From positions 558,001-622,000 of the forward strand of contig NZ_PVZV01000006.1 in the NCBI RefSeq assembly GCF_002995495.1: a stretch of DNA of 64,000 bases, read 5' to 3'. The translations under genes were made by a program, and so were the position numbers. Below the pieces are notes generated by a model that saw only the letters and a program-made list of their open reading frames with translations, had not been told where the DNA came from and made no database searches. The number at the start of each line of letters is the position of its first letter. Position 1 is the stretch's first letter. Positions 1 through 64,000 of this stretch are shown here, piece by piece. The stretch comes from Actinocorallia populi. GTDB taxonomy: Bacteria > Actinomycetota > Actinomycetes > Streptosporangiales > Streptosporangiaceae.

Positions 1-109
1 TGCGCGTGCCGGGCCACATGGTCCGACCAGTGGGCTCCACTCCATCCGCTCACCGACATCAAGCCTCCTCGACCCAGACGGAACCCGTTTCCGCCCCTCA
101 TCCTCGCCC

Positions 110-1060
110 ATGGACGCAAGTGATCTCTGTCATCATTTCGGGATGAGTCTTTTCGGGTGGGAGATCTTGCCTTTCCAAGGCATAGGGGGACTACTCGCCA
201 AGCCCATCCTGTTCGGCATGACCCGGCGTGAGATCGACCGGCGGCTTTCGAGGGCACTGGGCGACGCGGTGGGAGAGGTCCGGACCTTTCGCAAGGCCTT
301 CTGGGACACCGGGGTGTGCGACCACTACCTCGAGGGCGACCTGATCCTGTTCTACGACGACGCGGACCGGTTGTACCACCTGGAGATCCACGACGCGGCT
401 CCCGCCCACTACGACGACGTCCTGCTGACCGGCCGCCCCCACGGCAAGGTCGTGGCGGACCTGCGCGGGCGCGGGCACCGGGTGGTCGAGGGCGAGACGG
501 GCTGCGAGGTGCCCGAGGCCGGGTTCAACCTCACCGCGGTGGACGCCGACGACGACTCCCTGGGAGTGGAGTCGGTCGGGGTGTTCCTGCGCAGCCCCGC
601 CGAGAGCCTGATCAGGATGTCCCGGGAGCCGGGCGTCGAGGCGATCACCGAGCACGACCTGGTGTCCGGTGAGGGCACCGGGACGGTGCGGCTCGGGCAG
701 GGCCGGTGGGAGCTGCGCGAACGGCTGGGCCCGGCGCTGCAGAGCGTCCCGTCCTACGGCGGGGCGGCGCAGGACTGGTACTTCGACCACGGCCTGATCC
801 TGAAGTTCGGCGAGGACGAGCGGTTGAGGACGCTGGTCATCAGCTACGTGGGGGCACAGGGCGCGGTGCGGTTTCGCGACGTGCCCCTGCTGGACCGCCC
901 CTATGCGGAGGTCGTGGCGGACCTGGCGGCGCTGGGCGTGGCGGTCGAGCCGGGAGAGCTGTGCGGCAGGGTGCCGGAGCACGGGTTCACGTTGTCGTTG
1001 ATGGGGCGCCAGAACCCGGCGATGCCGGTCTCCGCGGTCGTGTTCCAGCAGCGTTCATAA
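110..1060 (+). CDS. Unknown protein with an internally duplicated domain
   Basis: I do not recognise a named family. The 316-residue protein is soluble: no signal peptide or membrane segment is visible. It contains two copies of a module of about 95 residues. Copy one (about residues 70-165) runs from YLEGDLILFYDDADRLYHLE through a VVADLRGRGHRV segment to CEVPEAGFNLTAVD. Copy two (about 225-314) runs from WYFDHGLILKFGEDERLRTL through VVADLAALGVAV to GRVPEHGFTLSLM. Shared positions are the hydrophobic-D/E-R-L strand, the VVADL helix and a [EH]xGF turn before the last strand. The start is uncertain: ATG at 110 and in-frame ATG at 143 both lack a clear ribosome site. The gene stands alone; the chitinase promoter follows it. 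The domain could be a small-ligand or immunity-type fold, but nothing in the sequence shows a function. Confidence 0.7.
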   Translation: MDASDLCHHFGMSLFGWEILPFQGIGGLLAKPILFGMTRREIDRRLSRALGDAVGEVRTFRKAFWDTGVCDHYLEGDLILFYDDADRLYHLEIHDAAPAHYDDVLLTGRPHGKVVADLRGRGHRVVEGETGCEVPEAGFNLTAVDADDDSLGVESVGVFLRSPAESLIRMSREPGVEAITEHDLVSGEGTGTVRLGQGRWELRERLGPALQSVPSYGGAAQDWYFDHGLILKFGEDERLRTLVISYVGAQGAVRFRDVPLLDRPYAEVVADLAALGVAVEPGELCGRVPEHGFTLSLMGRQNPAMPVSAVVFQQRS

Positions 1061-1064
1061 CATA

Positions 1065-1083
1065 TTGATCTTTGTCTTGATCT
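1065..1083. promoter_or_regulatory. Direct-repeat pair upstream of the first chitinase
   Basis: Two identical TTGATCT heptamers lie 12 bp apart (1065-1071 and 1077-1083), about 80 bp before the chitinase start. Streptomyces chitinase promoters are known to carry paired 12-bp direct repeats that mediate chitin induction and glucose repression. The heptamer here differs from the classic TGGTCNAGACC element, so regulatory equivalence is only an inference. The second chitinase gene lacks it. Confidence 0.35.
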
Positions 1084-1160
1084 AGCCCGAGTTTCGGTGT
1101 TGTGCCGGATGGGTAGTGCTTTACGCTTAGGCGCGTTTCTGTTCGTGACTGAGGAGTCGC

Positions 1161-2198
1161 ATGAGGCGCGCAGGTCTGGTCGTCGGCATCGCCGCCGGAG
1201 TCGTGGCAGTGGGTGTCGGCGCGGGAGTCCTCGTGGCGACCGGATCGGACGGGGAGAAGCCCGGGACCTCGGCCATGCCCGTGCCGACGCTGAGCATCCC
1301 CGGCGTACCGCTGAACCCGGGCGCCTCCGGCGGGAGCAGCACCGCGACGGCTTACCTGCACCTGGGCTGGGGAAGCCCGCCGAAGGTGCAGAAGGTGATG
1401 AAGGCGACGGGGCTCAAGTCGTTCACGATGGCCTTCGTCCTCTCCGACGGCGGCTGCAACCCCGCCTGGGACGGCAACCGCCCCCTCCGGGGCGGTGTGG
1501 ACGCGCGGACGATCTCGCAGATCAAGGCGGCGGGCGGCAGCGTCCAGATCTCCTTCGGCGGCTGGTCCGGCCGCAAACTCGGCCCCGCCTGCTCCAGCCC
1601 CGAGGACTACGCCGCCGCCGTGCAGAAGGTCGTCAAGGCCTACCGCCCGGCCGCGCTCGACTTCGACATGGAGAACGACGAGCTGAAGGACGCAGCGGTC
1701 CAGGACCGCATCCTGCGCGGCCTGAAGATCGTGGAGCGCAAGAACCCCGGCCTGCGGGTCATCATCACGATGAGCACCGGCAAGAACGGCCCCGACCAGT
1801 GGGGGCTGCGGCTCATCCGGCAGGCCAAGGCGCTCGGCGTGAAAGTCGACAACTACACGATCATGCCGTTCAACTTCAACGGCTCCGACACGCGCGCCGA
1901 CACGATCCGCGCCGCCCAGGGGCTGAAGCGCGCCCTGGTCTCCGTGCGGGGCTGGAACGACCGCACCGCCTACCGTCACATGGGCATCTCCGGCATGAAC
2001 GGCCACTCCGACGACAAGGAGGTGACCACGCCCGCGACCTGGAAGGCGATCCGCGACTGGTCCTCCGACCGCGGCCTGGGCCGCCTGGCCTTCTGGTCGG
2101 TCAACCGCGACCGCCCCTGCCCCGGCAACGTCAGGACCACCTGCAGCGGCGTCCGCCAGGACCCCTGGCAGTTCACGCGCATCACTGCGGGCTTCTGA
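1161..2198 (+). CDS. Secreted GH18-type chitinase, catalytic domain only
   Basis: Predicted exported glycoside hydrolase family 18 enzyme acting on chitin or related N-acetylglucosamine polymers. The 345-residue protein opens with MRR and a hydrophobic segment (about residues 4-27), a signal peptide or anchor, followed by a Pro/Ser/Gly-rich linker to about residue 58. The catalytic barrel follows: SFGG motif at S131-G134 and the DxDxE catalytic signature at D167, D169 and E171, where E171 is the expected acid/base. The first Asp of the longer DGxDxDxE signature is not present. C-terminal FWSVNRDR is typical of bacterial GH18. The start at 1161 has GAGGAG 6-10 bases upstream. A tandem paralogue follows at 2289, with long stretches identical even at synonymous sites. 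It differs by lacking the FnIII module. Confidence 0.85.
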   Translation: MRRAGLVVGIAAGVVAVGVGAGVLVATGSDGEKPGTSAMPVPTLSIPGVPLNPGASGGSSTATAYLHLGWGSPPKVQKVMKATGLKSFTMAFVLSDGGCNPAWDGNRPLRGGVDARTISQIKAAGGSVQISFGGWSGRKLGPACSSPEDYAAAVQKVVKAYRPAALDFDMENDELKDAAVQDRILRGLKIVERKNPGLRVIITMSTGKNGPDQWGLRLIRQAKALGVKVDNYTIMPFNFNGSDTRADTIRAAQGLKRALVSVRGWNDRTAYRHMGISGMNGHSDDKEVTTPATWKAIRDWSSDRGLGRLAFWSVNRDRPCPGNVRTTCSGVRQDPWQFTRITAGF

Positions 2199-2288
2199 GC
2201 ATCGTCTCGGCGGCCCGGCGTTCCCCAGCTGCCGGAAAAGTGCATGTGCTCTACGCTTATGAGGCTCTTTTCCTTCTCGAGGAGTCGC

Positions 2289-3638
2289 ATGAGGCGCGTT
2301 GATCTGGGCATCGGAGTCGTCGCCGGGATCGTGGCCGGAGGCATCGGCGCGGGAGCCGTCGTCGCGCTCACAGCGGACGACCGGGAGCCCGGCAAGAAGA
2401 ACGGCACCTCGGTGGCCGCCTCGAGGACTCCGCAGCCGGGGCCGTCCGCGACGGGCCTGGACCAGTCCGCGCTGCCGCAGCAGACCGAGAAGAGCGCACG
2501 GCCGAAGCCGCCGGCCATGCCCGTGACGACGGCGGACACCTCGAGCGTGTCGCTGAAGTGGGGCGCCTCCGGCGGAAACCACATCACCGGCTACCGGGTG
2601 TACGACGGGACGAGGCTTCTGGCCACCGCCAAGGGCGACAAGCTGCGGATCAAGGGCCTGAAAGCGTGCCGGACATACCGGCTGGAAGTCGTCGCGTTCA
2701 ACCCGCAGGGCGAGTCCGAGCGCAGGACCGTCCAGGTGAAGACGCGCGGCTGCACGCCATCGACGTCGGGGAATCCGATGGCCACGGCGTACCTTCACCT
2801 GGGCTGGGGGCGCCCGCCGGAGGTGAAGACGGTGATGGACGCGACCGGCATCCGGTCGTTCACGATGGCCTTCGTCCTCTCCGACGGCGGCTGCAACCCC
2901 GCGTGGGACGGCGACCGCCCGCTTCAAGGCGGTGTGGACGCGCGGACGATCTCGCAGATCAAGGCGGCGGGCGGCAGCGTCCAGATCTCCTTCGGCGGCT
3001 GGTCCGGCCGCAAACTCGGCCCCGCCTGCTCCAGCCCCGAGGACTACGCCGCCGCGGTGCAGAAGGTCATCGACGCGCACGGCCCCGCCGCCGTCGACTT
3101 CGACGTGGAGAACACCGACGAACTGCAGAACGCCGCCGTCCAGGACCGCATCCTGCGCGGCCTGAAGATCGTGAAGGGACGCAACCCCGGCGTCCGGGTC
3201 ATCGTCACGATGAGCACCGCCAAGAACGGCCCCGACCAGTGGGGGCTGCGGCTCATCCGGCAGGCCAAGGCCCTCGGCGTGGACATCGACAACTACACGA
3301 TCATGCCGTTCAACTTCAACGGCACCGACCTGCGCGCCGACACCATCGCCGCCGCCGAAGGCCTCAAGAACGCCCTGACGTCGACGTGGGGCTGGAGTGA
3401 CCGGACGGCCTACAGCCGGATGGGCATCTCCGGCATGAACGGCCACTCCGACCAGAAGGAGGTGACCACGCCCGCGACCTGGAAGGCGATCCGCGACTGG
3501 TCCTCCGACCGCGGCCTGGGCCGCCTGGCCTTCTGGTCGGTCAACCGCGACCGCCCCTGCCCCGGCGACGTCGTCTCCACCTGCAGCGGCGTCGACCAGG
3601 ACCCCTGGCAGTTCACCCGCATCACCGCCGGCTTCTGA
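2289..3638 (+). CDS. Secreted GH18-type chitinase with FnIII domain
   Basis: Tandem paralogue of the preceding gene: 449 residues with signal or anchor segment (about 5-28), a linker, a fibronectin type III module (about 75-158, with typical VSLKWGASGGNHITGYRVY strands) and a GH18 catalytic domain (about 165-449). SFGG begins at S234; the catalytic DxDxE is D270, D272, E274. FnIII modules in bacterial chitinases commonly space or aid binding to insoluble polymer. I chose ATG 2289 over an upstream in-frame ATG at 2244 because it sits behind GAGGAG and matches the context of the first gene exactly (GAGGAGTCGCATGAGGCGC in both). A TGCTyTACGCTTA block 37-39 bp before both starts suggests a duplicated promoter. 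Probably transcribed separately, since 90 bp separate the genes. Confidence 0.87.
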   Translation: MRRVDLGIGVVAGIVAGGIGAGAVVALTADDREPGKKNGTSVAASRTPQPGPSATGLDQSALPQQTEKSARPKPPAMPVTTADTSSVSLKWGASGGNHITGYRVYDGTRLLATAKGDKLRIKGLKACRTYRLEVVAFNPQGESERRTVQVKTRGCTPSTSGNPMATAYLHLGWGRPPEVKTVMDATGIRSFTMAFVLSDGGCNPAWDGDRPLQGGVDARTISQIKAAGGSVQISFGGWSGRKLGPACSSPEDYAAAVQKVIDAHGPAAVDFDVENTDELQNAAVQDRILRGLKIVKGRNPGVRVIVTMSTAKNGPDQWGLRLIRQAKALGVDIDNYTIMPFNFNGTDLRADTIAAAEGLKNALTSTWGWSDRTAYSRMGISGMNGHSDQKEVTTPATWKAIRDWSSDRGLGRLAFWSVNRDRPCPGDVVSTCSGVDQDPWQFTRITAGF

Positions 3639-3654
3639 CCCCGCGACCGTACCG

Positions 3655-3693
3655 CCGGACGGCCTGGAGGAGCATCGGTCTCCCGGCGTCCGG
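3655..3693. terminator. Possible bidirectional terminator hairpin
   Basis: CCGGACG (3655-3661) pairs with CGTCCGG (3687-3693), with a nested GGAG/CTCC pair inside. It sits between the convergent chitinase and alpha/beta hydrolase genes. There is no U-run, as is common in high-GC actinobacteria. Confidence 0.35.
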
Positions 3694-4572
3694 TCACCCG
3701 GCCGTGTGGGCGAGGACGGCGGTGGCCAGCTCCTCGTGCGTCTCCGGCGGCAGCGTGTGGCCCATGCCCGCCACGATCATCAGCCGCGCGCCCGGGATCT
3801 GCTCGGCGATGACCGCGCCGTGGCCCGGCTTGACCGGCTCGTGGGAGCCCTCGATGACCAGCGTGGGCGCCTTCACCTGGTCCAGCACGCCCGCCGGCTC
3901 GAAGTCGGGGTCGGTCATCGCGGCCATCCGGTGGTGGGCCGCCGCGGACAGGTCGCGGGCCCGGTCGTGGATCCGCTCCTGCAGCCGGCGTGCCGCGTCC
4001 TCGTCGAACGGCAGCCCGGTGCCGTGCAGCACGCGCTGCTCGGCGATCATGCCGTTGATCCGGGCGCGCCGGTCCTCCGGCGGCGGTGCGGTCATCAGCG
4101 CGCGGTAGAAGGCCACGAACTCCGGCGCCGGTTCGGGCAGGCTCCCCTCCGGCTGCGGCTGCCCGGTCAGTGCCCGCATGAGCACCTGGCCTTCGCCGCC
4201 GCCGAGCGGCGAGGAGGCGATGACGGTCAGCGAGCGCACCCGTTCGGGCCGTTCGACGGCGATGAACTGGCCGAGCAGCCCGCCCGCCGAATGGCCGACC
4301 AGGTGCGCGCTCGCCAGGCCGTGGGCGTCCATCACGCGGTACACGTCGTCCTTGATGTCGTGCCACGAGTACGGCTCCGCCTCGAAGTCGACGGTGTCCG
4401 ACATGCCGGTGTCGCGATGGTCGTACCGGATCACCCGGCGGCCTCCGGCGGCCAGGCGGCCGACGAACTCGTCCGGCCACAGGACGCCCTGCGACATCGA
4501 ACCCATGATCAACAGGATCGGCGCATCCGTCTCGGCGCCGAACTCCTCGCTCCAGATGTTCACGTTGTGCAT
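3694..4572 (-). CDS. Alpha/beta hydrolase
   Basis: A 292-residue alpha/beta-hydrolase fold enzyme without a signal peptide, so cytoplasmic. The nucleophile elbow is GHSAGG with Ser95; the C-terminal GMGHTLPP carries the predicted catalytic His272; the N-terminal GSMSQGVLWPDEF loop supplies the oxyanion region, and YDHRDTGMSD is the usual motif after strand 4. Sequence style is that of the small esterase/aclacinomycin-methylesterase-like group, but substrate cannot be read from sequence. It follows the LuxR-type regulator at 4576 by only 3 bp on the same strand, so the two are surely cotranscribed and the hydrolase is a likely product of that regulatory unit. Confidence 0.85.
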   Translation of the reverse strand: MHNVNIWSEEFGAETDAPILLIMGSMSQGVLWPDEFVGRLAAGGRRVIRYDHRDTGMSDTVDFEAEPYSWHDIKDDVYRVMDAHGLASAHLVGHSAGGLLGQFIAVERPERVRSLTVIASSPLGGGEGQVLMRALTGQPQPEGSLPEPAPEFVAFYRALMTAPPPEDRRARINGMIAEQRVLHGTGLPFDEDAARRLQERIHDRARDLSAAAHHRMAAMTDPDFEPAGVLDQVKAPTLVIEGSHEPVKPGHGAVIAEQIPGARLMIVAGMGHTLPPETHEELATAVLAHTAG

Positions 4573-4575
4573 GCC

Positions 4576-7284
4576 TCAGAGCATGCCGCCTTCCGCCACC
4601 GGTGCCTTCTGTAGAACTACCAGTCGCGCGAGATCCGTACGGGAGCCGATGCCCAGCTTCCGGTAGATCTTGTAGAGGTGGTACTCGACCGTGCGGGGGC
4701 TCAGGAAGAGCTGAGCGGCGATCTGCTTGCTCGACGATCCGTCGGCGACCAGGCCCGCGATGCGCTGCTCCTGCGGGGTCAGCGCGTCCAGTGCGGCGGG
4801 GGGCGGGGCCTGCCCGCTCTCGCCCGCCGCCCGCAGCTCGTCCTGCGCGCGGCGGGCCCACGGCCGCGCGCCCGCCCGTTCGAACGTCTCCCACGCCGTT
4901 CGCAGGTGTGCCCGCGCCTCACCCGGCCGCTGCGCGCGACGCAGGCGTTCACCCAGCAGCAGGGCCGTCCTGGCCGCCTCGAACGGGTTGGTATGCAGCC
5001 GCAGCGCCTCGCCGAAAGCGTCCTCGGACGAGTCGACCAGGCCCCGGCAGCGGGCCAGTAGGGCACGAGATTCAGGGGTCGTGGCGTGCGCCGAAGAGCG
5101 TTCGTACGCGGCCAGCACGGCCCGCGCGCCCGCCTCGTCCCCCGCGCCCACGGCGGCCTCGACGCGGTCCGGCGCCGTCCGCCACACCACGGCCGGATGC
5201 CCGGCGCCCGGTCCCGCAGCGGCGATGGCCTCGAACCGGTCGTGTGCCGCCGCGTAGCGCCCCAGACACAGATCGAGGAGGGCCAGCGCGTACGCGGCGA
5301 CCGCCGCCCGCAAACCCACCCGATGCGGCACGGCGATGGCCAGCGCCTCTCGTGCCTGCCGTTCGCAGGTCTCCTCCTCGCCTCGCAGTGCAGCCAGCGC
5401 CGCCAGGTTGGCCAGGTGCGCGGCCACCGTGTTCTCGTATCCGGCCTCGCGGGCCAGTCCCAGCCCTTCCTCGGAGACGGCCTGGCTGGCGTCCAGCCGC
5501 CCGGCGATGCGCTCGGCCGTCGCCACGAACTCCAGCACGACGGGCAGCTGTCCGGTCATCCCCGACACCCTGGCCACCCGTCCCGCCCGGTCGGCCATCT
5601 CGGCCGCCAGATCCGGCTCGCCCAGCTGGCTGGCCGCGGCCGCCGCCCACAGGTACTCCGCCGCGTCCCCCAGCTCGCCGACCCGAGCCAGCGCCCGCCG
5701 CAGCAGGCCGGGCCCGGCGGCGTCGCCGTCCAGCGCCAGCCCGATCCCGGCCACCGTGTCCCGCAGGAACCCCTCGGGGTGGGCCGCAGCCCTGCGCCCG
5801 AGCCCGACGATGGCCGCCGTGTCGCCGACATACGAGGCGGCCTCCACGGCATCGGCCAGCATGTCCAGGCTGTCGCCTTCCGCGAGGATCCGTACGGCCT
5901 CGGCGGCGCTGCCCGAGTTCAGCTCGAACCGGCCGCGGAGCCGGGCGATCTCCATGGCGAGGCCGGCGTCCACGCCGGCCTGTTCGCGCGCCTCGCCCAG
6001 CAGCGACTCCGCCAGTCCCGGGCGGCCGCCGAGCCAGGCCGCGCCGGCGGCGTCCTTCAGGCGGACGGCCCGGTCACGCGGCCGGGGGGTCAGTTCGGCG
6101 GCCCTGGCGAGAGCCGTCGCGGCATCGCCGTACCCGCCGCGGTCGCGCGCCCGCTCCGCGGCGGCCACCAGCGCGGCGGCGACCCGCTCGTCCTGGCCCA
6201 CGGCGGCTCCGGCCAGGTGCCAGGCGCGGCGCTCCCCCTCGGACAGCTCCGCCAGCACGGCATGGACCCGGCGGACGTCGGCGGGAGCGGCCGCCTCGTA
6301 CGCCGCCGACCGGATGAGCGGATGGCGGAAGCGCACACGGGTGCCCGAGATCTCGGCCAGCCCCGACTTCTCCAGCTCCGCCAGCGCCCTTCGCCCGTCC
6401 AGGGTTCCGGCGTTCTCACCGGGCCGTACCGCCTGCTCGGCGGACAACCGGTCGGTGGCGCGCAGGACCAGATCGAGGTCGGCCTCCACCGCGGCGACCA
6501 GGGCGAGCAGCCGGGCGGGGGCCGACAACGCGCCCACCCGGTCGCCGAAGAGGCGGGCACCGCCGGGCAGCGGGTCGGGCAGCGGTTCACGTCCGGTGAG
6601 CTGGGCGGGCGTCAGGCGGGCGGCGATCTCGCCCAGGGCGAGCGGGTTGGCACGGGTCGACGCGATGAGTTCCCGCGCCACGCGGGAGGGCGGCACACCG
6701 TAACGGGACTCCAGCAGTTCGGCCGCCGCGGACTCGGACAGGCCGCGTACGTCCACCGCCAGCGGCACGCCCTTGACCGGAGCGTCGCCGCGCACGGCGA
6801 ACAACATCGCGATCCGCTCCGTCCCCAGCCGTCTGGCGGCGAACAGCAACGCGTCGGCCGAGGCCCGGTCGACCCACTGGAAGTCGTCGACCACGCAGAC
6901 CAGCCCTTCCGGCGCGGCGGCCTCGGCCAGCAGCGAGAGCACGCCCGCGCCCAGCAGGAACCGGTCTCCGACACCGCCCGCGGCGAGCCCGAGGGCCGCG
7001 CGCACGGCGTCGCGCTGCGGGTCTGGCAGTTCGTCGAGCGAACCTGTCACCGGCCGCAACATCTGGTGCAGCGCCGCGAACGCGAGGTCGGACTCGGACT
7101 CGACGCCGGTGGCCCGCAACACGCGCATCGCGCCGCCTCGCACGGCCGCCGCGTCGAGCAGGGCTGTCTTGCCCGCGCCCGCCTCGCCCCGCAGCACCAC
7201 CGCGCCGCCGGAGCCGTCGCGAGCCCGCGCGATCACCTCGTCGAGAGCCTTGATTTCCGCAGATCTGCCATAAAGCACAAACAT
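4576..7284 (-). CDS. LAL-type LuxR family ATPase transcription regulator
   Basis: A 902-residue large ATP-binding regulator of the LuxR family. The N-terminal AAA/NTPase region has Walker A GEAGAGKT at residues 33-40 and Walker B-like LVCVVDDFQWVD near 130. The middle is a long Ala-rich alpha-helical, TPR-like sensor region. The C-terminus carries a LuxR helix-turn-helix (about 830-890: LTPQEQRIAGLVADGSSSKQ and SPRTVEYHLYKIYRKLGI). Such proteins are usually activators whose DNA binding is gated by ATP and an inducer. The gene lies 3 bp upstream of the alpha/beta hydrolase. Start MFVLYGRSAEI is the conserved beginning of this family. A paralogue of similar length is at 45603. Confidence 0.93.
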   Translation of the reverse strand: MFVLYGRSAEIKALDEVIARARDGSGGAVVLRGEAGAGKTALLDAAAVRGGAMRVLRATGVESESDLAFAALHQMLRPVTGSLDELPDPQRDAVRAALGLAAGGVGDRFLLGAGVLSLLAEAAAPEGLVCVVDDFQWVDRASADALLFAARRLGTERIAMLFAVRGDAPVKGVPLAVDVRGLSESAAAELLESRYGVPPSRVARELIASTRANPLALGEIAARLTPAQLTGREPLPDPLPGGARLFGDRVGALSAPARLLALVAAVEADLDLVLRATDRLSAEQAVRPGENAGTLDGRRALAELEKSGLAEISGTRVRFRHPLIRSAAYEAAAPADVRRVHAVLAELSEGERRAWHLAGAAVGQDERVAAALVAAAERARDRGGYGDAATALARAAELTPRPRDRAVRLKDAAGAAWLGGRPGLAESLLGEAREQAGVDAGLAMEIARLRGRFELNSGSAAEAVRILAEGDSLDMLADAVEAASYVGDTAAIVGLGRRAAAHPEGFLRDTVAGIGLALDGDAAGPGLLRRALARVGELGDAAEYLWAAAAASQLGEPDLAAEMADRAGRVARVSGMTGQLPVVLEFVATAERIAGRLDASQAVSEEGLGLAREAGYENTVAAHLANLAALAALRGEEETCERQAREALAIAVPHRVGLRAAVAAYALALLDLCLGRYAAAHDRFEAIAAAGPGAGHPAVVWRTAPDRVEAAVGAGDEAGARAVLAAYERSSAHATTPESRALLARCRGLVDSSEDAFGEALRLHTNPFEAARTALLLGERLRRAQRPGEARAHLRTAWETFERAGARPWARRAQDELRAAGESGQAPPPAALDALTPQEQRIAGLVADGSSSKQIAAQLFLSPRTVEYHLYKIYRKLGIGSRTDLARLVVLQKAPVAEGGML

Positions 7285-7351
7285 CCACTGTAGGAGGCGT
7301 CCGAGCCGCTCCGCCCCGGGGAGCCGCTCCTCGCGGACGGCCGGTTCGCGG

Positions 7352-8311
7352 TCATGACGTCCGTATGGCGCGCAGGCAGCGTTCGGCCTGGGCGCGCAGG
7401 GCGTCGGAGAGTTCCGGAGGACCGTCGGCGAGGGTGAAGCCGACGTCGATCGAAGTGATCATCCACACGAGGTTCGAGGGGGTGTCGGCGCCGACGTGCA
7501 GGAGGCAGGTGTGCTCGTCCACCGCTTCCAGGACGCCCGTGCCGGGCCAGACGCGTTCGGCCAGCGCCTCGGCCGGTTCGTGCAGGATGACGGTCGCCTG
7601 GAAGGGCCAGGCGCGGGTGGACAGGCGGTGGGCCAGGTACGTGGCGAAGTCGCCGTTCGGGGGCGGCCTGGGGGTGAAACGCGGGCCGGCGGGGGTGCGC
7701 GGCTCCAGCCTGTCCACGCGGAAGGTGCGCCAGTCGTCGCGGTCGGGGTCCCAGGCGACGAGGTACCAGTGGCGGCCGAAGTTGACGAGGCCGTGCGGCT
7801 CGACCGAGCGGACCGTCGGGCCGCCGCGGGGGCTGGTGTAGTCGAAGCGCAGCCGTTCGCGGCGGCGGCAAGCCTCGGCGACGGCCATCAGGGTGTCGGG
7901 GTCGACGGCGGGTCCGGCGGGGCCGACCCGGATGGTCGCGGTGTGCAGGGTCCGGACGCGCTGGCGCAGCCGGGGCGGCAGGACCTGCTCGAGCTTGGTC
8001 AGGGCGCGCAGCGACGTCTCCTCGATCCCCGCGACCGAACCGCCCGCGGCCGTGCGCAGCCCGACGGCCACGGCGACGGCCTCCTCGTCGTCCAGGAGCA
8101 GCGGAGGCAGCGACGCGCCCGCGCCCAGCCGGTATCCGGCGGCACCCTGCGTGGCGTGCACCGGATAACCGAGGTCGCGCAGCCGCTCGACGTCGCGGCG
8201 GATCGTGCGGGTGGTGACGCCCAGGCGTTCGGCCAGCTCGGTGCCGGGCCATTCGCGCGGGGTCTGCAGCAGGGAGAGCAGCCCCAGGAGCCGGGTCGAG
8301 GTCTTCGTCAT
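7352..8311 (-). CDS. WYL-domain transcription regulator (YafY/DeoR type)
   Basis: 319 residues. The N-terminal winged helix (about 8-60: [20 protein letters not shown] and [18 protein letters not shown]) is followed by a WYL ligand-sensing domain around residues 145-215 with the name-giving HWYLVAWD, and a C-terminal extension. These actinobacterial regulators commonly act as repressors or activators of an adjacent gene, with WYL binding a nucleotide-like or nucleic-acid ligand. It is divergent from the epoxide hydrolase at 8374, separated by 62 bp that hold an 8-bp-arm palindrome. That arrangement predicts autoregulation and control of the hydrolase. Confidence 0.9.
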
Positions 8312-8329
8312 GCCTTTCAGATTGCGTTC

Positions 8330-8356
8330 CGCTTAGGACTGGTTCTGCCCTAAGCG
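8330..8356. promoter_or_regulatory. Palindromic operator between WYL regulator and epoxide hydrolase
   Basis: Perfect inverted repeat CGCTTAGG (8330-8337) and CCTAAGCG (8349-8356) with an 11-bp spacer, centred in the 62-bp divergent intergenic region. Position and symmetry suggest the binding site of the WYL regulator encoded at 7352-8311; this is inference. Confidence 0.6.
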
Positions 8357-8373
8357 CTCTCTATGTTTCCGGC

Positions 8374-9552
8374 ATGACCGACAAGACGCAGGACGTCCGT
8401 CCTTTCCGTATCGATATCCCGAGCTCCCGGCTCGACGACCTGGCCGCGCGGCTGGCCGGGGCCCGCTGGCCGGACGAGCTGCCGGGCGTCGGCTGGGAGA
8501 GGGGCGTGCCCCTGGACTACCTCAAGGAGCTCGCCGAGCACTGGCGCACCCGCTACGACTGGCGGGCCCGCGAGGCCGAACTCAACGCCCATCCCCAGTT
8601 CATGACGTGCGTGGAAGGCCAGAACCTCCACTTCCTCCACGTCCGCTCCCCCGAGCCGGACGCCGTGCCGCTGCTGCTCCTGCACGGCTGGCCCGGCACG
8701 TTCGCCGACTTCCTGGACGTCATCGGCCCCCTGTCGGATCCGCGCGCCCACGGCGGCGACCCGTCCGACGCCTTCCACCTGGTGATCCCCTCCCTGCCGG
8801 GCTTCGGCTTCTCCACGCCGCTGGCCGGTCCCGGCATGGGCCCGGCCCGGATGGCCGAGGTCCTGGCCGTCCTGATGTCGCGCCTGGGCTACGGCAGTTA
8901 CGGCGTCCAGGGCTACGACACGGGTTCATGGGTCGCCCCGCACCTGGGCTCCCACGCGTCCGGGCAGGTCATGGGCATCCACCTCAACGCCCTGCTCACC
9001 TTCCCTGCAGGTGAGGAAGGCGAGATGGACGGCCTGTCAGAGCTCGAGCAGAACCGCTGGGAGCGGATGCAGAACTTCAACGACGGCTACCTGCAGTGCA
9101 ACTCCAAGCGGCCCCAGACCGTGGGCTACGCCCTGCACGACTCTCCGGTAGGCCAGCTCGCCTGGATGGTGGAGAAGTTCAAGGAGCTCACCCACCCCGA
9201 AGAGGCGCTCCCGGAGGCGGCCATCTCCCGCGACCGCATCCTGACGACCGTCTCCCTCTACTGGTTCACCGGCACCGCCGCCTCATCCGCGCAGGTCTAC
9301 TACGAGGAGATCTCCGCCGCCTCCTGGACGGGCGCCGAGGGCTGGGACGCCGCCGCCTGGGCGCCCCAGCGCGGCACGGTCCCCACCGGCGTCCTCGTGT
9401 CCGCCCATGACGTGACCGTCCGCCGCTGGGCCGAACGCGACCACACCGTCGTCCGCTGGACCGAGCTCGCCGAAGGCGGCCACTTCCTGTCCATGGAAGC
9501 CCCCGCGGTCCTGGTCGACGACGTCCGCGCCTTCTTCCGCGATCTCCGCTGA
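8374..9552 (+). CDS. Epoxide hydrolase family protein
   Basis: A 392-residue alpha/beta hydrolase of the microsomal-type epoxide hydrolase family. The N-terminal EHN lid region (about 8-115: [17 protein letters not shown], and [20 protein letters not shown]) precedes the catalytic domain with [10 protein letters not shown] oxyanion loop. The nucleophile is Asp182 in GYDTG, and His370 in the [11 protein letters not shown] motif is the catalytic base. Reaction expected: hydrolysis of an epoxide to a vicinal diol, probably detoxification or catabolism; the natural substrate is not indicated. Cytoplasmic, no signal. Divergently transcribed from the WYL regulator and followed by a strong hairpin terminator. 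Confidence 0.9.
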
Positions 9553-9560
9553 CGGACGCA

Positions 9561-9600
9561 GTGCGCGCGGGCCCTCACGGCCCTCGCGGCCCGCGCGCAC
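9561..9600. terminator. Strong bidirectional hairpin terminator
   Basis: A perfect 13-bp stem (GTGCGCGCGGGCC at 9561-9573, its complement at 9588-9600) with a 14-nt loop, located between the convergent epoxide hydrolase and terD-like genes. No U-run on either strand, as usual for actinobacterial terminators. Confidence 0.8.
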
Positions 9601-9619
9601 CGTCCCGGTCTCCCGGAGG

Positions 9620-10192
9620 TCAGGCGTGGGTGGTGATCGCCGGGAGCATCTCCTGGAACGTGCGTCCCTGGGTCGGCTCGCCGATGGCGTTCATCTTCCA
9701 TCCCGGGCCGTTGCGGTAGACCCGGGCCATGATCATCGCCGTGTGCGCCCCTCCTCCGGTGAGGGTGTAGCGGGCGAGCTCGAGGCCGGTGGACTCGTCG
9801 ACCAGCCGGCAGAAGGCGTTCTCGACCTCGTTGAACGTCTGCCCCTGGAACGAGCTCACGGTGAACACCACCGAGGTGGCGTGGACGGGGATCCGGCCGA
9901 GGTCCACGATGATCGACTCGTCGTCGCCGTCCCCGGCGCCGGTCCGGTTGTCGCCGGTGTGCCGGACCGAGCCGTCCTGGCTGGTCAGCTGGCCGAAGTA
10001 CACCACGTCGGTGACCCGGCCGTCGGCGAACACCACGGCGGAGGCGTCCAGGTCGATCTCCTGGGACCGGGAGCCGAAGAAGCCCTTCTTCGCCACCGCG
10101 TCCCAGCCCAGCCCCATGCGGACCTGGCGCAGTTCGCCGCCGCCGGGCTTCTCCAGCGAGATCCGCTGGCCTTTGACCATCGAGACGGTCAT
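9620..10192 (-). CDS. TerD family protein (tellurium/stress response)
   Basis: 190-residue single-domain TerD protein. Recognisable family blocks are the N-terminal SLEKPGGGELRQVRMGLGWD, the acidic TGDNRTGAGDGDDESIIVDL loop that binds calcium in studied TerD proteins, and the C-terminal MIMARVYRNGPGWKMNAIG. Ter proteins give tellurite, phage and oxidative stress tolerance in some bacteria, and in actinomycetes influence differentiation; the biochemical activity is not settled. Cytoplasmic, no signal peptide. It is separated from terB-like 10310-10765 by 117 bp that hold its own promoter region with a BlaI-like palindrome, which suggests independent but co-ordinated expression. Confidence 0.93.
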   Translation of the reverse strand: MTVSMVKGQRISLEKPGGGELRQVRMGLGWDAVAKKGFFGSRSQEIDLDASAVVFADGRVTDVVYFGQLTSQDGSVRHTGDNRTGAGDGDDESIIVDLGRIPVHATSVVFTVSSFQGQTFNEVENAFCRLVDESTGLELARYTLTGGGAHTAMIMARVYRNGPGWKMNAIGEPTQGRTFQEMLPAITTHA

Positions 10193-10251
10193 GACCGTCG
10201 CCTCCTCGTCTCCCGGGCGCGCGGCCGCGGCCGCACGCCCTCCGGATTTGT

Positions 10252-10267
10252 TATTACAAGTGTAGTA
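10252..10267. promoter_or_regulatory. BlaI/MecI-like operator upstream of the TerD gene
   Basis: TATTACA-AG-TGTAGTA, a 7-2-7 palindrome with one mismatch, 60-75 bp before the TerD start. The architecture and bases match the known staphylococcal BlaI/MecI operator core (TATTACA-N2-TGTAATA). The same motif precedes the TerB gene, and a BlaI-family gene lies 1.5 kb away. Confidence 0.6.
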
Positions 10268-10309
10268 GTAGACCGCGCGATCCGCCGCCGAAAGGGCTGC
10301 GGCGGCGGC

Positions 10310-10765
10310 TCAGAGGTCGAACTCGGCGGGGGCGAGGCCGAGCGCGAAGCACGCCTCGCGCACGACCGCGCGCTCCGCGGAGTCGAAGTCGCCGTCCGCG
10401 CCGCCGATGACGATGCCGATCTGGATCACCGCGCGGGCCTCGGCCGGCTTCTTGGCGGCCTTGGCGACCTCCTGGAGGACGCTGACCTTGCCGAAGGCGA
10501 AGTCCGCGGTGAGCTTGGCGCAGTAGTCGTTGAACCGCTTCTGCAGATCGTCGGCCGGGAAGTTCTGGAGCACCTCGTTGCCCGTGATGAGCGAGGCGAC
10601 GCGCTGGCGCTCCGAGGGGTCGATGCTCCCGTCGGCCGCGGCGACCAGGGCGCACATCGCCATGCTCGCGTCCCGGAACGCGCCGCTCTTCAGCTCGTTC
10701 TTCTTGGCCGTCAGCTGCGCCTGCATCGTCTGGGTCGATTGCCGGAACCTGTCCCACAGTGCCAT
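10310..10765 (-). CDS. TerB family tellurite resistance protein
   Basis: 151 residues, all-helical TerB domain. Characteristic blocks are AMCALVAAADGSIDPSERQR and the repeat-like IGIVIGGADGDFDSAERAVV, which carry the two acidic, metal-binding-type DG(S/D)(I/F)(D) loops of the family. KIebA/TerB proteins associate with membrane and with other Ter proteins; the molecular role is unresolved. Cytoplasmic, no signal. A BlaI-like operator lies 52-69 bp upstream of the start. Only terB and terD are present, not terC or terZ, so a full tellurite operon is absent from the window. Confidence 0.92.
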   Translation of the reverse strand: MALWDRFRQSTQTMQAQLTAKKNELKSGAFRDASMAMCALVAAADGSIDPSERQRVASLITGNEVLQNFPADDLQKRFNDYCAKLTADFAFGKVSVLQEVAKAAKKPAEARAVIQIGIVIGGADGDFDSAERAVVREACFALGLAPAEFDL

Positions 10766-10816
10766 TGGAATCTCCGTTCTCGTACGCCGAACCTTCGAAC
10801 AGGAGCCTAACCACTT

Positions 10817-10834
10817 CTACTACAAATGTCGTAG
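10817..10834. promoter_or_regulatory. BlaI/MecI-like operator upstream of the TerB gene
   Basis: CTACTACA-AA-TGTCGTAG, an 18-bp palindrome with one mismatch. Its 7-2-7 core is the same as at 10252-10267 and it lies at a similar distance from the start codon. Likely target of the BlaI-family repressor encoded at 11769-12128. Confidence 0.62.
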
Positions 10835-10896
10835 AGGGGTCGCCGGAGCGCCCGGACGGCGCCTGCCGCAACGGGTGTTCCCCGTTGCGGACCGGC

Positions 10897-11772
10897 TCAC
10901 AGGAAACTCAGGTTCAAGGCGTGATCGAGCTGGAGCGCGACCAGCGCCAGCGCCCCCGTGGTGAGGCCCGTGGTCAGCAGGGTGGCGGGGCCGCTGACGG
11001 GATTGCGGCCGGGCGCGGCGCCCAGGAGGGCCTGGACGCGCTGCACGACCCCGGAGTCGGCGAAGGCCGGCAGGGCGCCGGGCGGGGACGGGGAGCGCAG
11101 CAGGGCGACTTTGGCGATGGTGCGGGCGACGAAGCCGCGGTCGCCGACCGACTCGGCCGCGTCCTCGTCGGCCCAGCGCTCCAGGCAGAAGCGCAGGCGC
11201 TCGTTCAGCCTGCGCAGCGGCGGCAGGGTGCCGGCCGCGAGCGACCCGACGGCCAGGTAGCGGTGATGGCGGTGCCGCAGATGGGAGGCCTCGTGCTCGA
11301 ACACGACCTGCAGCTCCGCGGTGGTCAGCGCCCTGATCAGCCCCTTGGAGGCCAGGACGCCGCCACGGCGGCCGGGCACCGCGACCGCGACGGGGATGTC
11401 CGTCTCCAGCAGGCCCCGGGACAGCTCCTGCGCGGAGCGGACCTCGGTGGCCCAGCGGGCCGCCAGCCGCGAAACGGTGACCGTGCCGGTGACGGTGAGC
11501 GCGATGGCGGGCAGGCCCAGCCAGGCCGGAACGGGATGGTCGTCACCGAACAGCGCCCACTCGGGCAGCCTGTCCGCCACCCGCGGCAGCAGGCTCGCCC
11601 CGTAGTTGACCGCGATGAAGAAGAACGTGCCGATCGTGGCGAGCACCGTCGTGGCCGCGACCGTGCCCAGCACCCGGGCCGACCACAGCGGATGCAGGGG
11701 CAGGGGCACCCTGCCCAGGACCATGCTCAGCAGGAACGTGATCAGGGCGGGGAGGAAGGTGAACCAGTTCAT
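10897..11772 (-). CDS. M56 (BlaR1-like) membrane metallopeptidase without sensor domain
   Basis: 291 residues. Hydrophobic helices flank a cytoplasmic zinc-peptidase segment with the HExxH motif at H160-E-A-S-H164 (VVFEHEASHLRHRHH), followed by the family helix WADEDAAESVGDRGFVARTI. This is the peptidase M56 domain of BlaR1/MecR1. Membrane segments lie near residues 1-20, 35-60, 90-115 and 265-285. The extracellular penicillin-binding sensor found in BlaR1 is absent, as is usual in actinobacterial M56 proteins. Expected role: cleave or inactivate the partner BlaI repressor on an unknown membrane or cell-wall signal. Its start overlaps the BlaI stop by 4 bp. Confidence 0.9.
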   Translation of the reverse strand: MNWFTFLPALITFLLSMVLGRVPLPLHPLWSARVLGTVAATTVLATIGTFFFIAVNYGASLLPRVADRLPEWALFGDDHPVPAWLGLPAIALTVTGTVTVSRLAARWATEVRSAQELSRGLLETDIPVAVAVPGRRGGVLASKGLIRALTTAELQVVFEHEASHLRHRHHRYLAVGSLAAGTLPPLRRLNERLRFCLERWADEDAAESVGDRGFVARTIAKVALLRSPSPPGALPAFADSGVVQRVQALLGAAPGRNPVSGPATLLTTGLTTGALALVALQLDHALNLSFL

Positions 11773-12128
11773 TCCACGCCCTCGCGATGCTCGAGGATCT
11801 GGCGCAGCGCCGCGGCGTCCTGCGGGCTGAGGATCTCGACGAACTGGCTGAGCACGCCGGACGGGTCGCTGGCGAAGCGCAGGTGGTCGTTCATGCGGTC
11901 GGCGACCAGCCGGGACTCGTCCACGACGATCTCGTACCGGAACTGGCGGCCGTCCCGGGTGCGCGTCACCAGCCCCTTGTCCAGCAGCCGGAAGAGGATG
12001 GTGTTGATCGTCGTGTAGGCCGGATCCCCCGGGATCTGCGTCTGGAGTTCCGCGGTGGAGACCGGCCCGCCGGCGGCGAGCACCGCCAGGACCTCGGCTT
12101 CGAGCTGCCCCAGTGGACGTCGTGACAC
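11769..12128 (-). CDS. BlaI/MecI/CopY family repressor
   Basis: 119-residue winged-helix repressor: RPLGQLEAEVLAVLAAGGPV, then YTTINTILFRLLDKGLVTRT (recognition and wing), then the C-terminal dimerisation helix region. I place the start at GTG 12128 rather than ATG 12146, because a perfect AAGGAGGT ribosome site sits 7 bases before the GTG and would be inside the gene otherwise. It is translationally coupled to the M56 peptidase (4-bp overlap), forming a BlaI-BlaR-like sensing pair. No copy of the TACTACA palindrome is visible before this gene, but two lie before the neighbouring TerB and TerD genes, the likely targets. Confidence 0.92.
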   Translation of the reverse strand: MSRRPLGQLEAEVLAVLAAGGPVSTAELQTQIPGDPAYTTINTILFRLLDKGLVTRTRDGRQFRYEIVVDESRLVADRMNDHLRFASDPSGVLSQFVEILSPQDAAALRQILEHREGVE

Positions 12129-12191
12129 AGGACGGACCTCCTTCATCTCTCGGTGTTCAAGCGCATCGCGGCGGGCTCCGAAGGGCGGCCG

Positions 12192-12827
12192 TCATCGGAC
12201 GGGGTGCGCCAGGACGCTCAGCAGCGTCTTCTCGACGACCGTGCCGGACTCGTCGTCGGCGAGCCGTCCGGCCGCGACCTCGGCGGCGGCCGTGTGCAGC
12301 AGAGCGTAGACGGTGGCGACGAGCCAGTCGGCCGGAAGGTCGCCGCGGAAGTCCCCGGTGGCCTGGCCCTCGCGGATGAGGTCGCGCACGTAGGCCATCG
12401 GCGTCCGGTGGTGGTGGCGCACCTCCTCGGCGGGCAGTGCCTGCTCGGCGGCCTCGTAGAGCCGGCCGAACTGGTTGAGCTGGGACCAGCAGGCGCGCAT
12501 GACGCGGGCGAAGGCCTCGGCGGGCGCCTGGCCGTCCGTCGTCGCCGCCTCGATGGCCGCCATGCTGCGGGCGATGGCCCCGGCCAGCACCTGGCGTACG
12601 AGGTCCTCCCTGGAGGCGAAGTGCGCGTAGAGGGTGACCCTGCCGACCCCCGCGGCCCGGGCGACGTCCACCATGCTCGCGCCGGGGTCGAGGGCGAACA
12701 GCTCGGTGGCCGCGCCGACGATCGCGGCGATGCTGCGTTCGGCGTCGGCTCTGCGGCGGGTGCCGCCCGACCGCTCCCCGGTCTTGCTCCCGGGAGGCGG
12801 AGCGGCCGCGGGCCCGGTCGTGGTCAT
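12192..12827 (-). CDS. TetR family repressor, divergent from an MFS pump
   Basis: 211 residues. The N-terminal TetR helix-turn-helix spans about 27-72 (SIAAIVGAATELFALDPGAS then DVARAAGVGRVTLYAHFASR), followed by a helical ligand-binding/dimerisation domain. Divergent from the MFS transporter at 12923, with a 95-bp intergenic region that holds a perfect 7-2-7 palindrome, so it probably represses the pump and itself, and is released by a pump substrate. The Gly/Arg-rich N-terminal tail (residues 1-25) is unstructured. Confidence 0.92.
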   Translation of the reverse strand: MTTTGPAAAPPPGSKTGERSGGTRRRADAERSIAAIVGAATELFALDPGASMVDVARAAGVGRVTLYAHFASREDLVRQVLAGAIARSMAAIEAATTDGQAPAEAFARVMRACWSQLNQFGRLYEAAEQALPAEEVRHHHRTPMAYVRDLIREGQATGDFRGDLPADWLVATVYALLHTAAAEVAAGRLADDESGTVVEKTLLSVLAHPVR

Positions 12828-12892
12828 GCCCCCATCCTACCGAACCCGTACACCCCTGTTGCATTTCTGCGCGCGATAGCAATACGTTAACC

Positions 12893-12908
12893 CGAACAGA
12901 CCTGTTCG
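12893..12908. promoter_or_regulatory. TetR-type operator before the MFS gene
   Basis: Perfect palindrome CGAACAG-AC-CTGTTCG, 14 bp upstream of the MFS start codon and overlapping the expected transcription start. The adjacent divergent TetR gene is the natural candidate binder. Confidence 0.7.
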
Positions 12909-12922
12909 ACTTAAGGAAGGCC

Positions 12923-14371
12923 ATGTCGCACACCCCCCTCGCCCGTTCCGGGCCGCAGCATCCGGACGGGCATCCGGAGCCGCCCCACCCGCGGCGCTGG
13001 ACGGCGCTCGCGCTGATCGGCACCGCGCAGTTCATGCTCGTCCTGGACGTCACCGTGGTGAACGTCGCCCTCCCCGACATCGGTACCGATCTCGGGCTGG
13101 GCCGCACCGCGCTGACATGGACCGTCACCATGTACACGCTCTTCTTCGGCGGGCTCATGCTGCTGGGCGGAAGGCTCGCCGACGTCTTCGGAGCCCGCCG
13201 GCTGCTGCTGACGGGCCTGGCGGTCTTCACCCTGGCGTCGTTGGCCGCCGGCCTCGCCCAGAACGAGACCCTGCTGATCGCGGGCAGGGCGGTCCAGGGC
13301 GTCGGCGCCGCGCTGCTGTCCCCCGCGGCGCTGTCGACCGTCACCACCTCCTTCCACGGAACCGAGCGCAACAGGGCACTGGGCGTGTGGGCGGCGCTCG
13401 GCGGCACCGGATTCGCCGCCGGAGTGCTGCTCGGCGGGCTGCTCACCGCAGGACCCGGCTGGCGGTGGGTCTTCTTCGTCAACGTCCCCGTGGGAATCGT
13501 GCTCTTGGCCGCGCTCCCGGCCGTCGTCCGTGCGCGTCCTGCGCACCGGACGGCGGGACGGCTGGACGTGGGCGGCGCTCTCACCGTCACCGCCGCCACC
13601 GCGGCGTTCATCTACGGCATGGTCAACGCCGGCGACGACGGGTGGACCTCGCCCGGCACGCTGCTGCCGCTCGCCGCCGCCGTCGTGCTGTACGGGACGT
13701 TCGCGCTGGTCCAGCGCGCGGCGCAGGACCCGTTGATGCAGGTGGGCATGCTGGCGCGGCGGCCCGTCGCCGCCGGCGCCTTCCTCATGCTCGTGGCCTC
13801 GGGCCTGCTGATCTCGTTGTTCTTCCTCGGCTCGCTGTACCTGCAGCACGTCCGCGGTGTCAGCGCGCTGCGGACCGGCCTGCTCTTCCTGCCCGCCGCC
13901 CTGGCGACCGGGGTCGGGGCGCACGTGGCCGGCCGGCTCGTTGGAACCGTCGGCACCAGGCCCGTCGCGGTCACCGGACTGGTCCTGGTCGCCGCGGGAG
14001 CCGGGCTGCTCACCGGGCTGTCCGCCGACGGCGGCGTCGGCCTGGAACTGCTGCCGGGAATCGTGATCGCCGCCGCCGGAGTCGGCCCGGTGTTCGTCAC
14101 CGCGACGGCCTCCGCCCTGGCCCACGTCCCCCACGAGGAGGCCGGGCTGGCCTCCGGTGTGATCAACACCTTCCATGAGCTGGGAGCCGCGGTCGGCGTC
14201 GCCATCGCTTCGACCGTCGCCGCCGCGGGCCTGTCCGGCGCGCCGTCCATCGGGGGCTTCACCGGCGCCTACACGATGTTCGCGGTCATCGCCGCGGTGT
14301 CCGCGGCCGTCTCCCTCTGGCTGGTCCCCGCGGGCAAGCCCGAGATGAGCGGTGTCCCGCACGTCCACTGA
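12923..14371 (+). CDS. MFS drug exporter, DHA2 (EmrB/QacA) type
   Basis: 482 residues with about 14 membrane helices, the DHA2 proton-drug antiporter layout. Family motifs: QFMLVLDVTVVNVALPDIGTD in helix 1 (motif D1), the loop 2-3 motif GRLADVFGARR (motif A), and GGLLTAGPGWRWVFFVNVPV in helix 5-6 (motif C region). Expected role: proton-driven export of toxic, lipophilic or cationic compounds. The start has AAGGAAGG 8 bases upstream. The N-terminal 30 residues are a Pro/His-rich cytoplasmic tail. The adjacent TetR regulator and operator predict substrate-inducible expression. Confidence 0.92.
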   Translation: MSHTPLARSGPQHPDGHPEPPHPRRWTALALIGTAQFMLVLDVTVVNVALPDIGTDLGLGRTALTWTVTMYTLFFGGLMLLGGRLADVFGARRLLLTGLAVFTLASLAAGLAQNETLLIAGRAVQGVGAALLSPAALSTVTTSFHGTERNRALGVWAALGGTGFAAGVLLGGLLTAGPGWRWVFFVNVPVGIVLLAALPAVVRARPAHRTAGRLDVGGALTVTAATAAFIYGMVNAGDDGWTSPGTLLPLAAAVVLYGTFALVQRAAQDPLMQVGMLARRPVAAGAFLMLVASGLLISLFFLGSLYLQHVRGVSALRTGLLFLPAALATGVGAHVAGRLVGTVGTRPVAVTGLVLVAAGAGLLTGLSADGGVGLELLPGIVIAAAGVGPVFVTATASALAHVPHEEAGLASGVINTFHELGAAVGVAIASTVAAAGLSGAPSIGGFTGAYTMFAVIAAVSAAVSLWLVPAGKPEMSGVPHVH

Positions 14372-14423
14372 GAACTCCGCGCCGACCTCGAAGCCCGGGA
14401 TCCGGCCCGTCCGGTGAAACCCG

Positions 14424-15404
14424 TCAACTCTCGGGCGGGCGCTCGTAGGAGGCGGCGATCGCGGCGGCGCGGTCGCGCAGGGCGGCGCGCAACCACTGCG
14501 GGGCCAGGGCCTCCGCGCCGGTGGCGAGCTGCCACAGGGCCCACTCGGCGTGTCTCCGGTCTTGGAACGTCACCTCCAGCCGCAGCCGGCCGTCCGCGTC
14601 GGTCTCCTCGGCGAGGACGGCCAGGGCGGTTCCCACCAGCTCCTCCCGCCGCGACGGGTTCACCCTCACCAGCACGGTGACCTGGTCGCCGCCGCTCCGG
14701 AACCGTGTGCTGCGCTCCTGCCAGGCCCGGTCCAGGTCGACTCGGTCCGGCCGCTGTGCGGGTTCGGCGAGTTCCTCGGCGGCCGAGATCCGGGACAACC
14801 GGTAGGTGCGGTCCGCGCCGGACCTCTTGGCCAGCAGATAGCCCTGGTCGCGCACGGTGACCAGGCCTACGGGGTCCACCGTGCGCCACTTCGGGCTCTG
14901 GTCCGCGGCCGCGTAGCGGATGCGCAGCCTGTGTCCGGCGAACACCGCGCGCCGGATCTCGGCCGCTACGGCGTCGGGCACCTCCTCGGCCACCAGCCGG
15001 CGTGAGAGCAGGTCGGTCTCCGGGTCGATGAGCAGCCGCTGGGCCGCGCCGGCCGCGATGTCCTGATAGTTCGCGGGCAGCGCGTCGACCACCTTGAGCA
15101 TGGCCGAGGCGAGCGCCGAGCCGAGGCCGAACGCCTGCGCGCCGCGCCGCGACCCGGCGATCAGCAGGGCGAGCGCCTCGTCGTGGTTCAGCCCGGTGAG
15201 CTCGGTCCGGAAACCGGGCAGCAACGCGAAACCGCCGTGCCGGCCGCGTTCGGAGTAGACCGGGACACCGGCCGCGGACAACGCCTCGACGTCGCGCAGC
15301 ACGGTGCGGGTGGACACCTCCAGCTCGCGGGCCAGCGCGGTCGCGGACATCCGGCCGCGCTGGCGAAGCAGCAGCACCAGCGATACCAACCGGTCGGCGC
15401 GCAT
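14424..15404 (-). CDS. WYL-domain transcription regulator
   Basis: 326 residues: N-terminal winged helix (about 1-58: LVSLVLLLRQRGRMSATALA, then STRTVLRDVEALSAAGVPVY) and a WYL domain around 140-215 with the degenerate core QGYLLAKRSGADRTYRLSRI, then a WCX-type C-terminus. It is divergent from the RidA-like gene at 15533, with a perfect palindrome 20 bp before its own start, so it probably regulates itself and the RidA-like gene. It is distinct in sequence from the other WYL regulator at 7352. Confidence 0.9.
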   Translation of the reverse strand: MRADRLVSLVLLLRQRGRMSATALARELEVSTRTVLRDVEALSAAGVPVYSERGRHGGFALLPGFRTELTGLNHDEALALLIAGSRRGAQAFGLGSALASAMLKVVDALPANYQDIAAGAAQRLLIDPETDLLSRRLVAEEVPDAVAAEIRRAVFAGHRLRIRYAAADQSPKWRTVDPVGLVTVRDQGYLLAKRSGADRTYRLSRISAAEELAEPAQRPDRVDLDRAWQERSTRFRSGGDQVTVLVRVNPSRREELVGTALAVLAEETDADGRLRLEVTFQDRRHAEWALWQLATGAEALAPQWLRAALRDRAAAIAASYERPPES

Positions 15405-15424
15405 ACGGGAACTCTAACGAAATA

Positions 15425-15443
15425 CACGACACAAGATGTCGTG
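15425..15443. promoter_or_regulatory. Palindromic operator before the second WYL regulator
   Basis: CACGACA (15425-15431), 5-bp spacer, TGTCGTG (15437-15443): perfect 7-bp arms in the divergent region between the WYL regulator and the RidA-like gene. Likely operator of that regulator (inference). Confidence 0.6.
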
Positions 15444-15532
15444 ATTTCTTGGCAGGCTCGTCAGCACGTCCGGAAGCCGGCGGCCGCCGGGCCGCCGACG
15501 GACATGATGTCCACGAATTCGAAGGAGCCGAC

Positions 15533-15934
15533 ATGGCAGTGGAGCGAACAGCGGTCAACCCGTGGGCGTGGTCGGTGGAGATGGGATACAACCAGGGCGA
15601 GACGGTCTCCGGCCAGACCCGGACCCTGTACTGCTCCGGGCAGACCGCGATGAGCGGCGACGGCAAGCCCCAGCACGCCGAGGACATGGGGGCGCAGCTG
15701 GCGCTGAGCCTCGACAACCTGGAGGCCGTGCTCGGTGAGGCAGGCATGTCCCTGGCGAACCTCGTCCGGCTCAACGTCTACACCACCGACGTCGACCGGC
15801 TCTTCGAGCACTACGGCGTGCTGGCGGCGCGGTTGGGCGCCGCCGGGGTGGCGCCGCCCACCACGATGCTCGGGGTGACGCGGCTGGCGATCGCCGACCT
15901 GATGGTCGAGCTCGAGGGCACCGCCGTCGCGTGA
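15533..15934 (+). CDS. RidA (YjgF/YER057c/UK114) family protein
   Basis: 133 residues with the RidA fold: TLYCSGQTAMSGDGKPQHAEDM near the N-terminus and NLVRLNVYTTDVDRLFEHY in the middle. RidA proteins hydrolyse reactive enamine/imine intermediates; many paralogues have other roles. The canonical active-site Arg of RidA (in an RxxxxV-type position) is not obvious, so deaminase activity is uncertain. ATG 15533 is chosen because AAGGAG lies 7 bases upstream. It is controlled from the WYL intergenic region and ends at a strong terminator. Confidence 0.85.
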   Translation: MAVERTAVNPWAWSVEMGYNQGETVSGQTRTLYCSGQTAMSGDGKPQHAEDMGAQLALSLDNLEAVLGEAGMSLANLVRLNVYTTDVDRLFEHYGVLAARLGAAGVAPPTTMLGVTRLAIADLMVELEGTAVA

Positions 15935-15941
15935 CGCGACC

Positions 15942-15975
15942 GTGCCGTCTCCGGCGGGACCGCCGGAGACGGCAC
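15942..15975. terminator. Strong hairpin terminator after the RidA-like gene
   Basis: Perfect 14-bp stem: GTGCCGTCTCCGGC (15942-15955) pairs with 15962-15975, with a 6-nt loop. It lies 8 bp after the stop codon and faces the convergent gene at 16055. Confidence 0.85.
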
Positions 15976-16054
15976 GAGGAGCAGGCGGCCTCCGGTGCTC
16001 GGAGCTTCCGCGGCTACGGCGGCGAGCCGCCGTGCCGGGGGCCTTCGCGACGGG

Positions 16055-16399
16055 TCAGGAGCTTTCCAGGCGCGGACCGCGCGCACGCCAGATGGCCACC
16101 GAGATCGTGCTCATGTCGAGGGCCTCGTGGTTGCCGATCTCGCCGGAGACGGTGCGGCCGACGAACTCGGCCATGATCTCTTCGGGGTCGCGGTCGAGTT
16201 CGTAGACGGCGAGGTGGCGGTGCGCGGGTCCCGCGACGCCGGGGGCCTCGACGGGGGCGAGCTCGTAGCGCCGCCCGGAGACGACGCCGGGGGTGGCGAC
16301 GATCTCCGCGAGGTGGGTCCGGTCGTACCAGTCGTTGTAGACGTCCTCCAGGCCGGGCTTCGGGTCGGAGAAGACGAGCAGCAGATCCCTTTCCGCCAT
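16055..16399 (-). CDS. EthD-like small dimeric alpha/beta-barrel protein
   Basis: 114 residues with no signal or membrane segment. DLLLVFSDPKPGLEDVYNDW, YDRTHLAEIVATPGVVSGRR and a final TISVAIWRA strand give the beta-alpha-beta-beta-alpha-beta ferredoxin-like pattern of EthD/DUF4286-type proteins, with the conserved N-x-W-Y-D-x-x-H near residues 22-29. Some relatives act in ring-cleavage or ether degradation accessory roles or as cyclases; activity cannot be told. It lies 84 bp downstream of a TetR gene on the same strand, so it may be in that unit. Confidence 0.65.
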   Translation of the reverse strand: MAERDLLLVFSDPKPGLEDVYNDWYDRTHLAEIVATPGVVSGRRYELAPVEAPGVAGPAHRHLAVYELDRDPEEIMAEFVGRTVSGEIGNHEALDMSTISVAIWRARGPRLESS

Positions 16400-16483
16400 G
16401 GTCTCCCTTTCGTCGCAGTGGTTTCAGGAAATTTATGGCAGTGGACTGTCACGAACAAGGGCGGCGGCCGACTCCGGCCACCC

Positions 16484-17086
16484 TCAGGAGGAGGGCCGGG
16501 CCAGGTCCTGGAGGACGGCGAAGGAGCCGTCGATCACCTGGCCGAAGGGAATGTGCGCCGGGCCGCGCAGCCACCGGGTGAGGGCGTGGTCGAGCACCGT
16601 CAGGCCCAGGGCGGCCAGCAGGTCGCAGCCGGCGTCGGGGACGGCCGCGCCGCGGCGACGGGCGATCGCCTCCGCCAGCGCCTCGGCGTTCTCGGCGTGG
16701 TTGGCGCTCTCCCTGCCGCGCAGGGTGAGGGAGGAGGCGACCGCCTTGCGGTACAGCTTGACCTCGCCGCGCAGCCGGTGGAGGCCGGGGGCGAGGATGA
16801 CGAACGAGGCGCGCATCGCCTCCAGCTCCGTCATGGTCTCGGGCTGGGCGAGGTAGACGCCGGTGAAGGAGCGGACGAAGTCCGACTCGCCGCGCAGCAG
16901 CACCGATTCCTTGGTGGGGAAGTACCGGAAGAACGTCCGGGGGGAGACTCCCGCGGCCTCGGCGATCTCCTCCGTGGTCGTGGCGTCGTAGCCGCGCTCG
17001 GCGAACAGCCGCAGCGCGGCGTCGATGAGCGCCTGCCGGGTGCGGGCGGCCCGCTCGGCGCGTGATGGCCCTGTTTCTTGCGGCAT
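16484..17086 (-). CDS. TetR family regulator
   Basis: 200 residues. TetR helix-turn-helix at about 15-60 (ALIDAALRLFAERGYDATTT then EIAEAAGVSPRTFFRYFPTK, the MftR/SACE-type RTFFRYFPTKE signature), and a C-terminal ligand domain. An 18-bp perfect-arm palindrome lies 33-50 bp upstream of its start (17119-17136), well placed for autorepression; the EamA exporter gene is divergent at 17362. Likely controls itself, the EthD-like gene downstream and possibly the exporter. Confidence 0.9.
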   Translation of the reverse strand: MPQETGPSRAERAARTRQALIDAALRLFAERGYDATTTEEIAEAAGVSPRTFFRYFPTKESVLLRGESDFVRSFTGVYLAQPETMTELEAMRASFVILAPGLHRLRGEVKLYRKAVASSLTLRGRESANHAENAEALAEAIARRRGAAVPDAGCDLLAALGLTVLDHALTRWLRGPAHIPFGQVIDGSFAVLQDLARPSS

Positions 17087-17114
17087 ATGTCCCGCCCGGT
17101 CTTCTCGGTTCGCT

Positions 17115-17140
17115 TAGATGACAGCTTACTGTCATTTAAT
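17115..17140. promoter_or_regulatory. TetR-type operator (autoregulatory)
   Basis: Core ATGACAGCTTACTGTCAT (17119-17136) has perfect 7-bp arms around CTTA; the outer TTA/TAA also pair, giving a 26-bp imperfect palindrome. It is in an AT-richer promoter patch between the TetR gene and the EamA gene. Confidence 0.7.
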
Positions 17141-17361
17141 ATCACGGCCCGAGCGTCCGGCGGGAGAACCGGGCCGCTACGATCGGCGGATGGACATCTC
17201 CTCCGTCGGCGGCGTTCTCCCCCCGCCGGTGCGCCCCTGACCGGGCGCACGCGCTGAAGGCCTGACCTCGCGCCTCCCCCGCCCGTCGCGGGCGGTGGGA
17301 TCGTTCGTCGTGCGCCCGTCTCCGAGTCCCTCAAGGCGTTCGACGACGGAAGTCCATCACT

Positions 17362-18288
17362 GTGCAGAACAAGATCTCTGGGGCGCTGCCCCTTTTCACC
17401 GCGTCGGTGTTGTGGGGCACCACCGGCACGGCGAGCTCGCTGGCCCCCTCCGGGGCTCCGGCACCGGCCATCGGAGCGGCCGGACTGGTGCTCGGCGGGC
17501 TGCTGCTGTTCCTGTCCACGCGCGGGGCGCGTTCCCTGCCCGCCGCGTGCGGCGGGAACGAGCGGTGGCTGCTCGTGCTGGGGGCCGTCGCGGTGGCCGG
17601 GTATCCGCTCACCTTCTACCCGGCCGTGTCCCGCACGGGCGTGGCCGTGGCGACCGTGATCGCGCTGGGGAGCGCTCCGGTCTTCACCGGGCTGCTGGCC
17701 CGGCTCACCGGACGGTCCCGGCCCGGCGGCCTTCAGATGTGCGCCTCCGCCGGGGCGGTGCTCGGCTGCGCGGCCCTGGTGCTGGGGCCCGAGTTCACCC
17801 ACGACGCGGCTCCGGTGGATCTCGCCGGAGTCGCCCTGGCCCTGGTCGCGGGCCTGTCCTACGCCGTCTACGCGCTCATCGGCGGCAGGCTCATCGCCCG
17901 CGGCCACGCCTCGAGCGCGGTGATGGGCACGATGTTCGGCGGTGCGGCGCTGCTCGTCCTGCCCGTGCTGCTGGGCGCGGGAGCGCACTGGCTCCTCACC
18001 TGGCGCGGCGCCGTGGTGGCCCTGCACCTGGCGGTCTTCACCACGTTCCTGGCCTACCTGCTCTTCGGCTTCGGCCTGCGCCGCGTCTCCGCCCAGACCG
18101 CCACCACGCTCACCCTGGTCGAACCGGCCGTCGCCGCCCTCCTGGGCGTCGCGGTCCTGGGCGAGCGGCTTCCCGTCCTGTCCTGGGCGGGGCTGGCGGT
18201 CCTCGCCCTGTCCCTGGTCCTCCTCCTCACCCCTGCCCGTCCCCGCCGCCTCCGGCTCCGTTCGAAAGAGCGGCTGACGGAGGCGTGA
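17362..18288 (+). CDS. EamA (DMT superfamily) exporter
   Basis: 308 residues, about ten membrane helices in two EamA halves: the first begins ALPLFTASVLWGTTGTASSL, the second DLAGVALALVAGLSYAVYAL, ending VAALLGVAVLGERLPVLSWA. DMT exporters move small metabolites or amino acids out of the cell; substrate not predictable. The start is GTG at 17362 and the TGCAG...KISGALPLF context fits the family N-terminus. Its 3' end overlaps the end of the convergent gene at 18227 by 62 bp, which is unusual. The long 275-bp upstream region holds the TetR operator and no gene that I can support. Confidence 0.85.
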   Translation: MQNKISGALPLFTASVLWGTTGTASSLAPSGAPAPAIGAAGLVLGGLLLFLSTRGARSLPAACGGNERWLLVLGAVAVAGYPLTFYPAVSRTGVAVATVIALGSAPVFTGLLARLTGRSRPGGLQMCASAGAVLGCAALVLGPEFTHDAAPVDLAGVALALVAGLSYAVYALIGGRLIARGHASSAVMGTMFGGAALLVLPVLLGAGAHWLLTWRGAVVALHLAVFTTFLAYLLFGFGLRRVSAQTATTLTLVEPAVAALLGVAVLGERLPVLSWAGLAVLALSLVLLLTPARPRRLRLRSKERLTEA

Positions 18289-19360
18289 GGCCTGCGGCCG
18301 GCGGAACCGGTGCTTCGGACGACGGTTCCGCCGGCCTGTTCGCCACCGCCTCCGCCTCGGCCTCGGCCGCGGCGCCGAGCAGCCGGCGGCGGGCCCAGGC
18401 GAGCAGCACCAGCACGCCCAGCAGCAGGGTGGCGTTGGCCGCGTACTTGGCGGGATAGGACACCTCCCCCACCGGTTCGACCACGAAGGAGAGAGCCGCG
18501 TTGGCCACCAGGGCGGAACCGGCCGCGGCCAGCACGTGGACACGTCCCCACCCGGCCCGGCCGGACCACCGCAGCAGCAGGCCGCCGCAGACGACCAGCA
18601 GCAGCGCCTTCAACACGGTGCCCGTCCAGTGCGGGGGCAGGGCGTGGAACGTGGTCAGCAGGATCACGCCGAGGCCGCCGACCTTCCACGGCGACGGCAC
18701 CCGCCCGGGACGCCTCACCCGGCGGCGCGGGACCGCGAAGGCCGCCGCGATCAGCACGAGAGCCAGCACGGCACTGGCCCCGAGCTGCGCGGGGGCGGCC
18801 ATGAACTCCATGGTGTGCTCGTCGAAGAACACCAGAACCGCCAAGGCGTACAACAGGATCATCGTGCTCATGCCGAGCCTGCCCGACCACGGCCTCCCCG
18901 CGTAGCGCGGAGCGCAGGACTCGACCACGGCGATCGGCGCGGCGAAACTCCAGATCACATGGCCCGCGACGAAGCTCAGCGCGTGGTTGACGCTGACGTC
19001 CGGACCGGCGAGAAGGGTGGGCAGCCGCTCCTCGTCCCAGAAGGGCTCGTCGATGAAGTCGGGGTTGAACAGGCTCTGGTCGATCAGCCCGGCCTGTACC
19101 ACGCCGAACGCCGCGCTCAGCAGCAGGATCGCCGGCCAGCCCCGCCCGGTCCGCCGGACCACCTCGCGGATCATCACCGCGACCGTTCCGTAGAGCGGGG
19201 CGAGAACGAGCAGGCCGACCAGCATCTCCACCGGCCGGCTCACGAGCTCGAGGTAGCCGATGAGGTACTCGGCGCAGACGGGAGACAGCACCAGCAGGGC
19301 CAGGACCAGGACGGACCTGTGCCGCAGCGGCGGTCTCGGAGCGGTGCGGTCGGTGTCCAA
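18227..19360 (-). CDS. Unknown polytopic membrane protein
   Basis: A multi-pass protein of about 377 residues with about nine or ten hydrophobic helices (for example SVLVLALLVLSPVCAEYLIG near the N-terminus and TLLLGVLVLLAWARRRL near the C-terminus), then a 55-residue Ala/Pro/Glu-rich cytoplasmic tail. I do not recognise a family with confidence. A longer reading from TTG 19399 is open, but it starts next to an operator palindrome and has no ribosome site; TTG 19360 has AGAGGA upstream and starts LDTDRTAP, so I prefer it. The last 62 bp overlap the EamA gene tail to tail. The 22-bp palindrome at 19402-19423 precedes it. Confidence 0.65.
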   Translation of the reverse strand: MDTDRTAPRPPLRHRSVLVLALLVLSPVCAEYLIGYLELVSRPVEMLVGLLVLAPLYGTVAVMIREVVRRTGRGWPAILLLSAAFGVVQAGLIDQSLFNPDFIDEPFWDEERLPTLLAGPDVSVNHALSFVAGHVIWSFAAPIAVVESCAPRYAGRPWSGRLGMSTMILLYALAVLVFFDEHTMEFMAAPAQLGASAVLALVLIAAAFAVPRRRVRRPGRVPSPWKVGGLGVILLTTFHALPPHWTGTVLKALLLVVCGGLLLRWSGRAGWGRVHVLAAAGSALVANAALSFVVEPVGEVSYPAKYAANATLLLGVLVLLAWARRRLLGAAAEAEAEAVANRPAEPSSEAPVPPAAGLTPPSAALSNGAGGGGDGQG

Positions 19361-19401
19361 CTCCGTTCCTCTCGCGAGGGGGCGATGGAACGGAGTCAAT
19401 C

Positions 19402-19423
19402 ATAAACCGAGCGCTCGGTCTAT
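19402..19423. promoter_or_regulatory. TetR-like operator before the membrane protein gene
   Basis: Perfect 14-bp palindrome ACCGAGCGCTCGGT (19406-19419), extended by three further paired bases on each side with one mismatch. ACCGAnCGnTCGGT-type sites are typical of TetR-family repressors. No TetR gene is adjacent, so the binder is probably encoded elsewhere. Confidence 0.6.
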
Positions 19424-19481
19424 TAATGTACGGCACCGCCCGCCCGCGGGCCTTCACCCGTCCGGGGCGGGGCGCTCCGGT

Positions 19482-20462
19482 TCAGGCGGGCTGCGGGACG
19501 AGGTCGCGCAGGCGGGAGTCGAGTTCGCCGCTGTAGAAGTCCATGAAGCCGTCGGGGTCGGGACCGGCGTTCTGCATCACGAGGTGGTCGAAGCCGGCGT
19601 CGACGAAGGGCTGGGCCACCTCGAGGAAGCGGGACGGGTCGGAGCCGCAGGCGAACTTCTCCAGGATGTCCTCTTCGCGCACCGTGGTGCTGGCGGCGTC
19701 GAAGTTGGCCGGGTTGGGCAGTTCGCTCATCACCTTCCAGCCGGTCAGCGCCCAGCGGGAGGTCTCCCACGCGGCCCGGGCCGCGGTGTGCTCGTCGGGG
19801 GCCCAGGCCATGGGGACCTCGGCGTAGCGCGGGCCCTCGCCTCCGGCCTCGCGGTACTTCTCGACGAGCTTCTTCTTGGGTTCGGTGGAGAAGATGCCGT
19901 CGCCGAGTTCGGCGGCGAGCCTGGCCGCCTGGGCCCCGCCCGCGGCCACCGCGATCGGCGGAGGCTCGTCGGGCAGGTCGAACACCCTGGCGTCCTCGAT
20001 CTGGAGGTGCTCGCCCTGGTAGGAGTGGTAACCACCCTTCCAGAGCAGCCGGATGATCTCCAGGGCCTCGCGCATCATGTCCTGGCGGCCCTGCACCGAA
20101 TGCGGGAACCCCGGCCCGACGACGTGCTCGTTCAGCCGCTCCCCGGAGCCGATCCCCAGCGTGAAGCGCCCGTCGGACAGCAGCGCCAGCGTCGCCGCCG
20201 CCTGCGCGATGATCGCCGGGTGGTAGCGGACGGTCGGGCAGGTCACGCCGGTGGCCAGCCCGATGCGCTCGGTCCTGGCGGCGATGGCGCCCAGCACCGT
20301 CCAGGCGAACGGCGAGTGCCCCTGCTCGTCCAGCCACGGGTGGAAGTGATCGCTGATCTCCACGAAGTCGAAGCCGGCCTCCTCGGCCCGCACCGCCTGC
20401 CGCACCAGCTCCTTGGGGCCGAATCCCTCGGCCATGAGCTTGTACCCGATCTTCATCGCCAC
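19482..20462 (-). CDS. F420-dependent LLM class oxidoreductase (G6PDH-related family)
   Basis: 326 residues of the luciferase-like monooxygenase fold. Family blocks are MKIGYKLMAEGF at the start, GFDFVEISDHFHPWL, RIGLATGVTCPTVRYHPAI and LGIGSGERLNEHVVG, matching the actinobacterial F420-dependent glucose-6-phosphate dehydrogenase-like group. Expected cofactor is F420; substrate is not known, and true Fgd enzymes differ in phosphate-binding residues, so I do not call it G6PDH. Cytoplasmic. The start may be ATG 20462 or the in-frame ATG two codons later (MKIGYK). It is followed on the same strand by nothing for 80 bp, and preceded by the MBL hydrolase gene with 75 bp between. Confidence 0.88.
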   Translation of the reverse strand: MAMKIGYKLMAEGFGPKELVRQAVRAEEAGFDFVEISDHFHPWLDEQGHSPFAWTVLGAIAARTERIGLATGVTCPTVRYHPAIIAQAAATLALLSDGRFTLGIGSGERLNEHVVGPGFPHSVQGRQDMMREALEIIRLLWKGGYHSYQGEHLQIEDARVFDLPDEPPPIAVAAGGAQAARLAAELGDGIFSTEPKKKLVEKYREAGGEGPRYAEVPMAWAPDEHTAARAAWETSRWALTGWKVMSELPNPANFDAASTTVREEDILEKFACGSDPSRFLEVAQPFVDAGFDHLVMQNAGPDPDGFMDFYSGELDSRLRDLVPQPA

Positions 20463-20537
20463 CCCCGTGGTCGTGTTTTGCCCCTTCTTCCCCTTTTGCC
20501 CTATTCGTCGAATCGGACACCCGATCCGGGCATCTCC

Positions 20538-21368
20538 TCAGCGGTGCGCCCTGCCGGTCCGCTGCCGCCGGGCGAGCAGCTGGGTGCCGCCCCGGTCGAC
20601 ACGCAGGAGCCGGTCGTGCAGCCCGCGGCGGCCGAGCTCCCGCTCGAAGTCCGACAGCGGAGAACGGAACACGGTGTAGTCGTCGTAGTGGACGGGAACG
20701 ACGGTGGCGCAGTCGATCGTCTCCAGCCAGAGCGCGCCCTGACGCCCGTTCATGCTGGCGGGGATCAGGCCCAGCAGCCGGGTCCCGCCCAGGTGGACGA
20801 TGCCCGCGTCGATGTCCGGGTGGCGGCGCCGGATCTCGGCGAGCCCGCCGTACAGGAGCGTGTCGCCGCTGATGTACAGGCGCAGCTCCGGCTCGCCGCC
20901 CCGGGGGCCGAACTCCAGCAGGGAACCCATGACGGGCGGCGGCAGGCGGTACAGCGGCCCCGGCGCGTGCCGTCCGGGCATGGCGGTGACGCGCACCTGG
21001 TGGTCCTGCTTGGTGAGGACCTCGGAGTTCCAGGTGCGCAGCCCCTCGGCCTGGCGGAAGCCCCTCTTGCGCAGGGCGCGCGAGGCGGCCGGCGTGGTCA
21101 GGACGGGCAGGCGGCGGTCCAGGCGCCGCTCGGCCACCCCGTCCCAGTGGTCCCCGTGCAGATGCGACAGGATGATCCCGTCCAGCTCGGGAAGGTCCTC
21201 CACCCGTACGGCGGGATCCTTCAGCCGCTTGCTGGTCAGCCCGTACCCCAGATAGGCCCGCTGCCCCTTCCTGATGAAGTTCGGATCGGTGAGCAGCGTG
21301 AACGGCCCGTACCGGATGATCGTCGTGGCGTTCCCCACGAAGGTCAGTGTCGCCGCTTCCACAGCCAT
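20538..21368 (-). CDS. MBL-fold metallo-hydrolase (UlaG/RomA-like)
   Basis: 276 residues. LSHLHGDHWDGVAERRLDR supplies the HxHxDH zinc motif; earlier FVGNATTIIRYGPFTLLTDP and later LRLYISGDTLL (second-shell Asp) and IVPVHYDDYTVF (C-terminal His) fit the UlaG/NAPE-PLD-like lactonase branch. Cytoplasmic; likely a lactonase or phosphodiesterase, substrate unknown. AAGGGGG lies shortly before ATG 21368. A short hairpin (CTCCC-TTTTC-GGGAG) lies between the end of the flavoprotein gene and this start, which may separate the two units. Confidence 0.85.
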   Translation of the reverse strand: MAVEAATLTFVGNATTIIRYGPFTLLTDPNFIRKGQRAYLGYGLTSKRLKDPAVRVEDLPELDGIILSHLHGDHWDGVAERRLDRRLPVLTTPAASRALRKRGFRQAEGLRTWNSEVLTKQDHQVRVTAMPGRHAPGPLYRLPPPVMGSLLEFGPRGGEPELRLYISGDTLLYGGLAEIRRRHPDIDAGIVHLGGTRLLGLIPASMNGRQGALWLETIDCATVVPVHYDDYTVFRSPLSDFERELGRRGLHDRLLRVDRGGTQLLARRQRTGRAHR

Positions 21369-21415
21369 GGGTCCCCCTTAACTCCCTTTTCGGGAGCTAC
21401 CCCCTGGCAGAGCGA

Positions 21416-24082
21416 TCATGCGCTCCCGGCGAGGGCGCGGCGGGCGTAGGCGCGGACATCGGCGTCGGGGTCCTTCAAAGCCCTGGTCAGGGCTTCCGCA
21501 CGCGCCGGCGCGGGGGTGTGCGCGGCCAGGGCGATGACGGCTGCTTTGCGCACGTCCAGGTGGGGATCGTCCAGGGCGCCGATGAGCGCACCGGTCGTGC
21601 CGGGGCCCGCGGCGGTGAGCGCCGTGGCCGCGCCCGCGCGGACTTCCCAGGACGGATCCGACAGGGCGGGGACGGCCAGGGAGGGAGCGCCGTCCAGGGA
21701 GGCGAACGCCTTGAAGGCCGCAGCGCGTACCAGCGGATCGAGATCCGCGGCCAGGATCGTCAGGACGGCGGCGGCTTCGGGGCGGGCCAGGTGGCCGAGG
21801 CCCGCGGCTACGGTGACCCGCACCTCGCGGGAGGTGTCGGAGGCCGCTTGCGAGACGGCCTTGACATCGTCCAGGGAGACCAGCCCGCGGACGGCCTGGA
21901 GCCGGACGCGGTGGTCGTCGTCCCGCAGAGCGGCGGCGAACAGGGCGGTACCACCCAGGCGCAAGGCACGCAGCACGTCCAGAACGGCGGCACGCACGAC
22001 CGGGTCGGAGTACGGCTTCGTCAATGCGTCGGCGAGTTCGGTGCTCGGCGGGATGACCTCGACGAGTTCGCGCAGCGCGGTGGCCGCGGCGTGCCGTACC
22101 GAGGCGTGCGCGTCGCCGAGCGCGTCGACCAGCGCGGCCGCGAACCCTTCCGGGACCACTTCGGTGAGCGTGGCGACGGCAGCGCGCCGCACCTTCGGAT
22201 CGGGATCGGCCAGGTAGGGAACGATGTCGGCGGTACCGGGAGCGGATTCGGCCATGCGCAGCAGTTCCAGGATGCGGGGCGAACGAGCTGCCGCCGACAT
22301 GCCGCCTCCACCGGCGGAAGCCCCGGCCGAAGCCGTGTACTCCATCGGAGGCGCTGTCTCCAGCACCGTCCGCTCGATGCCCTCCGGCACGATGAAACCG
22401 TCCACCTCAACCCGGTAGGGATGCACCGGGACCTTCACGAACTCCATGTGCCCGTCCTCGCGACGCCGCACGTTCAGGTGCGAGAACCAGGAGACGTCAT
22501 CTCGTCCAGGCAGGTCGGCGCGGTCGTGGTACAGCCCCCAGCGGCTCTCGGTGCGTACCAGAGAGGCACGGGCGGCCAGTTCGGCGCAGTCACGGATGAA
22601 GGTGACCTCGACGCAGCGCATCAGCTCGTGCGGGGTCCGCGCGCCCATCGCGGCGATTTCACCTGACATCCGCACGAACGCCTCCAGCGCCAGCTCCAGC
22701 TTCGCGCCGGTCTTGGGCGGGGCCACGTAGTCGTTGACGAATCGGCGCAGCTTGTACTCCACCTGCGGCTGCGGCGGCCCGTCGGGGTTGCGCAGCGGAC
22801 GGTAGACCAGCTCGTGGGCGGCGGTGATCTGCGCTTCGTCCGGCTCGCCGTGCCGGAACGTCGCGGCGGCGTTCTCCCCCGCCAGCTCACCGAACACGAA
22901 GGCGCCGATCATGTAGTTGTGCGGCACGCACGCCAGGTCTCCCGCCGCGTACAGGCCGGGCACGGTGGTGCGGGCGTGCTCGTCGACCCACACCCCGGAC
23001 GCCGAATGCCCGCCGCACAAACCGATCTCGGAGATGTGCATCTCGATGTCGTGGGTGCGGTAGTCGTGGCCGCGTCCGGCGTGGAAGGTGCCGCGGGTGG
23101 GCCGTTCGGTGGTGTGCAGGACGTCCTCGAGCCGGGAGAGCGTCTCGTCCGGCAGGTGGGTGGTCTTGAGGTAGATCGGGCCGCGTGCCGAGTCGATCTC
23201 CCGTTTGACCTCGGCCATCATCTGGCCGGACCAGTAGTCGCAGTCGACGAACCGCTCGCCGCGGTTGTTGACCTGGTAGCCGCCGAACGGATTGGCGACG
23301 TAGGCGCAGGCCGGTCCGTTGTAGTCCTTGATGAGCGGGTTGATCTGGAAGCATTCCAGACCGCTGAGCTCGGCTCCGGCGTGGTAGGCCATCGCGTATC
23401 CGTCGCCGGCGTTGGCGGGGTTCTCGTACGTGCCGTACAGGTAGCCGGAGGCGGGCAGGCCGAGCCGCCCGCACGGCCCCGTCGCCAGGATGACGGCCCC
23501 CGCGCGCACCACGACGAACTCCCCGGTGCGGGTGTTGAATCCCGCCGCGCCGACCGCACGTCCGCCGGACGTCAGGACACGCACCGGCATCACCCGGTTC
23601 TCGATCCGCACCCGCTCGCGAATGTCCTTGCGGCGCAGCACCCGGTAGAGCACCTTCTTGACGTCCTTGCCCTCGGGCATGGGCAGCACGTAGGAGCCCG
23701 ACCGGTGCACGCGCCGCACCGCGTATTCGCCGTGCTCGTCCTTCTCGAACTTGACGCCGTAGCCCTCCAGCCGTTCGACCATGGCGTATCCGCGGGTGGC
23801 CGTCTGCCAGACGGTCCGCTGGTCGACGATGCCGTCGTTGGCGCGGGTGATCTCCGTGACGTAGTCCTCGGGGGTGGCCATGCCGGGGATGACGGCGTTG
23901 TTGACGCCGTCCATGCCCATGGCCAGCGCCCCGGAGTGCCGCACATGCGCCTTCTCCAGCAGCAGGACCTGTGCTCCGTGCTCGGCGGCGGTGATGGCCG
24001 CCATGGTCCCGGCGGTCCCTCCGCCGACGACGAGGACGTCGCAGGCCAGTTCGGTCCGCTCCGACGGTGCGGGGATCTGCAT
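21416..24082 (-). CDS. AprA/fumarate reductase-like flavoprotein fused to C-terminal HEAT repeats
   Basis: 888 residues. Residues 14-585 are an FAD-dependent reductase/dehydrogenase of the succinate dehydrogenase/fumarate reductase/APS reductase alpha superfamily: Rossmann GGGTAGT at about 20-26, AMGMDGVNNAVIPG, GLYAAGDLACVPHNYMIGAF, and a C-terminal helical domain with LELALEAFVRMSGEIAAMGA. A Gly/Ala linker (about 586-600) leads to about eight HEAT repeats with the (D/P)DPxVRxAA pattern (SDPVVRAAVLDV, DDHRVRLQAVRG, ALSDPSWEVRAGAA). The longer open frame begins inside the ATPase gene; I start at ATG 24082, which overlaps the ATPase stop by one base (TGATG). Last gene of the GntR-ferredoxin-ABC operon. 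Substrate unknown; the dedicated ferredoxin may be its electron partner, as AprB is for AprA. Confidence 0.85.
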   Translation of the reverse strand: MQIPAPSERTELACDVLVVGGGTAGTMAAITAAEHGAQVLLLEKAHVRHSGALAMGMDGVNNAVIPGMATPEDYVTEITRANDGIVDQRTVWQTATRGYAMVERLEGYGVKFEKDEHGEYAVRRVHRSGSYVLPMPEGKDVKKVLYRVLRRKDIRERVRIENRVMPVRVLTSGGRAVGAAGFNTRTGEFVVVRAGAVILATGPCGRLGLPASGYLYGTYENPANAGDGYAMAYHAGAELSGLECFQINPLIKDYNGPACAYVANPFGGYQVNNRGERFVDCDYWSGQMMAEVKREIDSARGPIYLKTTHLPDETLSRLEDVLHTTERPTRGTFHAGRGHDYRTHDIEMHISEIGLCGGHSASGVWVDEHARTTVPGLYAAGDLACVPHNYMIGAFVFGELAGENAAATFRHGEPDEAQITAAHELVYRPLRNPDGPPQPQVEYKLRRFVNDYVAPPKTGAKLELALEAFVRMSGEIAAMGARTPHELMRCVEVTFIRDCAELAARASLVRTESRWGLYHDRADLPGRDDVSWFSHLNVRRREDGHMEFVKVPVHPYRVEVDGFIVPEGIERTVLETAPPMEYTASAGASAGGGGMSAAARSPRILELLRMAESAPGTADIVPYLADPDPKVRRAAVATLTEVVPEGFAAALVDALGDAHASVRHAAATALRELVEVIPPSTELADALTKPYSDPVVRAAVLDVLRALRLGGTALFAAALRDDDHRVRLQAVRGLVSLDDVKAVSQAASDTSREVRVTVAAGLGHLARPEAAAVLTILAADLDPLVRAAAFKAFASLDGAPSLAVPALSDPSWEVRAGAATALTAAGPGTTGALIGALDDPHLDVRKAAVIALAAHTPAPARAEALTRALKDPDADVRAYARRALAGSA

Positions 24083-24813
24083 CAGGTGGTCTCCAGGGTC
24101 TGGGCGCCGAGCGCGGCCAGTACGCGGGCGCGCAGCGCGGGGTCGACGGTCGTACGGGGATGCGGCACCTCGACGAGGTCGGCGAGCCCTCCGCCGCCCA
24201 GGACGGCGACGCGGTCGCCGAGCAGGAGCGCCTCGTCCACGTCGTGCGTGACGAACACGACCGTGGTGCTGGCGTTCCACACGTCGGTGAGCAGCCGCTG
24301 CATCTCGTGGCGGGTCTGGGCGTCCAGCGCGCCGAACGGCTCGTCCATGAGGACGGCGCGCGGCTGCCCGGCGAGGGTCCGGGCGAGCTGGACGCGCTGG
24401 CGCTGCCCGCCGGACAGGTCGCGCGGCAGCCGCCTCTCCAGGCCGGCCAGGCCGACGCGGGCCAGCCAGCCGTCGGCGCGGGCGTTGCGTTCGGCTCGCG
24501 GCACCCGCCGGATCGCCAGCGGCAGGGCGACGTTCGCGCGGGCGCTGCGCCAGGGCAGCAGCGCGTCCTCCTGGAACATCAGGGCCCGGTCGGCGGACGT
24601 GCCGCGTACCGGCCGTCCGTCGGCGAGCAGCTCGCCCGAGGCCACGGGCAGCAACCCGGCCAGGGCGCGCAGCAGGGTGGACTTGCCGCAGCCGGACGAA
24701 CCCGCAACGGCGAGGATCTCGCCCGCCGCGACGTCCAGGTCCAGGCCGCCCAGGACGGGACTGCCGGCACGGGTCAGGGAAAGGTTCTTGATCTGGAAGG
24801 AGAGTGCGTTCAT
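24082..24813 (-). CDS. ABC importer ATPase (SsuB/TauB/NrtD type)
   Basis: 243 residues with all ABC motifs: Walker A GSSGCGKST, Q-loop FQEDALLPWRSARANV, signature LSGGQRQRVQLAR, Walker B AVLMDEPFGALD, and H-loop VTHDVDEAL. It energises the importer formed with the permease at 24810 and lipoprotein at 25571. Its ATG overlaps the permease stop by 4 bp, and its stop overlaps the flavoprotein start by 1 bp, so translation is tightly coupled and stoichiometric. Confidence 0.94.
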   Translation of the reverse strand: MNALSFQIKNLSLTRAGSPVLGGLDLDVAAGEILAVAGSSGCGKSTLLRALAGLLPVASGELLADGRPVRGTSADRALMFQEDALLPWRSARANVALPLAIRRVPRAERNARADGWLARVGLAGLERRLPRDLSGGQRQRVQLARTLAGQPRAVLMDEPFGALDAQTRHEMQRLLTDVWNASTTVVFVTHDVDEALLLGDRVAVLGGGGLADLVEVPHPRTTVDPALRARVLAALGAQTLETT

Positions 24814-25574
24814 CGACGCGCCTCCGCGGGGAGCCAGCGGGTGGCGCGGCGGCCGAGCAGCTCCACCGCGCCGGAGGTGAGGAAGCCCAGCAGCCCGATC
24901 GTGATGATCCCGACGAGCACCCCGGGGTAGTCGACGATCGTGTAGGACGCCCAGGTGCGGTAGCCGACGCCGAACTGGCCGGAGATCATCTCGGCGGAGA
25001 TGAGGCAGATCCAGGCCACTCCCATGCCGACCGACAGGCCGCCGAAGACGCCCGGCAGGATCCCGGGCAGCAGTACGCCGGCCAGCACCCGGACCCGGCC
25101 GCCGCCCAGGGTGCGCACCGCGTCCTCCCAGACGGGCGGCAGCGCCCGCACCGCGTGCCGTGTCGAGACCATGATCGGGAAGAAGGCCGCGGCGAACGTG
25201 ATGAACACGATGCCCTGCTCGCTCTGCGGGAACAGCAGGATCGCGATCGGCACCAGCGCGATCGCCGGAACGGGGCGGGCCAGCTCGAACAGGGGCAGCA
25301 GCAGGTCCCCCGCCCGGCGGGAACGCGCCACGAGCGTGCCCAGCAGGCCGCCGAAGAGGGCGGCGAGCACGAACCCCGTGAGGATGCGCACCAGGCTCTG
25401 GGCCAGATCCTGGTAGTAGACGCCGGTGGTGAGCTGGCGGCCGAACTCCGCCAGCACGTCGCCGGGGCCGGGGAACCGGTCGAAGCGCAGCAGGAACACC
25501 ACGTCGTGCTCGGTCAACAGGTACCACAGGCCGAGGGCCGCGAGCGGGGAACCGGCGCGCAGCAGGATCCTCAT
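24810..25574 (-). CDS. ABC importer permease (SsuC/TauC type)
   Basis: 254 residues, about six membrane helices, with the EAA loop region WEDAVRTLGGGRVRVLAGVL and the family C-terminal VDYPGVLVGIITIGLLGFLTSGAVELLGRR. It belongs to the nitrate/sulfonate/taurine importer permease group. It sits between the binding lipoprotein (4-bp overlap at 25571-25574) and the ATPase (4-bp overlap). No other permease is present, so it is expected to work as a homodimer. Confidence 0.93.
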   Translation of the reverse strand: MRILLRAGSPLAALGLWYLLTEHDVVFLLRFDRFPGPGDVLAEFGRQLTTGVYYQDLAQSLVRILTGFVLAALFGGLLGTLVARSRRAGDLLLPLFELARPVPAIALVPIAILLFPQSEQGIVFITFAAAFFPIMVSTRHAVRALPPVWEDAVRTLGGGRVRVLAGVLLPGILPGVFGGLSVGMGVAWICLISAEMISGQFGVGYRTWASYTIVDYPGVLVGIITIGLLGFLTSGAVELLGRRATRWLPAEARR

Positions 25575-26932
25575 GCCTCTTTCACCGCCTCTTCGTAGGA
25601 GACGGGCACGGTTCCGGAGTGGGAGGCGGCGTAGGCGTCGGCGTTCTCCTGCGTGGCGAACGGCAGGAAGTCGTCGCCGTCACGGAGCCAGACACTGTGG
25701 TCGGCGAACCATCGGGTGCCAGTGAGCGCGTCGGGTACGTAGGCGGCGCGGATCTTCCCGCCGGAGTCCCGTACCTCGCGGACGGCCTTCAGCAGCCCGT
25801 CGGGGTCGGCGGCGGGACGGGTTTCCCGTTCGCCGTCCAGCCACAGTTCACCGGCCTTGGCGGGGTCGCCGGGAAGGGCTGCCCCATTGGTGGTCTCGGC
25901 GACGTCGGCGTCGTAGGCCGGGCCGTAGGCGTCGCGTATGTAGGTGTCGTTGAAGAACGAAGGGACGTCCAGGGGCTTGTCCAGGACGCCGATCGACTTC
26001 AGGAACGGGACGTCCTGCTCGAACGCCTCACGTTGGGACGGCTTGATCGTCACGTCGAAGGTGGAGATCCCGTTGGGGCCGTTGTAGAGGTAGACGGTCT
26101 CGGGTGCCAGTCCGGTCTCCTTCGCGACGGACTCGGCGGCCTCGAGCGGGTGCTCGTGCAGGTAGGCGGTGGCCTGGATCTGCGCCTTGAGGAACGCCTG
26201 GAGCACGTCTGCGCTGTCCTCGGCGAACTTCTGACGGACGACGGTGCCGTGGAAGGTCGGCACGTTCAGGGAACCGCCGTCGTACAGCAGGCGTGCCTGC
26301 CCGGCCTGGACGAGCTGGCCCGGCCAGGCGACGAACTGGGCGAGCGCGGCGACGCCGCCGGACTGCAGCGCCGAGGCCCCGACCGAGGGCTGCTGGTTCT
26401 CGGTCCTGATGTCCTTGGCGGCGTCCAGGCCCAGCTTGTCCAGTGCCTGGACGAGGGTGCCGTGCCCGGCTGAGCCGACGCTGGCCGAGACGTTCCGGCC
26501 CTTGAGGTCGCGCAGGGTGCGGGCCGTGGAGTCCGGGGCGACGACGACGCCGTTGAGCGCGCCCCGCAGGTTGTATCCGGTGACGGCGACCAGTTCGGTG
26601 CGGGCGTCTCCGCCCTGGGCCTGGGCACGGGAGCCGTTGATGAGCAGCGGGTAGTCGCCCATCGAACCGATGTCGATCTTTCCGGCGAGCATCTCGGCGG
26701 TGATGGGCGCGCCGGACTCGTAGTCCTGCCAGACGACCTGGTAGCGGTCGCCGAGGTTCTTCTCGAAGTAGCCGAGCGAGCGCAGCAGCGTGCCGGCGGT
26801 CACGGTGTTGATGGTCTTGGACTGGTAGCCGACCACGACCTTCGTCCTGCCCTCGGACGCCTCCCCCGCGACGGTGCAGGCCGAGGCCGCCAGAGCGGGC
26901 ACGAGGAGGAGGGAAAGCGCGAGTCTCTTCAT
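25571..26932 (-). CDS. ABC importer substrate-binding lipoprotein (NMT1/SsuA-like)
   Basis: 453 residues: type II signal peptide with lipobox LAASAC and modified Cys19, then a periplasmic-binding fold of the NMT1/THI5/aliphatic-sulfonate group: KVVVGYQSKTINTVTAGTLL, MGDYPLLINGSRAQAQGGDA, VSASVGSAGHGTLVQALDKL. At 453 residues it is longer than usual for SsuA-type proteins (about 320), with a C-terminal extension of about 110 residues (DALTGTRWFADHSVWLRDGD) that may be a second small domain. The ligand is not evident: nitrate, sulfonate, taurine, pyrimidine precursors and aromatic acids are all served by this family. It follows the ferredoxin gene by 12 bp. Confidence 0.88.
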   Translation of the reverse strand: MKRLALSLLLVPALAASACTVAGEASEGRTKVVVGYQSKTINTVTAGTLLRSLGYFEKNLGDRYQVVWQDYESGAPITAEMLAGKIDIGSMGDYPLLINGSRAQAQGGDARTELVAVTGYNLRGALNGVVVAPDSTARTLRDLKGRNVSASVGSAGHGTLVQALDKLGLDAAKDIRTENQQPSVGASALQSGGVAALAQFVAWPGQLVQAGQARLLYDGGSLNVPTFHGTVVRQKFAEDSADVLQAFLKAQIQATAYLHEHPLEAAESVAKETGLAPETVYLYNGPNGISTFDVTIKPSQREAFEQDVPFLKSIGVLDKPLDVPSFFNDTYIRDAYGPAYDADVAETTNGAALPGDPAKAGELWLDGERETRPAADPDGLLKAVREVRDSGGKIRAAYVPDALTGTRWFADHSVWLRDGDDFLPFATQENADAYAASHSGTVPVSYEEAVKEA

Positions 26933-26944
26933 CGGTGGAGCCTT

Positions 26945-27172
26945 CTATCGCAGCAGGTAGGGAATGTCGACGGTGACGGCGCCCGTGGGGCAGCGGTCGG
27001 CGCACGGGCCGCAGTACCAGCACTCGTCCACGTACATGTGGGCCTTGCCGGTCTCGGGGTCCAGGGCCAGGGAGTCCAACGGGCATACGTCGATGCAGAG
27101 GGTGCAGCCCTCGATGCAGAGGGCGGCGTCGACGGTGACCGGCACGTCCTGCCGGTGGGGGACGAGAGGCAT
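26945..27172 (-). CDS. Two-cluster 4Fe-4S ferredoxin
   Basis: 75 residues with two CxxCxxCxxxCP-type motifs: CIEGCTLCIDVCP (cluster 1) and CWYCGPCADRCP (cluster 2), the second followed by TGAVTVDIPYL. It resembles the N-terminal ferredoxin core of AprB, the partner of AprA, but lacks AprB's C-terminal tail. The operon context, with an AprA-like flavoprotein, suggests that it shuttles electrons to or from that enzyme. First structural gene after the regulator: its start codon abuts the GntR stop (27172/27173). Confidence 0.93.
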   Translation of the reverse strand: MPLVPHRQDVPVTVDAALCIEGCTLCIDVCPLDSLALDPETGKAHMYVDECWYCGPCADRCPTGAVTVDIPYLLR

Positions 27173-27919
27173 CTACAGGCTCCTGTGAAGTGTGCCGCGC
27201 AGGGTGAGCCGGTCGCCGCGGAAGCGGATGAACTCCAGGTCGACCGGACGGGCGTCGGCGAGGTGGGTGAGCCGCTCGACCAGCAGCGTCGCGGTGCCGC
27301 GGGGGGCTTCGAGGACGGCGGCGGAGTGCGGGTCGGCGTTGACGGCCTCGACGGTGAGCTCGGCTCGGCCGAGAGGGCCCTTCAGCCGTTCGATCAGCAC
27401 GAAGACGTCCTCGTGGACGAGGTCCTCCTCCAGCAGGGCACGGCCCAGCTCCGGCTCGAGGTAGGTCTGGTCGAGGCTGAGCGGCACGCCGTTCAGACGC
27501 CGCAGCCGCTCGAGGTGGACCACGGGCGTGTCGTCGGGCAGTGCGAGCCGCGAGGTGATCGCGGGCGGCGGGGTGATGAGCCCGCAGGCCCGTATCTCGT
27601 TGACGATCACGCCGTGCTCGTGGAGGGTCTCGCCCAGCCCGAGGAGCCGGTGCAGCCCGTGCGGCACCTTGCCCGCGGCCGTGACGACGGTCCCGACGCC
27701 CGGCAGCCGCTCGAGGAGCCCCTCCGCGCGCAGGAGGTCCAGCGCGTCGCGGACGGCGTTGCGGGTCGTGCCGAACTCGGCGACGAGCCGCTCCTCCCTG
27801 GGCAGCACGCCGCTCTCGAACGCGCCCCGCCGGATCTGGCAGCGGAGCACGTCCGCCACCTGCCGGGCGCGGTCGGCCCGCAGCCTCCGCCCGTCACTGA
27901 GGTCGTATGCGCTGGTCAC
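27173..27919 (-). CDS. GntR family regulator (UTRA, HutC subfamily)
   Basis: 248 residues. The GntR winged helix is at about 10-80 (VADVLRCQIRRGAFESGVLP, EFGTTRNAVRDALDLLRAEG), followed by a UTRA ligand domain (about 95-245, with VVHLERLRRLNGVPLSLDQT). Start is GTG 27919 with the candidate operator CCTACCAAGTAGG 9 bp upstream. It heads the operon with ferredoxin, ABC importer and flavoprotein, so it probably represses the whole operon and is released by the imported substrate or a product. Confidence 0.92.
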   Translation of the reverse strand: MTSAYDLSDGRRLRADRARQVADVLRCQIRRGAFESGVLPREERLVAEFGTTRNAVRDALDLLRAEGLLERLPGVGTVVTAAGKVPHGLHRLLGLGETLHEHGVIVNEIRACGLITPPPAITSRLALPDDTPVVHLERLRRLNGVPLSLDQTYLEPELGRALLEEDLVHEDVFVLIERLKGPLGRAELTVEAVNADPHSAAVLEAPRGTATLLVERLTHLADARPVDLEFIRFRGDRLTLRGTLHRSL

Positions 27920-27927
27920 GGCTAAAG

Positions 27928-27940
27928 CCTACCAAGTAGG
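27928..27940. promoter_or_regulatory. Candidate GntR operator of the flavoprotein operon
   Basis: CCTAC-CAA-GTAGG inverted repeat directly before the GTG start of the GntR gene, with a further GTAGG-like tetramer after it (GTAGGTAGG). Position fits autorepression. GntR/HutC operators are often longer (GTnnTAnAC type), so this is tentative. Confidence 0.45.
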
Positions 27941-28117
27941 TAGGGAAACTAAGATAACGGGAGGGTCACGCCACCCCGCACCCCCGCCCGGCCAGCACCT
28001 TCACCGGAAACCACCCCACTTCCGCCACCCTCACGGGGCCGTACGACCGGGAGCGGGCGGTCTCGGTGGAGGGGGCGAGAGGCGGTCTCGGCTCGAGGCC
28101 GGTCGGTCTTCTCCCGT

Positions 28118-29050
28118 TCAGTCCGGTGCGTGCAGGGTCATGACCACGGGACAGTGGTCGGAGGCCTTGGGGTGGTCGAGACCGACGCCGTTGAAGCGCG
28201 GTCCGGTGTAGCGGTCGGCGCGGAGCGGGAGCCCCTTGCGCATGATCTCGGGCGGGTCGGGGTTGGCGGCCGCGAGGGAGCGGGACAGCAGCAGGTAGTC
28301 CAGCTGGGTGTAGTGCCTGCGGCTCTTGTAGTAGTGGCTCCAGCGTTCGTCCTCGGGGAGCCGGTCGACGACGTTGACGACCTGGTCCCAGGTCACGAGG
28401 TCGTCGATGGCGGGTTCGCCCTGGTCGTCGGTCTCCATGTAGTCGTTGAGGTCGCCGCACACGATGAAGGGGTGGTCGCCGGGGTCGGCGCCGAAACGCG
28501 CCTCGACGATCTGCCTGACGGCGCGTGCCTGGGTGCGGCGCCGGGGCGCGGTCTCCGCCCTGCCGCCCATCATCGATTTGAAGTGCTGCACGAACAGCGT
28601 CAGCACCTGTCCGGGTCCTGGCCACTCGACGTCGACTTCGAGGCAGTCGCGGGAGAACAGGGTGCCGGAGGGCCGGTCGGGGTCCGGCAGGTGCTGGTAG
28701 GAGCGGACGTGCAGGATGCGCTGCCGGGACAGGACCGCGACGTCGATGAGCCGCGGGTCGTTGCCGTCGATGCCCGCGACGTGGGGGTAGCGCGCGCGGC
28801 CTCCGAGCGAGCGGGCCCGGAAGTGCTTGAGGGTGTCGACGTTCTCGACCTCCTGCAGGCACAGGATGTCGGCGTCGATCTCCTGGACGGCGGCTCCGGT
28901 GAGCGCCTTGTCCGTCATGGACAGCGGGTGGAAGACGGTCCTGTCGACGGTCCAGCCGTCCTTGTTCGCCTCGTCCGGATCGACGCCGGATCCGAATCTG
29001 AACCGTGCGAAGAGATTCTCGACGTTGAACGTCGCCACCCGGATCGCCAT
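28118..29050 (-). CDS. Endonuclease/exonuclease/phosphatase (EEP) family protein
   Basis: 310 residues with the DNase I-like EEP fold: VATFNVENLF at the N-terminus, ILCLQEVENVDTLKHF (metal-binding Glu), FIVCGDLNDYMETDD (Asp/Asn pair), and SDHCPVVMTL (catalytic Asp-His). No secretion signal, so cytoplasmic; it may act on nucleic acid, phosphoester or lipid. I start at ATG 29050 (GGAGGG upstream; MAIRVATFN), because upstream in-frame codons to 29110 have no ribosome site and lie in weak sequence. Stands alone; the 198 bp downstream to the GntR gene hold no gene I can support. Confidence 0.9.
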   Translation of the reverse strand: MAIRVATFNVENLFARFRFGSGVDPDEANKDGWTVDRTVFHPLSMTDKALTGAAVQEIDADILCLQEVENVDTLKHFRARSLGGRARYPHVAGIDGNDPRLIDVAVLSRQRILHVRSYQHLPDPDRPSGTLFSRDCLEVDVEWPGPGQVLTLFVQHFKSMMGGRAETAPRRRTQARAVRQIVEARFGADPGDHPFIVCGDLNDYMETDDQGEPAIDDLVTWDQVVNVVDRLPEDERWSHYYKSRRHYTQLDYLLLSRSLAAANPDPPEIMRKGLPLRADRYTGPRFNGVGLDHPKASDHCPVVMTLHAPD

Positions 29051-29243
29051 GTTCCCTCCCACCACGACAGACTCTTTATTAGACATTCCCGATTTTCGAG
29101 ATGAGCACACGAGTGCGTTCCCTGTGGCTACTTGTCGGGCCTGTCCGATGGGAGGACGCGGCGATACGCGGTCCGGGTCCGCTCTTCGAAAGCCGACCGG
29201 GTTTCCACCTCGGGTCGTACACGGCTCGCGTACGACGGAGCGT

Positions 29244-29774
29244 CTACGGAGCGGCCGTGATCTGGTGGACGGCCCGGCGGGCGGGGCCGCTCAAGAGGTG
29301 ATCCCAGGAGGCGAACAGAGCGTGCAGAGCCGGGCCGTACCGGGCGCGGAAAGCAGGGTCCAGGTCGGCGATGTCCAGTTCGTTGGCCACGCTGAGCTCG
29401 GCGAAGTCCCTCAGCAGAGGCCGCGGCGGGTGCGTTTCCAGGCCGGTGAAGCGGTCGCGGAACGTCCCGTCCGTGCTCAGCCGGGAGTAGGTGAACGAAC
29501 GGTCGCAACTGCCGTACAGGTAGACGAGGGCCTCGGTCTCGGGGCCGGTGACCGCGGTCAGTTCCGCGCGGTCGGCCGGGTCGCCCAGGGCGGTGGGAAA
29601 GCCGTCGGTGCCGTAGAAGGCGTGGGCGAGGCCTGCACGGCGCAGTGCGGGGCGGGCGCCCCAGGAGGCCAGGCGCTCCGCGACGCGGATCAGATGGGTG
29701 TGCAGGGTGCCGCCCGGATGGGAGATCTCCCGGGCGCCGCGTGCGGACAGCAGCGCGATGACGTCGTCGTCCAT
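29244..29774 (-). CDS. DUF6817-like protein
   Basis: 176 residues. From memory it matches proteins named DUF6817: MDDDVIALLSARGAREISHP, then HPGGTLHTHLIRVAERLASW, LAHAFYGTDGF, and VYLYGSCDRSFTY. The HPGGTLxxHL and later H/D residues resemble an HD-hydrolase-like helical layout, but no catalytic activity is known to me. No signal or membrane segment. I start at ATG 29774 with AGGAGG 7 bases upstream; the longer frame runs into non-coding-like sequence. It is divergent from the LysR gene at 29989, with the LysR-type palindrome in between, so it is the likely target of that regulator. Confidence 0.8.
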   Translation of the reverse strand: MDDDVIALLSARGAREISHPGGTLHTHLIRVAERLASWGARPALRRAGLAHAFYGTDGFPTALGDPADRAELTAVTGPETEALVYLYGSCDRSFTYSRLSTDGTFRDRFTGLETHPPRPLLRDFAELSVANELDIADLDPAFRARYGPALHALFASWDHLLSGPARRAVHQITAAP

Positions 29775-29944
29775 GCCGTGCCTCCTCGGTGGTCGACACC
29801 CGCCCACCGCTCCGCCGGGACCGTGCCGTACGGCCCGGGCAGTCGGAGGACCCGACGGAGCGGTGGGAGCGGGTTGCCGCCATGTCGTGGGGCTTGCCGG
29901 TTCACCGGTCCTCATCGTGTCCCCGGTCGTGCACCCCAGTCAAT

Positions 29945-29965
29945 CCTTGGGTTTCCTTGCCAAGG
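29945..29965. promoter_or_regulatory. LysR-type palindrome between DUF6817 and LysR genes
   Basis: CCTTGG (29945-29950) and CCAAGG (29960-29965) form perfect arms separated by 9 bp, 24 bp before the LysR start. It lies in a divergent region typical for LysR regulation. Confidence 0.55.
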
Positions 29966-29988
29966 GCTTAGGGATATCTTGGGTGTCC

Positions 29989-30930
29989 ATGACGCTGGAC
30001 GACCTGCGGGTGTTCGTCGCCGTGTGCGAGGCGGGGAACCTCAGCGCCGTGGCACGCGACCTGGCGCGCACCCAGTCGGCGGTCAGCCAGCACGTGAAGC
30101 GGCTGGAACGCGAGACCGGGATGGCCCTCGTGGAACGGCACACGCGCGGAGTCGTCCCGACCAGGGCCGGGCGGGTGCTCTACGAGGCGGCGCAGGGCGG
30201 AATCGCCTCGCTCGACGCCGCGCTCCGCCACCTGGGCGAACTGCGCGACGGCCGCAGCGGCGCGGTGCGGATCACCACGGGCGGCGTCACGGTACGGCAT
30301 TTCATGGCCGGCACGATCCCGCTCTTTCGCAACCGCCATCCGGAGATGACGCTGGAGTTCCGCTCGGCGCACTCGACCCGCCGCTGCGTCGAACTGCTCC
30401 ACAACGGCTGGGCCGACCTCGCCTGGATCACCTTCGACGAGCCGCTGCCCGGCATCGAGCAGCGGCCGGTCGTCGACCTGCCCTGGGTGCTGCTCGTCCA
30501 CGCCGACGACCCGCTGGCCGAACGGTCGTCGATCGACCCCGCCACGCTCGCCACCATCCGCCACATCGCCCACCCGGACAACTCCGCCTCCCGCCGCCGC
30601 CTGGAGGAGGACTTCATCCGCCTCGGCATCCGCCCGCCCGCCCCGGTGTGCACCGCCGACTGGGACACCGCCGTCCTCCTGTCCGAGCTGGACGTCGGCC
30701 ATGCGGTCCTCCCCGCCCTTCCCCTTCTGCTCCCGGACCCGGCCACTCCCCTGCGCACCGTCCCGATCCCCGACCTCACCCCCCTGACCGTCGGCTGGGC
30801 CGCCCGCCAATGGCACACCCTCAGCCCACCGGCGGCGGAGTTCGCCACCCTCGTCACCCGCCACCTGACCGGCGACCCGGAACGGCAGGAAGCGGTCCGG
30901 ACGAGCCAGGAAGAGACGACGCCCTGGTGA
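29989..30930 (+). CDS. LysR family transcription regulator
   Basis: 313 residues. N-terminal winged helix (about 1-60: MTLDDLRVFVAVCEAGNLSA, RTQSAVSQHVKRLERETGMA) and a LysR substrate-binding domain (about 90-295). The annotated-looking longer frame starts at 29698, but ATG 29989 is the family start. Divergent from the DUF6817-like gene with a palindromic site between, so it probably regulates that gene and itself. Ligand unknown. Confidence 0.92.
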   Translation: MTLDDLRVFVAVCEAGNLSAVARDLARTQSAVSQHVKRLERETGMALVERHTRGVVPTRAGRVLYEAAQGGIASLDAALRHLGELRDGRSGAVRITTGGVTVRHFMAGTIPLFRNRHPEMTLEFRSAHSTRRCVELLHNGWADLAWITFDEPLPGIEQRPVVDLPWVLLVHADDPLAERSSIDPATLATIRHIAHPDNSASRRRLEEDFIRLGIRPPAPVCTADWDTAVLLSELDVGHAVLPALPLLLPDPATPLRTVPIPDLTPLTVGWAARQWHTLSPPAAEFATLVTRHLTGDPERQEAVRTSQEETTPW

Positions 30931-31082
30931 CGGGCATCTTCGATCTTCAAGAAGCCGTCGTTACGGACGGATTTGCAGAAGGACGCGGGGCCTCCTTCGA
31001 GAAGTCCTTCCGTGAGCCTGGCGGCTCAGCGGCCGGCCGGCACCGTTCGCCGAGCGATCAGAGGCGGTGGGGCAGCCTCCCT

Positions 31083-31185
31083 GGAGCGACCCGGACCGCT
31101 CCCCCTCTCCCTGGAGCGGTCTGACAGGTTTTGCCGCTTCTCTTTCCGGGAGCGGTCGGATGAGCCTTGCCGCTCTCCCTCGCGC
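31083..31185. other. GC-rich hairpin/repeat block in the 297-bp convergent gap
   Basis: The gap 30931-31227 between the convergent LysR and sigma factor genes has no gene I can support. It holds GGAGCG-N8-CGCTCC (31083-31102), then two further direct copies of a (T/G)GGAGCGGTC element near 31112 and 31149, each followed by a TGCCGCT motif. It looks like a degenerate short tandem repeat with hairpin potential, probably serving as a bidirectional transcription end. Confidence 0.4.
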
Positions 31186-31227
31186 CCGCGGGGTCGTGTG
31201 CCTGCTCCTTCCGGCGCTCGGGGCGGT

Positions 31228-32166
31228 TCAGGTCAGGAGGTCGGCCAGGGCGCGGGTGCGGGTGGGGTGGCGGAGCTTGCGCATGCCCTGGCGTTCGATC
31301 TGGCGGATGCGCTCGCGGGTCAGGCCGTAGCTCCTGCCGATCTCGTCCAGGGTCTTGGGGCGGTCGTCGTCCAGGCCGAACCGCTGGGAGATCACGGCCG
31401 CCTCCCGTTCGGTGAGGGTGGCCAGCGCGGTGTCCAGGTAGCGGCGCAGCAGGGACGCGGCGACCTCGTCGGCGGGGCCCGGCGCGTCGTCGGGGACCAG
31501 GTCGCCCAGCTCGGAGCCGCCGCCCTCGGCGAGCGGGGTGTGCAGCGAGGCCAGGGGCATGTCGTGGCGCAGCACCTGCTCGACCTTCTCGACGGGCAGG
31601 TCGAGGTGGGCCGCGAGCTCGGCGGACGTCGGCTCCCTGCCGAGCTCGCCCAGCAGGGAGCGGCGGGTGCGGGACACCCGGTTGAGGACCTCGACGAGGT
31701 GGACGGGGAGACGGATCGTGCGGCTCTGGTCGGCCAGGGCGCGGCCGATCGCCTGCTTGATCCACCAGGTGGCATAGGTGGAGAACTTGAATCCGCGCCG
31801 GTGGTCGAACTTCTCCACCGCGCGCATCATCCCGATGGTGCCCTCCTGCACGAGGTCCAGCAGGGGCAGCCCCTCTCCGGCGGCGTAGCGCTTGGCGATC
31901 GAGACGACCAGCCGGAGGTTGGCCCGGATCATGTGGTCCCTGGCGTGCTCGCCGTCCGCCGCGATCCGCTCCCACCCGTCCCGCTCGGCGGCGGTGAGCC
32001 CTTCGGTGTCGAGACGGCGCCGGGCCTGGACGCCGGCCTCGATGCGCTCTCCCAGCTCGACCTCCTGCTCGGCGGTCAGCAGCGGGGTACGACCGATCTC
32101 GTTGAGGTAGTCGCGCACCGGGTCGGCGGTGCGGACGTCGGATGCGGTGCGGGCGGCAACGGTCAA
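31228..32166 (-). CDS. Group 2 sigma-70 factor (HrdB/SigB-like, nonessential type)
   Basis: 312 residues with sigma regions 1.2 to 4.2 and no region 1.1: region 1.2 [20 protein letters not shown], region 2 [20 protein letters not shown] and [20 protein letters not shown] (2.3-2.4), region 3, and region 4.2 [20 protein letters not shown]. It should direct RNA polymerase to promoters of near-housekeeping consensus, as stationary-phase or stress HrdA/HrdD/MysB-type sigmas do. Start is TTG 32166 ([10 protein letters not shown]), with GGAGAGGAA upstream; the promoter at 32202-32230 is a near-consensus TTGACA/TAAGTT pair. Divergent from a TetR gene. No anti-sigma factor lies nearby. Confidence 0.93.
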
Positions 32167-32201
32167 GAGCGGGTTCCTCTCCTTGGTGGCTTACGGGCCT
32201 A

Positions 32202-32230
32202 AACTTAGGTCGAGCACAGACATATGTCAA
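32202..32230 (-). promoter_or_regulatory. Sigma-70 promoter of the sigma factor gene
   Basis: On the minus strand: -35 TTGACA (32225-32230), 17-bp spacer, -10 TAAGTT (32202-32207), giving a start near 32195 and a leader of about 30 nt. The palindrome GACATATGTC (32219-32228) overlaps the -35 box, a good position for repression by the divergent TetR protein. Confidence 0.65.
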
Positions 32231-32254
32231 GAGTATTTTTTGGTCGGGTCTAGA

Positions 32255-32260
32255 TATACT
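32255..32260 (+). promoter_or_regulatory. -10 box placed for a leaderless TetR transcript
   Basis: TATACT ends 6 bases before the ATG at 32267, so the transcription start would fall on the A of ATG. No ribosome site is present between. Leaderless mRNAs are common in actinobacteria. Confidence 0.6.
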
Positions 32261-32266
32261 GGTGCC

Positions 32267-32929
32267 ATGAGCACAAAGCCGACGGGTCTGCGGGAACTGA
32301 AGAAGCGGCAGACCAGGGAGAACATCTCGCAGCAGGCCACCAGGCTCTTCCTGGAGCGGGGCTTCGACCATGTGACGATCGCCGAGGTCGCGGTCGCCGC
32401 GCAGGTCGCCAAGATGACGGTCACCAACTACTTCCCCCGCAAGGAGGACCTCGCCCTGGACATGCACGACGTCTTCGTGCAGCTGCCCGCCCGGACGGTG
32501 CGCGAACGCGGCCCGGGCGAGTCCGCACTGGCCGCGCTGCACCGCGCCTACCTGTCAGCGGTGGCCGCCCAGGATCCCGTCATCGGCTTCTCGGGCCCCG
32601 AGTTCGCCCGCATGATCGTCGAAAGCCCCGCCCTGACGGCCCGCCTGCGCGAGTTCCACGACGACCGCGAGAAAGCACTGGCCGCCGCCCTCGCCGAGGA
32701 GACCGACGCGTCCCCCGACGACATCACCCCTCGCGTCGCCGCGGCCCAGCTGGCCGCCGTCCACCGCCTGCTCTTCGAAGAAACCCTGCACCTCACCGTC
32801 CAAGGCCGAGACAATGACGAGATCTCCCATACCCTCACCGACCACGCCCAAGCCGCCTTCGGCTGCCTGGAACCCTCCCTCGCCGACTACGCCATCCGAA
32901 AGGAACCCCTCCCCGCCACCCCGAGGTAG
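32267..32929 (+). CDS. TetR family regulator, probable leaderless gene
   Basis: 220 residues. TetR helix-turn-helix at about 12-58 (ISQQATRLFLERGFDHVTIA then EVAVAAQVAKMTVTNYFPRK), with a C-terminal dimerisation/ligand domain. ATG 32267 follows a TATACT -10 box at leaderless spacing. It is divergent from the group 2 sigma factor and shares a 100-bp control region with a GACATATGTC palindrome over the sigma -35 box; it may repress the sigma gene. Effector unknown. The gap 32930-33198 after it (convergent with the response regulator) holds decayed CCCGCTGC...CCGAT repeats and no gene I can support. Confidence 0.9.
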   Translation: MSTKPTGLRELKKRQTRENISQQATRLFLERGFDHVTIAEVAVAAQVAKMTVTNYFPRKEDLALDMHDVFVQLPARTVRERGPGESALAALHRAYLSAVAAQDPVIGFSGPEFARMIVESPALTARLREFHDDREKALAAALAEETDASPDDITPRVAAAQLAAVHRLLFEETLHLTVQGRDNDEISHTLTDHAQAAFGCLEPSLADYAIRKEPLPATPR

Positions 32930-33198
32930 AGCCCACGACCTGCTCCGCCCCCACAACACGGACGTCCCGCTGCACCGATGGAGCGCTCGCGAACCGCTCC
33001 TGCCTTACGACCCGCTGCCACAGCGCGGGCGCCCCGCTGCGCCGATAGGGAGGCCGTGGGATGCTCTCGATCCTGTGGCACGGGTCTACCGGCGTCCTGG
33101 GCCACGTCGGGGCGGGACTCGGGATGCGATTTGCCTGGTCCGCCGGTCGGTCTCGGTGATCCGGGAGCGGTTTCGGGTGGTGGGGCGTTCGGTGGTGG

Positions 33199-33861
33199 TC
33201 ACCGGGCGGGGGTCACCAGGCCCGCGTCGTAGGCGAGGATGACGAGCTGGACGCGGTCGCGGGCGTCGAGCTTGGTGAGCAGCCGGTTGAGGTAGGTCTT
33301 GGCGGTGGCGACGCTGATGCACAGCCGGTCGGCGATCTCGGCGTTGGACAGGCCGCTGCCGACCAGGGTCAGCACCTCCTTTTCCCGGTCGGTGACGCCG
33401 CTGAGGGATTTCGCCGGGCGGGACGGCGCGGCCGAGGGGCGGTCGACGAACTCCTTGATGAGCCTGCGGGTGACACTCGGCGCGATCAGCGCGTCACCCG
33501 CGGCGACGGTGCGCACGGCGGCGAGGATGTCGTCCAGTGCCATGTCCTTGACGAGGAACCCGGACGCGCCCGCTTGCAGCGCCCCGTAGACGTACTCGTC
33601 ATCGTCGAAGGTCGTCAGGACGACGACATGGGTGGAGGCGGTGGCCGCGGTGATCAGACGGGTCGCCTCGATGCCGTCCATGCCGGGCATCCGGATGTCC
33701 ATCACCACGACGTCGGGAGCGAGTTCCCCGACCAGCCGGACCGCTTCCGCGCCGTCCGCCGCCTCGCCCACGACCTCCACGTCCGCGGCATCGGCGATGA
33801 CCATCTGCAAGGCCGCCCGGACCAGCGGCTGGTCATCGGCGAGTACGACACGAACGGTCAT
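33199..33861 (-). CDS. NarL/LuxR-type response regulator (pair 1)
   Basis: 220 residues: CheY-like receiver (VRVVLADDQPLVRAALQMVI; phospho-acceptor Asp in DVVVMDIRMPGMDGIE near residue 54; FLVKDMALDDI with conserved Lys) and a LuxR helix-turn-helix (about 150-212). It overlaps the kinase gene by 4 bp. Strongly similar over its full length to the second regulator at 42800, which also has its own adjacent kinase. Expected target: the divergent ABC transporter at 35452. Confidence 0.94.
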   Translation of the reverse strand: MTVRVVLADDQPLVRAALQMVIADAADVEVVGEAADGAEAVRLVGELAPDVVVMDIRMPGMDGIEATRLITAATASTHVVVLTTFDDDEYVYGALQAGASGFLVKDMALDDILAAVRTVAAGDALIAPSVTRRLIKEFVDRPSAAPSRPAKSLSGVTDREKEVLTLVGSGLSNAEIADRLCISVATAKTYLNRLLTKLDARDRVQLVILAYDAGLVTPAR

Positions 33862-35318
33862 CGGAATCCAACTTCCACATCAGCCTCGGCGCCCATGACT
33901 TCCGTCCCGGCGTCCGAGTTCTCCGCCTCGGCGTCTACCGCCCGCGTCCCGGTGCGTGCCGCTCCTGTCCGGGCAGGGGTCGCTCCCGTCTCAGCAGGGG
34001 TTGTTCCCGCCTCGGTAGGGGTCGTTTCTGTCCCGGTGGCGGCCGCCTCCGTCTTGACGGTGGTCGTTCCCGACCTGGCGCGGGGCTCTCCCGTTCCGGT
34101 GAGCGCCGCTTCGGGTGCCGGCAGCAGGGCCGTGACCGCGAAGCCGCCGTCGGGGCACGGACCGGCGGTGAAATCGCCGTGCAGCAGCGCGACGCGCTCC
34201 CGCATGCCGACCAGCCCGTATCCGGTGTCCGTACCGGTGCCGCCGCCCCTCCCCCGGTCCCGGATCTCGATGGCGAGTTCGTCTTCGCGGTAGTCGACGT
34301 TCACCCGGCAGGAATCGGCGCCCGAGTGCCGCACGGCATTGGCCACCGATTCCTGGATGATCCGGAAGGCCGCGAGGTCGACGTCCGAGGAGAGGACACG
34401 GCGTCTGCCCATCCAGCACACGTCCACACGCATTCCGGCGGCCGTGGTCGTCGCGGCGAGCCGCTCCACGTCCGCCAGCCCGGTGGGATTCAGCGGGGAC
34501 GGTATCGGTCCTTCGGCCGGGGCGGTGGAATGCCGGTCGGCCTGGCGCAGCGTGCCGAGCATCCGGCGCAGCCCGGTCAGCGTCTCACGCCCCGCCTTCT
34601 CGACCTCGATCATCGCCTCGCGCGCCCTGGCCGGCTGGGTCTCCACGACCCGGGCCGCGGCACCGGCCTGAAGGGCGATGACACCGATGCTGTGGGCGAC
34701 CGTGTCGTGCATCTCGCGGGCGATGCGCAGCCGTTCGGCGATGACGGCCTGGGCCGCGGCCCGGGCGTGCAGCTCCTCGGTGTGGGAGCGGGCCTGGGCC
34801 GTCGAGTTGCCGATGAGCCAGGCGATGACGACGGTCAGCGCCATGAACGGCTCGGCGGCCGTGCCGGAATCGTCCCCGCTGATCCCGCGGAGAGCGAGAT
34901 AGCCGGCGAGCACGCCGAGCGCTCCTGCGGCCGCGGTGAGCGAGCTCCGCCGGGGCAGCACGGTCGCGACGTAGCAGAGAGCGACGTCCACACCGAGCAA
35001 CTGCAGAGGCGGGATCTCGTCCTGGCGCCAGGCCGCCGTCGAGACGATCGTGCCGGCGACCACCAGCCCGTACGCGACCGCGGTCCTGCGGCGCAGCAGC
35101 GCGCAACCGGCCAGCACCAGGACGAAGGAAAGGGCGAGCAGCCCCTGGGCCGCCGGCGAGTCCAGACCGTCCCGGGGGTAGCTGAGCGAATAACCCTGCC
35201 GCCTCGGCATCACGACGAATTCGATGAGGGGCCACACCGCCATCGCGACCCACAGCAGCCCTGTCCACAGACCTGGTGGCAGGCGCTTGATCAGCGGCAG
35301 AGGCGGTGAAACAGACAT
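33858..35318 (-). CDS. DesK-type sensor histidine kinase with a repeat-rich tail (pair 1)
   Basis: 486 residues: five or six N-terminal membrane helices (about 12-165), HisKA_3 dimerisation domain with phospho-His in EMHDTVAHS near 204, and a HATPase domain ending near 400 (GYGLVGMRERVALLHGDFTA). The last about 85 residues are low-complexity Thr/Ala/Glu-rich, including 7-residue tandem repeats of the TPxExGA type encoded by a 21-bp DNA repeat. Other DesK-type kinases end soon after the HATPase domain, so this tail is extra. Operon with the response regulator; divergent from the ABC transporter, a common arrangement for antibiotic- or cell-envelope-sensing systems. Confidence 0.92.
   Translation of the reverse strand: MSVSPPLPLIKRLPPGLWTGLLWVAMAVWPLIEFVVMPRRQGYSLSYPRDGLDSPAAQGLLALSFVLVLAGCALLRRRTAVAYGLVVAGTIVSTAAWRQDEIPPLQLLGVDVALCYVATVLPRRSSLTAAAGALGVLAGYLALRGISGDDSGTAAEPFMALTVVIAWLIGNSTAQARSHTEELHARAAAQAVIAERLRIAREMHDTVAHSIGVIALQAGAAARVVETQPARAREAMIEVEKAGRETLTGLRRMLGTLRQADRHSTAPAEGPIPSPLNPTGLADVERLAATTTAAGMRVDVCWMGRRRVLSSDVDLAAFRIIQESVANAVRHSGADSCRVNVDYREDELAIEIRDRGRGGGTGTDTGYGLVGMRERVALLHGDFTAGPCPDGGFAVTALLPAPEAALTGTGEPRARSGTTTVKTEAAATGTETTPTEAGTTPAETGATPARTGAARTGTRAVDAEAENSDAGTEVMGAEADVEVGFR
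33958..34041. repeat. 21-bp tandem repeat encoding the kinase C-terminal tail
   Basis: Four imperfect 21-bp units in register with the kinase reading frame, giving 7-residue units such as TPAETGA and TPARTGA. Unit sequences on the plus strand resemble GTTGTTCCCGCCTCGGTAGG. The repeat is confined to the end of the kinase gene. Confidence 0.7.
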
Positions 35319-35451
35319 GCCGCGATGCTAACCCCCTGTGACGGACCCCGGCATCGACCTGTGGATGTAAACCCGGGGAGGACACCCTGCCTCGAGGATT
35401 GTCATCGACGGTTGGACGACGGACGGCAGGGTCCGGCGGCACCGTTGTCCC

Positions 35452-36360
35452 ATGATCGAAGTCAACGGGCTCACGAAACGGTACGGCGGCACGACGGCCG
35501 TCAAAGACCTGACCTTCACCGTGCGACCCGGCCGGGTGACGGGGTTCCTCGGGCCGAACGGCGCGGGCAAGAGCACCACGCTGCGGATGATCCTCGGCCT
35601 GCACGAGCCGTCCAGCGGGACGGTCACCGTCGGCGGCCGCCCCTTCCGCGACCGCTCCCGCGGCCTGCGTCATGTCGGCTCGCTCCTGGACGCGCACGAC
35701 GTGCACGGCGGGCGCACCGCGGCGGCGCATCTGGCCGCCCTGGCCGCCGGCAACCGCATTCCTCGGCACCGGGTGGCGGAGGTGCTGCAGGAGGCCGGTC
35801 TGGCGGAGGCCGCCCGGCGCCGCATCGGCGGCTTCTCCTTGGGAATGAAACAGCGGCTCGGCATCGCGTCCGCGCTGCTCGGCGATCCACCGGTGCTGAT
35901 CTTCGACGAACCGCTCAACGGGCTCGACCCCGAAGGGGTCAAGTGGGTGCGTGATCTCTTCCGGCGACTCGCCGCCGAGGGCCGCACCGTGTTCGTCTCC
36001 AGCCACCTGATGTCCGAGATGGAGCACACCGCCGACCAGCTGGTCGTCATCGGCCGCGGCGAGCTGATCGCGGCGGAGAGCCTCGCCGGGTTCTCCGCCC
36101 GCGGCACCCGGTCCGACGTCACCGTGGGGACCTCCGCCTCCTCCGTTCTGGAGGGCCTGCTGGCGGCGGAGGGCGCGACGGTACGCGTGGAGGGCGATCT
36201 CCTCGTCGTGACCGGCTTGACCTCGGTCCAGGTCGGTGAGATCGCCCAACGGCACCGTCTCCCGATCCATCACCTCAGCACCCGCTCCTCCTCGCTGGAG
36301 GAGGCGTTCATGGAACTGACCGCCGACAGCGTGCAATACCTCGCAGGAGAGTCCCGATGA
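35452..36360 (+). CDS. ABC transporter ATPase (DrrA-like)
   Basis: 302 residues with Walker A GPNGAGKST (about 37-45), Q-loop and signature FSLGMKQRLGIASALL, Walker B VLIFDEPLNGLD and H-loop VFVSSHLMSEME. It is the ATP-hydrolysing subunit of a drug- or peptide-export-type ABC system together with the permease at 36357. ATG 35452 is the usual start (MIEVNGLTKRYGG). Divergent from the kinase/regulator pair 1, its probable controller. The 133-bp shared region has CCCTGCC and GGCAGGG, 7-bp arms wide apart, a possible regulator site. Confidence 0.94.
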   Translation: MIEVNGLTKRYGGTTAVKDLTFTVRPGRVTGFLGPNGAGKSTTLRMILGLHEPSSGTVTVGGRPFRDRSRGLRHVGSLLDAHDVHGGRTAAAHLAALAAGNRIPRHRVAEVLQEAGLAEAARRRIGGFSLGMKQRLGIASALLGDPPVLIFDEPLNGLDPEGVKWVRDLFRRLAAEGRTVFVSSHLMSEMEHTADQLVVIGRGELIAAESLAGFSARGTRSDVTVGTSASSVLEGLLAAEGATVRVEGDLLVVTGLTSVQVGEIAQRHRLPIHHLSTRSSSLEEAFMELTADSVQYLAGESR

Positions 36361-37379
36361 CCACCACGAATGACACGAAGGCGACGCGCGCACCCGCCCG
36401 CGCGCTCGGCGGCACCGAGCCTCGAGCCCGCTTCCGTGACCTGGTCACAGCCGAGTGGATCAAGCTCCGGTCCCTGCGCTCGACCTGGATCGCCTATGCC
36501 GCCACGGCTCTGGCCGTCATCGCCCTCAACGTCGGCACCGCCTACGACACCTCCAGCCACTGGGCGGAGCAGAACCAGGAGGAGGCCGACTTCATCCGGA
36601 ACGGGATCCCGCTCCAGGACGCCTTCACCGTGAACGCCTCCATGATCATGATGCTCGCCCTCGGCGCCCTCGGAGCCGTCATGATCCTGGTCGAATACGG
36701 CACGGGCATGATCCGCACGACCTTCGCGGCGGTTCCGGCCCGCCGCTCGGTGCTGGCGGCCAAGGCGGTCGTTCTCACGATGACCGCCACCGCCTTCGGC
36801 GCCTTCGTCGCGTCCACCTCTTTCGTCCTGACCCAGGCGGTCCTCAACGGCAAGGGCGTCGGTGTCCCGATCAGCCATCCCGGCGCCCTGCGCCTCGTTC
36901 TGGCCTCCGCGCTCCTCGCCCCGGTGAGCGCACTCGTCGGCCTGGCGCTCGGCACCGTGCTCCGGCACACCGCCGCCACCATGACCGCCTCGGTGCTGCT
37001 CCTCTTCATGCTCCCCATCGCCCTCTCCGACGACCGCCACTGGCAGGCGACCCTCGGCCACGCCACGCCTTACCGCGCCTGGCTCAAGCTCGCGGAGACC
37101 GGCCACACCCCGTCCCCCTTCCCCTGGACGACCACCGGCGCCTGGACCGTCTACGCCCTCTGGGCGATCGCCGCTGCGGCACTCGCCATCACCAGCGTGC
37201 ACCGCCGCGACCAGTTATCCCGCCGGCACCATCCCCAAAGCCCAAGGCAGCTGCCCGGCCCCCGCATCCCAGGGAGGCCGGACAGCCGCTCCACACGCAG
37301 GACTGACCGCTTGGCCTCCTCTGAGAGGCCGCGCGTAGCTTCACGCGCGGGGACGGTCGCCGCGGCCTCCCGCAGCTGA
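36357..37379 (+). CDS. ABC transporter permease
   Basis: 340 residues; about six membrane helices between residues 40 and 285 (TWIAYAATALAVIALNVGTA, MIMMLALGALGAVMILVEYG), ABC-2 type. ATG overlaps the ATPase stop by 4 bp. The last 50 residues (QLSRRHHPQSPRQLPGPRIP ...) are Arg/Ser/Pro-rich and encoded by the first units of the 54-bp repeat array, so the original stop was probably lost or the frame extended into the repeat. Function: export pore of the pair 1 ABC system. Confidence 0.88.
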   Translation: MTTTNDTKATRAPARALGGTEPRARFRDLVTAEWIKLRSLRSTWIAYAATALAVIALNVGTAYDTSSHWAEQNQEEADFIRNGIPLQDAFTVNASMIMMLALGALGAVMILVEYGTGMIRTTFAAVPARRSVLAAKAVVLTMTATAFGAFVASTSFVLTQAVLNGKGVGVPISHPGALRLVLASALLAPVSALVGLALGTVLRHTAATMTASVLLLFMLPIALSDDRHWQATLGHATPYRAWLKLAETGHTPSPFPWTTTGAWTVYALWAIAAAALAITSVHRRDQLSRRHHPQSPRQLPGPRIPGRPDSRSTRRTDRLASSERPRVASRAGTVAAASRS

Positions 37380-37636
37380 AAAGGCAGTGCATCACTCATA
37401 CGTAGGGCTGGCCGCTTGTCCCCCCCGCTTGAGAGGTCCGCACATCACTCCACACGTGGGGTGATTGCCTGGCCTCTCACGGTTGAGGAGGGGGGCTGTG
37501 TCACCGCACGCGCGGAGGGTTGTCCGGCCTCCCACGGTGGAGGAGGTCGTGCGTCGCTTCACGCATGAGGACGGTTGCCTGGCCTTTCACGGAGGGGGGA
37601 GGTCGTGCGTCGCTTCGCGGTCGTAAGGGCGGTGGT
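37256..37636. repeat. Tandem array of about seven degenerate 51-56 bp units
   Basis: Units begin near 37256, 37312, 37363, 37417, 37470, 37525 and 37580. Each starts with a yGGCCTCyC-like block, has GAGG 14-20 bases later, a CTTCACGC-like block and a GGACGGTTGCC-like end. The CCTC/GAGG pair can form a hairpin in RNA. The first units encode the C-terminus of the ABC permease (stop at 37379) and the rest fill the gap of about 270 bp before the HAD gene. No flanking cas-like gene; units are too diverged and lack equal-sized unique spacers for CRISPR. Confidence 0.75.
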
Positions 37637-37650
37637 GACATTCTTGGTCG

Positions 37651-38313
37651 GTGCCCTCAACTGGTCTTGCGGGTGTCGTGTTCTTCGATGTCGACGGCAC
37701 GCTCGTCCCGGGGACGAGTTCGTCGGTCTTTCTGGCCGGATTCCTTGGGCATCGGGATGAGCTGGCCAAGGCCGAGGAGGCCTATGCCTCCGGGGATCTG
37801 GACAATCGGCAGGTCTCCGAACTGGATGCGGCGGGTTGGGCGGGGGTTTCCGAAGATCGGATCTCCGGCTGGCTCGACGGGCTTCCCCTGGTCTCGGGCA
37901 TCGCGGAGACCGTGACCTGGTGCCGGCAGAATGGGTTGGCGCCGGTACTGGCGACCCTCGCCTGGTCGCCGGTCGGTAGTCACCTGGCCGATCGCTTCGG
38001 CTTCCACGCGTGCAGCGGGCCTCGGCTGGAGACCGCCGGCGGACGGTTCACGGGACGGGTCGCCCGTCACTTCGACGAGTACGACAAACGCGACTTCGCC
38101 CTTGCCCAGGTACGAAAGATGGGGCTGGCCCGCCGCTCCTGCGGGGCCGTCGGAGACAGCCGCTCCGACCTGCCGCTGTTCGCATCCGTCGGGTTGAGCG
38201 TGGCGTTCAACGCCTCGGCAGGGGCGCGCGAGGCGGCGAGCGTCGCCGTGGACGGCGATGATCTGCGGAGCGTGCTCCCCTTCCTGGCGCGTCTTGTCCC
38301 GACCGCTCGCTGA
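37651..38313 (+). CDS. HAD-IB family hydrolase
   Basis: 220 residues of the haloacid dehalogenase superfamily, phosphoserine phosphatase-like IB group: motif I FFDVDGTLVPGTSS (Asp nucleophile and general-base Asp), motif III region, motif IV GAVGDSRSDLPLF. Expected phosphatase on a small phosphorylated metabolite. Start GTG 37651 is close to motif I, leaving only eight residues before the fold; an upstream start cannot be excluded but the upstream sequence is repeat DNA. No operon partner. Confidence 0.87.
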   Translation: MPSTGLAGVVFFDVDGTLVPGTSSSVFLAGFLGHRDELAKAEEAYASGDLDNRQVSELDAAGWAGVSEDRISGWLDGLPLVSGIAETVTWCRQNGLAPVLATLAWSPVGSHLADRFGFHACSGPRLETAGGRFTGRVARHFDEYDKRDFALAQVRKMGLARRSCGAVGDSRSDLPLFASVGLSVAFNASAGAREAASVAVDGDDLRSVLPFLARLVPTAR

Positions 38314-38415
38314 CGGCCGTGACAGGGGACACCGCTTCAGCTGCGTGGTTACCGCTTCTCTGATGTGAAAGATCATGATTGGGGAGTCGGTGGTGGAGAA
38401 GGAAGGACTCGGATC

Positions 38416-39081
38416 ATGGTTCTCGCACGGTTCAAAGATCTTGTCGTGGACGCGGTCGATCCCGCTGCGCTGGGTGTCTTCCTGGCGGGGGCGGTGGGTC
38501 TGGACCGGGTCGCCCTTGATGACGGGGACGGCAAGCTGACCGGGCCCACTCCGCAGCACACGATCTGGATCAACCGGGTGCCCGAGCCGAAGACCGTCAA
38601 GCATCGCGTGCATCTGGACCTCTATGCGCGTTCGATCGCCGATCTGGAGGCGCTCGGGGCCCGGAAGGTCGAGGAGTTTCCTGAGTGGACGGTCATGCAG
38701 GATGTCGAGGGAGGCGAGTTCTGCGCGTTCCTGCGTGACGACCTGCCCCGCGACCGGATCCACGGCCTCGTGGTCGACTGCGCGGACCGGCGCGCGCAGG
38801 CCGCCTGGTGGGCGTCCGTCTACGATGCCGACGTCGCGCATCACCAGGGCTGGTCGACGGTGGAGAACATCCCCGGCATGCCGGTCGGCGCCTTCGACTT
38901 CGTCCAGGTCCCCGAGCCGAAGACCGTCAAGAACCGTGTCCACTGGGATGTGCACGCCGATGTCGCCGACCTGGCCGCGGCCGGTGCCCGCGTGCTGCGC
39001 GAGCGCGATGCGGAGATCTCCTGGACGGTCATGGCCGACCCGGAGGGCAACGAGTTCTGCGTCTTCGACCCCGAGACGTGA
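38416..39081 (+). CDS. Tandem VOC (glyoxalase-like) protein
   Basis: 221 residues with two vicinal-oxygen-chelate modules of about 110 residues each: both end in a WTVMxDxEGxEFC(A/V)F signature (near residues 88-105 and 200-217), and both carry the PEPKTVKxRVHxD(L/V) block. Actinobacterial proteins of this group are annotated glyoxalase-like or bleomycin resistance-like; they may bind a small ligand or metal. Cytoplasmic. ATG 38416 chosen over an upstream GTG because it starts at the conserved first strand VLARFKDLVVDAVDP. Confidence 0.87.
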   Translation: MVLARFKDLVVDAVDPAALGVFLAGAVGLDRVALDDGDGKLTGPTPQHTIWINRVPEPKTVKHRVHLDLYARSIADLEALGARKVEEFPEWTVMQDVEGGEFCAFLRDDLPRDRIHGLVVDCADRRAQAAWWASVYDADVAHHQGWSTVENIPGMPVGAFDFVQVPEPKTVKNRVHWDVHADVADLAAAGARVLRERDAEISWTVMADPEGNEFCVFDPET

Positions 39082-39168
39082 GGGGCGCTCCTCATCGAGG
39101 TGAGGTGGGGCTCCGGGCCGGTTCCACGTTCGTGGCCGCACCCGGTGTCCGTCCGCTGCTCGGTCCGT

Positions 39169-39732
39169 TCAGTCGTGCTGGGGCCGGTAGTGCAGGGCGG
39201 TGATGCCGCAGTCGAACGGGCGGGCTTCGACGAGGTGCAGCGGCTGCTTGGCGCCCAGGTCGGGGAAGACGGGCATGCCCTTGCCGATCGCCGCGGGGTT
39301 GACGAGCAGGTGCAGCTCGTCCAGCAGCCCCGCGGCGATCAGGTTGCGCACGAGGGTGGCGCCCCCGTAGGTGATGAGGTCGCCTCCCGGCTGGTCCTTC
39401 AGCCGGGTGATCGCCTCGGTCAGGTCGCCGCCGGCCACGACGGCGTTCTTCCACGGGGAGTGGGACAGGGAGTTGGAGACGACGGTCTTGGGGGTGTCGT
39501 TCATCCAGTCGATGGAGGCCTGGTCCTCGCCCTCGGGCCCGGCCTCCCAGGCGGGGATGAAGCCCTCGGCGAGCCTGCGGCCCAGCACGATGTGGTCCAC
39601 CGACTCCATCAACGCCTCCACGTAGGCGCTGAGGTCATCGCTCCAGGAGAACGTCAGCCAGTCCATCTCGCCGTTCGGGCCCGCCATGTAGCCGTCGACG
39701 GTGACCTGGACCTGGAGCTTGAGCTTACGCAT
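39169..39732 (-). CDS. Dihydrofolate reductase family (RibD C-terminal-like) protein
   Basis: 187 residues with the RibD_C/DHFR-like fold: VQVTVDGYMAGPNGEMDWLT, VDHIVLGRRLAEGFIPAWEA, and GGDLITYGGATLVRNLIAAG. These stand-alone proteins are probable NADPH-binding reductases of unknown substrate. No signal. AAGGAG lies 11 bases before ATG 39732. Its upstream region holds an 11-bp-spaced GTTTAC pair and then the 101-bp repeat array. Confidence 0.87.
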   Translation of the reverse strand: MRKLKLQVQVTVDGYMAGPNGEMDWLTFSWSDDLSAYVEALMESVDHIVLGRRLAEGFIPAWEAGPEGEDQASIDWMNDTPKTVVSNSLSHSPWKNAVVAGGDLTEAITRLKDQPGGDLITYGGATLVRNLIAAGLLDELHLLVNPAAIGKGMPVFPDLGAKQPLHLVEARPFDCGITALHYRPQHD

Positions 39733-39823
39733 GGGATGTTCTCCTTCAAGATGGGCTGAGGCACTGAGATCGGCCGGTCGCCCGGCCCGCCGCTCTCTTC
39801 GTGCCCTCAGCTTGGCGGAACCC

Positions 39824-39840
39824 GTTTACGACTTGTTTAC
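39824..39840. promoter_or_regulatory. GTTTAC direct repeats with 11-bp period
   Basis: GTTTAC at 39824-39829 and 39835-39840, period 11 bp (one helical turn), about 92-108 bp upstream of the DHFR-like start, in an AT-richer patch. This spacing is typical of OmpR- and SARP-type regulator sites; the binder is unknown. Confidence 0.35.
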
Positions 39841-39900
39841 GGCTTCCCTCCGGGCCTGAACATACAGGTCCCGCCGGCTCGAGCCGCCCGTCCACCGCAG

Positions 39901-40321
39901 CTCACCGTCGGTACGCCAAAGCGGTTTCCCAGTCCCGTCGTCGGTGTGCCGGGGCTGGTCGTCTGGACTCCCCAACGGTGGGCCGGGGTCGTCTGCCGCG
40001 GCTCACCGTCGGTACGCCAAAGCGGTTTCCCAGTCCCGTCGTCGGTGTGCCGGGGCTGGTCGTCTGGACTCCCCAACGGTGGGCCGGGGTCGTCTGCCGC
40101 GGCTCACCGTCGGTACGCCAAAGCGGTTTCCCAGTCCCGTCGTCGGTGTGCCGGGGCTGGTCGTCTGGACTCCCCAACGGTGGGCCGGGGTCGTCTGCCG
40201 CGGCTCACCGTCGGTACGCCAAAGCGGTTTCCCAGACCGGTCGTCGGTGTGCCGGGATTGATCGTTCGGGCTCTCAAACGGTGGGTCGGGGCTGTCTGCT
40301 GGGGCTCACCGTCGGTATGCC
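39901..40321. repeat. 101-bp direct tandem repeat array
   Basis: Copies start at 39901, 40002, 40103, 40204 and 40305. Copies 1-3 are identical over all 101 bp; copy 4 is diverged (about 14 changes) and copy 5 is truncated after about 14 bp. Each unit starts CTCACCGTCGGTACGCC and contains CACCGT near its start and ACGGTG near position 75, an inverted pair able to form a long hairpin. The period is not a multiple of three, so it does not encode repeated protein. The partial copy supplies the stop codon of the GT87 gene at 40306. With the flanking DNA it fills 39733-40305; no other gene there can be supported. Confidence 0.92.
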
Positions 40322-41472
40322 CGGGGGGGGGGTCCCGGGCTAGCCGCCGGTGTGAGGGGCGGGGCCGCCGGGGTGCGGGTGCGCAGGCGGACGGCCATGA
40401 GGAGGAGGAAGGCCAGCCCTGCCAGCAGGTAGGAGTTGGCGATGACCGTCAGCAGGCCGTGGAGCCCGTACTCGTCCGGCCCGCCGTCGCGCGGGGTCCA
40501 CCACGGCGGGGCCAGGAGGAACAGGAGGAATCCGCCCAGGGCCAGGGCGCGGTCGCCGTTGCGGACGAGGACGACGAGGGCCGGTACGGCCCATACCCAG
40601 TGGTGGCTCCAGGAGATCGGGGAGATGAGGAGGCCGGTCACACCGGTCACCGCAGCCGCGGCCGTCCAGTCGCCGCGGCGCGCCCAGGCGACGGCCGTCG
40701 CCAGGCCGAGGGCGCCGAGCAGGAGGGGGACGGCCTGGTACCAGGCGCCGACGTGGTCGACCCCGCCGAGGATCCGTGCCGCGGCACCGTAGGGGGACTG
40801 GTTGCTGATGTAGGGAACGCCGACCCGCGAGGTGTCGTAGAAGGTGTGCAGCCAGTACAGCCGCGAGGCGTCCGGGTTGACGAGGTGGGCGGCGGCCGTG
40901 CACAGGACGAAGGCGCCCGCGGCCGTCATCGCCGCTCTGACGCGTCCGGCCGCCAGGAGCAGGACGACGAAGACCGCCGGAGTGATCTTGATCGCCGCGG
41001 CGATGCCGATCCCGATGCCGGCCCGGCGGCCCTCGGACACGCGCTGGACGTCGGCCAGCACCAGGGCCAGCAGGAACAGGTTGACCTGGCCGAGGAACAG
41101 CGTGTGCCACACCGGTTCGAGCAGCAGCCCCAGTGCCGCCGCCGCGGCGACCGCCTTGCCGGTCGGGCGGCGTCCGGCCAGCCTCAGCGCCGAAGCGCAC
41201 GCCCAGGCGAACGCCGCGACCGACGCCAGTTGCCACACCATGCGGGCCGCCGTCAGCGGCAGCGCGGCCATGGGGGCGAACAGCACGGCCATGAAGGGCG
41301 TGTTGGTGAACCAGAGCCCGGAGTGCCGCTCGCCGTAGAGCTGCGTCCCGTCCGTCACGGCCTGGCCGCCCAGCCAGTAGATGTAGTGGTCCAGGGATCG
41401 GTACGCGGCGGCGAACACCACGACTCCCACGATCTCGATGGCCAGGAGCCAGTAAAGGCCACGACGTTTCAC
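40306..41472 (-). CDS. GT87-type polyprenol-mannose-dependent mannosyltransferase-like membrane protein
   Basis: 388 residues, about ten membrane helices. The first periplasmic loop has ...YRSLDHYIYWLGGQAVTDGT and later KITPAVFVVLLL, TFYDTSRVGVPYISNQSPYG and SPISWSHHWVW: layout of the PimE/GT87 DUF2029 family, alpha-1,2-mannosyltransferases that use polyprenyl-phosphate-mannose, with the early Asp as predicted catalytic residue. GTG 41472 (VKRRGLYWLL) is preferred over upstream in-frame ATG because the upstream 30 residues are not membrane-like. Near the 3' end a run of ten G (40323-40332 on plus strand) lies in the coding sequence, and the stop lies within the 101-bp repeat. Confidence 0.8.
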   Translation of the reverse strand: MKRRGLYWLLAIEIVGVVVFAAAYRSLDHYIYWLGGQAVTDGTQLYGERHSGLWFTNTPFMAVLFAPMAALPLTAARMVWQLASVAAFAWACASALRLAGRRPTGKAVAAAAALGLLLEPVWHTLFLGQVNLFLLALVLADVQRVSEGRRAGIGIGIAAAIKITPAVFVVLLLAAGRVRAAMTAAGAFVLCTAAAHLVNPDASRLYWLHTFYDTSRVGVPYISNQSPYGAAARILGGVDHVGAWYQAVPLLLGALGLATAVAWARRGDWTAAAAVTGVTGLLISPISWSHHWVWAVPALVVLVRNGDRALALGGFLLFLLAPPWWTPRDGGPDEYGLHGLLTVIANSYLLAGLAFLLLMAVRLRTRTPAAPPLTPAASPGPPPRAYRR

Positions 41473-41642
41473 GGCACCGCTTCCGTCACTCGAAGAATCC
41501 GGCAGAACGGTCAGAACAGTGCCGTGGCGGCTCCCTGCCGGGCATCGGGCCACGGGTGGCAATCGGCGCGGCGGACGGTGACCCGTGGGCTTACGCCCGC
41601 AGGCCGATGCCTCCGGGGGGACCCGTCGCTACGATCGGTCAC

Positions 41643-42803
41643 ATGACCCCCGTCGCACCCCGTTCTCCCTGGTCCCGCCGCCTGTCCCCGGCCGCGACGG
41701 CGGCCCTGGCGTGGGGTGGGGGCCTGCTGTACCCCCCGGTTCTGTTCTGGACGTTCGACCAGGGCCGTCACGGCTTCGGCCTCGTGGAGGGGCTCCCGGC
41801 CGTCCTGCTGACCGTGCTGGTGCTCTCCCTGGTGCGGCGCGGCCCGCTGCCCGTCCTGGCGCTGCTGGCGCTTTCCTGGGCGGCCGCGCTGGCCGCGATG
41901 CCGAAGATGGAGGTGGCGCTCATCGCCGTGGTGGTCATGGACGGGACCCTCGGGTACATCGCGGCGGTCCGCCCTCGCCCCACCTCACTGGCGGCCCTGG
42001 TGGCGTTGTTCTTCGCGCAGTCCGCCTGCGCCGTCCTCGTGGTCCCCCCGCCGGCGCTGCCGAGCGTGCTCGGTCTGCTGACCCTTGCCGCCGCGGTCGC
42101 CTGGATGGCCGGCAACTCGTCCCGCCAGAGCCGCCTGCACGCCGCGCAGCTGGCCGAGCAGGCCGCGGCCCAGGCCGTCACCGCCGAGCGGCTGCGGATC
42201 GCCCGGGAGCTGCACGACATGGTCGCCCACAGCATCGGCGTCATCGCCATCCAGGCCGGAGTGGGCGGCAGGGTCATCGACACCCAGCCCGCGGAGGCGC
42301 GCAACGCGCTGGGAGTCATCGAGACCACCAGCCGCGAGACGCTGTCCGGGCTGCGGCGGATGCTCGGCGCGCTGCGCCGCGCCGATCCCGAGGGCGCGGA
42401 GGCGCCGCTCGTCCCCGCGCCCGGCCTCGCCGACCTGGACGGTCTCGTGCGGACGACCGGGGACGCGGGTGTCCGCGTCGAGCTGTGCCGCCGCGGAGAA
42501 CGGCGTCCGTTGCCCGCCGAGGTCGACCTCTCGGCGTTCCGCATCGTTCAGGAGTCCCTCACCAACGTGGTGCGCCATGCGAGCACCGACCGTTGCCGGG
42601 TGTCGGTCGTCTACGGAGACGAGGAGCTGGTCGTGGAGATCGTCGACGACGGGCGCGGCCCGTCCGGCAACGGCACCGGGTACGGCCTGACCGGGATGCG
42701 CGAGCGGGTCGCCCTGCTGAACGGCAGCCTCATCACGAGCCCGCGGCCCGAGGGCGGCTTCCGCGTCGAGGCGCGGCTGCCGCTGCCCGGGGCGGCATCA
42801 TGA
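41643..42803 (+). CDS. DesK-type sensor histidine kinase (pair 2)
   Basis: 386 residues: N-terminal membrane region of four or five helices (about 18-155), HisKA_3 domain with phospho-His in ELHDMVAHS near 190, HATPase domain (GYGLTGMRERVALLNGSLIT) ending near 385 with no added tail. ATG 41643 is the natural start. Divergent from the GT87 gene, operon with the response regulator at 42800 (4-bp overlap). Similar to pair 1 but shorter at the C-terminus. Likely senses envelope stress or a drug and drives the ABC/PadR operon downstream. Confidence 0.92.
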   Translation: MTPVAPRSPWSRRLSPAATAALAWGGGLLYPPVLFWTFDQGRHGFGLVEGLPAVLLTVLVLSLVRRGPLPVLALLALSWAAALAAMPKMEVALIAVVVMDGTLGYIAAVRPRPTSLAALVALFFAQSACAVLVVPPPALPSVLGLLTLAAAVAWMAGNSSRQSRLHAAQLAEQAAAQAVTAERLRIARELHDMVAHSIGVIAIQAGVGGRVIDTQPAEARNALGVIETTSRETLSGLRRMLGALRRADPEGAEAPLVPAPGLADLDGLVRTTGDAGVRVELCRRGERRPLPAEVDLSAFRIVQESLTNVVRHASTDRCRVSVVYGDEELVVEIVDDGRGPSGNGTGYGLTGMRERVALLNGSLITSPRPEGGFRVEARLPLPGAAS

Positions 42804-43462
42804 CGATCCGGGTCGTGCTCGCCGACGACCAGCCCCTGGTCCGCGCCGGGCTGCGCGTGCTGTTCGCCGACACCGCCGACCTCACCCTCGTCGGCGAGGC
42901 GGGCACCGGCACGGAGGCGGTCCGCCTGGCCCGCGAGGCGCGCCCCGACGTCGTGGTGATGGACATCCGGATGCCCGGCATGGACGGCATCGAGGCCGCC
43001 CGCGCCATCACCGCGGACGGCGGGGCGACCCGCGTGGTCATGCTCACCACGTTCGACGACGACGAGTACGTCTACGCCTCCCTGCGCGCGGGTTCCAGCG
43101 GCTTTCTCGTCAAGGACATGGCACTGGAGGAGATCCTCGCCGCGATCCGCGTGGTGGCCGCCGGAGACGCCCTGATCGCGCCCAGCGTGACCCGCCGCCT
43201 GATCGAGGAGTTCGCCGCCCGGCCCTCCCCCGCCCCGCCCGTCGCCCGCCGGTCCCTCGACAACATCACCGGACGCGAACGGGAGGTGCTCACCCTGGTC
43301 GGCCGCGGCCTGTCCAACGCCGAGATCGCCGCCGAGCTGACGATCAGCACGGCCACCGCCAAGGCCCACGTGGCCCGCCTGCTCACCAAACTCGATGCCC
43401 GCGACCGCATCCAGCTGGTCATCCTCGCCTACGACACCGGCCTGGTGACCGCTCTTTCCTGA
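42800..43462 (+). CDS. NarL/LuxR-type response regulator (pair 2)
   Basis: 220 residues; receiver (IRVVLADDQPLVRAGLRVLF, Asp in DVVVMDIRMPGMDGIE, FLVKDMALEEI) and LuxR helix-turn-helix (about 150-212: ITGREREVLTLVGRGLSNAE). It overlaps the kinase stop by 4 bp. About three quarters of positions match pair 1's regulator by eye, including the whole output helix region apart from TAKTY/TAKAH, so the two may recognise related sites. Convergent with the ABC permease at 43485. Confidence 0.94.
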   Translation: MTIRVVLADDQPLVRAGLRVLFADTADLTLVGEAGTGTEAVRLAREARPDVVVMDIRMPGMDGIEAARAITADGGATRVVMLTTFDDDEYVYASLRAGSSGFLVKDMALEEILAAIRVVAAGDALIAPSVTRRLIEEFAARPSPAPPVARRSLDNITGREREVLTLVGRGLSNAEIAAELTISTATAKAHVARLLTKLDARDRIQLVILAYDTGLVTALS

Positions 43463-43484
43463 CCCGCGCCGGACGGAGAGGACG

Positions 43485-44186
43485 TCAGCGGTCGGCGTCG
43501 GGACGGGCCGGGACAGGGGGTCTGAGGGGGACGGGGCGGAGCCGGAAGGTGCTGGCGACCCAGGCGACGGCGACGCAGAGCACCAGGGTGAGGGCGAAGT
43601 GGAGCATGCCGCTCGGCAGGCTGTCGGTGCTGAGATCCTGGATGGCGTAGGCGGACAGCTCACGGGTGGACCACAGGGGCAGCAGCTTGGCGGCGGAGCC
43701 GTCCGGGTCGACCAGGAGCTGGAGCGCCATGATCGACAGGAGGGCCAGCGCGCCTTCGAGCTCACGGGTGATGACGAGGCTGACGAGCGCGCCCAGCGGT
43801 GCGCTGATCATGACGGTCGTCACCAGGAGGAGGGCCACGGCGGGCAGCCGCGGCAGGTCGTCCCGGGTGGCGGCGACGAGGCCGAAGTAGGCGCCGGACA
43901 CGATGGCGCCGATACCCAGGAGCGCGAGCTGCCTGCCGAAGAACAATGCGGTGGGAGAGGCGCCGATCACGCCGAGCCGCTGGTCGAGGCGCCGCGCGCC
44001 GACGTGGCTGAACAGCGACAGGGTGGCGACGGCCCACCCCACGCCGATCGCGAGGAACCGGATCGCCTGCCAGGACACGTCGATGCGCGCCAGGTAGAAG
44101 ACGCACGGCAGGAGGAGGACGAACAGCAGCGCGACGTGGCGCCGGCCCAGCTCGCGCAGGCTGGTCGAGGCGACGGTCAAGAGCAT
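43485..44186 (-). CDS. ABC transporter permease of the PadR-linked operon
   Basis: 233 residues, six helices (ALLFVLLLPCVFYLARIDVS, FLAIGVGWAVATLSLFSHVG, LALLGIGAIVSGAYFGLVAA and so on), ABC-2-like. ATG 44186 overlaps the ATPase stop by one base. Last gene of a PadR-ATPase-permease operon on the minus strand. Substrate unknown; this architecture is common in envelope-stress or antibiotic-export systems. It lies convergent to response regulator 2. Confidence 0.85.
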   Translation of the reverse strand: MLLTVASTSLRELGRRHVALLFVLLLPCVFYLARIDVSWQAIRFLAIGVGWAVATLSLFSHVGARRLDQRLGVIGASPTALFFGRQLALLGIGAIVSGAYFGLVAATRDDLPRLPAVALLLVTTVMISAPLGALVSLVITRELEGALALLSIMALQLLVDPDGSAAKLLPLWSTRELSAYAIQDLSTDSLPSGMLHFALTLVLCVAVAWVASTFRLRPVPLRPPVPARPDADR

Positions 44187-45013
44187 CAGGACTCCTCCGC
44201 GGGGCGCAGTTCGAGCACGTGGTCGACCCGGTCGAGGTCGTGGAGCATGTGTGTGACCACCAGGATCCCGGCGCCGCCGTCCCGCCACCGGAAGACCTGA
44301 TCCCAGAAGTCGACGTAGGATCCCTGGTCGAAGCCCTGGTAGGGCTCGTCGAGCAGGATGAGCTCGGGCCGGTTGAGCTCGCTGAGGACCACGTTGAGCT
44401 TCTGCTGCGTTCCGCCGGACAGGTGCGAGGCGACGACGTCCTCGCGCGGACGCCAGCCCAGCCGGGAGGCCAGCCCGGTCCCGATCGCCACCGCTTTCTT
44501 GTGGCCCATCCGGTGCACCGCGCCGAACAGCCGGAAGTGCTCGGTCGGCGTCAGCAGCGGGGCGACGCCGTCCTGCTGGGGCGCGTAGCCGATCCTCGCG
44601 GTGCGCTCGACCGTGCCGGACGTGGCACGGGTCAAGCCGGCGCAGATGTTCAGCAGGGTGGACTTGCCGGAGCCGTTCGCGCCCACGATCGCCGCGACCT
44701 CGCCCGCGTGCAGGCTCAGGTGCACATTCTTCAGGACCTGCCGCCGCCGGTAGCTCTTGGAGACGCCGCGCAGCCGGAGCACGACCGGCCCGCGCATACG
44801 GGGCAGCGGCGCCGTGGCGGCGGCGCTGCGCACGGCCTGCGCGACCGTGCCGGCGTAGGCGACGGCCGGACCGTACATCACGCGGGGATCGGCCCCGGCG
44901 GCCGCGGCCTCGGCCAGCGCGTCCCCGGTGATCTCGAGCGCCTCGGCGGGCGCGATCCCGGCGGAGGCCAGATGCCTGACGAGCTGCATTCCCCATTCCT
45001 CTTCGGGAGTCAT
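44186..45013 (-). CDS. ABC ATPase with an N-terminal HAAS-like helical domain
   Basis: 275 residues. The C-terminal part (about 78-270) is a normal ABC ATPase: GANGSGKST, LSGGTQQKLNVVLSEL, LILLDEPYQGFD, VTHMLHDLD. The first about 75 residues (EEWGMQLVRHLASAGIAPAE then GADPRVMYGPAVAYAGTVAQ) are helical and resemble the HAAS-type domain (A-x-E-...-FGxPxxYA pattern) that usually occurs in separate proteins beside PadR. ATG 45013 overlaps the PadR stop by 4 bp. The N-terminal domain may sense or scaffold rather than hydrolyse ATP. Confidence 0.82.
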   Translation of the reverse strand: MTPEEEWGMQLVRHLASAGIAPAEALEITGDALAEAAAAGADPRVMYGPAVAYAGTVAQAVRSAAATAPLPRMRGPVVLRLRGVSKSYRRRQVLKNVHLSLHAGEVAAIVGANGSGKSTLLNICAGLTRATSGTVERTARIGYAPQQDGVAPLLTPTEHFRLFGAVHRMGHKKAVAIGTGLASRLGWRPREDVVASHLSGGTQQKLNVVLSELNRPELILLDEPYQGFDQGSYVDFWDQVFRWRDGGAGILVVTHMLHDLDRVDHVLELRPAEES

Positions 45014-45381
45014 GAACCCGTCCCCCCGACGTCCTCGGAGTCCAGCGCGTCCAGCGGCGAGACGACGACGGCGTCCATCGCGGTCCTGAAGTGCCGCCAC
45101 GCGTGATGCCGTTCGCGCATGGCCGTCCGGCCCGGCTCGGTGAGCTCGTAGTACTTCCTGGGCGGACCCGACACGGACGCCTCCCGCTCGGTCCGGACCA
45201 GTCCCTGCTTCTCCAGCCGCAGCAAGGCCGGATAGAGGGTGCCGCCCGGGACCTCGTCGAATCCCGCCTCGACGAGACGCTCCACCAGCCCTCGCCCGTA
45301 GTCGCGGCGGTCGGCGAGCAGGGACAGCAGGCACACGTCCAGGAAGCCGTGAAGCCACTGCTGCCTCATCTGTTTCAACAT
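45010..45381 (-). CDS. PadR family transcription repressor
   Basis: 123 residues: winged helix (FLDVCLLSLLADRRDYGRGL, GTLYPALLRLEKQGLVRTER) and C-terminal dimer helix, classic short PadR. It heads the operon PadR-ATPase-permease; the stop overlaps the ATPase start. A perfect 7-5-7 palindrome lies 5 bp upstream of its start codon, a typical PadR autoregulation site. Likely releases the operon on a drug or envelope signal. Confidence 0.94.
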   Translation of the reverse strand: MLKQMRQQWLHGFLDVCLLSLLADRRDYGRGLVERLVEAGFDEVPGGTLYPALLRLEKQGLVRTEREASVSGPPRKYYELTEPGRTAMRERHHAWRHFRTAMDAVVVSPLDALDSEDVGGTGS

Positions 45382-45385
45382 GGTA

Positions 45386-45404
45386 GGTAGGCTAACTGCC
45401 TACC
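45386..45404. promoter_or_regulatory. PadR operator
   Basis: GGTAGGC (45386-45392), 5-bp spacer, GCCTACC (45398-45404): perfect palindrome immediately before the PadR start codon. Confidence 0.7.
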
Positions 45405-45602
45405 GGTATTAAGTCTAACTACCATGCAAAGCCGTCACCCGCCGTCGACGACGAAGTTGTTCTGGGCGTGCTCGATGGTGGCGAGGACCGCTTGGATCGC
45501 CGCGATATCGCCCCCGCAATCCCCGGCTCTTCACCGCCGGACGTTCCGCCGCCGCTGACCGGCTGGTACGGGACATTCTTGGACGAATGCCAGGATGGGG
45601 GC

Positions 45603-48341
45603 ATGGGCGCGGGGGAGCTGTACGGGCGTGAGACCGAAGAGGACGTGATCGCCGCGCTGCTGGCGGGAGCGCGGGCGGGCGCCAGCTCGTCGCTGGTGCT
45701 GCGGGGCGAGCCGGGCATCGGCAAGACGGCGTTGCTCGACCATGCCGCTGCGGCGGCCGGGGACATGCGGCTGGTCCGCGGTACGGGTGTCGAGTTCGAG
45801 GCCGAGCTGCCGTTCTCGGGACTGCAGTTGCTGACGCGTCCGGCGCTGGGGTCCCTCGCCGCGCTGCCCGGCCCGCAGCGTGAGGCACTGGAGGCGGCGT
45901 TCGGGCTCGGGCCCGCGGCCGGATCCGAGCCGATGCTGGTGGGACTGGCCGTGCTCTCCCTGCTGGCGGAGCACGCGGGTGAGAGCGGGCTGCTGTGCAT
46001 CGTCGACGACGCGCAGTGGCTCGACCGGGCCTCGCGGGAGGCGCTCCTGTTCGCCGCCCGGCGCCTGCACTCCGAGGGCGTGGTCATGATCTTCGCGGCC
46101 CGGGACGGCGAGGGGTCCTTCCCCGCGCCCGGCCTCGCGGAGCTGCGGCTCTCCGGGCTGGCTCCGCAGGCGGCCGCGGCCCTGCTCGACCGGCATCCGC
46201 TCACGCCCGCCGTGCGCTACCGCCTGCTCGCCGAGGCGGGCGGCAACCCGCTGGCCCTGCTGGAGCTGCCGGTCGCGCTGGCCGCCGAGGGCGGCAGCAC
46301 GTTCTCGCCGGGGGCGCTCCCCCTCACCGGCCGCCTGCAACTGGCCTTCCACGGCCAGGTCAGCCGGATGCCGGAGGCCTGCCAGAGCCTGCTCCTGGTG
46401 GCGGCGGCCGACGAGACCGGCGAGCTCGCCGTGGTCCTGCGCGCCGCAGCCACGCTGGGGGCGGCGGCCGAGGACCTCTCCCCCGCCGAGCAGGCCGGCC
46501 TGGTGCTCCGCGGTGACGCCGACGGCACCACGATCCGCTTCCGCCATCCGCTGATCCGCGCCGCCGTCCACCAGCGGGCGCCGATCGGGCAACGCCTCGC
46601 CGTCCACCGCGCGCTCGCCGACGCCCTCGACTCGCCCGAGCACGCCGACCGCCGGGCGTGGCATCTGGCGGCCGCCGCCACCGGAGCCGACGAGGAGGCC
46701 GCCGCCGCGCTGGAACGGACCGCCGCCCGCGCCCGTGAACGCAGCGGTCACGAGGCGGCCGCGGCGGCGTACGAACGGGCCGCCCGCCTGAGCGTCGCGC
46801 CCGACGACAGGGCTCGCCGCGAGGTCCTGGCGGCGGAGGCCGCACTGGAGGCGGGCGATCTGGAACGTGCCGGATCTCTCGGAGACCGTGCGGCCCGGCG
46901 GCTGGGCGAGGACTCGGCGGTGAGCGCGCGGATCACCCAGGTGCGGGCTCTCGCGGCCTTCTGGCAGGGCTCCTACTCCGCTGCCCACCGGTTGCTGCTC
47001 GACGGCGCGGAGCTCGTCCGCGACACCGATCCGGGCCGTGCCGCCGTGTTGCTGATCCAGGCCGTTCACACCTCCTGGTACCTGGGGGAACGGCGGCTCG
47101 CGGCGACGCTGGACCGGCTGGCCGAGCTGCCGTTGGACGGCGCGGACCCGCTCGCGCCGGTGGGCCCCTATCTCGTCCACCTCGACCGGGGCCGTTCCGA
47201 GCGGCCGCCACCGCTGGGCGACGTCCTCGCGGAGGTGCGGCGGCGGGGCCGGATTCCCGACCAGGCGTTGATGATCCTCTGCGGAGCGGCACTCGCGCTG
47301 GGCCAGGACGCCGACGCCTACGAGTTGGCGACCGTGCTCGCCGCCGAGCACCGCGCCCGGGGCGGTGCCGGCCGGCTTCCGACGGTGCTGTTCTTCATCG
47401 CCGAGGGCGAGGTGTTCACCGGCCGGCACCGGGACGCGCTCGCCACGGCGACCGAGGCCCTGGGGCTCGCCCGCGACACCGGTCAACAGCAGTGGGTGAG
47501 CCAGTTCAGCAGCGTGCTCGCCTACCTCGACGCGGCCAAGGGAGAGGAGGCGGCCTGCAGACGCCATGCCGAGGAAGGGCTGGCGGACGCCACCGCCGGT
47601 GCCATCTCCCCCGGCGCGCCGTGGGCGCACTGGTCGCTCGGGCTGCTGGACCTCGGTCTCGGCCGCGCCGAGGCGGCGCTCGCCCGCTTCGAGCGCCTGA
47701 CCCGCGAGCCGATGCGCCATCACATCTGCGCCACCCGCTCCCTTCCCGACCTGGTGGAGTCGGCCGTACGGGTGGGGGCGCCGGAGCGTGCCGCCGAGCC
47801 TCTGGCGCGTTTCGAGCGGTGGGCCGGGCAGGTCCGGCAGCCGTGGGCCGACGCGCTCGTGCTGCGCTGCCGCGGCCTGCTCGCCGATGACGACCGGGCC
47901 GAGGCGTTCTACACGGCGGCCCTGGAACTGCACGACCAGGACGGCCGCGCACTGGAGTACGCCAGGACGGCTCTGCTCTACGGCGAGTGGCTGCGCAGGG
48001 CCCGGCGCAAGGCCGAGGCGCGCGGACCGTTGAACGACGCCCTGGAGGTCTTCGACCGGCTCGGCATGCGGCCTTGGGCCGAACGCGCCCGTGGCGAGCT
48101 CACCGCGACCGGCGTCCAGGACCGGGGTCCCAGAACCGCCGAAGGCGCGGCCGCCGACCTCACCCCGCAGGAGCTGCAGATCACCCGGCTCGCCGCGCAG
48201 GGGTTGTCCAATCGCGACATCGCCGCGCAGCTCTTCCTCAGCCACCGGACGGTCGGCTACCACCTCTACAAGGCGTATCCCAAGCTCGGCGTCGCCTCCC
48301 GGAGCGAGCTCAAGGATTTCGCCGATCGGCTGGGGTTGTGA
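45603..48341 (+). CDS. LAL-type LuxR family ATPase transcription regulator (second copy)
   Basis: 912 residues: Walker A GEPGIGKT at 35-42, Walker B-like LLCIVDDAQWLDRAS near 135, long helical TPR-like middle, and a C-terminal LuxR helix-turn-helix (LTPQELQITRLAAQGLSNRD, HRTVGYHLYKAYPKLGVASR). ATG 45603 (MGAGELYGRE) fits the family start; upstream in-frame codons from 45468 look non-coding. It shares its overall plan with the copy at 4576, so the two are paralogues. It is followed 12 bp later by a cupin gene on the same strand, a possible operon partner. Confidence 0.9.
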   Translation: MGAGELYGRETEEDVIAALLAGARAGASSSLVLRGEPGIGKTALLDHAAAAAGDMRLVRGTGVEFEAELPFSGLQLLTRPALGSLAALPGPQREALEAAFGLGPAAGSEPMLVGLAVLSLLAEHAGESGLLCIVDDAQWLDRASREALLFAARRLHSEGVVMIFAARDGEGSFPAPGLAELRLSGLAPQAAAALLDRHPLTPAVRYRLLAEAGGNPLALLELPVALAAEGGSTFSPGALPLTGRLQLAFHGQVSRMPEACQSLLLVAAADETGELAVVLRAAATLGAAAEDLSPAEQAGLVLRGDADGTTIRFRHPLIRAAVHQRAPIGQRLAVHRALADALDSPEHADRRAWHLAAAATGADEEAAAALERTAARARERSGHEAAAAAYERAARLSVAPDDRARREVLAAEAALEAGDLERAGSLGDRAARRLGEDSAVSARITQVRALAAFWQGSYSAAHRLLLDGAELVRDTDPGRAAVLLIQAVHTSWYLGERRLAATLDRLAELPLDGADPLAPVGPYLVHLDRGRSERPPPLGDVLAEVRRRGRIPDQALMILCGAALALGQDADAYELATVLAAEHRARGGAGRLPTVLFFIAEGEVFTGRHRDALATATEALGLARDTGQQQWVSQFSSVLAYLDAAKGEEAACRRHAEEGLADATAGAISPGAPWAHWSLGLLDLGLGRAEAALARFERLTREPMRHHICATRSLPDLVESAVRVGAPERAAEPLARFERWAGQVRQPWADALVLRCRGLLADDDRAEAFYTAALELHDQDGRALEYARTALLYGEWLRRARRKAEARGPLNDALEVFDRLGMRPWAERARGELTATGVQDRGPRTAEGAAADLTPQELQITRLAAQGLSNRDIAAQLFLSHRTVGYHLYKAYPKLGVASRSELKDFADRLGL

Positions 48342-48353
48342 GATCTTGACTCG

Positions 48354-48695
48354 ATGACCCCTCCGGAACAGGTGCTGCCCGGACGAATGCTCTCCGTGGA
48401 CGTCGACGAGGTCCCGCCGGTCGAGCCGGGTCCCGGTGTCCGCGTACGGATGCTCCCGGGCATGCCGGGGATCAGGACGTGGGTGATCGACCTCGCCCCG
48501 GGCGCCGTGTGGCCGGGCCTCGACGTCCACGAGACCTACGGGGAGGCCTACTTCGTCGTGAGCGGCGAAGTCGTCGAGGGCGACCGCGTCCACGGTCCGG
48601 GCTCCTATGTCGCCTTCGGCCCGAAGACGAGCCACCGGCCCCGTACGGAGACCGGTGCTCGTGTCTTCGGCTTCAACTACGACGCCACCGCCTGA
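48354..48695 (+). CDS. Single-domain cupin protein
   Basis: 113 residues, one cupin barrel: motif 1 region PGLDVHETYGEAYFVVSGEV (metal-type His and Glu) and motif 2 GPGSYVAFGPKTSHRP (His). Expected to bind a metal and act as a dioxygenase, isomerase or sensor; substrate unknown. Starts 12 bp after the LAL regulator gene on the same strand, so it is probably in the same transcript. Confidence 0.85.
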   Translation: MTPPEQVLPGRMLSVDVDEVPPVEPGPGVRVRMLPGMPGIRTWVIDLAPGAVWPGLDVHETYGEAYFVVSGEVVEGDRVHGPGSYVAFGPKTSHRPRTETGARVFGFNYDATA

Positions 48696-48701
48696 CGGGC
48701 C

Positions 48702-49043
48702 TCACAGCGACCGCCTGATCCCGGCGGCCTTGGCGGCCGCGTCATGGTCGGGCCCGACCCCTTCGACGATGATCACCTCGCCCGCCAGGTGGTCCGTGCG
48801 CAGCGGCAGGATCGCCTGGTAGGCGGCCGATTCGTACCAGCCGCGGGCGTTCTCCACCGACGGGAACTCGATCATGACGACGCTGCCGGGCCACTGGCCC
48901 TCGCGGACGTCCACCGCTCCCCCGTGGACGATGAAGCGGCCGGAGAACGGGTCCAGCGTCGCCTGGATGTTCTCCATGTATTCCAGCACCTCCGGATGGA
49001 ACTCCTCCGGGTCGCGAAGATGCGCGATCGCATAGGCGGTCAT
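48702..49043 (-). CDS. DUF1330 domain protein
   Basis: 113 residues, dimeric alpha/beta-barrel type DUF1330: AYAIAHLRDPEEFHPEVLEY, GQWPGSVVMIEFPSVENARG, WYESAAYQAILPLRTDHLAG. Function of the family is not established. AGGAG lies before ATG 49043. It follows the NTF2-like gene by 9 bp, so the two form an operon. Confidence 0.87.
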   Translation of the reverse strand: MTAYAIAHLRDPEEFHPEVLEYMENIQATLDPFSGRFIVHGGAVDVREGQWPGSVVMIEFPSVENARGWYESAAYQAILPLRTDHLAGEVIIVEGVGPDHDAAAKAAGIRRSL

Positions 49044-49052
49044 GGTCTCTCC

Positions 49053-49421
49053 TCAGATTCCGGCCGGCACCTTGTCGAGGAAGCCGAGCACCTGGCTGAT
49101 CCGTCCATCGGCCCCGATCACCGCGACGTCGAAGCCGATGACGACCGGCTCGGCGCCCGCGGGCCCCAGGTGCCAGGTGAACCGCGCGATGTCGTGGTGG
49201 GCGTCCACGGCGCCGCCGAGGCTGAAGACCAGCCCGCCGAACTGCCCCTGGACGGCCGCGATGGTGGCGTCGAGCCCGTCCCTGCCCTGAACGGAGACCA
49301 GCGGGTCGGTGTACACCGCGTCCTCGGCGAAGACCTCTGCCAGAACGGCCTGCCGTGCGGCGGCGTCGGTCTCGTTCCAGGCGGCGAGGTAGCGCTGGAC
49401 CAGCTCGTTCGTGTCGCTCAT
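49053..49421 (-). CDS. NTF2-like (SnoaL-type) protein
   Basis: 122 residues with the NTF2-like cone fold: ELVQRYLAAWNETDAAARQA, FAEDAVYTDPLVSVQGRDGL, and FDVAVIGADGRISQVLGFLD. Such proteins are cyclases, isomerases or binding proteins. AGGAG precedes ATG 49421. First gene of a two-gene operon with the DUF1330 gene. Confidence 0.85.
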   Translation of the reverse strand: MSDTNELVQRYLAAWNETDAAARQAVLAEVFAEDAVYTDPLVSVQGRDGLDATIAAVQGQFGGLVFSLGGAVDAHHDIARFTWHLGPAGAEPVVIGFDVAVIGADGRISQVLGFLDKVPAGI

Positions 49422-49532
49422 GTCTCTCTCCTCAGCGGTCGTGCTCTCTTGTGACCACCAACTTAGGGAGACGGGAACGACGGGGAATCTGACGTGCTTA
49501 GGTACTTTCGCGCGTGCCCTTCAGCATGCGTT

Positions 49533-50414
49533 TCAGTTGCCGTCGGGCGAGGTGAACGCCGCGGCGTGGTCGCGGATGAAGGCGGCGACGTCGCGCGGTG
49601 GGCGGCCGAGGAGCTCGGCGACCGTGTCGGTGGTGAAGTCGCCCCAACCGGAGGCGTACGCCTGCGCGTACTCCTCGAGCATGTCGACGATCCAGGGCGG
49701 AACTCCGTAGCCGAGCAGCGTCTTGCGCTTGGCGTCGTCACTGACCGGCAGGTACGTGATGGTCCTGCCGAGAGCGAGGCTCAGCCGGTCAGCGATCTCG
49801 TCGAACGTCAGCGAACGCGGCCCGGTGAGGGTGTACGTCTTGCCGTGGTGGCGGTCCGGGTCGTCGAGGAGGACGCGGGCGGCGCACTTGGCGATGTCGC
49901 GTACGTCGATCATGCCGATCCGTGCCGAGGCCGTGTTCAGCGAGAACGTGCCGGTGGCGGAGATGTCACCTGCCTCGTTCAGCAGGTTCTGCATGAACCA
50001 GTGCGGCCGCAGGATCGTCCAGCGCATGCCGCACTGTTCGGTCTCCCGGTCTGACAGCGCGTGCAGCCTGCCGCTGCGGTTCGGCGCGTCGTGTGCAGCG
50101 CCGACGACGGACAGGCGCACGACGCGTTCCACGCCGGCCTGGCGGGCGGCCCACAGGGCGTTCATGTTGTTCTCCGGAGCGCGCGGGCCGTTCGGAGTGA
50201 GCAGCCACACGTCCTGCACGCCTGCGAAGGCGGGCGGCAGTGATCGGGCGTCGTCGAGGTCGCCGACGAAGACCTTGGCGGTCTCGCGCAGGCCGTCTGC
50301 TTTGGATTCGTCGCGGACGAGCGCGCGGAGGTCGGCATCGGCTCCCGCCAACGCGTTCATCAGCGCGGTGGACACGGTTCCGGTGGCCCCGGTGATCAGT
50401 ACGGTGCGTGACAT
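49533..50414 (-). CDS. NmrA-like NAD(P)H-binding oxidoreductase (atypical SDR)
   Basis: 293 residues: N-terminal Rossmann TVLITGATGTVSTALMNALA and the NmrA-type middle GPRAPENNMNALWAARQAGV and ERVVRLSVVGAAHDAPNRSG. The catalytic Tyr-x-x-x-Lys of classical SDRs is not visible in place, as usual in the NmrA group, which may bind NADP as a sensor or reduce quinone-like substrates. AAGGAG lies 6 bases before the start. A MFS gene follows upstream on the same strand at 50431, 16 bp away; the two may be cotranscribed. Confidence 0.87.
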   Translation of the reverse strand: MSRTVLITGATGTVSTALMNALAGADADLRALVRDESKADGLRETAKVFVGDLDDARSLPPAFAGVQDVWLLTPNGPRAPENNMNALWAARQAGVERVVRLSVVGAAHDAPNRSGRLHALSDRETEQCGMRWTILRPHWFMQNLLNEAGDISATGTFSLNTASARIGMIDVRDIAKCAARVLLDDPDRHHGKTYTLTGPRSLTFDEIADRLSLALGRTITYLPVSDDAKRKTLLGYGVPPWIVDMLEEYAQAYASGWGDFTTDTVAELLGRPPRDVAAFIRDHAAAFTSPDGN

Positions 50415-50430
50415 GTTCGGCTCCTTTGGA

Positions 50431-51669
50431 TCAGAGGGATGAGGCGGTCGGTGTCATGTCGTGGACCGGGAGTCTCCGTGCCGCCCGGCCGACGGTGAGG
50501 CGCTCCAGGGCCCAGAGCGCGACGGTCGCGGCCGAGAGGGCGGCGCCCAGGACGCACACGCCGGTCCAGCCGCTGTGCGTCCAGACCACCGAGGTCAGGG
50601 CGGAGCCCACCGCGCCGCCGATGAAGAAGGTGGTCATGAAGGCGGAGTTGATGCGGTTGCGGGCTTCGGGCCGGAGCGCGTAGACGACGTTCTGGCTGCT
50701 GTTGAGCACCGCCTGATGCGCCAGGTCCAGCACGACCACGCCGATGAGCAACCAGGCCAGCGAGTGCGCCCCGGCGGCGAGGGCCGGCCAGGAGGCCACC
50801 AGCAGGACCGTTCCGGCACCGGCCACGATCTGCACGTATCCGCGGTCGGCCAGCCGTCCGGCCACCGTGGCGGTCAGCGCGCCCACGGCGCCGACCAGGC
50901 CGAGGAGGCCGATGGCCGACTCCGACCAGCCGTAGGGCGCCTCCACCAGCAGGAAGGTCAGCGCCGTCCACAACACGCTGAACGAGGCAAGGCTCAGGGC
51001 GGCGATGCTCGCCCGCCAGCGCAGCAGCGGCTCGTACCGGAACATCGCCACCGTCGAGCGCAGCAGCCCGGGGTAGGACATGCGCTCGCCGTCGTTGCCG
51101 AGCCGGGGCAGGAAGACGCGCAGCAGCACGGCCATCAGCGCCATCAGGGCGGCACCCGCCCAGTAGACCGTCCGCCATCCGCCCAGCTCCGACAACGCTC
51201 CGGACGCGGTCCGCGCCAGCAGCAGGCCGAGCATCAGCCCGGTCATCACCGTGCCGACCACGCGGCCCCGCTCCTCGGGGGCCGCCAATGCCGCCGCGAA
51301 CGGCACCACGACCTGCGCTCCCACCGAGGTCAGCGCGGTCAGGGCCGTGCTGACCAGGAGCACCGTGGCATTGGGGGCGGCGGCCGACACCAGCAGGAGC
51401 AGGGCGGTCGCCGCGTAGAGGGCCACCGCCAGCAGCCGCCGGTCCACCAGGTCGCCGAGCGGCACCAGCAGGATCAGCCCCAGCGCGTACCCGCCCTGAG
51501 CCGCCGTCACCAGCAGCGCGGCCGAGGAGGGTCCGATCCCGAACTCCCTGCCGATCAGGTCGAGCAGCGGCTGCGCGAAGTAGTTGCCCGAGACCGCCAG
51601 CCCGGTCGCCACCGACATGAGCAGGAGCAGCCCGCGAGACAGGCCGCCCGTGGGGGGTTTCGTCGTCAT
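50431..51669 (-). CDS. MFS transporter (EmrD/Bcr-type)
   Basis: 412 residues with 12 membrane helices: GNYFAQPLLDLIGREFGIGP near helix 1, LVPLGDLVDRRLLAVALYAA (motif A) in loop 2-3, and LADRGYVQIVAGAGTVLLVA in the second half. A drug/metabolite proton antiporter. Divergent from the LysR gene at 51749 with an inverted repeat between; the LysR protein probably controls it. Next gene in the same direction is the NmrA-like reductase. Confidence 0.9.
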   Translation of the reverse strand: MTTKPPTGGLSRGLLLLMSVATGLAVSGNYFAQPLLDLIGREFGIGPSSAALLVTAAQGGYALGLILLVPLGDLVDRRLLAVALYAATALLLLVSAAAPNATVLLVSTALTALTSVGAQVVVPFAAALAAPEERGRVVGTVMTGLMLGLLLARTASGALSELGGWRTVYWAGAALMALMAVLLRVFLPRLGNDGERMSYPGLLRSTVAMFRYEPLLRWRASIAALSLASFSVLWTALTFLLVEAPYGWSESAIGLLGLVGAVGALTATVAGRLADRGYVQIVAGAGTVLLVASWPALAAGAHSLAWLLIGVVVLDLAHQAVLNSSQNVVYALRPEARNRINSAFMTTFFIGGAVGSALTSVVWTHSGWTGVCVLGAALSAATVALWALERLTVGRAARRLPVHDMTPTASSL

Positions 51670-51734
51670 GTCCCCCAGCTTCGGGGGAAAAGATCAATGA
51701 GTCCAACGCATGTTTGTCATCTCAGCGATCGCGT

Positions 51735-51746
51735 ATCAAGATTGAT
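51735..51746. promoter_or_regulatory. Palindrome between MFS and LysR genes
   Basis: ATCAA-GA-TTGAT immediately before the LysR start codon; GATCAAT also occurs at 51692-51698, near the MFS start, giving an inverted pair with the palindrome. Candidate LysR activation/autoregulation site. Confidence 0.45.
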
Positions 51747-51748
51747 CC

Positions 51749-52654
51749 ATGGAGCTTCAGCAGATGCGCTACGTCGTCGCCGTGGCGGAGACGAACAACT
51801 TCACCCGAGCCGCCGAGCGGTGCCTGGTCGTCCAGTCCGCGCTGAGCCACCAGATCGCCCGGCTGGAGCGCGAGCTGGGCGCCAGGCTGTTCGACCGCAC
51901 CAGCCGCCGCGTCCGGCTGACGCCGGCCGGCGAGGCGTTCCTCCCCGCGGCCCGCCAGGCACTGGAAGCCGCCGAGCGGGCCCAGGCCGAGGTGGCGGCC
52001 GCCGTCGGCGAGATCCGCGGCCGGCTCGCCGTCGGCGCCATCCCCACCGTCACCGCGATCGACCTTCCGGCCGCGCTGAAACGCTTCCACCTGCGGCATC
52101 GCGAGGTGCGGATCACCCTCCGCTCGGGCGCGAGCGAGGAACTGGTCGAACGGGTGCGGCAGGGCACCCTGGACGCCGCCTTCCTGGGCCTCCCGCTGGG
52201 CGTGCGGCCCCAGGGCGTCCGCGGCCGCGAGCTGGCGCGCGGCGACCTCGTCGCCATGGTGGCGCCCGATCACCCGCTGGCGGGCGAGGAGCACGTGGAC
52301 CTGAGCCGGCTGGCGGACGAGCCGTTCGTCGACTTCCCCGCGGGGACCGCCGGGCGGATCCAGTCGGACGCGGCCTTCGCGGCGGCCGGAGTGCACCGCG
52401 AGGTCGCCTTCGAGATCACGGCGCCCGACTTCATGGCACGCCTGATCCGGCAGGGCCTGGGGGTCGGGATGCTGCCCGCCGCCTTCGTGTCCGAATTCCC
52501 CTACCTGACGGCCATCCGGCTCCGCGACGCCCCTTCCCGCGCGGAGCACCTCATCTGGAGCCGCTTCCGGCCCGCCCCCGCCGCCGCGGCCTTCCTGTCC
52601 GCGCTGGGCATCTCCACGGCGGAGCTCTCCCGACCGCCGGGCACGGACGGGTGA
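51749..52654 (+). CDS. LysR family transcription regulator
   Basis: 301 residues; winged helix (about 1-60: MELQQMRYVVAVAETNNFTR, CLVVQSALSHQIARLERELG) and LysR substrate-binding domain (about 90-290). Divergent from the MFS transporter and likely its regulator. It is convergent with the fucose operon's last gene (lactonase), 15 bp apart. Confidence 0.93.
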   Translation: MELQQMRYVVAVAETNNFTRAAERCLVVQSALSHQIARLERELGARLFDRTSRRVRLTPAGEAFLPAARQALEAAERAQAEVAAAVGEIRGRLAVGAIPTVTAIDLPAALKRFHLRHREVRITLRSGASEELVERVRQGTLDAAFLGLPLGVRPQGVRGRELARGDLVAMVAPDHPLAGEEHVDLSRLADEPFVDFPAGTAGRIQSDAAFAAAGVHREVAFEITAPDFMARLIRQGLGVGMLPAAFVSEFPYLTAIRLRDAPSRAEHLIWSRFRPAPAAAAFLSALGISTAELSRPPGTDG

Positions 52655-52669
52655 GGGCCTCGGCGGCCG

Positions 52670-53518
52670 TCAGGCGAGCCGGTACACACGCCGCGCCGTC
52701 CCTCCGAGGACCGCGGCGCGTTCCCCCGGAGAGAGCCCGGCGATCAGTTCCCTGCCCGCGTCGACGGTCTCGGCGTAGCTCGCCGCCAAAAGGCAGAGCG
52801 GCCAGTCGGAACCGGCCATCAGCCGGTCCGGACCGAAGGCGTCGAGGGCGACGTCGGTATAAGGGCGCAGGTCGGCGAGCACCCACGAGTCCCAGGACGC
52901 CTCGGTCAGCAGGCCCGAGAGCTTCGCGCTGACGTTGCCGTGCCGCGCGAGTTCCCGCAGGTCCGCCGCCCACGGCTCGAGCCGCCCCGAGGCGATCGGC
53001 GGCTTGCCCAGGTGGTCCAGGACGAACCTCAGCTGCGGCAGCGCCGCGGCGGTCTCGGCGGCGGCCGGCAGTTGCGACGGGACCACCACCAGGTCGTAGG
53101 CCAGCCCTGCCGCGGCGACGGCGGCCAGGCCGCGCCGCACGTCCGGCCTGCAGAGCCAGCGCGGATCCGGCTCGCCCTGCACCTGGTGGCGGATCGCCTT
53201 GAGGTACCCGCCGCCCGGACCGGCGAGGAGCCGCGCGAGCCGGTCGGCGACGTCCGGCGCCGTCAGGTCGGTCCAGCCGACGACTCCGGCGATCAGATCG
53301 TGCTCGCGTGCCAGCTCCAGGAACTCCGGCGTCTCCTCGGGCACGGTGATCGTCTGGACCAGGACGGCCGCCGTGATCCCTTTCGCCCGCGCCTGCGGCT
53401 CGAGGTCGCCGGTCTCGAAGGTCCGGTCGATCGGAGCGAGTTCGGGCCCGGTGATCCACGGCTGGGCGCGGACCGACAGGTCCCAGACATGGAAGTGGGC
53501 GTCCACGTGACCCGTCAC
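52670..53518 (-). CDS. Amidohydrolase, probable L-fucono-1,5-lactonase
   Basis: 282 residues of the amidohydrolase_2 family (COG3618): HVDAHFHVWDL supplies the HxH metal motif, PQLRFVLDHLGKPPIA the middle His, and LMAGSDWPLC the catalytic Asp. In this operon context its expected reaction is opening of L-fucono-1,5-lactone to L-fuconate, step two of the non-phosphorylating fucose pathway. GTG 53518 (MTGHVDAHF) is chosen because it overlaps the preceding mutarotase stop as GTGA. Last gene of a nine-gene operon. Confidence 0.87.
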   Translation of the reverse strand: MTGHVDAHFHVWDLSVRAQPWITGPELAPIDRTFETGDLEPQARAKGITAAVLVQTITVPEETPEFLELAREHDLIAGVVGWTDLTAPDVADRLARLLAGPGGGYLKAIRHQVQGEPDPRWLCRPDVRRGLAAVAAAGLAYDLVVVPSQLPAAAETAAALPQLRFVLDHLGKPPIASGRLEPWAADLRELARHGNVSAKLSGLLTEASWDSWVLADLRPYTDVALDAFGPDRLMAGSDWPLCLLAASYAETVDAGRELIAGLSPGERAAVLGGTARRVYRLA

Positions 53519-53826
53519 AACCGCCACACCACCGGCAGGGCCGCGTCCGCGCCGTCCGCGCCGTAGTCGTGCGCCACGTCCAGGAGTTCGCCCATGCGGG
53601 CCTGCCACGCGATGTTCACGGGCAGCGTCTCGAGCGCGGCCAGCATCGCGGCGTAGTCGTCGCATTCGATGAGGTGGAAGAGGTCGGTGCCGCTGCGCCA
53701 GATCGTCCAGGAAGTGGCCCCGGCGGCGCGGATGGCGGCGGTGAGCTCCTCGGGGACCTCACGGTGCGCCTGTTCGTAGGCGGTGATGCGGTCGGCGCGG
53801 ACGCGTGTGTGCAGCGCGATCCTCAC
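53515..53826 (-). CDS. L-rhamnose/L-fucose mutarotase family protein
   Basis: 103 residues of the RhaM/L-rhamnose mutarotase family: ALHTRVRADRITAYEQAHRE, AGATSWTIWRSGTDLFHLIE, DDYAAMLAALETLPVNIAWQ with the conserved His residues at the active site. It interconverts alpha and beta sugar anomers so that the dehydrogenase gets its preferred form. Coupled with neighbours: 4-bp GTGA overlap with LutC (53823-53826) and with the lactonase. Fucose is preferred over rhamnose by context. Confidence 0.87.
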   Translation of the reverse strand: MRIALHTRVRADRITAYEQAHREVPEELTAAIRAAGATSWTIWRSGTDLFHLIECDDYAAMLAALETLPVNIAWQARMGELLDVAHDYGADGADAALPVVWRL

Positions 53827-54455
53827 GGTTCCTCCTCGGAGAGGTCGTCCACGATGATGATTTCGAGGGTGCGCGGGCCGTGGACGCCCTCGACCCGGTC
53901 GAGTTCGATGTCGCTGGTGGCCGACGGGCCGGAGATGAACGTCAGGGGGCGGGCGGGGTCGAGCCGGGCGAGCGCGTCCGGGAGGTCGGCCACGATCTGG
54001 GACGCCCTGACGACGCACAGGTGGTGGTCCGGGATCAGGCTGAGGGCGCGCCGGCCCTGGCCCGGTCCGCCGGCCAGCACGATCGTCCCGGTGACGGCGA
54101 TCGCGACGGCCGCGCCGGTCACGACGCCCTGGAACGCGTCGAGTTCGGCGGTGCCCAGGTCCTCGGTGCGCGGCAGGTCCGTCCAGGCGGCGGGGAACCC
54201 CGGCGGGACCACCACGCGTGAGAGGCCGCGGGCGGCCAGAGCCGAGCGGATCGTGCGGGCGACGCCGGACGGCGCGGTGCGCAGGACCGAAGCACGGTAG
54301 TCCGCGACACGTTCGGCGAACAGGACCACGAGCCCGTCCTCGGCGTGGGCGCGCAGGTAGTCGCGCGGCACGGGGACGTCTTCGGGCCGCTCGGCCGGGG
54401 GAACGTCCGCGAGCGCGGCGCGGACCCGGTCGAGGATCCGCAGGCGGGAGCTCAT
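53823..54455 (-). CDS. lutC: LutC-like LUD-domain lactate utilisation protein
   Basis: 210 residues, LUD (YkgG) domain: SSRLRILDRVRAALADVPPA, GAAVAIAVTGTIVLAGGPGQ, FISGPSATSDIELDRVEGVH, the family signature. It is the third subunit of the LutABC L-lactate oxidising complex that delivers electrons from lactate to the respiratory chain. It overlaps LutB by 4 bp. Start ATG 54455 (MSSRLRIL) is chosen over the longer frame. Within a fucose operon, it would process the lactate produced. Confidence 0.9.
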   Translation of the reverse strand: MSSRLRILDRVRAALADVPPAERPEDVPVPRDYLRAHAEDGLVVLFAERVADYRASVLRTAPSGVARTIRSALAARGLSRVVVPPGFPAAWTDLPRTEDLGTAELDAFQGVVTGAAVAIAVTGTIVLAGGPGQGRRALSLIPDHHLCVVRASQIVADLPDALARLDPARPLTFISGPSATSDIELDRVEGVHGPRTLEIIIVDDLSEEEP

Positions 54456-55891
54456 GACGACTCCTTGGTTCTGGACCACCAGGCGCGGAAGGACTCGGAG
54501 GGCGGGGCCGGGGTGTCGCGGGCTGCGGACCATCCCGCCAGCGGCGGCGGAAGGCGGCCGATCCGGCCCTTCCTGGCGATGACCCGGCCACCGAGGAAAG
54601 AGGCCCTCTGCACCGCGGACAGACGCCCCGGTGCGGACAGCACGGCCGTCGCCGCCTTCATCACGAGCGCCTCCGCGCCCGGCCTCCGGCCCTGAACGAT
54701 TTTCGCCCGCAGATGGGTGAGCACCTCCGGAATATTAATTTTGACGGGGCAGGCGTCGTAACAGGCCCCGCAGAGGGTGGACGCGAACGGCAGGGACGCC
54801 GCGTGCTCCACTCCGGCGAGCTGCGGGGTGAGGACCGCGCCGATGGGGCCGGGATACACCGACCCGTAGGCATGGCCTCCGGTCCGCTCGTACACCGGGC
54901 AGACGTTCAGGCACGCCGAACAGCGGATGCAGGACAGCGCCTGGCGGCCCACCGTGTCGCGGAGCGTCTGCGTCCGGCCGTTGTCGAGCAGGACCAGATG
55001 GAACTCCTGCGGGCCGTCACCGGGCGTCACCCCGGTCCACAACGAGGTGTAGGGGTTCATCCGCTCGCCGGTGGAGCTGCGCGGCAGCAGTTGCAGGAAC
55101 ACCTCGAGGTCGACGAAGTCCGGGACGACCTTCTCGATCCCCATGACGGTGATCAGGGTCTCGGGCAGGGTCAGGCACATCCGGCCGTTGCCCTCGGACT
55201 CGACCACGCAGACCGTCCCGGTCTCGGCGACGCCGAAGTTCGCACCGGAGACCGCGACCTTGGCGCTGAGGAACTTCTCCCGCAGATGCAGCCGCGCCGC
55301 TTCGGCCAGGGCGCGCGGGTCGTCGCTCAGGTCCGCCGGCGCGTCCTTCCCGCGGCGGCCCATCTCGCGGGTGAAGATCTCGCGGATCTCCGCCCGGCTG
55401 CGGTGGATCGCCGGGACGAGGATGTGCGAGGGCCGGTCGTCGCCGAGCTGGACGATCAGCTCGGCGAGGTCGGTCTCGTAGGCGGTGATCCCCTCGGCGG
55501 CCAGCGCCTCGTTGAGCCCGATCTCCTGGGTGGCCATCGACTTGACCTTGACGACCTCGGTCCGTCCGGTGGCCTTGACCAGGTCCGCGACGATCCGGTT
55601 GGCCTCGGCCGCGTCAGCCGCCCAGTGCACGACGCCGCCCGCCGCGGTGACCTTCTCCTCCAGCCGTTCCAGGTAGTGCCCCAGGTGGCGCAGCGTCCGG
55701 CGTTTGATCGCCGCGCCGCTCTCGCGCAGCCGCTCCCAGTCGTCCAGCTCGCCGACGGCGGCCAGGCGCTTGTCCCGGATCGTGGTCGTCGCACGCCGCA
55801 GGTTGCGCCGCAGCCGGGTGTCGGCCAGCGCCTCCCGTGCGGCCTCGGGGAACGCGGGCGTCCCCAGCCAGACCAGCCCGTCGCCGCTCAT
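54452..55891 (-). CDS. lutB: LutB-like iron-sulfur lactate oxidase subunit
   Basis: 479 residues, LUD domain plus two 4Fe-4S motifs (CIRCSACLNVCP near 340 and CGACYDACP near 390), and the family block VAVSGANFGVAETGTVCVVE. LutB is the central subunit of LutABC; electrons from L-lactate pass through its clusters. 4-bp overlaps with LutA upstream and LutC downstream. ATG 55891 is the coupled start. Confidence 0.93.
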   Translation of the reverse strand: MSGDGLVWLGTPAFPEAAREALADTRLRRNLRRATTTIRDKRLAAVGELDDWERLRESGAAIKRRTLRHLGHYLERLEEKVTAAGGVVHWAADAAEANRIVADLVKATGRTEVVKVKSMATQEIGLNEALAAEGITAYETDLAELIVQLGDDRPSHILVPAIHRSRAEIREIFTREMGRRGKDAPADLSDDPRALAEAARLHLREKFLSAKVAVSGANFGVAETGTVCVVESEGNGRMCLTLPETLITVMGIEKVVPDFVDLEVFLQLLPRSSTGERMNPYTSLWTGVTPGDGPQEFHLVLLDNGRTQTLRDTVGRQALSCIRCSACLNVCPVYERTGGHAYGSVYPGPIGAVLTPQLAGVEHAASLPFASTLCGACYDACPVKINIPEVLTHLRAKIVQGRRPGAEALVMKAATAVLSAPGRLSAVQRASFLGGRVIARKGRIGRLPPPLAGWSAARDTPAPPSESFRAWWSRTKESS

Positions 55892-56628
55892 CGTGGACTT
55901 CCTTCGGTCGAGGCGAGGATCTCGGCCAGGTGCATCGTGCGTATCCCGCTCCGCAACCGCGACAGCCCGCCGCCGATGTGCATCAGGCAGGAGTTGTCCG
56001 CCGCGCACAGCACCTCGGCCCCGGTCGAGCGCACCCCGGACATCTTGTCGGCGAGCATCGCGATGGACGTGTCGGCGTTCTTGAGGGCGAAGGTGCCGCC
56101 GAACCCGCAGCAGGAGTCGGCCTGCGGAAGGTCCACCAGTTCGATGCCCTTCACCGCGCCCAGCAGCCGTGCCGGCCGGTCGCCCAGGCGCAGCGCCCGC
56201 AGGGAGTGGCAGGTCGGATGGTAGGTGACCTTGTGCGGGAAGTACGCGCCCACGTCGGTCACGCCGAGGACATCGACCAGGAACTCGGTCAGCTCGTGGA
56301 CCCGGGGCACGAGGGCGGCGACGGCGTTCTGCAGCCCGGCGCCACCGTGCTCCGCCGCCAGGACGGGGTGGCCCTCCTTGATCATCCCGGCGCACGACGC
56401 CGAGGGCGTGACCACGGCGTCGTAGCCGTCGAAGGTCCGGGCGAACCGCTCGACCAGCGGGAAAGCCTCGGGCCGGTAACCGGTGTTGAAGTGCATCTGC
56501 CCGCAGCAGGTCTGCTCCCGCGGGAAGTGCACGGTGTGGCCGAGCCGTTCCAGCAGCGTCACGACGGCCTGCCCCGTACCGGGGAACAGCGTGTCGTTGA
56601 CGCAGGTGATGAACAACGCGATGCGCAC
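55888..56628 (-). CDS. lutA: LutA-like CCG-domain lactate oxidase subunit
   Basis: 246 residues with two CCG cysteine-rich domains (REQTCCGQMHFN near 60 and QADSCCGFGGTFALKN near 190), typical of LutA/YkgE and heterodisulfide reductase-like subunits. GTG 56628 is the coupled start 5 bp after the aldo-keto reductase stop. First of the LutABC trio within the fucose operon. Confidence 0.9.
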   Translation of the reverse strand: MRIALFITCVNDTLFPGTGQAVVTLLERLGHTVHFPREQTCCGQMHFNTGYRPEAFPLVERFARTFDGYDAVVTPSASCAGMIKEGHPVLAAEHGGAGLQNAVAALVPRVHELTEFLVDVLGVTDVGAYFPHKVTYHPTCHSLRALRLGDRPARLLGAVKGIELVDLPQADSCCGFGGTFALKNADTSIAMLADKMSGVRSTGAEVLCAADNSCLMHIGGGLSRLRSGIRTMHLAEILASTEGSPR

Positions 56629-56632
56629 GGTC

Positions 56633-57622
56633 TCACGCCCCTTCCGGAACGGGCACATGCGCCCCGAGCAGCAGGTCCGCACGCAGGTCGCGCCACAGGG
56701 CCTTGGGGATCGGCCGGTGGAACTGGTAGTTGGCGTCCATGACCTGCCCGGCGTCGCGCAACCCGACCAGGACGGCCTTGACGGCCGGGTGCCCGAGCGG
56801 GAACCGCGCCGCGACCGCCCGCACCGGCACCCCGTGCCGTTCGCAGATCTCCTTGAGCCGCAGAGCCCGCTGCACGAGCGGCCTGGGCGCGGCGCGGTAG
56901 TCGTAGGTGGCGTCCCGGCGCGGATCGGCCAGCAGCCCGGAGTTGAACACGCCGCCCGCGATCACCGAGACGCCGCGCCGCTCCGCCTCGGGCAGCAGCT
57001 CGGCCAGGCCGCTCTGGTCGAGCAGGGTGTAGCGGCCGGCGAGCAGGACGACGTCCAGGTCGGTCTCGCGGACGAACCGCGCCGGGAGCGCGGACTGGTT
57101 CATCCCGATCCCGATCGCGTCGACGACGCCCTCGTCCCGCAGCCGTTCGAGTGCCGGGTAGGCCTCGGTGAGCGCCTGCTCGGCATGCTCGTCCGGGTCG
57201 TGCAGGTAGACGATGTCGACGCGGTCCAGGCCGAGCCGTTCCAGGCTGGCCTCGAGGCTGCGGCGCACCCCGTCTGCGCTGAAGTCCCAGACCCTGCGAT
57301 GGGTCGCCGGGACGGCGAAACCGTCGGCGAGGTCGTCGCCCGACGGTTCGGGCACCGGCTCGAGCAGCCTTCCCACCTTGGTGGAGACGGTGTAGGTCTC
57401 GCGCGGCCTGGCACGGAGCGCCTCGCCGAGCCTCCGTTCCGACAGGCCGAGGCCGTAGTGGGGCGCCGTGTCGAAGGAGCGGATCCCCGCCTCCCACGCG
57501 ATGTGCACCGCCTCGGTGGCGTCCAGGTCGGTCACCGGGGAGAACAGGTTGCCGATCGCGGCGGCCCCGAAGGACAGCTCGGTGACCCTCGCCCTGCTAC
57601 GGCCGAGGAACGGTCGCTTCAT
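56633..57622 (-). CDS. Aldo-keto reductase, probable L-fucose (D-threo-aldose) dehydrogenase
   Basis: 329 residues of the AKR superfamily: GIRSFDTAPHYGLGLSERRL carries catalytic Asp and Tyr, VSTKVGRLLEPV the Lys, VDIVYLHDPDEHAEQALTEA the His, and VVDAIGIGMNQ the later conserved segment. The closest characterised group is the D-threo-aldose/L-fucose dehydrogenase (Fdh/GalDH). Expected reaction: L-fucose to L-fucono-1,5-lactone with NAD(P), the first step. ATG 57622 has a good context. 5 bp from LutA, 11 bp from the SDR gene, cotranscribed. Confidence 0.9.
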   Translation of the reverse strand: MKRPFLGRSRARVTELSFGAAAIGNLFSPVTDLDATEAVHIAWEAGIRSFDTAPHYGLGLSERRLGEALRARPRETYTVSTKVGRLLEPVPEPSGDDLADGFAVPATHRRVWDFSADGVRRSLEASLERLGLDRVDIVYLHDPDEHAEQALTEAYPALERLRDEGVVDAIGIGMNQSALPARFVRETDLDVVLLAGRYTLLDQSGLAELLPEAERRGVSVIAGGVFNSGLLADPRRDATYDYRAAPRPLVQRALRLKEICERHGVPVRAVAARFPLGHPAVKAVLVGLRDAGQVMDANYQFHRPIPKALWRDLRADLLLGAHVPVPEGA

Positions 57623-57633
57623 ACGGGAACCTC

Positions 57634-58386
57634 TCAGCTCTGGGCCGGGCGCAGCCGAAGGCCCGCCATACCGCCGTCCACGGCCAGCGCGGTCCCCGTG
57701 ACCGAGGACGCCGACGGGCTCGCCAGGTAGGCGATCGCGGCCGCCACCTCCGGGGCCGTGACCAGCCTGCCGGACGGCTGGCGCGCGTTCAGCGCGGCAC
57801 GCTCGGCCTCGGGATCAGGTGCGGCGGACAGGAGCCGTGCGATCCACGGAGTGTCGGCGGTGCCGGGGTTCACGCAGTTCACCCGGATGCCCTCGCGCAG
57901 GTGGTCGGCCGCCATCGCCAGGGTCAGGGACAGCACGGCTCCCTTGCTCGCCGAGTACAGCGCACGCTGCGGAAGCCCGGCCGTCGCGGCGATCGAGCAG
58001 TTGTTGACGATCGCGGCGTGCTCCGACGCCCGCAGGTACGGCAGCGCGGCACGGGTCGTGCGGACGACGCCCAGGAGGTTCACGTCCAGGACGCGGTTCC
58101 ACTCCTGGTCCGGGTTGTCCGCCACGGTCCCGGCGGCGCCGATCCCCGCGTTGTTGACCAGGACGTCGATCCCGCCGAGCAGGTCGGCGGCGGCCGCCAC
58201 GGCCTCCCGGACCGAGGAGTCGTCCGTGACGTCGGCCCTGAACCCGTGGAGGGGGGCCTCGACCTCCGGGACGAGGTCGAGCACCGCGACGGCGGCCCCG
58301 CGCTCGGCCAGCAGCAGGGCGGTGGCCAGGCCGATGCCGGAAGCGCCACCGGTGATGACGGCGCGCAGGCCGTCGAACTCGCTCAT
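57634..58386 (-). CDS. SDR, probable 2-keto-3-deoxy-L-fuconate dehydrogenase
   Basis: 250 residues, classical [11 protein letters not shown] cofactor motif, NNAGIG, catalytic Ser-Tyr-x-x-x-Lys as [33 protein letters not shown]. Expected reaction: 2-keto-3-deoxy-L-fuconate to 2,4-diketo-3-deoxy-L-fuconate with NAD. Its ATG at 58386 overlaps the fuconate dehydratase stop by 4 bp. Substrate assignment rests on neighbours. Confidence 0.88.
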
Positions 58387-59717
58387 GATGCGTTCACCTC
58401 TGCGGTCGAGGCCCGGTCGGCGACCCAGAAGTCGCCGTCGGGGAAGGAGTAGGTCGCGATCGACTCGGGGAGCATCTCCGCGGAGAAGCCGGGGTCGGCA
58501 GGCGCGACGTAGTGGCCGTCGCGGATGACGGTCGGTGTCACGAAGTGCTCGTGCAGGTGGTCGACGTACTCGATGACGCGGTCCTCGGTGGTGCCCGACA
58601 GCGCGACGTAGTCGAACATCGACAGGTGCTGCACCAGCTCGCACAGGCCGACGCCGCCGGCGTGCGGGCAGACCGGGACGCCGAACTTCGCCGCCAGCAG
58701 CAGGACGGCCAGGTTCTCGTTGACCCCGCCGACCCGGGCGGCGTCGAGTTGGAGCACGTCGATGGCCCCGGCCTGCAGCAGCTGCTTGAACACGACGCGG
58801 TTCTGGACGTGCTCGCCGGTGGCGACCTTGACGGGGCCGACGGCGCGCCGGATCGTCGCGTGGCCCAGGACGTCGTCGGGGCTGGTGGGCTCCTCGACCC
58901 AGTACGGGTCGAACTCGGCGAGCGCTTTGGTCCACGTGATCGCCTCGTCGACGTTCCACCGCTGGTTGGCGTCGACGGCCATGCGGATGTCCGGGCCGAC
59001 GGCGGCGCGCCCGGCACGGCAGCGGCGGACGTCGTCGGCGAGGTCGGCGCCGACCTTGAGCTTGATCTGGGTGAAGCCGTCCGCGACGGCCTGCCGGGCG
59101 AGCCGTGTCAGCTTCTCGTCGGAGTACCCGAGCCAGCCCGGCGAGGTGGTGTAGGCGGGGTAGCCGCGGGCGAGCAGGTCGGCCTCGCGGTCCTTGGCGC
59201 CTTGCCGGCTCCCGAGCAGCAGGTCCAGGGCCTCCTGCGGCGTCAGGGCGTCCGCGATGTAGCGGAAGTCGACCTGGGACACCAGCCAGGCGGGGTCGGC
59301 GTCGGCCAGCAGCTTCCACAGCGGCTTGCCGGCGCGTTTGGCCGCCAGGTCCCAGGTCGCGTTGACCGCGGCGCCGATGGCCATGTGCATCACGCCCTTC
59401 TCCGGGCCCAGCCAGCGCAGCTGGCTGTCGCCGATCAGGTCGCGGCTCAGCGCGCCGGGGTCGGCGCACAGCTCCGCCACGGAGCGGCCCAGCAGGTGCG
59501 GGCGCAGCGCGTCCAGGGCGGCGACCATGACCTCGTTGCCCCGGCCGATGGTGAAGGTGAACCCGTGCCCGGCCGCACCGTCCGGGGCGTCGGTCCGCAG
59601 CACGAGGTAGGCGGCCGAGTAGTCCGGGTCGGGGTTCATGGCGTCGGAGCCGTCGAGCTCGCGGGAGGTCGGGAAGCGGACGTCGTGGGTTTCAACGGCG
59701 GTGATACGCGCGCTCAT
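58383..59717 (-). CDS. L-fuconate dehydratase
   Basis: 444 residues, enolase superfamily of the FucD/ENOSF1 group; the N-terminal [20 protein letters not shown] is diagnostic of L-fuconate dehydratase. Catalytic Lys pair in [13 protein letters not shown], metal ligands Asp in MAVDANQRW, Glu in [11 protein letters not shown] and Glu in ATGEHVQNR, and His in [16 protein letters not shown]. Reaction: L-fuconate to 2-keto-3-deoxy-L-fuconate. Start ATG 59717 is the family start. Overlaps the SDR gene by 4 bp; 14 bp from the FAH-family gene. Confidence 0.93.
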
Positions 59718-59731
59718 CGTGGTCCTCGTTC

Positions 59732-60583
59732 TCAGGCCTGGACGAACGTCTGGCTCTGGTGGCCCAGCCCGTCGATGCTCAGCTCGACGGTGTCGCCGGG
59801 CCGCAGGTAGGGGTTGCCCGGCAGGCCGAGGGCCACTCCCGCCGGGGTACCGGTGTTGATCACGTCGCCGGGCTCCAGGACCATGTACCGGCTCAGGTAC
59901 CACACGAGGTAGGCAACGTCGAAGATCATGTTCTTGGTGCTGCCGTCCTGGCGGGGCGTGCCGTTGACCGACAGGCGCAGCCCGAGGTCCTGCGCGTCGC
60001 CGACCTCGTCGGCCGTGACCAGCCAGGGGCCGAGCGGGTTGAACGTCTCGCAGGACTTGCCGAGGTCCCACTGGGGCGAGTAGTCCAGCTGGAACTCCCG
60101 CTCGGAGACGTCGTGGCTGACGGCGTACCCGGCGATGACCGCCGCCGAGTCCGCCGGGCTCTCCAGGTAGCGGGCGCGGGCGCCGATGACCACGGCGAGT
60201 TCGACCTCCCAGTCGGTCCTGACCGAGCCGCGCGGGATGTTCACCGTGTCGTAGGGGCCGACGACCGTGTAGGGGTCCTTCATGAAGACCACGGGGCGGG
60301 CGGGGACCGCGGCGCCGGTCTCCTCGGCGTGGTCGCGGTAGTTCAGGCCGACGCAGATCACCTTGCCGGGCCGGGCGACCGGCGCTCCGACGCGCACGTC
60401 CCCGTCCGTGATCTCGGGGAGGCCGCCCTCCTCCAGCGCGGCGCGGACGGCGGCGAGCCCGCCTTCGACGAAGAACTCCCGGTCGTAGTCCCGGACCACG
60501 CCGGAGAGGTCGAGGAGGCGTCCATCGCCGGTCAGCGCGGCCGGACGTTCGCGGCCTGCGGGGCCGATGCGCAACAACTTCAC
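59732..60583 (-). CDS. FAH-family hydrolase, probable 2,4-diketo-3-deoxy-L-fuconate hydrolase
   Basis: 283 residues, fumarylacetoacetase C-terminal fold: [56 protein letters not shown] (metal Glu residues), [20 protein letters not shown]. In the non-phosphorylating fucose pathway this enzyme cleaves 2,4-diketo-3-deoxy-L-fuconate into pyruvate and L-lactate. GTG 60583 (VKLLRIGP) is the start, with AGGAG about 9 bases upstream; the longer frame is non-coding leader. First gene of the operon, with the promoter region upstream. Confidence 0.9.
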
Positions 60584-60637
60584 TTCGGGCTTCTCCTCCC
60601 TGGAGGGGCACGAGCCTCTCGGAAACCGACCACAGAT

Positions 60638-60651
60638 CGGATGACCATCCG
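60638..60651. promoter_or_regulatory. Operator candidate of the fucose catabolic operon
   Basis: CGGAT-GACC-ATCCG, a perfect inverted repeat 55-68 bp before the FAH start. It lies in the 369-bp divergent region (60584-60952), which holds no gene I can support: the space from 60700 to 60850 is AT-richer than average, as expected for two promoters. Confidence 0.5.
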
Positions 60652-60749
60652 GTGGTGGCGACGACCATAGCCCTCCGCCCGGCGGTGGGACAAGGAGACA
60701 TCGGAGGAATCCTGGTTCACTGTGATCCGCCTCTCCAGCATCGTCCCTG

Positions 60750-60763
60750 TTCACGGAAGTGAA
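60750..60763. promoter_or_regulatory. Palindrome in the importer control region
   Basis: TTCAC-GGAA-GTGAA perfect inverted repeat, with a further TTCACTGTGA-like element about 35 bp before it near 60716, in the AT-richer half of the divergent region between the fucose operon and the sugar importer. Confidence 0.45.
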
Positions 60764-60843
60764 GTGGTGAATTATCCAAGCATGAGATCGGACCTCGGGG
60801 GTATCGAGTTTTGTGCCCGTCAGAAATCATCGGGTCAATCCTC

Positions 60844-60859
60844 TTGCCCTAGCTGGCAA
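60844..60859. promoter_or_regulatory. LacI-like palindrome upstream of the sugar importer
   Basis: TTGCC-CTAGCT-GGCAA inverted repeat, 94-109 bp before the lipoprotein start. LacI-type sugar regulators use sites of similar size; the regulator is not in the window. Confidence 0.4.
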
Positions 60860-60952
60860 CGTGGACGTAATCTCCGCAACACCTGGACGGCAGTACCAGT
60901 CCTCCGATGACCTTCCCCCCGGCCTCGGCCCACCCCAGAGAGAACAGCGTCC

Positions 60953-62008
60953 ATGATGAGAACCCGCGCCCGCACCGTAGCCGTCGCAGCCTCTCTGCTG
61001 CTGGCGGCGGGGCTCGCCACCGGCTGCAACCGAGGCAGCGACCTCGACCAGAAGCCCGGCTCCGCGTCCGGCAAGCCCGCCATCGGCATCGACCTCCCGC
61101 GCTCCGACTCCGACTTCTGGAACTCCTACGCCCAGTACCTCAAGACCAAGACCGGCGAACTCGGCCTGAACGTGCTGCCGACCAGCAACTCGCAGAACGA
61201 CGTCACCAAGCTGGTCGCCAACGTCCAGGTCTTCCAGAACACCGGCGCCAAGGCGGTCGTGATGGCGCCGCAGGACACCGGAGCCATCGCCACCACCCTG
61301 GAGACCCTGGCCGAGAAGAAGATCCCGGTCGTCAGCGTCGACACCCGTCCCGACAAGGGGCAGGTCTACATGGTGGTGCGCGCCGACAACCGCGCCTACG
61401 GCACCAAGGCGTGCAAGTTCCTCGGTGAGCAGCTGGGCGGCAAGGGCAAGGTCGCCGAACTCCAGGGCGCGCTGGACTCCATCAACGGCCGCGACCGGTC
61501 GGAGGCCTTCATCGAGTGCATGAAGAAGGACTTCCCCGACATCGAGGTCTTCGAGCTGGCCACCGACTGGAAGGGCGACGTGGCCTCCAGCAAGCTGCAG
61601 ACCCTGCTCGCCCAGCACCCCGACCTGAACGGCATCTACATGCAGGCCGGCGGCGTGTTCCTCCAGCCGACCCTGGCGCTGCTCGAGCAGAAGGGCCTGC
61701 TCAAGCCCGCCGGCGAGCCCGGCCACATCACGATCATCTCCAACGACGGCATCCCGCAGGAGTTCGACGCCATCCGCAAGGGCCAGATCGACGCCACCAT
61801 CTCCCAGCCCGCCGACCTCTACGCCGAGTACGCCCTGTTCTACGCGCAGGCGGCCGCCGAGGGAAGGACCTTCCAGCCCGGCCCGACCGACCACGACTCC
61901 ACGATCATCAGCCTCCCCAACGGGCTGGAGGACCAGCTGCCCGCACCGCTGGTGACCAAGGAGAACGTCGACGACGAGGCGTTGTGGGGCAACAACATCG
62001 GCAACTGA
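60953..62008 (+). CDS. Sugar ABC importer substrate-binding lipoprotein (RbsB/FrcB-like)
   Basis: 351 residues: type II signal with lipobox ending in LATGC (Cys25), then a periplasmic-binding type I sugar-binding fold: IGIDLPRSDSDFWNSYAQYL, VVMAPQDTGAIATTLETLAE, ITIISNDGIPQEFDAIRKGQ. It belongs to the pentose/hexose/rhamnose-binding group. Context and the fucose operon suggest L-fucose or fucose-containing oligosaccharide, but ligand cannot be read. ATG 60953 chosen; an in-frame ATG one codon later is also possible. First gene of the importer operon. Confidence 0.9.
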   Translation: MMRTRARTVAVAASLLLAAGLATGCNRGSDLDQKPGSASGKPAIGIDLPRSDSDFWNSYAQYLKTKTGELGLNVLPTSNSQNDVTKLVANVQVFQNTGAKAVVMAPQDTGAIATTLETLAEKKIPVVSVDTRPDKGQVYMVVRADNRAYGTKACKFLGEQLGGKGKVAELQGALDSINGRDRSEAFIECMKKDFPDIEVFELATDWKGDVASSKLQTLLAQHPDLNGIYMQAGGVFLQPTLALLEQKGLLKPAGEPGHITIISNDGIPQEFDAIRKGQIDATISQPADLYAEYALFYAQAAAEGRTFQPGPTDHDSTIISLPNGLEDQLPAPLVTKENVDDEALWGNNIGN

Positions 62009-62083
62009 TCCCGGTGGCGGCGGGCCACCGGCACCAGGCCCGCCGCCGTCCTCCCATCCCTGACTGAAAGGACGGCACCGACC

Positions 62084-63649
62084 ATGGCGGACACGGTGAC
62101 CGCATCGGCTCCCCCGGCCCCGGTGGTCGAGGCGACCGGCATCTCCAAGCGGTTCGGCGCGACGGTCGCTCTCCGCGAGGCGCGGATCGCCATCGCGCCG
62201 GGCGAGTCGCACGCGCTGGTCGGGCGGAACGGCGCCGGCAAGTCCACGCTGGTCTCCATCCTCACCGGCCTGCAGAAGCCCGACACCGGCACGCTGCGCT
62301 TCAACGGCGAGCCCGCGCCGGCCTTCGGCGACATCGACGCGTGGCGGTCGCGCGTGGCCTGCGTCTACCAGCGTTCGACGATCCTGCCCGACCTCAGCGT
62401 CGCGGAGAACCTCTTCCTGCACCGGCAGAGCAGCTCGGCGCTGCGGCCGATCAGCTGGCGCAGGCTCCGCTCGAGGGCGGCGGAGCTGCTCGCCGAGTAC
62501 GGCGTGGACCTCGACCCGACGGCCGCCGCCCGCACGCTCACGGTGGAGCAGCGACAGTTCGTGGAGATCGCGCGGGCCCTGTCCTTCGGCGCCCGGTTCA
62601 TCATCCTGGACGAGCCGACCGCCAAACTCGACGCCCGCGGCATCGAGCGGCTCTTCGCCAAGCTGCGCGGGCTGCAGGAGCAGGGGGTGGCGTTCCTGTT
62701 CATCTCCCACCACCTGCAGGAGGTCTACGACCTGTGCACCAGCGTCACCGTCTACCGGGACGCCCGCCACATCGTCACGGCGCCCGTCGCGGAGCTGGAC
62801 CAGGAGGCGCTCGTCGAGGCGATGACGGGAGAGCGGGCCGAGAGCGCCGCCGCCGAGGGCGCCCCCCGGTCACGGCCGGGACCGCAGGTCCCCGAACTGC
62901 TGTCGGTCACCGGGCTGACCCTGCCCGGCGCGTACGAGGACCTCGACCTGGCCGTCCGGGAAGGAGAGGTCGTGGGCCTGGCGGGCGCCGCCGCCAGCGG
63001 CAACGTGCAGCTCGGCGAGACCATCGCGGGCCTGCACAAGGCCTCCGCCGGCGAGATGCGGATCTCCGGACGCGCCCTGCGCAGCGGTGACATCCCCGCC
63101 GCGATCGCCGCGGGCGTGGGTCTCGTCCCCGAGGACAGGCACCTGCAGGGACTGGTCAACGACCGCAGCGTGGCCGAGAACGCCACCCTCACCGTGTCCG
63201 ACCAGCTCGGGCCGTTCGGCACCGTCCTGCCGTCCCGGACCCGTGCCTTCGCCGCCCGGATGATCAAGGATCTCGACATCAAGACCCCCGGCCAGGACAC
63301 CCCCGTCTCCGCCCTGTCCGGCGGCAACCAGCAGAAGGTCGTCGTCGCGCGGGCGCTCGCCACCGACCCGGCGGTCCTCGTCACCATCCGCCCGACCAAC
63401 GGCGTGGACGTGAAGTCCAAGGAGTTCCTGCTCGACAGGATCCGCCAGGTCGCCGACTCCGGCCGCGCCGCCCTGATCGTCTCCGACGAGCTGGACGACC
63501 TGCGGTCGTGCGACCGGGTCGTGGCCATGTTCCACGGCCGGATCGCCGCCGAGTTCGCCCCCGGCTGGAAGGACGAGCAGCTGGTCGCCGCCATGGAGGG
63601 CATGGCCGTCAACAACGAAAGGAAGGACAGCGATGTCCACGAGCACTGA
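62084..63649 (+). CDS. Sugar ABC importer double ATPase (RbsA-like) with degenerate second half
   Basis: 521 residues, two fused ABC domains. Domain 1 (about 12-245) has Walker A GRNGAGKST, LTVEQRQFVEIARAL, FIILDEPTAKLD. Domain 2 (about 262-505) keeps the signature LSGGNQQKVVVARAL, but Walker A lacks the usual Lys/Ser/Thr (GAAASGNVQLGE) and Walker B lacks the catalytic Glu (LVTIRPTNGVDV, where EPT is expected to follow Asp). In RbsA-type importers the second site is often degenerate, so one active ATP site is probable. It overlaps the permease start by 17 bp. Confidence 0.92.
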   Translation: MADTVTASAPPAPVVEATGISKRFGATVALREARIAIAPGESHALVGRNGAGKSTLVSILTGLQKPDTGTLRFNGEPAPAFGDIDAWRSRVACVYQRSTILPDLSVAENLFLHRQSSSALRPISWRRLRSRAAELLAEYGVDLDPTAAARTLTVEQRQFVEIARALSFGARFIILDEPTAKLDARGIERLFAKLRGLQEQGVAFLFISHHLQEVYDLCTSVTVYRDARHIVTAPVAELDQEALVEAMTGERAESAAAEGAPRSRPGPQVPELLSVTGLTLPGAYEDLDLAVREGEVVGLAGAAASGNVQLGETIAGLHKASAGEMRISGRALRSGDIPAAIAAGVGLVPEDRHLQGLVNDRSVAENATLTVSDQLGPFGTVLPSRTRAFAARMIKDLDIKTPGQDTPVSALSGGNQQKVVVARALATDPAVLVTIRPTNGVDVKSKEFLLDRIRQVADSGRAALIVSDELDDLRSCDRVVAMFHGRIAAEFAPGWKDEQLVAAMEGMAVNNERKDSDVHEH

Positions 63650-64000
63650 CCTGTCCGGCACCGCGGCCGTCGGCGGCGAACCCCCCGCGGCCGCCGGCCG
63701 CGCCCGCCTCTCCTTCGCCAGGTACCGTGACCTGTCCCTGGTGCCGGTCCTGCTGGTGCTGTGCGTCATCGGGTTCATCGTCTCCCCCGCGTTCCTCACC
63801 GCCGACAACCTGCTCGGCGTGGCCCAGCAGTCCACGGAGCTGAGCCTGCTCGTCCTGGCCCAGGCGCTGATCCTCATCTGCGGGCGGATGGACCTGTCCC
63901 TGGAGTCCACGATCGGCGTCGCGCCGGTCATCGCGATCTGGATGGTGCTGCCCGCCGACGGCGGCCGGTTCCAGGGGCTCGGGCTGCTCCCGGAGAGCTT
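63633..64000 (+). CDS. Sugar ABC importer permease, incomplete at window end
   Basis: At least 122 residues with no stop before the window ends. After a 28-residue Ala/Gly-rich N-terminus come helices YRDLSLVPVLLVLCVIGFIV and LTADNLLGVAQQSTELSLLV, then LILICGRMDLSLESTIGVAP, the RbsC-like permease region. ATG 63633 lies behind GGAAGGACA and overlaps the last 17 bp of the ATPase gene. It completes the importer with the binding lipoprotein and ATPase; a second permease may lie beyond the window. Confidence 0.9.
   Translation, partial: MSTSTDLSGTAAVGGEPPAAAGRARLSFARYRDLSLVPVLLVLCVIGFIVSPAFLTADNLLGVAQQSTELSLLVLAQALILICGRMDLSLESTIGVAPVIAIWMVLPADGGRFQGLGLLPES

Follow-up and report, generated by a model that had tools for sequence, protein, structure and literature searches.

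A conserved actinobacterial operon combines a putative sulfonate-type importer with a ferredoxin and a HEAT-fused flavoprotein of the AprA/fumarate reductase superfamily

In Actinocorallia populi, six closely packed genes combine an ABC importer with a GntR-type regulator, a two-cluster ferredoxin, and a flavoprotein fused to HEAT repeats, and this gene order is retained in most of the relatives compared. In the reading we prefer, to which we assign a probability of about one half, the importer takes up a sulfonate-like compound and the flavoprotein, linked to the ferredoxin, processes what has been imported.

The six-gene unit and its promoter side

The operon lies at positions 21416-27940 of a 64,000-nt window, by which we mean the whole stretch of DNA analyzed (NCBI RefSeq GCF_002995495.1, contig NZ_PVZV01000006.1, 558,001-622,000), and all six genes were found on the minus strand. 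A GntR/UTRA regulator (27173..27919, Pfam) abuts the gene for a 2x[4Fe-4S] ferredoxin (26945..27172), which is separated by 12 nt from that of a substrate-binding lipoprotein (25571..26932). The lipoprotein and permease (24810..25574) genes overlap by 4 nt, as do those of the permease and the ATPase (24082..24813), and the ATPase gene overlaps that of the 888-aa flavoprotein (21416..24082) by 1 nt (TGATG). The permease is of the SsuC/TauC/NtrB type and the ATPase of the SsuB/TauB type according to Pfam and NCBIfam, with every NCBIfam match of the permease under its cut-off and the best model of the ATPase, a taurine ATPase, at 208.8 bits against a cut-off of 357. These coordinates bear out the first-pass annotation, which had described the genes as abutting, overlapping by 1-4 bp, or lying at most 12 bp apart.

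The order of the six genes is retained in all 11 relatives drawn from two further families and, within the family itself, in 16 of 20 genomes, a recurrence that is more than chance and that supports the earlier proposal of a single uptake-plus-redox unit. The linkage of the flavoprotein to the ABC genes holds in these genomes but is not absolute, as the importer is lost or cut down in 3 of the 20 same-family relatives while the regulator, ferredoxin, and flavoprotein stay; the importer is therefore dispensable. Among 13 actinobacterial operons compared, no flanking gene recurred in more than five, antisense ORFs aside, and no sulfur gene was common to the flanks. Within the window, a luciferase-like gene lies downstream of the operon.

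On the promoter side, the inverted repeat CCTACC-N5-GGTAGG (27928..27944, no strand assigned) may be a GntR operator. Next to it, a stretch on the minus strand (27953..27975) appears by eye to be a diverged copy of an element, GTGGCGCAAY-N6-GTTAY, found upstream of the cluster in relatives; the A. populi genome has no match to this element at up to one mismatch. Sixteen cluster-bearing genomes yielded 10 perfect matches, one each in 10 of them, and since every one sits at the cluster, the motif names no wider regulon and its reading as a sulfur-regulon motif was rejected. A scan of seven relatives at Rfam gathering thresholds found no riboswitch upstream of the operon.

The binding protein, flavoprotein, and ferredoxin

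Family matches, a predicted model, and a fold search assign the binding lipoprotein an SsuA/TauA fold followed by a C-terminal NosL-like domain. TauA and SsuA are the best folds for the model, with pyrimidine and nitrate binders lower in the list, and the match to SsuA (TIGR01728) reaches 142.8 bits, under the cut-off of 163.5. The extra C-terminal region, already noted in the first-pass annotation, proves to be a domain of its own in the predicted model (361-452, block pLDDT 92-98). By family scan and profile search it is NosL-like over residues about 355-453 (25574..25870, minus strand): NosL was matched at E<=0.01 in 28 of 29 binding-protein rows, and the domain profile retrieves the PDB NosL structure 7og7 (E 5.4e-7). 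The protein's own row scores 17 bits against NosL PF05573, under the gathering cut-off of 24, which relatives L124, L085, and L105 pass and L116 misses. No Cys, His, or Met, the potential copper ligands, is invariant or nearly so in the 29-row alignment of the domain.

The flavoprotein, with a catalytic part of about residues 1-565, matches Pfam FAD_binding_2, Succ_DH_flav_C, and HEAT. It belongs to NCBIfam NF010374/PRK13800 (1552.7 bits over residues 1-885, cut-off 1196), and its N-terminal part also passes NF006131/PRK08275 (869.4 bits, cut-off 587). The 898 positions of the PRK13800 model already include the HEAT part, so the flavoprotein-plus-HEAT architecture is a named family, but both models carry only the generic label "fumarate reductase/succinate dehydrogenase flavoprotein subunit". 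A literature search of open-licence papers found no published function or assignment for the PRK13800-type family, and the available excerpt of the proteome paper PMC8557817 does not mention fumarate reductase.

Among solved structures, the AprA-type PAPS reductase of M. thermolithotrophicus (8a8o, E 3.8e-58) comes closest, in line with the earlier placement in the AprA/fumarate reductase superfamily. The comparison with AprA itself fails at the active site. Arg265 and Trp234, which belong to the active site of AprA (A. fulgidus numbering), are Leu and Tyr, respectively, in all 36 aligned rows, and the score against AprA TIGR02061 (130.5 bits) falls far under the cut-off of 641.75. With Arg265 replaced in the alignment, the flavoprotein is not AprA, and an AprA-like N5-attack mechanism is doubtful. 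The flavoprotein residues aligned to the AprA substrate site are invariant, as would be expected for an enzyme with a substrate of its own. The predicted model of the flavoprotein (mean pLDDT 66, with residues 240-362 under 50) is too weak for a pocket to be read from it and served only for fold search and helix count.

The ferredoxin contains one CxxxCxxCxxxCP and one CxxCxxCxxxCP motif, with a Trp in its ECWYC motif; ECW.C is present in all six aligned rows, including that of an AprB-like protein. In AprB, Trp42 lies on the route that electrons take between the cluster and the FAD (PMC10322725). As the first-pass annotation had stated, the ferredoxin is separate and lacks an AprB tail, here judged against the aligned AprB-like protein, and its score against AprB TIGR02060 is 30.2 bits (cut-off 135.65). 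The same elements appear in the AprBA/MtPAPSR type of enzyme (8a8o), with an FAD subunit, a 2x[4Fe-4S] subunit, and a conserved Trp between them; Asn74 and the GGH motif aligned with MtPAPSR are also kept in our flavoprotein. It differs from that type in the two replaced residues, the missing ferredoxin tail, and the addition of HEAT repeats.

The HEAT array, the core in other phyla, and the asfRABC precedent

The HEAT extension (21419..22297, minus strand), with HEAT-type Pfam matches at residues about 625-887, had been estimated at about eight repeats. The array is present, but the predicted model has, at moderate confidence, 19 helices of at least 8 residues at 602-887, which suggests nine or ten. 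The earlier concern that it might be a degraded tail can be set aside: the fused part aligns in register with separate HEAT genes over 285 columns (profile comparison, E 3.8e-31), and flavoprotein, ferredoxin, and a separate HEAT gene occur together in Proteobacteria and Cyanobacteria. HEAT is fused to the flavoprotein in Actinobacteria and is a gene of its own in the Proteobacteria and Cyanobacteria examined, and the tree is consistent with a single actinobacterial fusion. All 13 annotated plasmid loci with an unfused flavoprotein carry an annotated separate HEAT gene.

The flavoprotein core is thus present in three phyla, the proteobacterial and cyanobacterial copies being 56-63% identical to the actinobacterial one. 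Across 80 loci of these other phyla (39 proteobacterial and 41 cyanobacterial, up to 10 kb each side), the ferredoxin accompanies the core in 76 and the HEAT gene in 75. Nine of these loci have SsuD close by, 8 have an SrpI encapsulin together with CysE and a cysteine desulfurase, 12 have YeiH, and 5 have TauE; at least one of these four markers is found at 28 cores and none at 52 within the DNA examined. Genome-wide controls, which cover encapsulin and YeiH, agree with clustering: 12 of 33 searched proteobacterial genomes have one encapsulin copy each, in 8 cases in the cluster flank, and 12 of 29 searched cyanobacterial genomes carry YeiH, of which 10 have a copy flanking the cluster. The sulfur markers stem from few lineages, and amidases occur near some loci.

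MMS19 is a HEAT protein, and the core resembles cytosolic Fe-S targeting (NBP35, MMS19) and HCF101 in the company it keeps. Mrp accompanies it in 35 of 41 cyanobacterial loci, with an FSCA-ParA architecture in the single case scanned, and DUF971, always with CxCxxC, in 29 of 39 proteobacterial loci; FSCA, ParA, and DUF971 are modules of HCF101 according to an excerpt of PMC7980591. This hints that HEAT plus DUF971 or Mrp forms a dedicated Fe-S delivery partner. The likeness to MMS19, however, rests on HEAT repeats, which are generic, and CxxC is wholly absent from 13 of 34 neighboring Mrp proteins, making it doubtful that these 13 bind a cluster.

The closest functional precedent is asfRABC, which is needed for aryl-sulfonate sulfur (Pseudomonas putida S-313 and AsfA/AsfB of Cupriavidus metallidurans; excerpts of PMC4267179 and PMC2864759). 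The asfRABC system is active when sulfate is limiting. The first-pass annotation knew of no biochemical role for the present combination, but a similar one, in which a reductase, a ferredoxin, and a binding protein serve the use of sulfonate sulfur, has a role in print. Our ferredoxin and binding protein share one unit with the flavoprotein, as they do in asfRABC. The regulator is GntR/UTRA here, in contrast to the LysR of published asfRABC as excerpted. In the excerpt of PMC2864759, AsfA/AsfB are Rmet_4334/5. The CH34 megaplasmid contains no close relative of our flavoprotein. Rmet_4334/5 presumably lie on that megaplasmid, and we infer that a flavoprotein-ferredoxin pair at 928 kb (L205) is AsfAB; no ferredoxin-type motif was found at another candidate site, around 794 kb. 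This probable AsfA is a same-superfamily flavoprotein adjoining a 2x[4Fe-4S] ferredoxin, but it is only 30% identical to ours, over 241 aa, its assignment being itself tentative, and it falls outside our clade in the tree. Three annotated AsfA-like operons have no annotated HEAT or DUF971 gene, and two binding proteins following an AsfA-like pair (~355 aa) are too short for the NosL-like part. The excerpts of PMC3506598, PMC9694294, and PMC4070957 contain no usable primer or sequence.

Possible functions and their implications

In the preferred reading, the SsuA-type lipoprotein with its NosL-like tail would, together with the permease and the ATPase, import a sulfonate-like compound, and the GntR/UTRA protein would control the gene set. 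Inside the cell, the FAD protein would work on this compound, or on what is first made from it, and two electrons would pass between enzyme and ferredoxin by way of the conserved Trp, in the manner of APS/PAPS reductases. The reaction is probably a reduction, which would release sulfite. The flavoprotein has no matched dinucleotide-binding fold beyond its N-terminal FAD Rossmann, a GltD-like NAD(P)H oxidoreductase and FdxA join the neighborhood in 7 of 39 proteobacterial loci, and FdxA and ferredoxin-NADP reductase do so in a Methylobacterium locus, all of which points to reduction. The HEAT array may hold ferredoxin and flavoprotein together or help load their Fe-S clusters. Sulfur-oxidizing and marine hosts are hardly short of sulfur, so a role in sulfur supply fails to explain them. 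We consider it improbable that the trio of AprA-type flavoprotein, 2x[4Fe-4S] ferredoxin, and HEAT performs an oxygen-free reductive desulfonation in which HEAT is an MMS19-like adaptor, passing Fe-S clusters from Mrp/DUF971 to the enzyme and fused in cis to its client in Actinobacteria; the Mrp proteins without CxxC lower its odds.

Flavoprotein and ferredoxin might instead be only an electron chain feeding an SsuD-type monooxygenase, the enzyme that would then break the C-S bond. The same excerpts of PMC4267179 and PMC2864759 propose this role for AsfA/AsfB, and ssuDCB does lie directly upstream of the flavoprotein in L134 and probably L117. We regard this as rather unlikely: SsuD is absent from the examined DNA of 71 of the 80 loci, the six-gene unit has no monooxygenase, the N-terminal FAD Rossmann is the sole dinucleotide-binding fold that Pfam matches in the flavoprotein, leaving no NAD(P)H domain, and the aligned substrate-site residues are invariant. 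Membership in the fumarate reductase/succinate dehydrogenase superfamily would also suit an oxidative dehydrogenase, working on the sulfonate carbon skeleton and passing electrons to the ferredoxin, but the NAD(P)H-linked reductase-like genes beside some cores suggest that electrons flow toward the enzyme, and we give this low odds.

NMT1-type binding proteins take many ligands, and with the pyrimidine and nitrate binders in the fold list and the amidases near some loci, the import could be nitrate, a pyrimidine, or an aromatic acid. The clustering of sulfur markers, backed by the controls, and the best folds make a non-sulfur compound quite improbable, and of the three classes first proposed (sulfonate, nitrogen compound, or aromatic acid), sulfonate fits best with the neighboring genes in other phyla and the binding-protein fold. 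Least probable is that the pair serves as an additional type of assimilatory APS or PAPS reductase, despite the M. thermolithotrophicus enzyme as closest solved relative and the shared ferredoxin Trp; identity with these reductases was rejected on the active-site residues and the AprA/AprB cut-offs, the operon is linked to an SsuA/TauA-type importer, and a glance through the annotated plasmid neighborhoods noticed no sulfate-activation gene.

According to an excerpted review, sulfonates make up a large share of the organic sulfur in soils. Most of the known bacterial routes to this sulfur depend on oxygen. If the preferred reading is true, a ferredoxin-linked flavoenzyme, 56-63% identical from Actinobacteria to Prochlorococcus, would add a desulfonation route and a marker gene for it, and the HEAT fusion would offer a direct test case for bacterial HEAT proteins that target Fe-S clusters to single clients.

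A tight operon kept across actinobacterial relatives

The operon occupies positions 21416-27919 on the minus strand and encodes a GntR/UTRA regulator, a ferredoxin with two [4Fe-4S] clusters (75 aa), a binding lipoprotein (453 aa), a permease, an ATPase, and a HEAT-fused FAD flavoprotein (888 aa). The tight six-gene unit claimed by the first-pass annotation is borne out: neighboring genes either abut or share 1-4 nt, except at one 12-nt gap. That annotation also drew attention to the order GntR-ferredoxin-binding protein-permease-ATPase-flavoprotein, which is kept in all 11 relatives from two other families and in 16 of 20 Streptosporangiaceae genomes; all six gene types are found at 13 of 13 loci (the 11 relatives, the window, and a Tsukamurella plasmid). 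The unit is genuine and conserved. Among 396 actinobacterial genomes sampled, 12 have the HEAT-fused family, A. populi counted in, and it occurs in 33 of 150 Streptosporangiaceae genomes (30 above the family cut-off). The flavoprotein's second-best match in the 8.25-Mb A. populi genome reaches 30% identity and 86 bits. Among the four exceptions to the order, L160 and L174 retain GntR and a ferredoxin adjoining the flavoprotein, the importer genes being gone; L164 retains GntR, ferredoxin, and flavoprotein, and ahead of the flavoprotein only residues 1-97 of the binding protein are matched; and L169 retains ATPase and flavoprotein. With the importer lost in two of these loci and its binding protein cut down in a third, the redox part can persist without the importer.

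The surroundings are less constant. A luciferase-like oxidoreductase (19482-20462) and a metallo-beta-lactamase-fold protein (20538-21368) directly follow the operon on the minus strand, and both are absent from the flanks common to at least three of the compared relatives. No flanking gene is common to more than 5 of the 13 actinobacterial loci, ORFs antisense to the operon excepted, and no sulfur gene is shared beside the compared actinobacterial operons. Upstream of GntR, one perfect copy of GTGGCGCAAY-N6-GTTAY is present in 10 of 16 cluster-bearing Streptosporangiaceae genomes, always at the cluster; tolerating one mismatch raises the number of matches to 21, some elsewhere, against 5 for the reversed-pattern control. 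The window carries a diverged copy of this promoter-side element, read by eye, and an inverted repeat, CCTACC-N5-GGTAGG, that lies just ahead of the GntR start codon (27928-27975 for both elements). Several relatives have a second GGTGGCGGA-type sequence farther upstream.

The flavoprotein, its HEAT extension, and the binding lipoprotein

Searching plasmids with the flavoprotein gave 52 records with E values of 1e-40 or below, and in 2 of them the match takes in the HEAT region. A separate HEAT gene is annotated at all 13 opened annotated plasmid loci bearing an unfused flavoprotein (an unannotated Variovorax record is outside these 13). The fused extension aligns in register with separate HEAT proteins over 285 columns with a score of 222, whereas shifted alignments score 116 and 110. 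A Nostoc HEAT protein finds the flavoprotein tail first in the A. populi genome (49 and 34 bits), followed by one other locus at 23.7 bits. The 17 fused rows of a 63-row tree form a single clade (98/100; 97% of 200 bootstrap trees), a topology fitting a single HEAT fusion within that sample.

The flavoprotein belongs to a named family (PRK13800/PRK08275) for which we found no function in the open-licence literature, and its structure model is poor (mean pLDDT 66). Three functional residues of A. fulgidus AprA differ in fate: Asn74 is retained, whereas Trp234 and Arg265 are replaced by Tyr219 and Leu250, positions that are invariant in 36 of 36 rows. The operon ferredoxin retains a Trp found in AprB-like ferredoxin. 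Among solved structures, the nearest chain belongs to the AprA-type PAPS reductase from M. thermolithotrophicus, whose mechanism and Trp42 are described in PMC10322725.

The C-terminal region of the binding lipoprotein is NosL-like, with Pfam NosL matching 28 of 29 family members (E at most 0.01) and PDB NosL structures retrieved by a profile of the domain (7og7, E 5.4e-7). The A. populi protein's own match is weak (17 bits vs a cut-off of 24), conserved copper-ligand residues were not seen in the domain alignment, and NosL is not among the best 50 Foldseek matches listed for the whole model. The remainder resembles TauA and SsuA in fold (predicted model, mean pLDDT 87.2).

Neighbors of the core in Proteobacteria and Cyanobacteria

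A Nostoc query matched at least 586 stretches, of which the best 80 (41 from Cyanobacteria, 39 apparently from Proteobacteria) form an uneven sample. Ferredoxin is present at 76 and HEAT at 75 of these best 80 loci; the five lacking HEAT are L067, L094, L145, L107, and L117, the last two ending right after the flavoprotein. Within the same best 80, FdxA and a GltD-like NAD(P)H oxidoreductase (scanned in the A. caldus copy) lie nearby at 7 of 39 proteobacterial loci, and FdxA alone at one more. A Methylobacterium plasmid locus pairs FdxA with a ferredoxin-NADP reductase. Such NAD(P)H-linked reductase genes suggest that electrons flow toward the flavoprotein. Large GltD-like oxidoreductases of about 1150-1200 aa sit beside FdxA at L116:17000-20596 and L063:10574-14035 (the latter PRK06567-like, below cut-off), and several sit at sulfur-oxidiser loci. 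An Mrp gene is near the core at 35 of the 41 cyanobacterial loci among the best 80 (one scanned, with FSCA and ParA domains); of 34 neighboring Mrp proteins above 300 aa, 21 have CxxC and 13 have none, making cluster binding doubtful in those 13. DUF971 accompanies the core at 29 of the 39 proteobacterial loci among the best 80, with CxCxxC in all 29 matches, and HCF101 combines FSCA, ParA, and DUF971 according to PMC7980591.

Sulfur context and the asfRABC precedent

Near the core, the best 80 loci of the at least 586 include SsuD at 9, SrpI encapsulin with cysteine desulfurase and CysE at 8, YeiH at 12, and TauE at 5 (SsuD, encapsulin, cargo, and CysE named from one scanned example apiece, YeiH as PF03601, TauE from record annotation). 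At least one of these four markers is found at 28 of these best 80; all four are absent from the available flanks at 52, which, like the lack of a shared sulfur gene beside the compared actinobacterial operons, counts against a sulfur reading. Genome-wide controls cover two markers, encapsulin and YeiH. Among 33 genomes searched for the 39 proteobacterial loci, 12 have one encapsulin each, and 8 of these 12 copies flank the cluster, in Acinetobacter (4), Paraburkholderia/Burkholderia (3), and one betaproteobacterial MAG; spanning so few lineages, they amount to about three independent cases. At these loci (L118, L123, L125, L126, L130, L134, L136, and L141), the family 2A encapsulin, its cysteine desulfurase cargo, and CysE are within 10 kb of the core, and an SrpI-type encapsulin is reportedly upregulated under sulfur starvation (PMC8346489). 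YeiH is present in 12 of 29 genomes searched (30 of the 41 cyanobacterial loci submitted), with a flank copy in 10, and lies directly behind the importer ATPase gene at both Prochlorococcus loci. These two, L105 and L106, are single-cell genomes from a sulfate-rich habitat and carry the core, importer, an amidase gene, and YeiH.

The closest precedent having a phenotype is asfRABC (PMC4267179 and PMC2864759). In our searches of the C. metallidurans CH34 megaplasmid, the sole flavoprotein-ferredoxin pair found sits at 928 kb, and we infer it to be AsfAB; this probable AsfA shares 30% identity with the A. populi flavoprotein over 241 residues and falls outside its clade, on long branches, in the 63-row tree. 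In Azospirillum and Paracoccus, AsfA-like pairs lie upstream of genes for ABC binding proteins, of the SsuA type or otherwise. On two Sinorhizobium plasmids (L150 and the S. americanum megaplasmid NZ_CP013110.1), an AsfA-like gene is within about 1 kb of a PRK08275-type flavoprotein gene; in S. fredii the AsfA-like match falls into three pieces, and this copy may be disrupted. Given the asfRABC precedent and the placement of AsfA-like genes beside binding-protein and PRK08275-type genes, the operon may, by analogy, work like Asf. It is probably a unit for sulfonate uptake and ferredoxin-linked processing.
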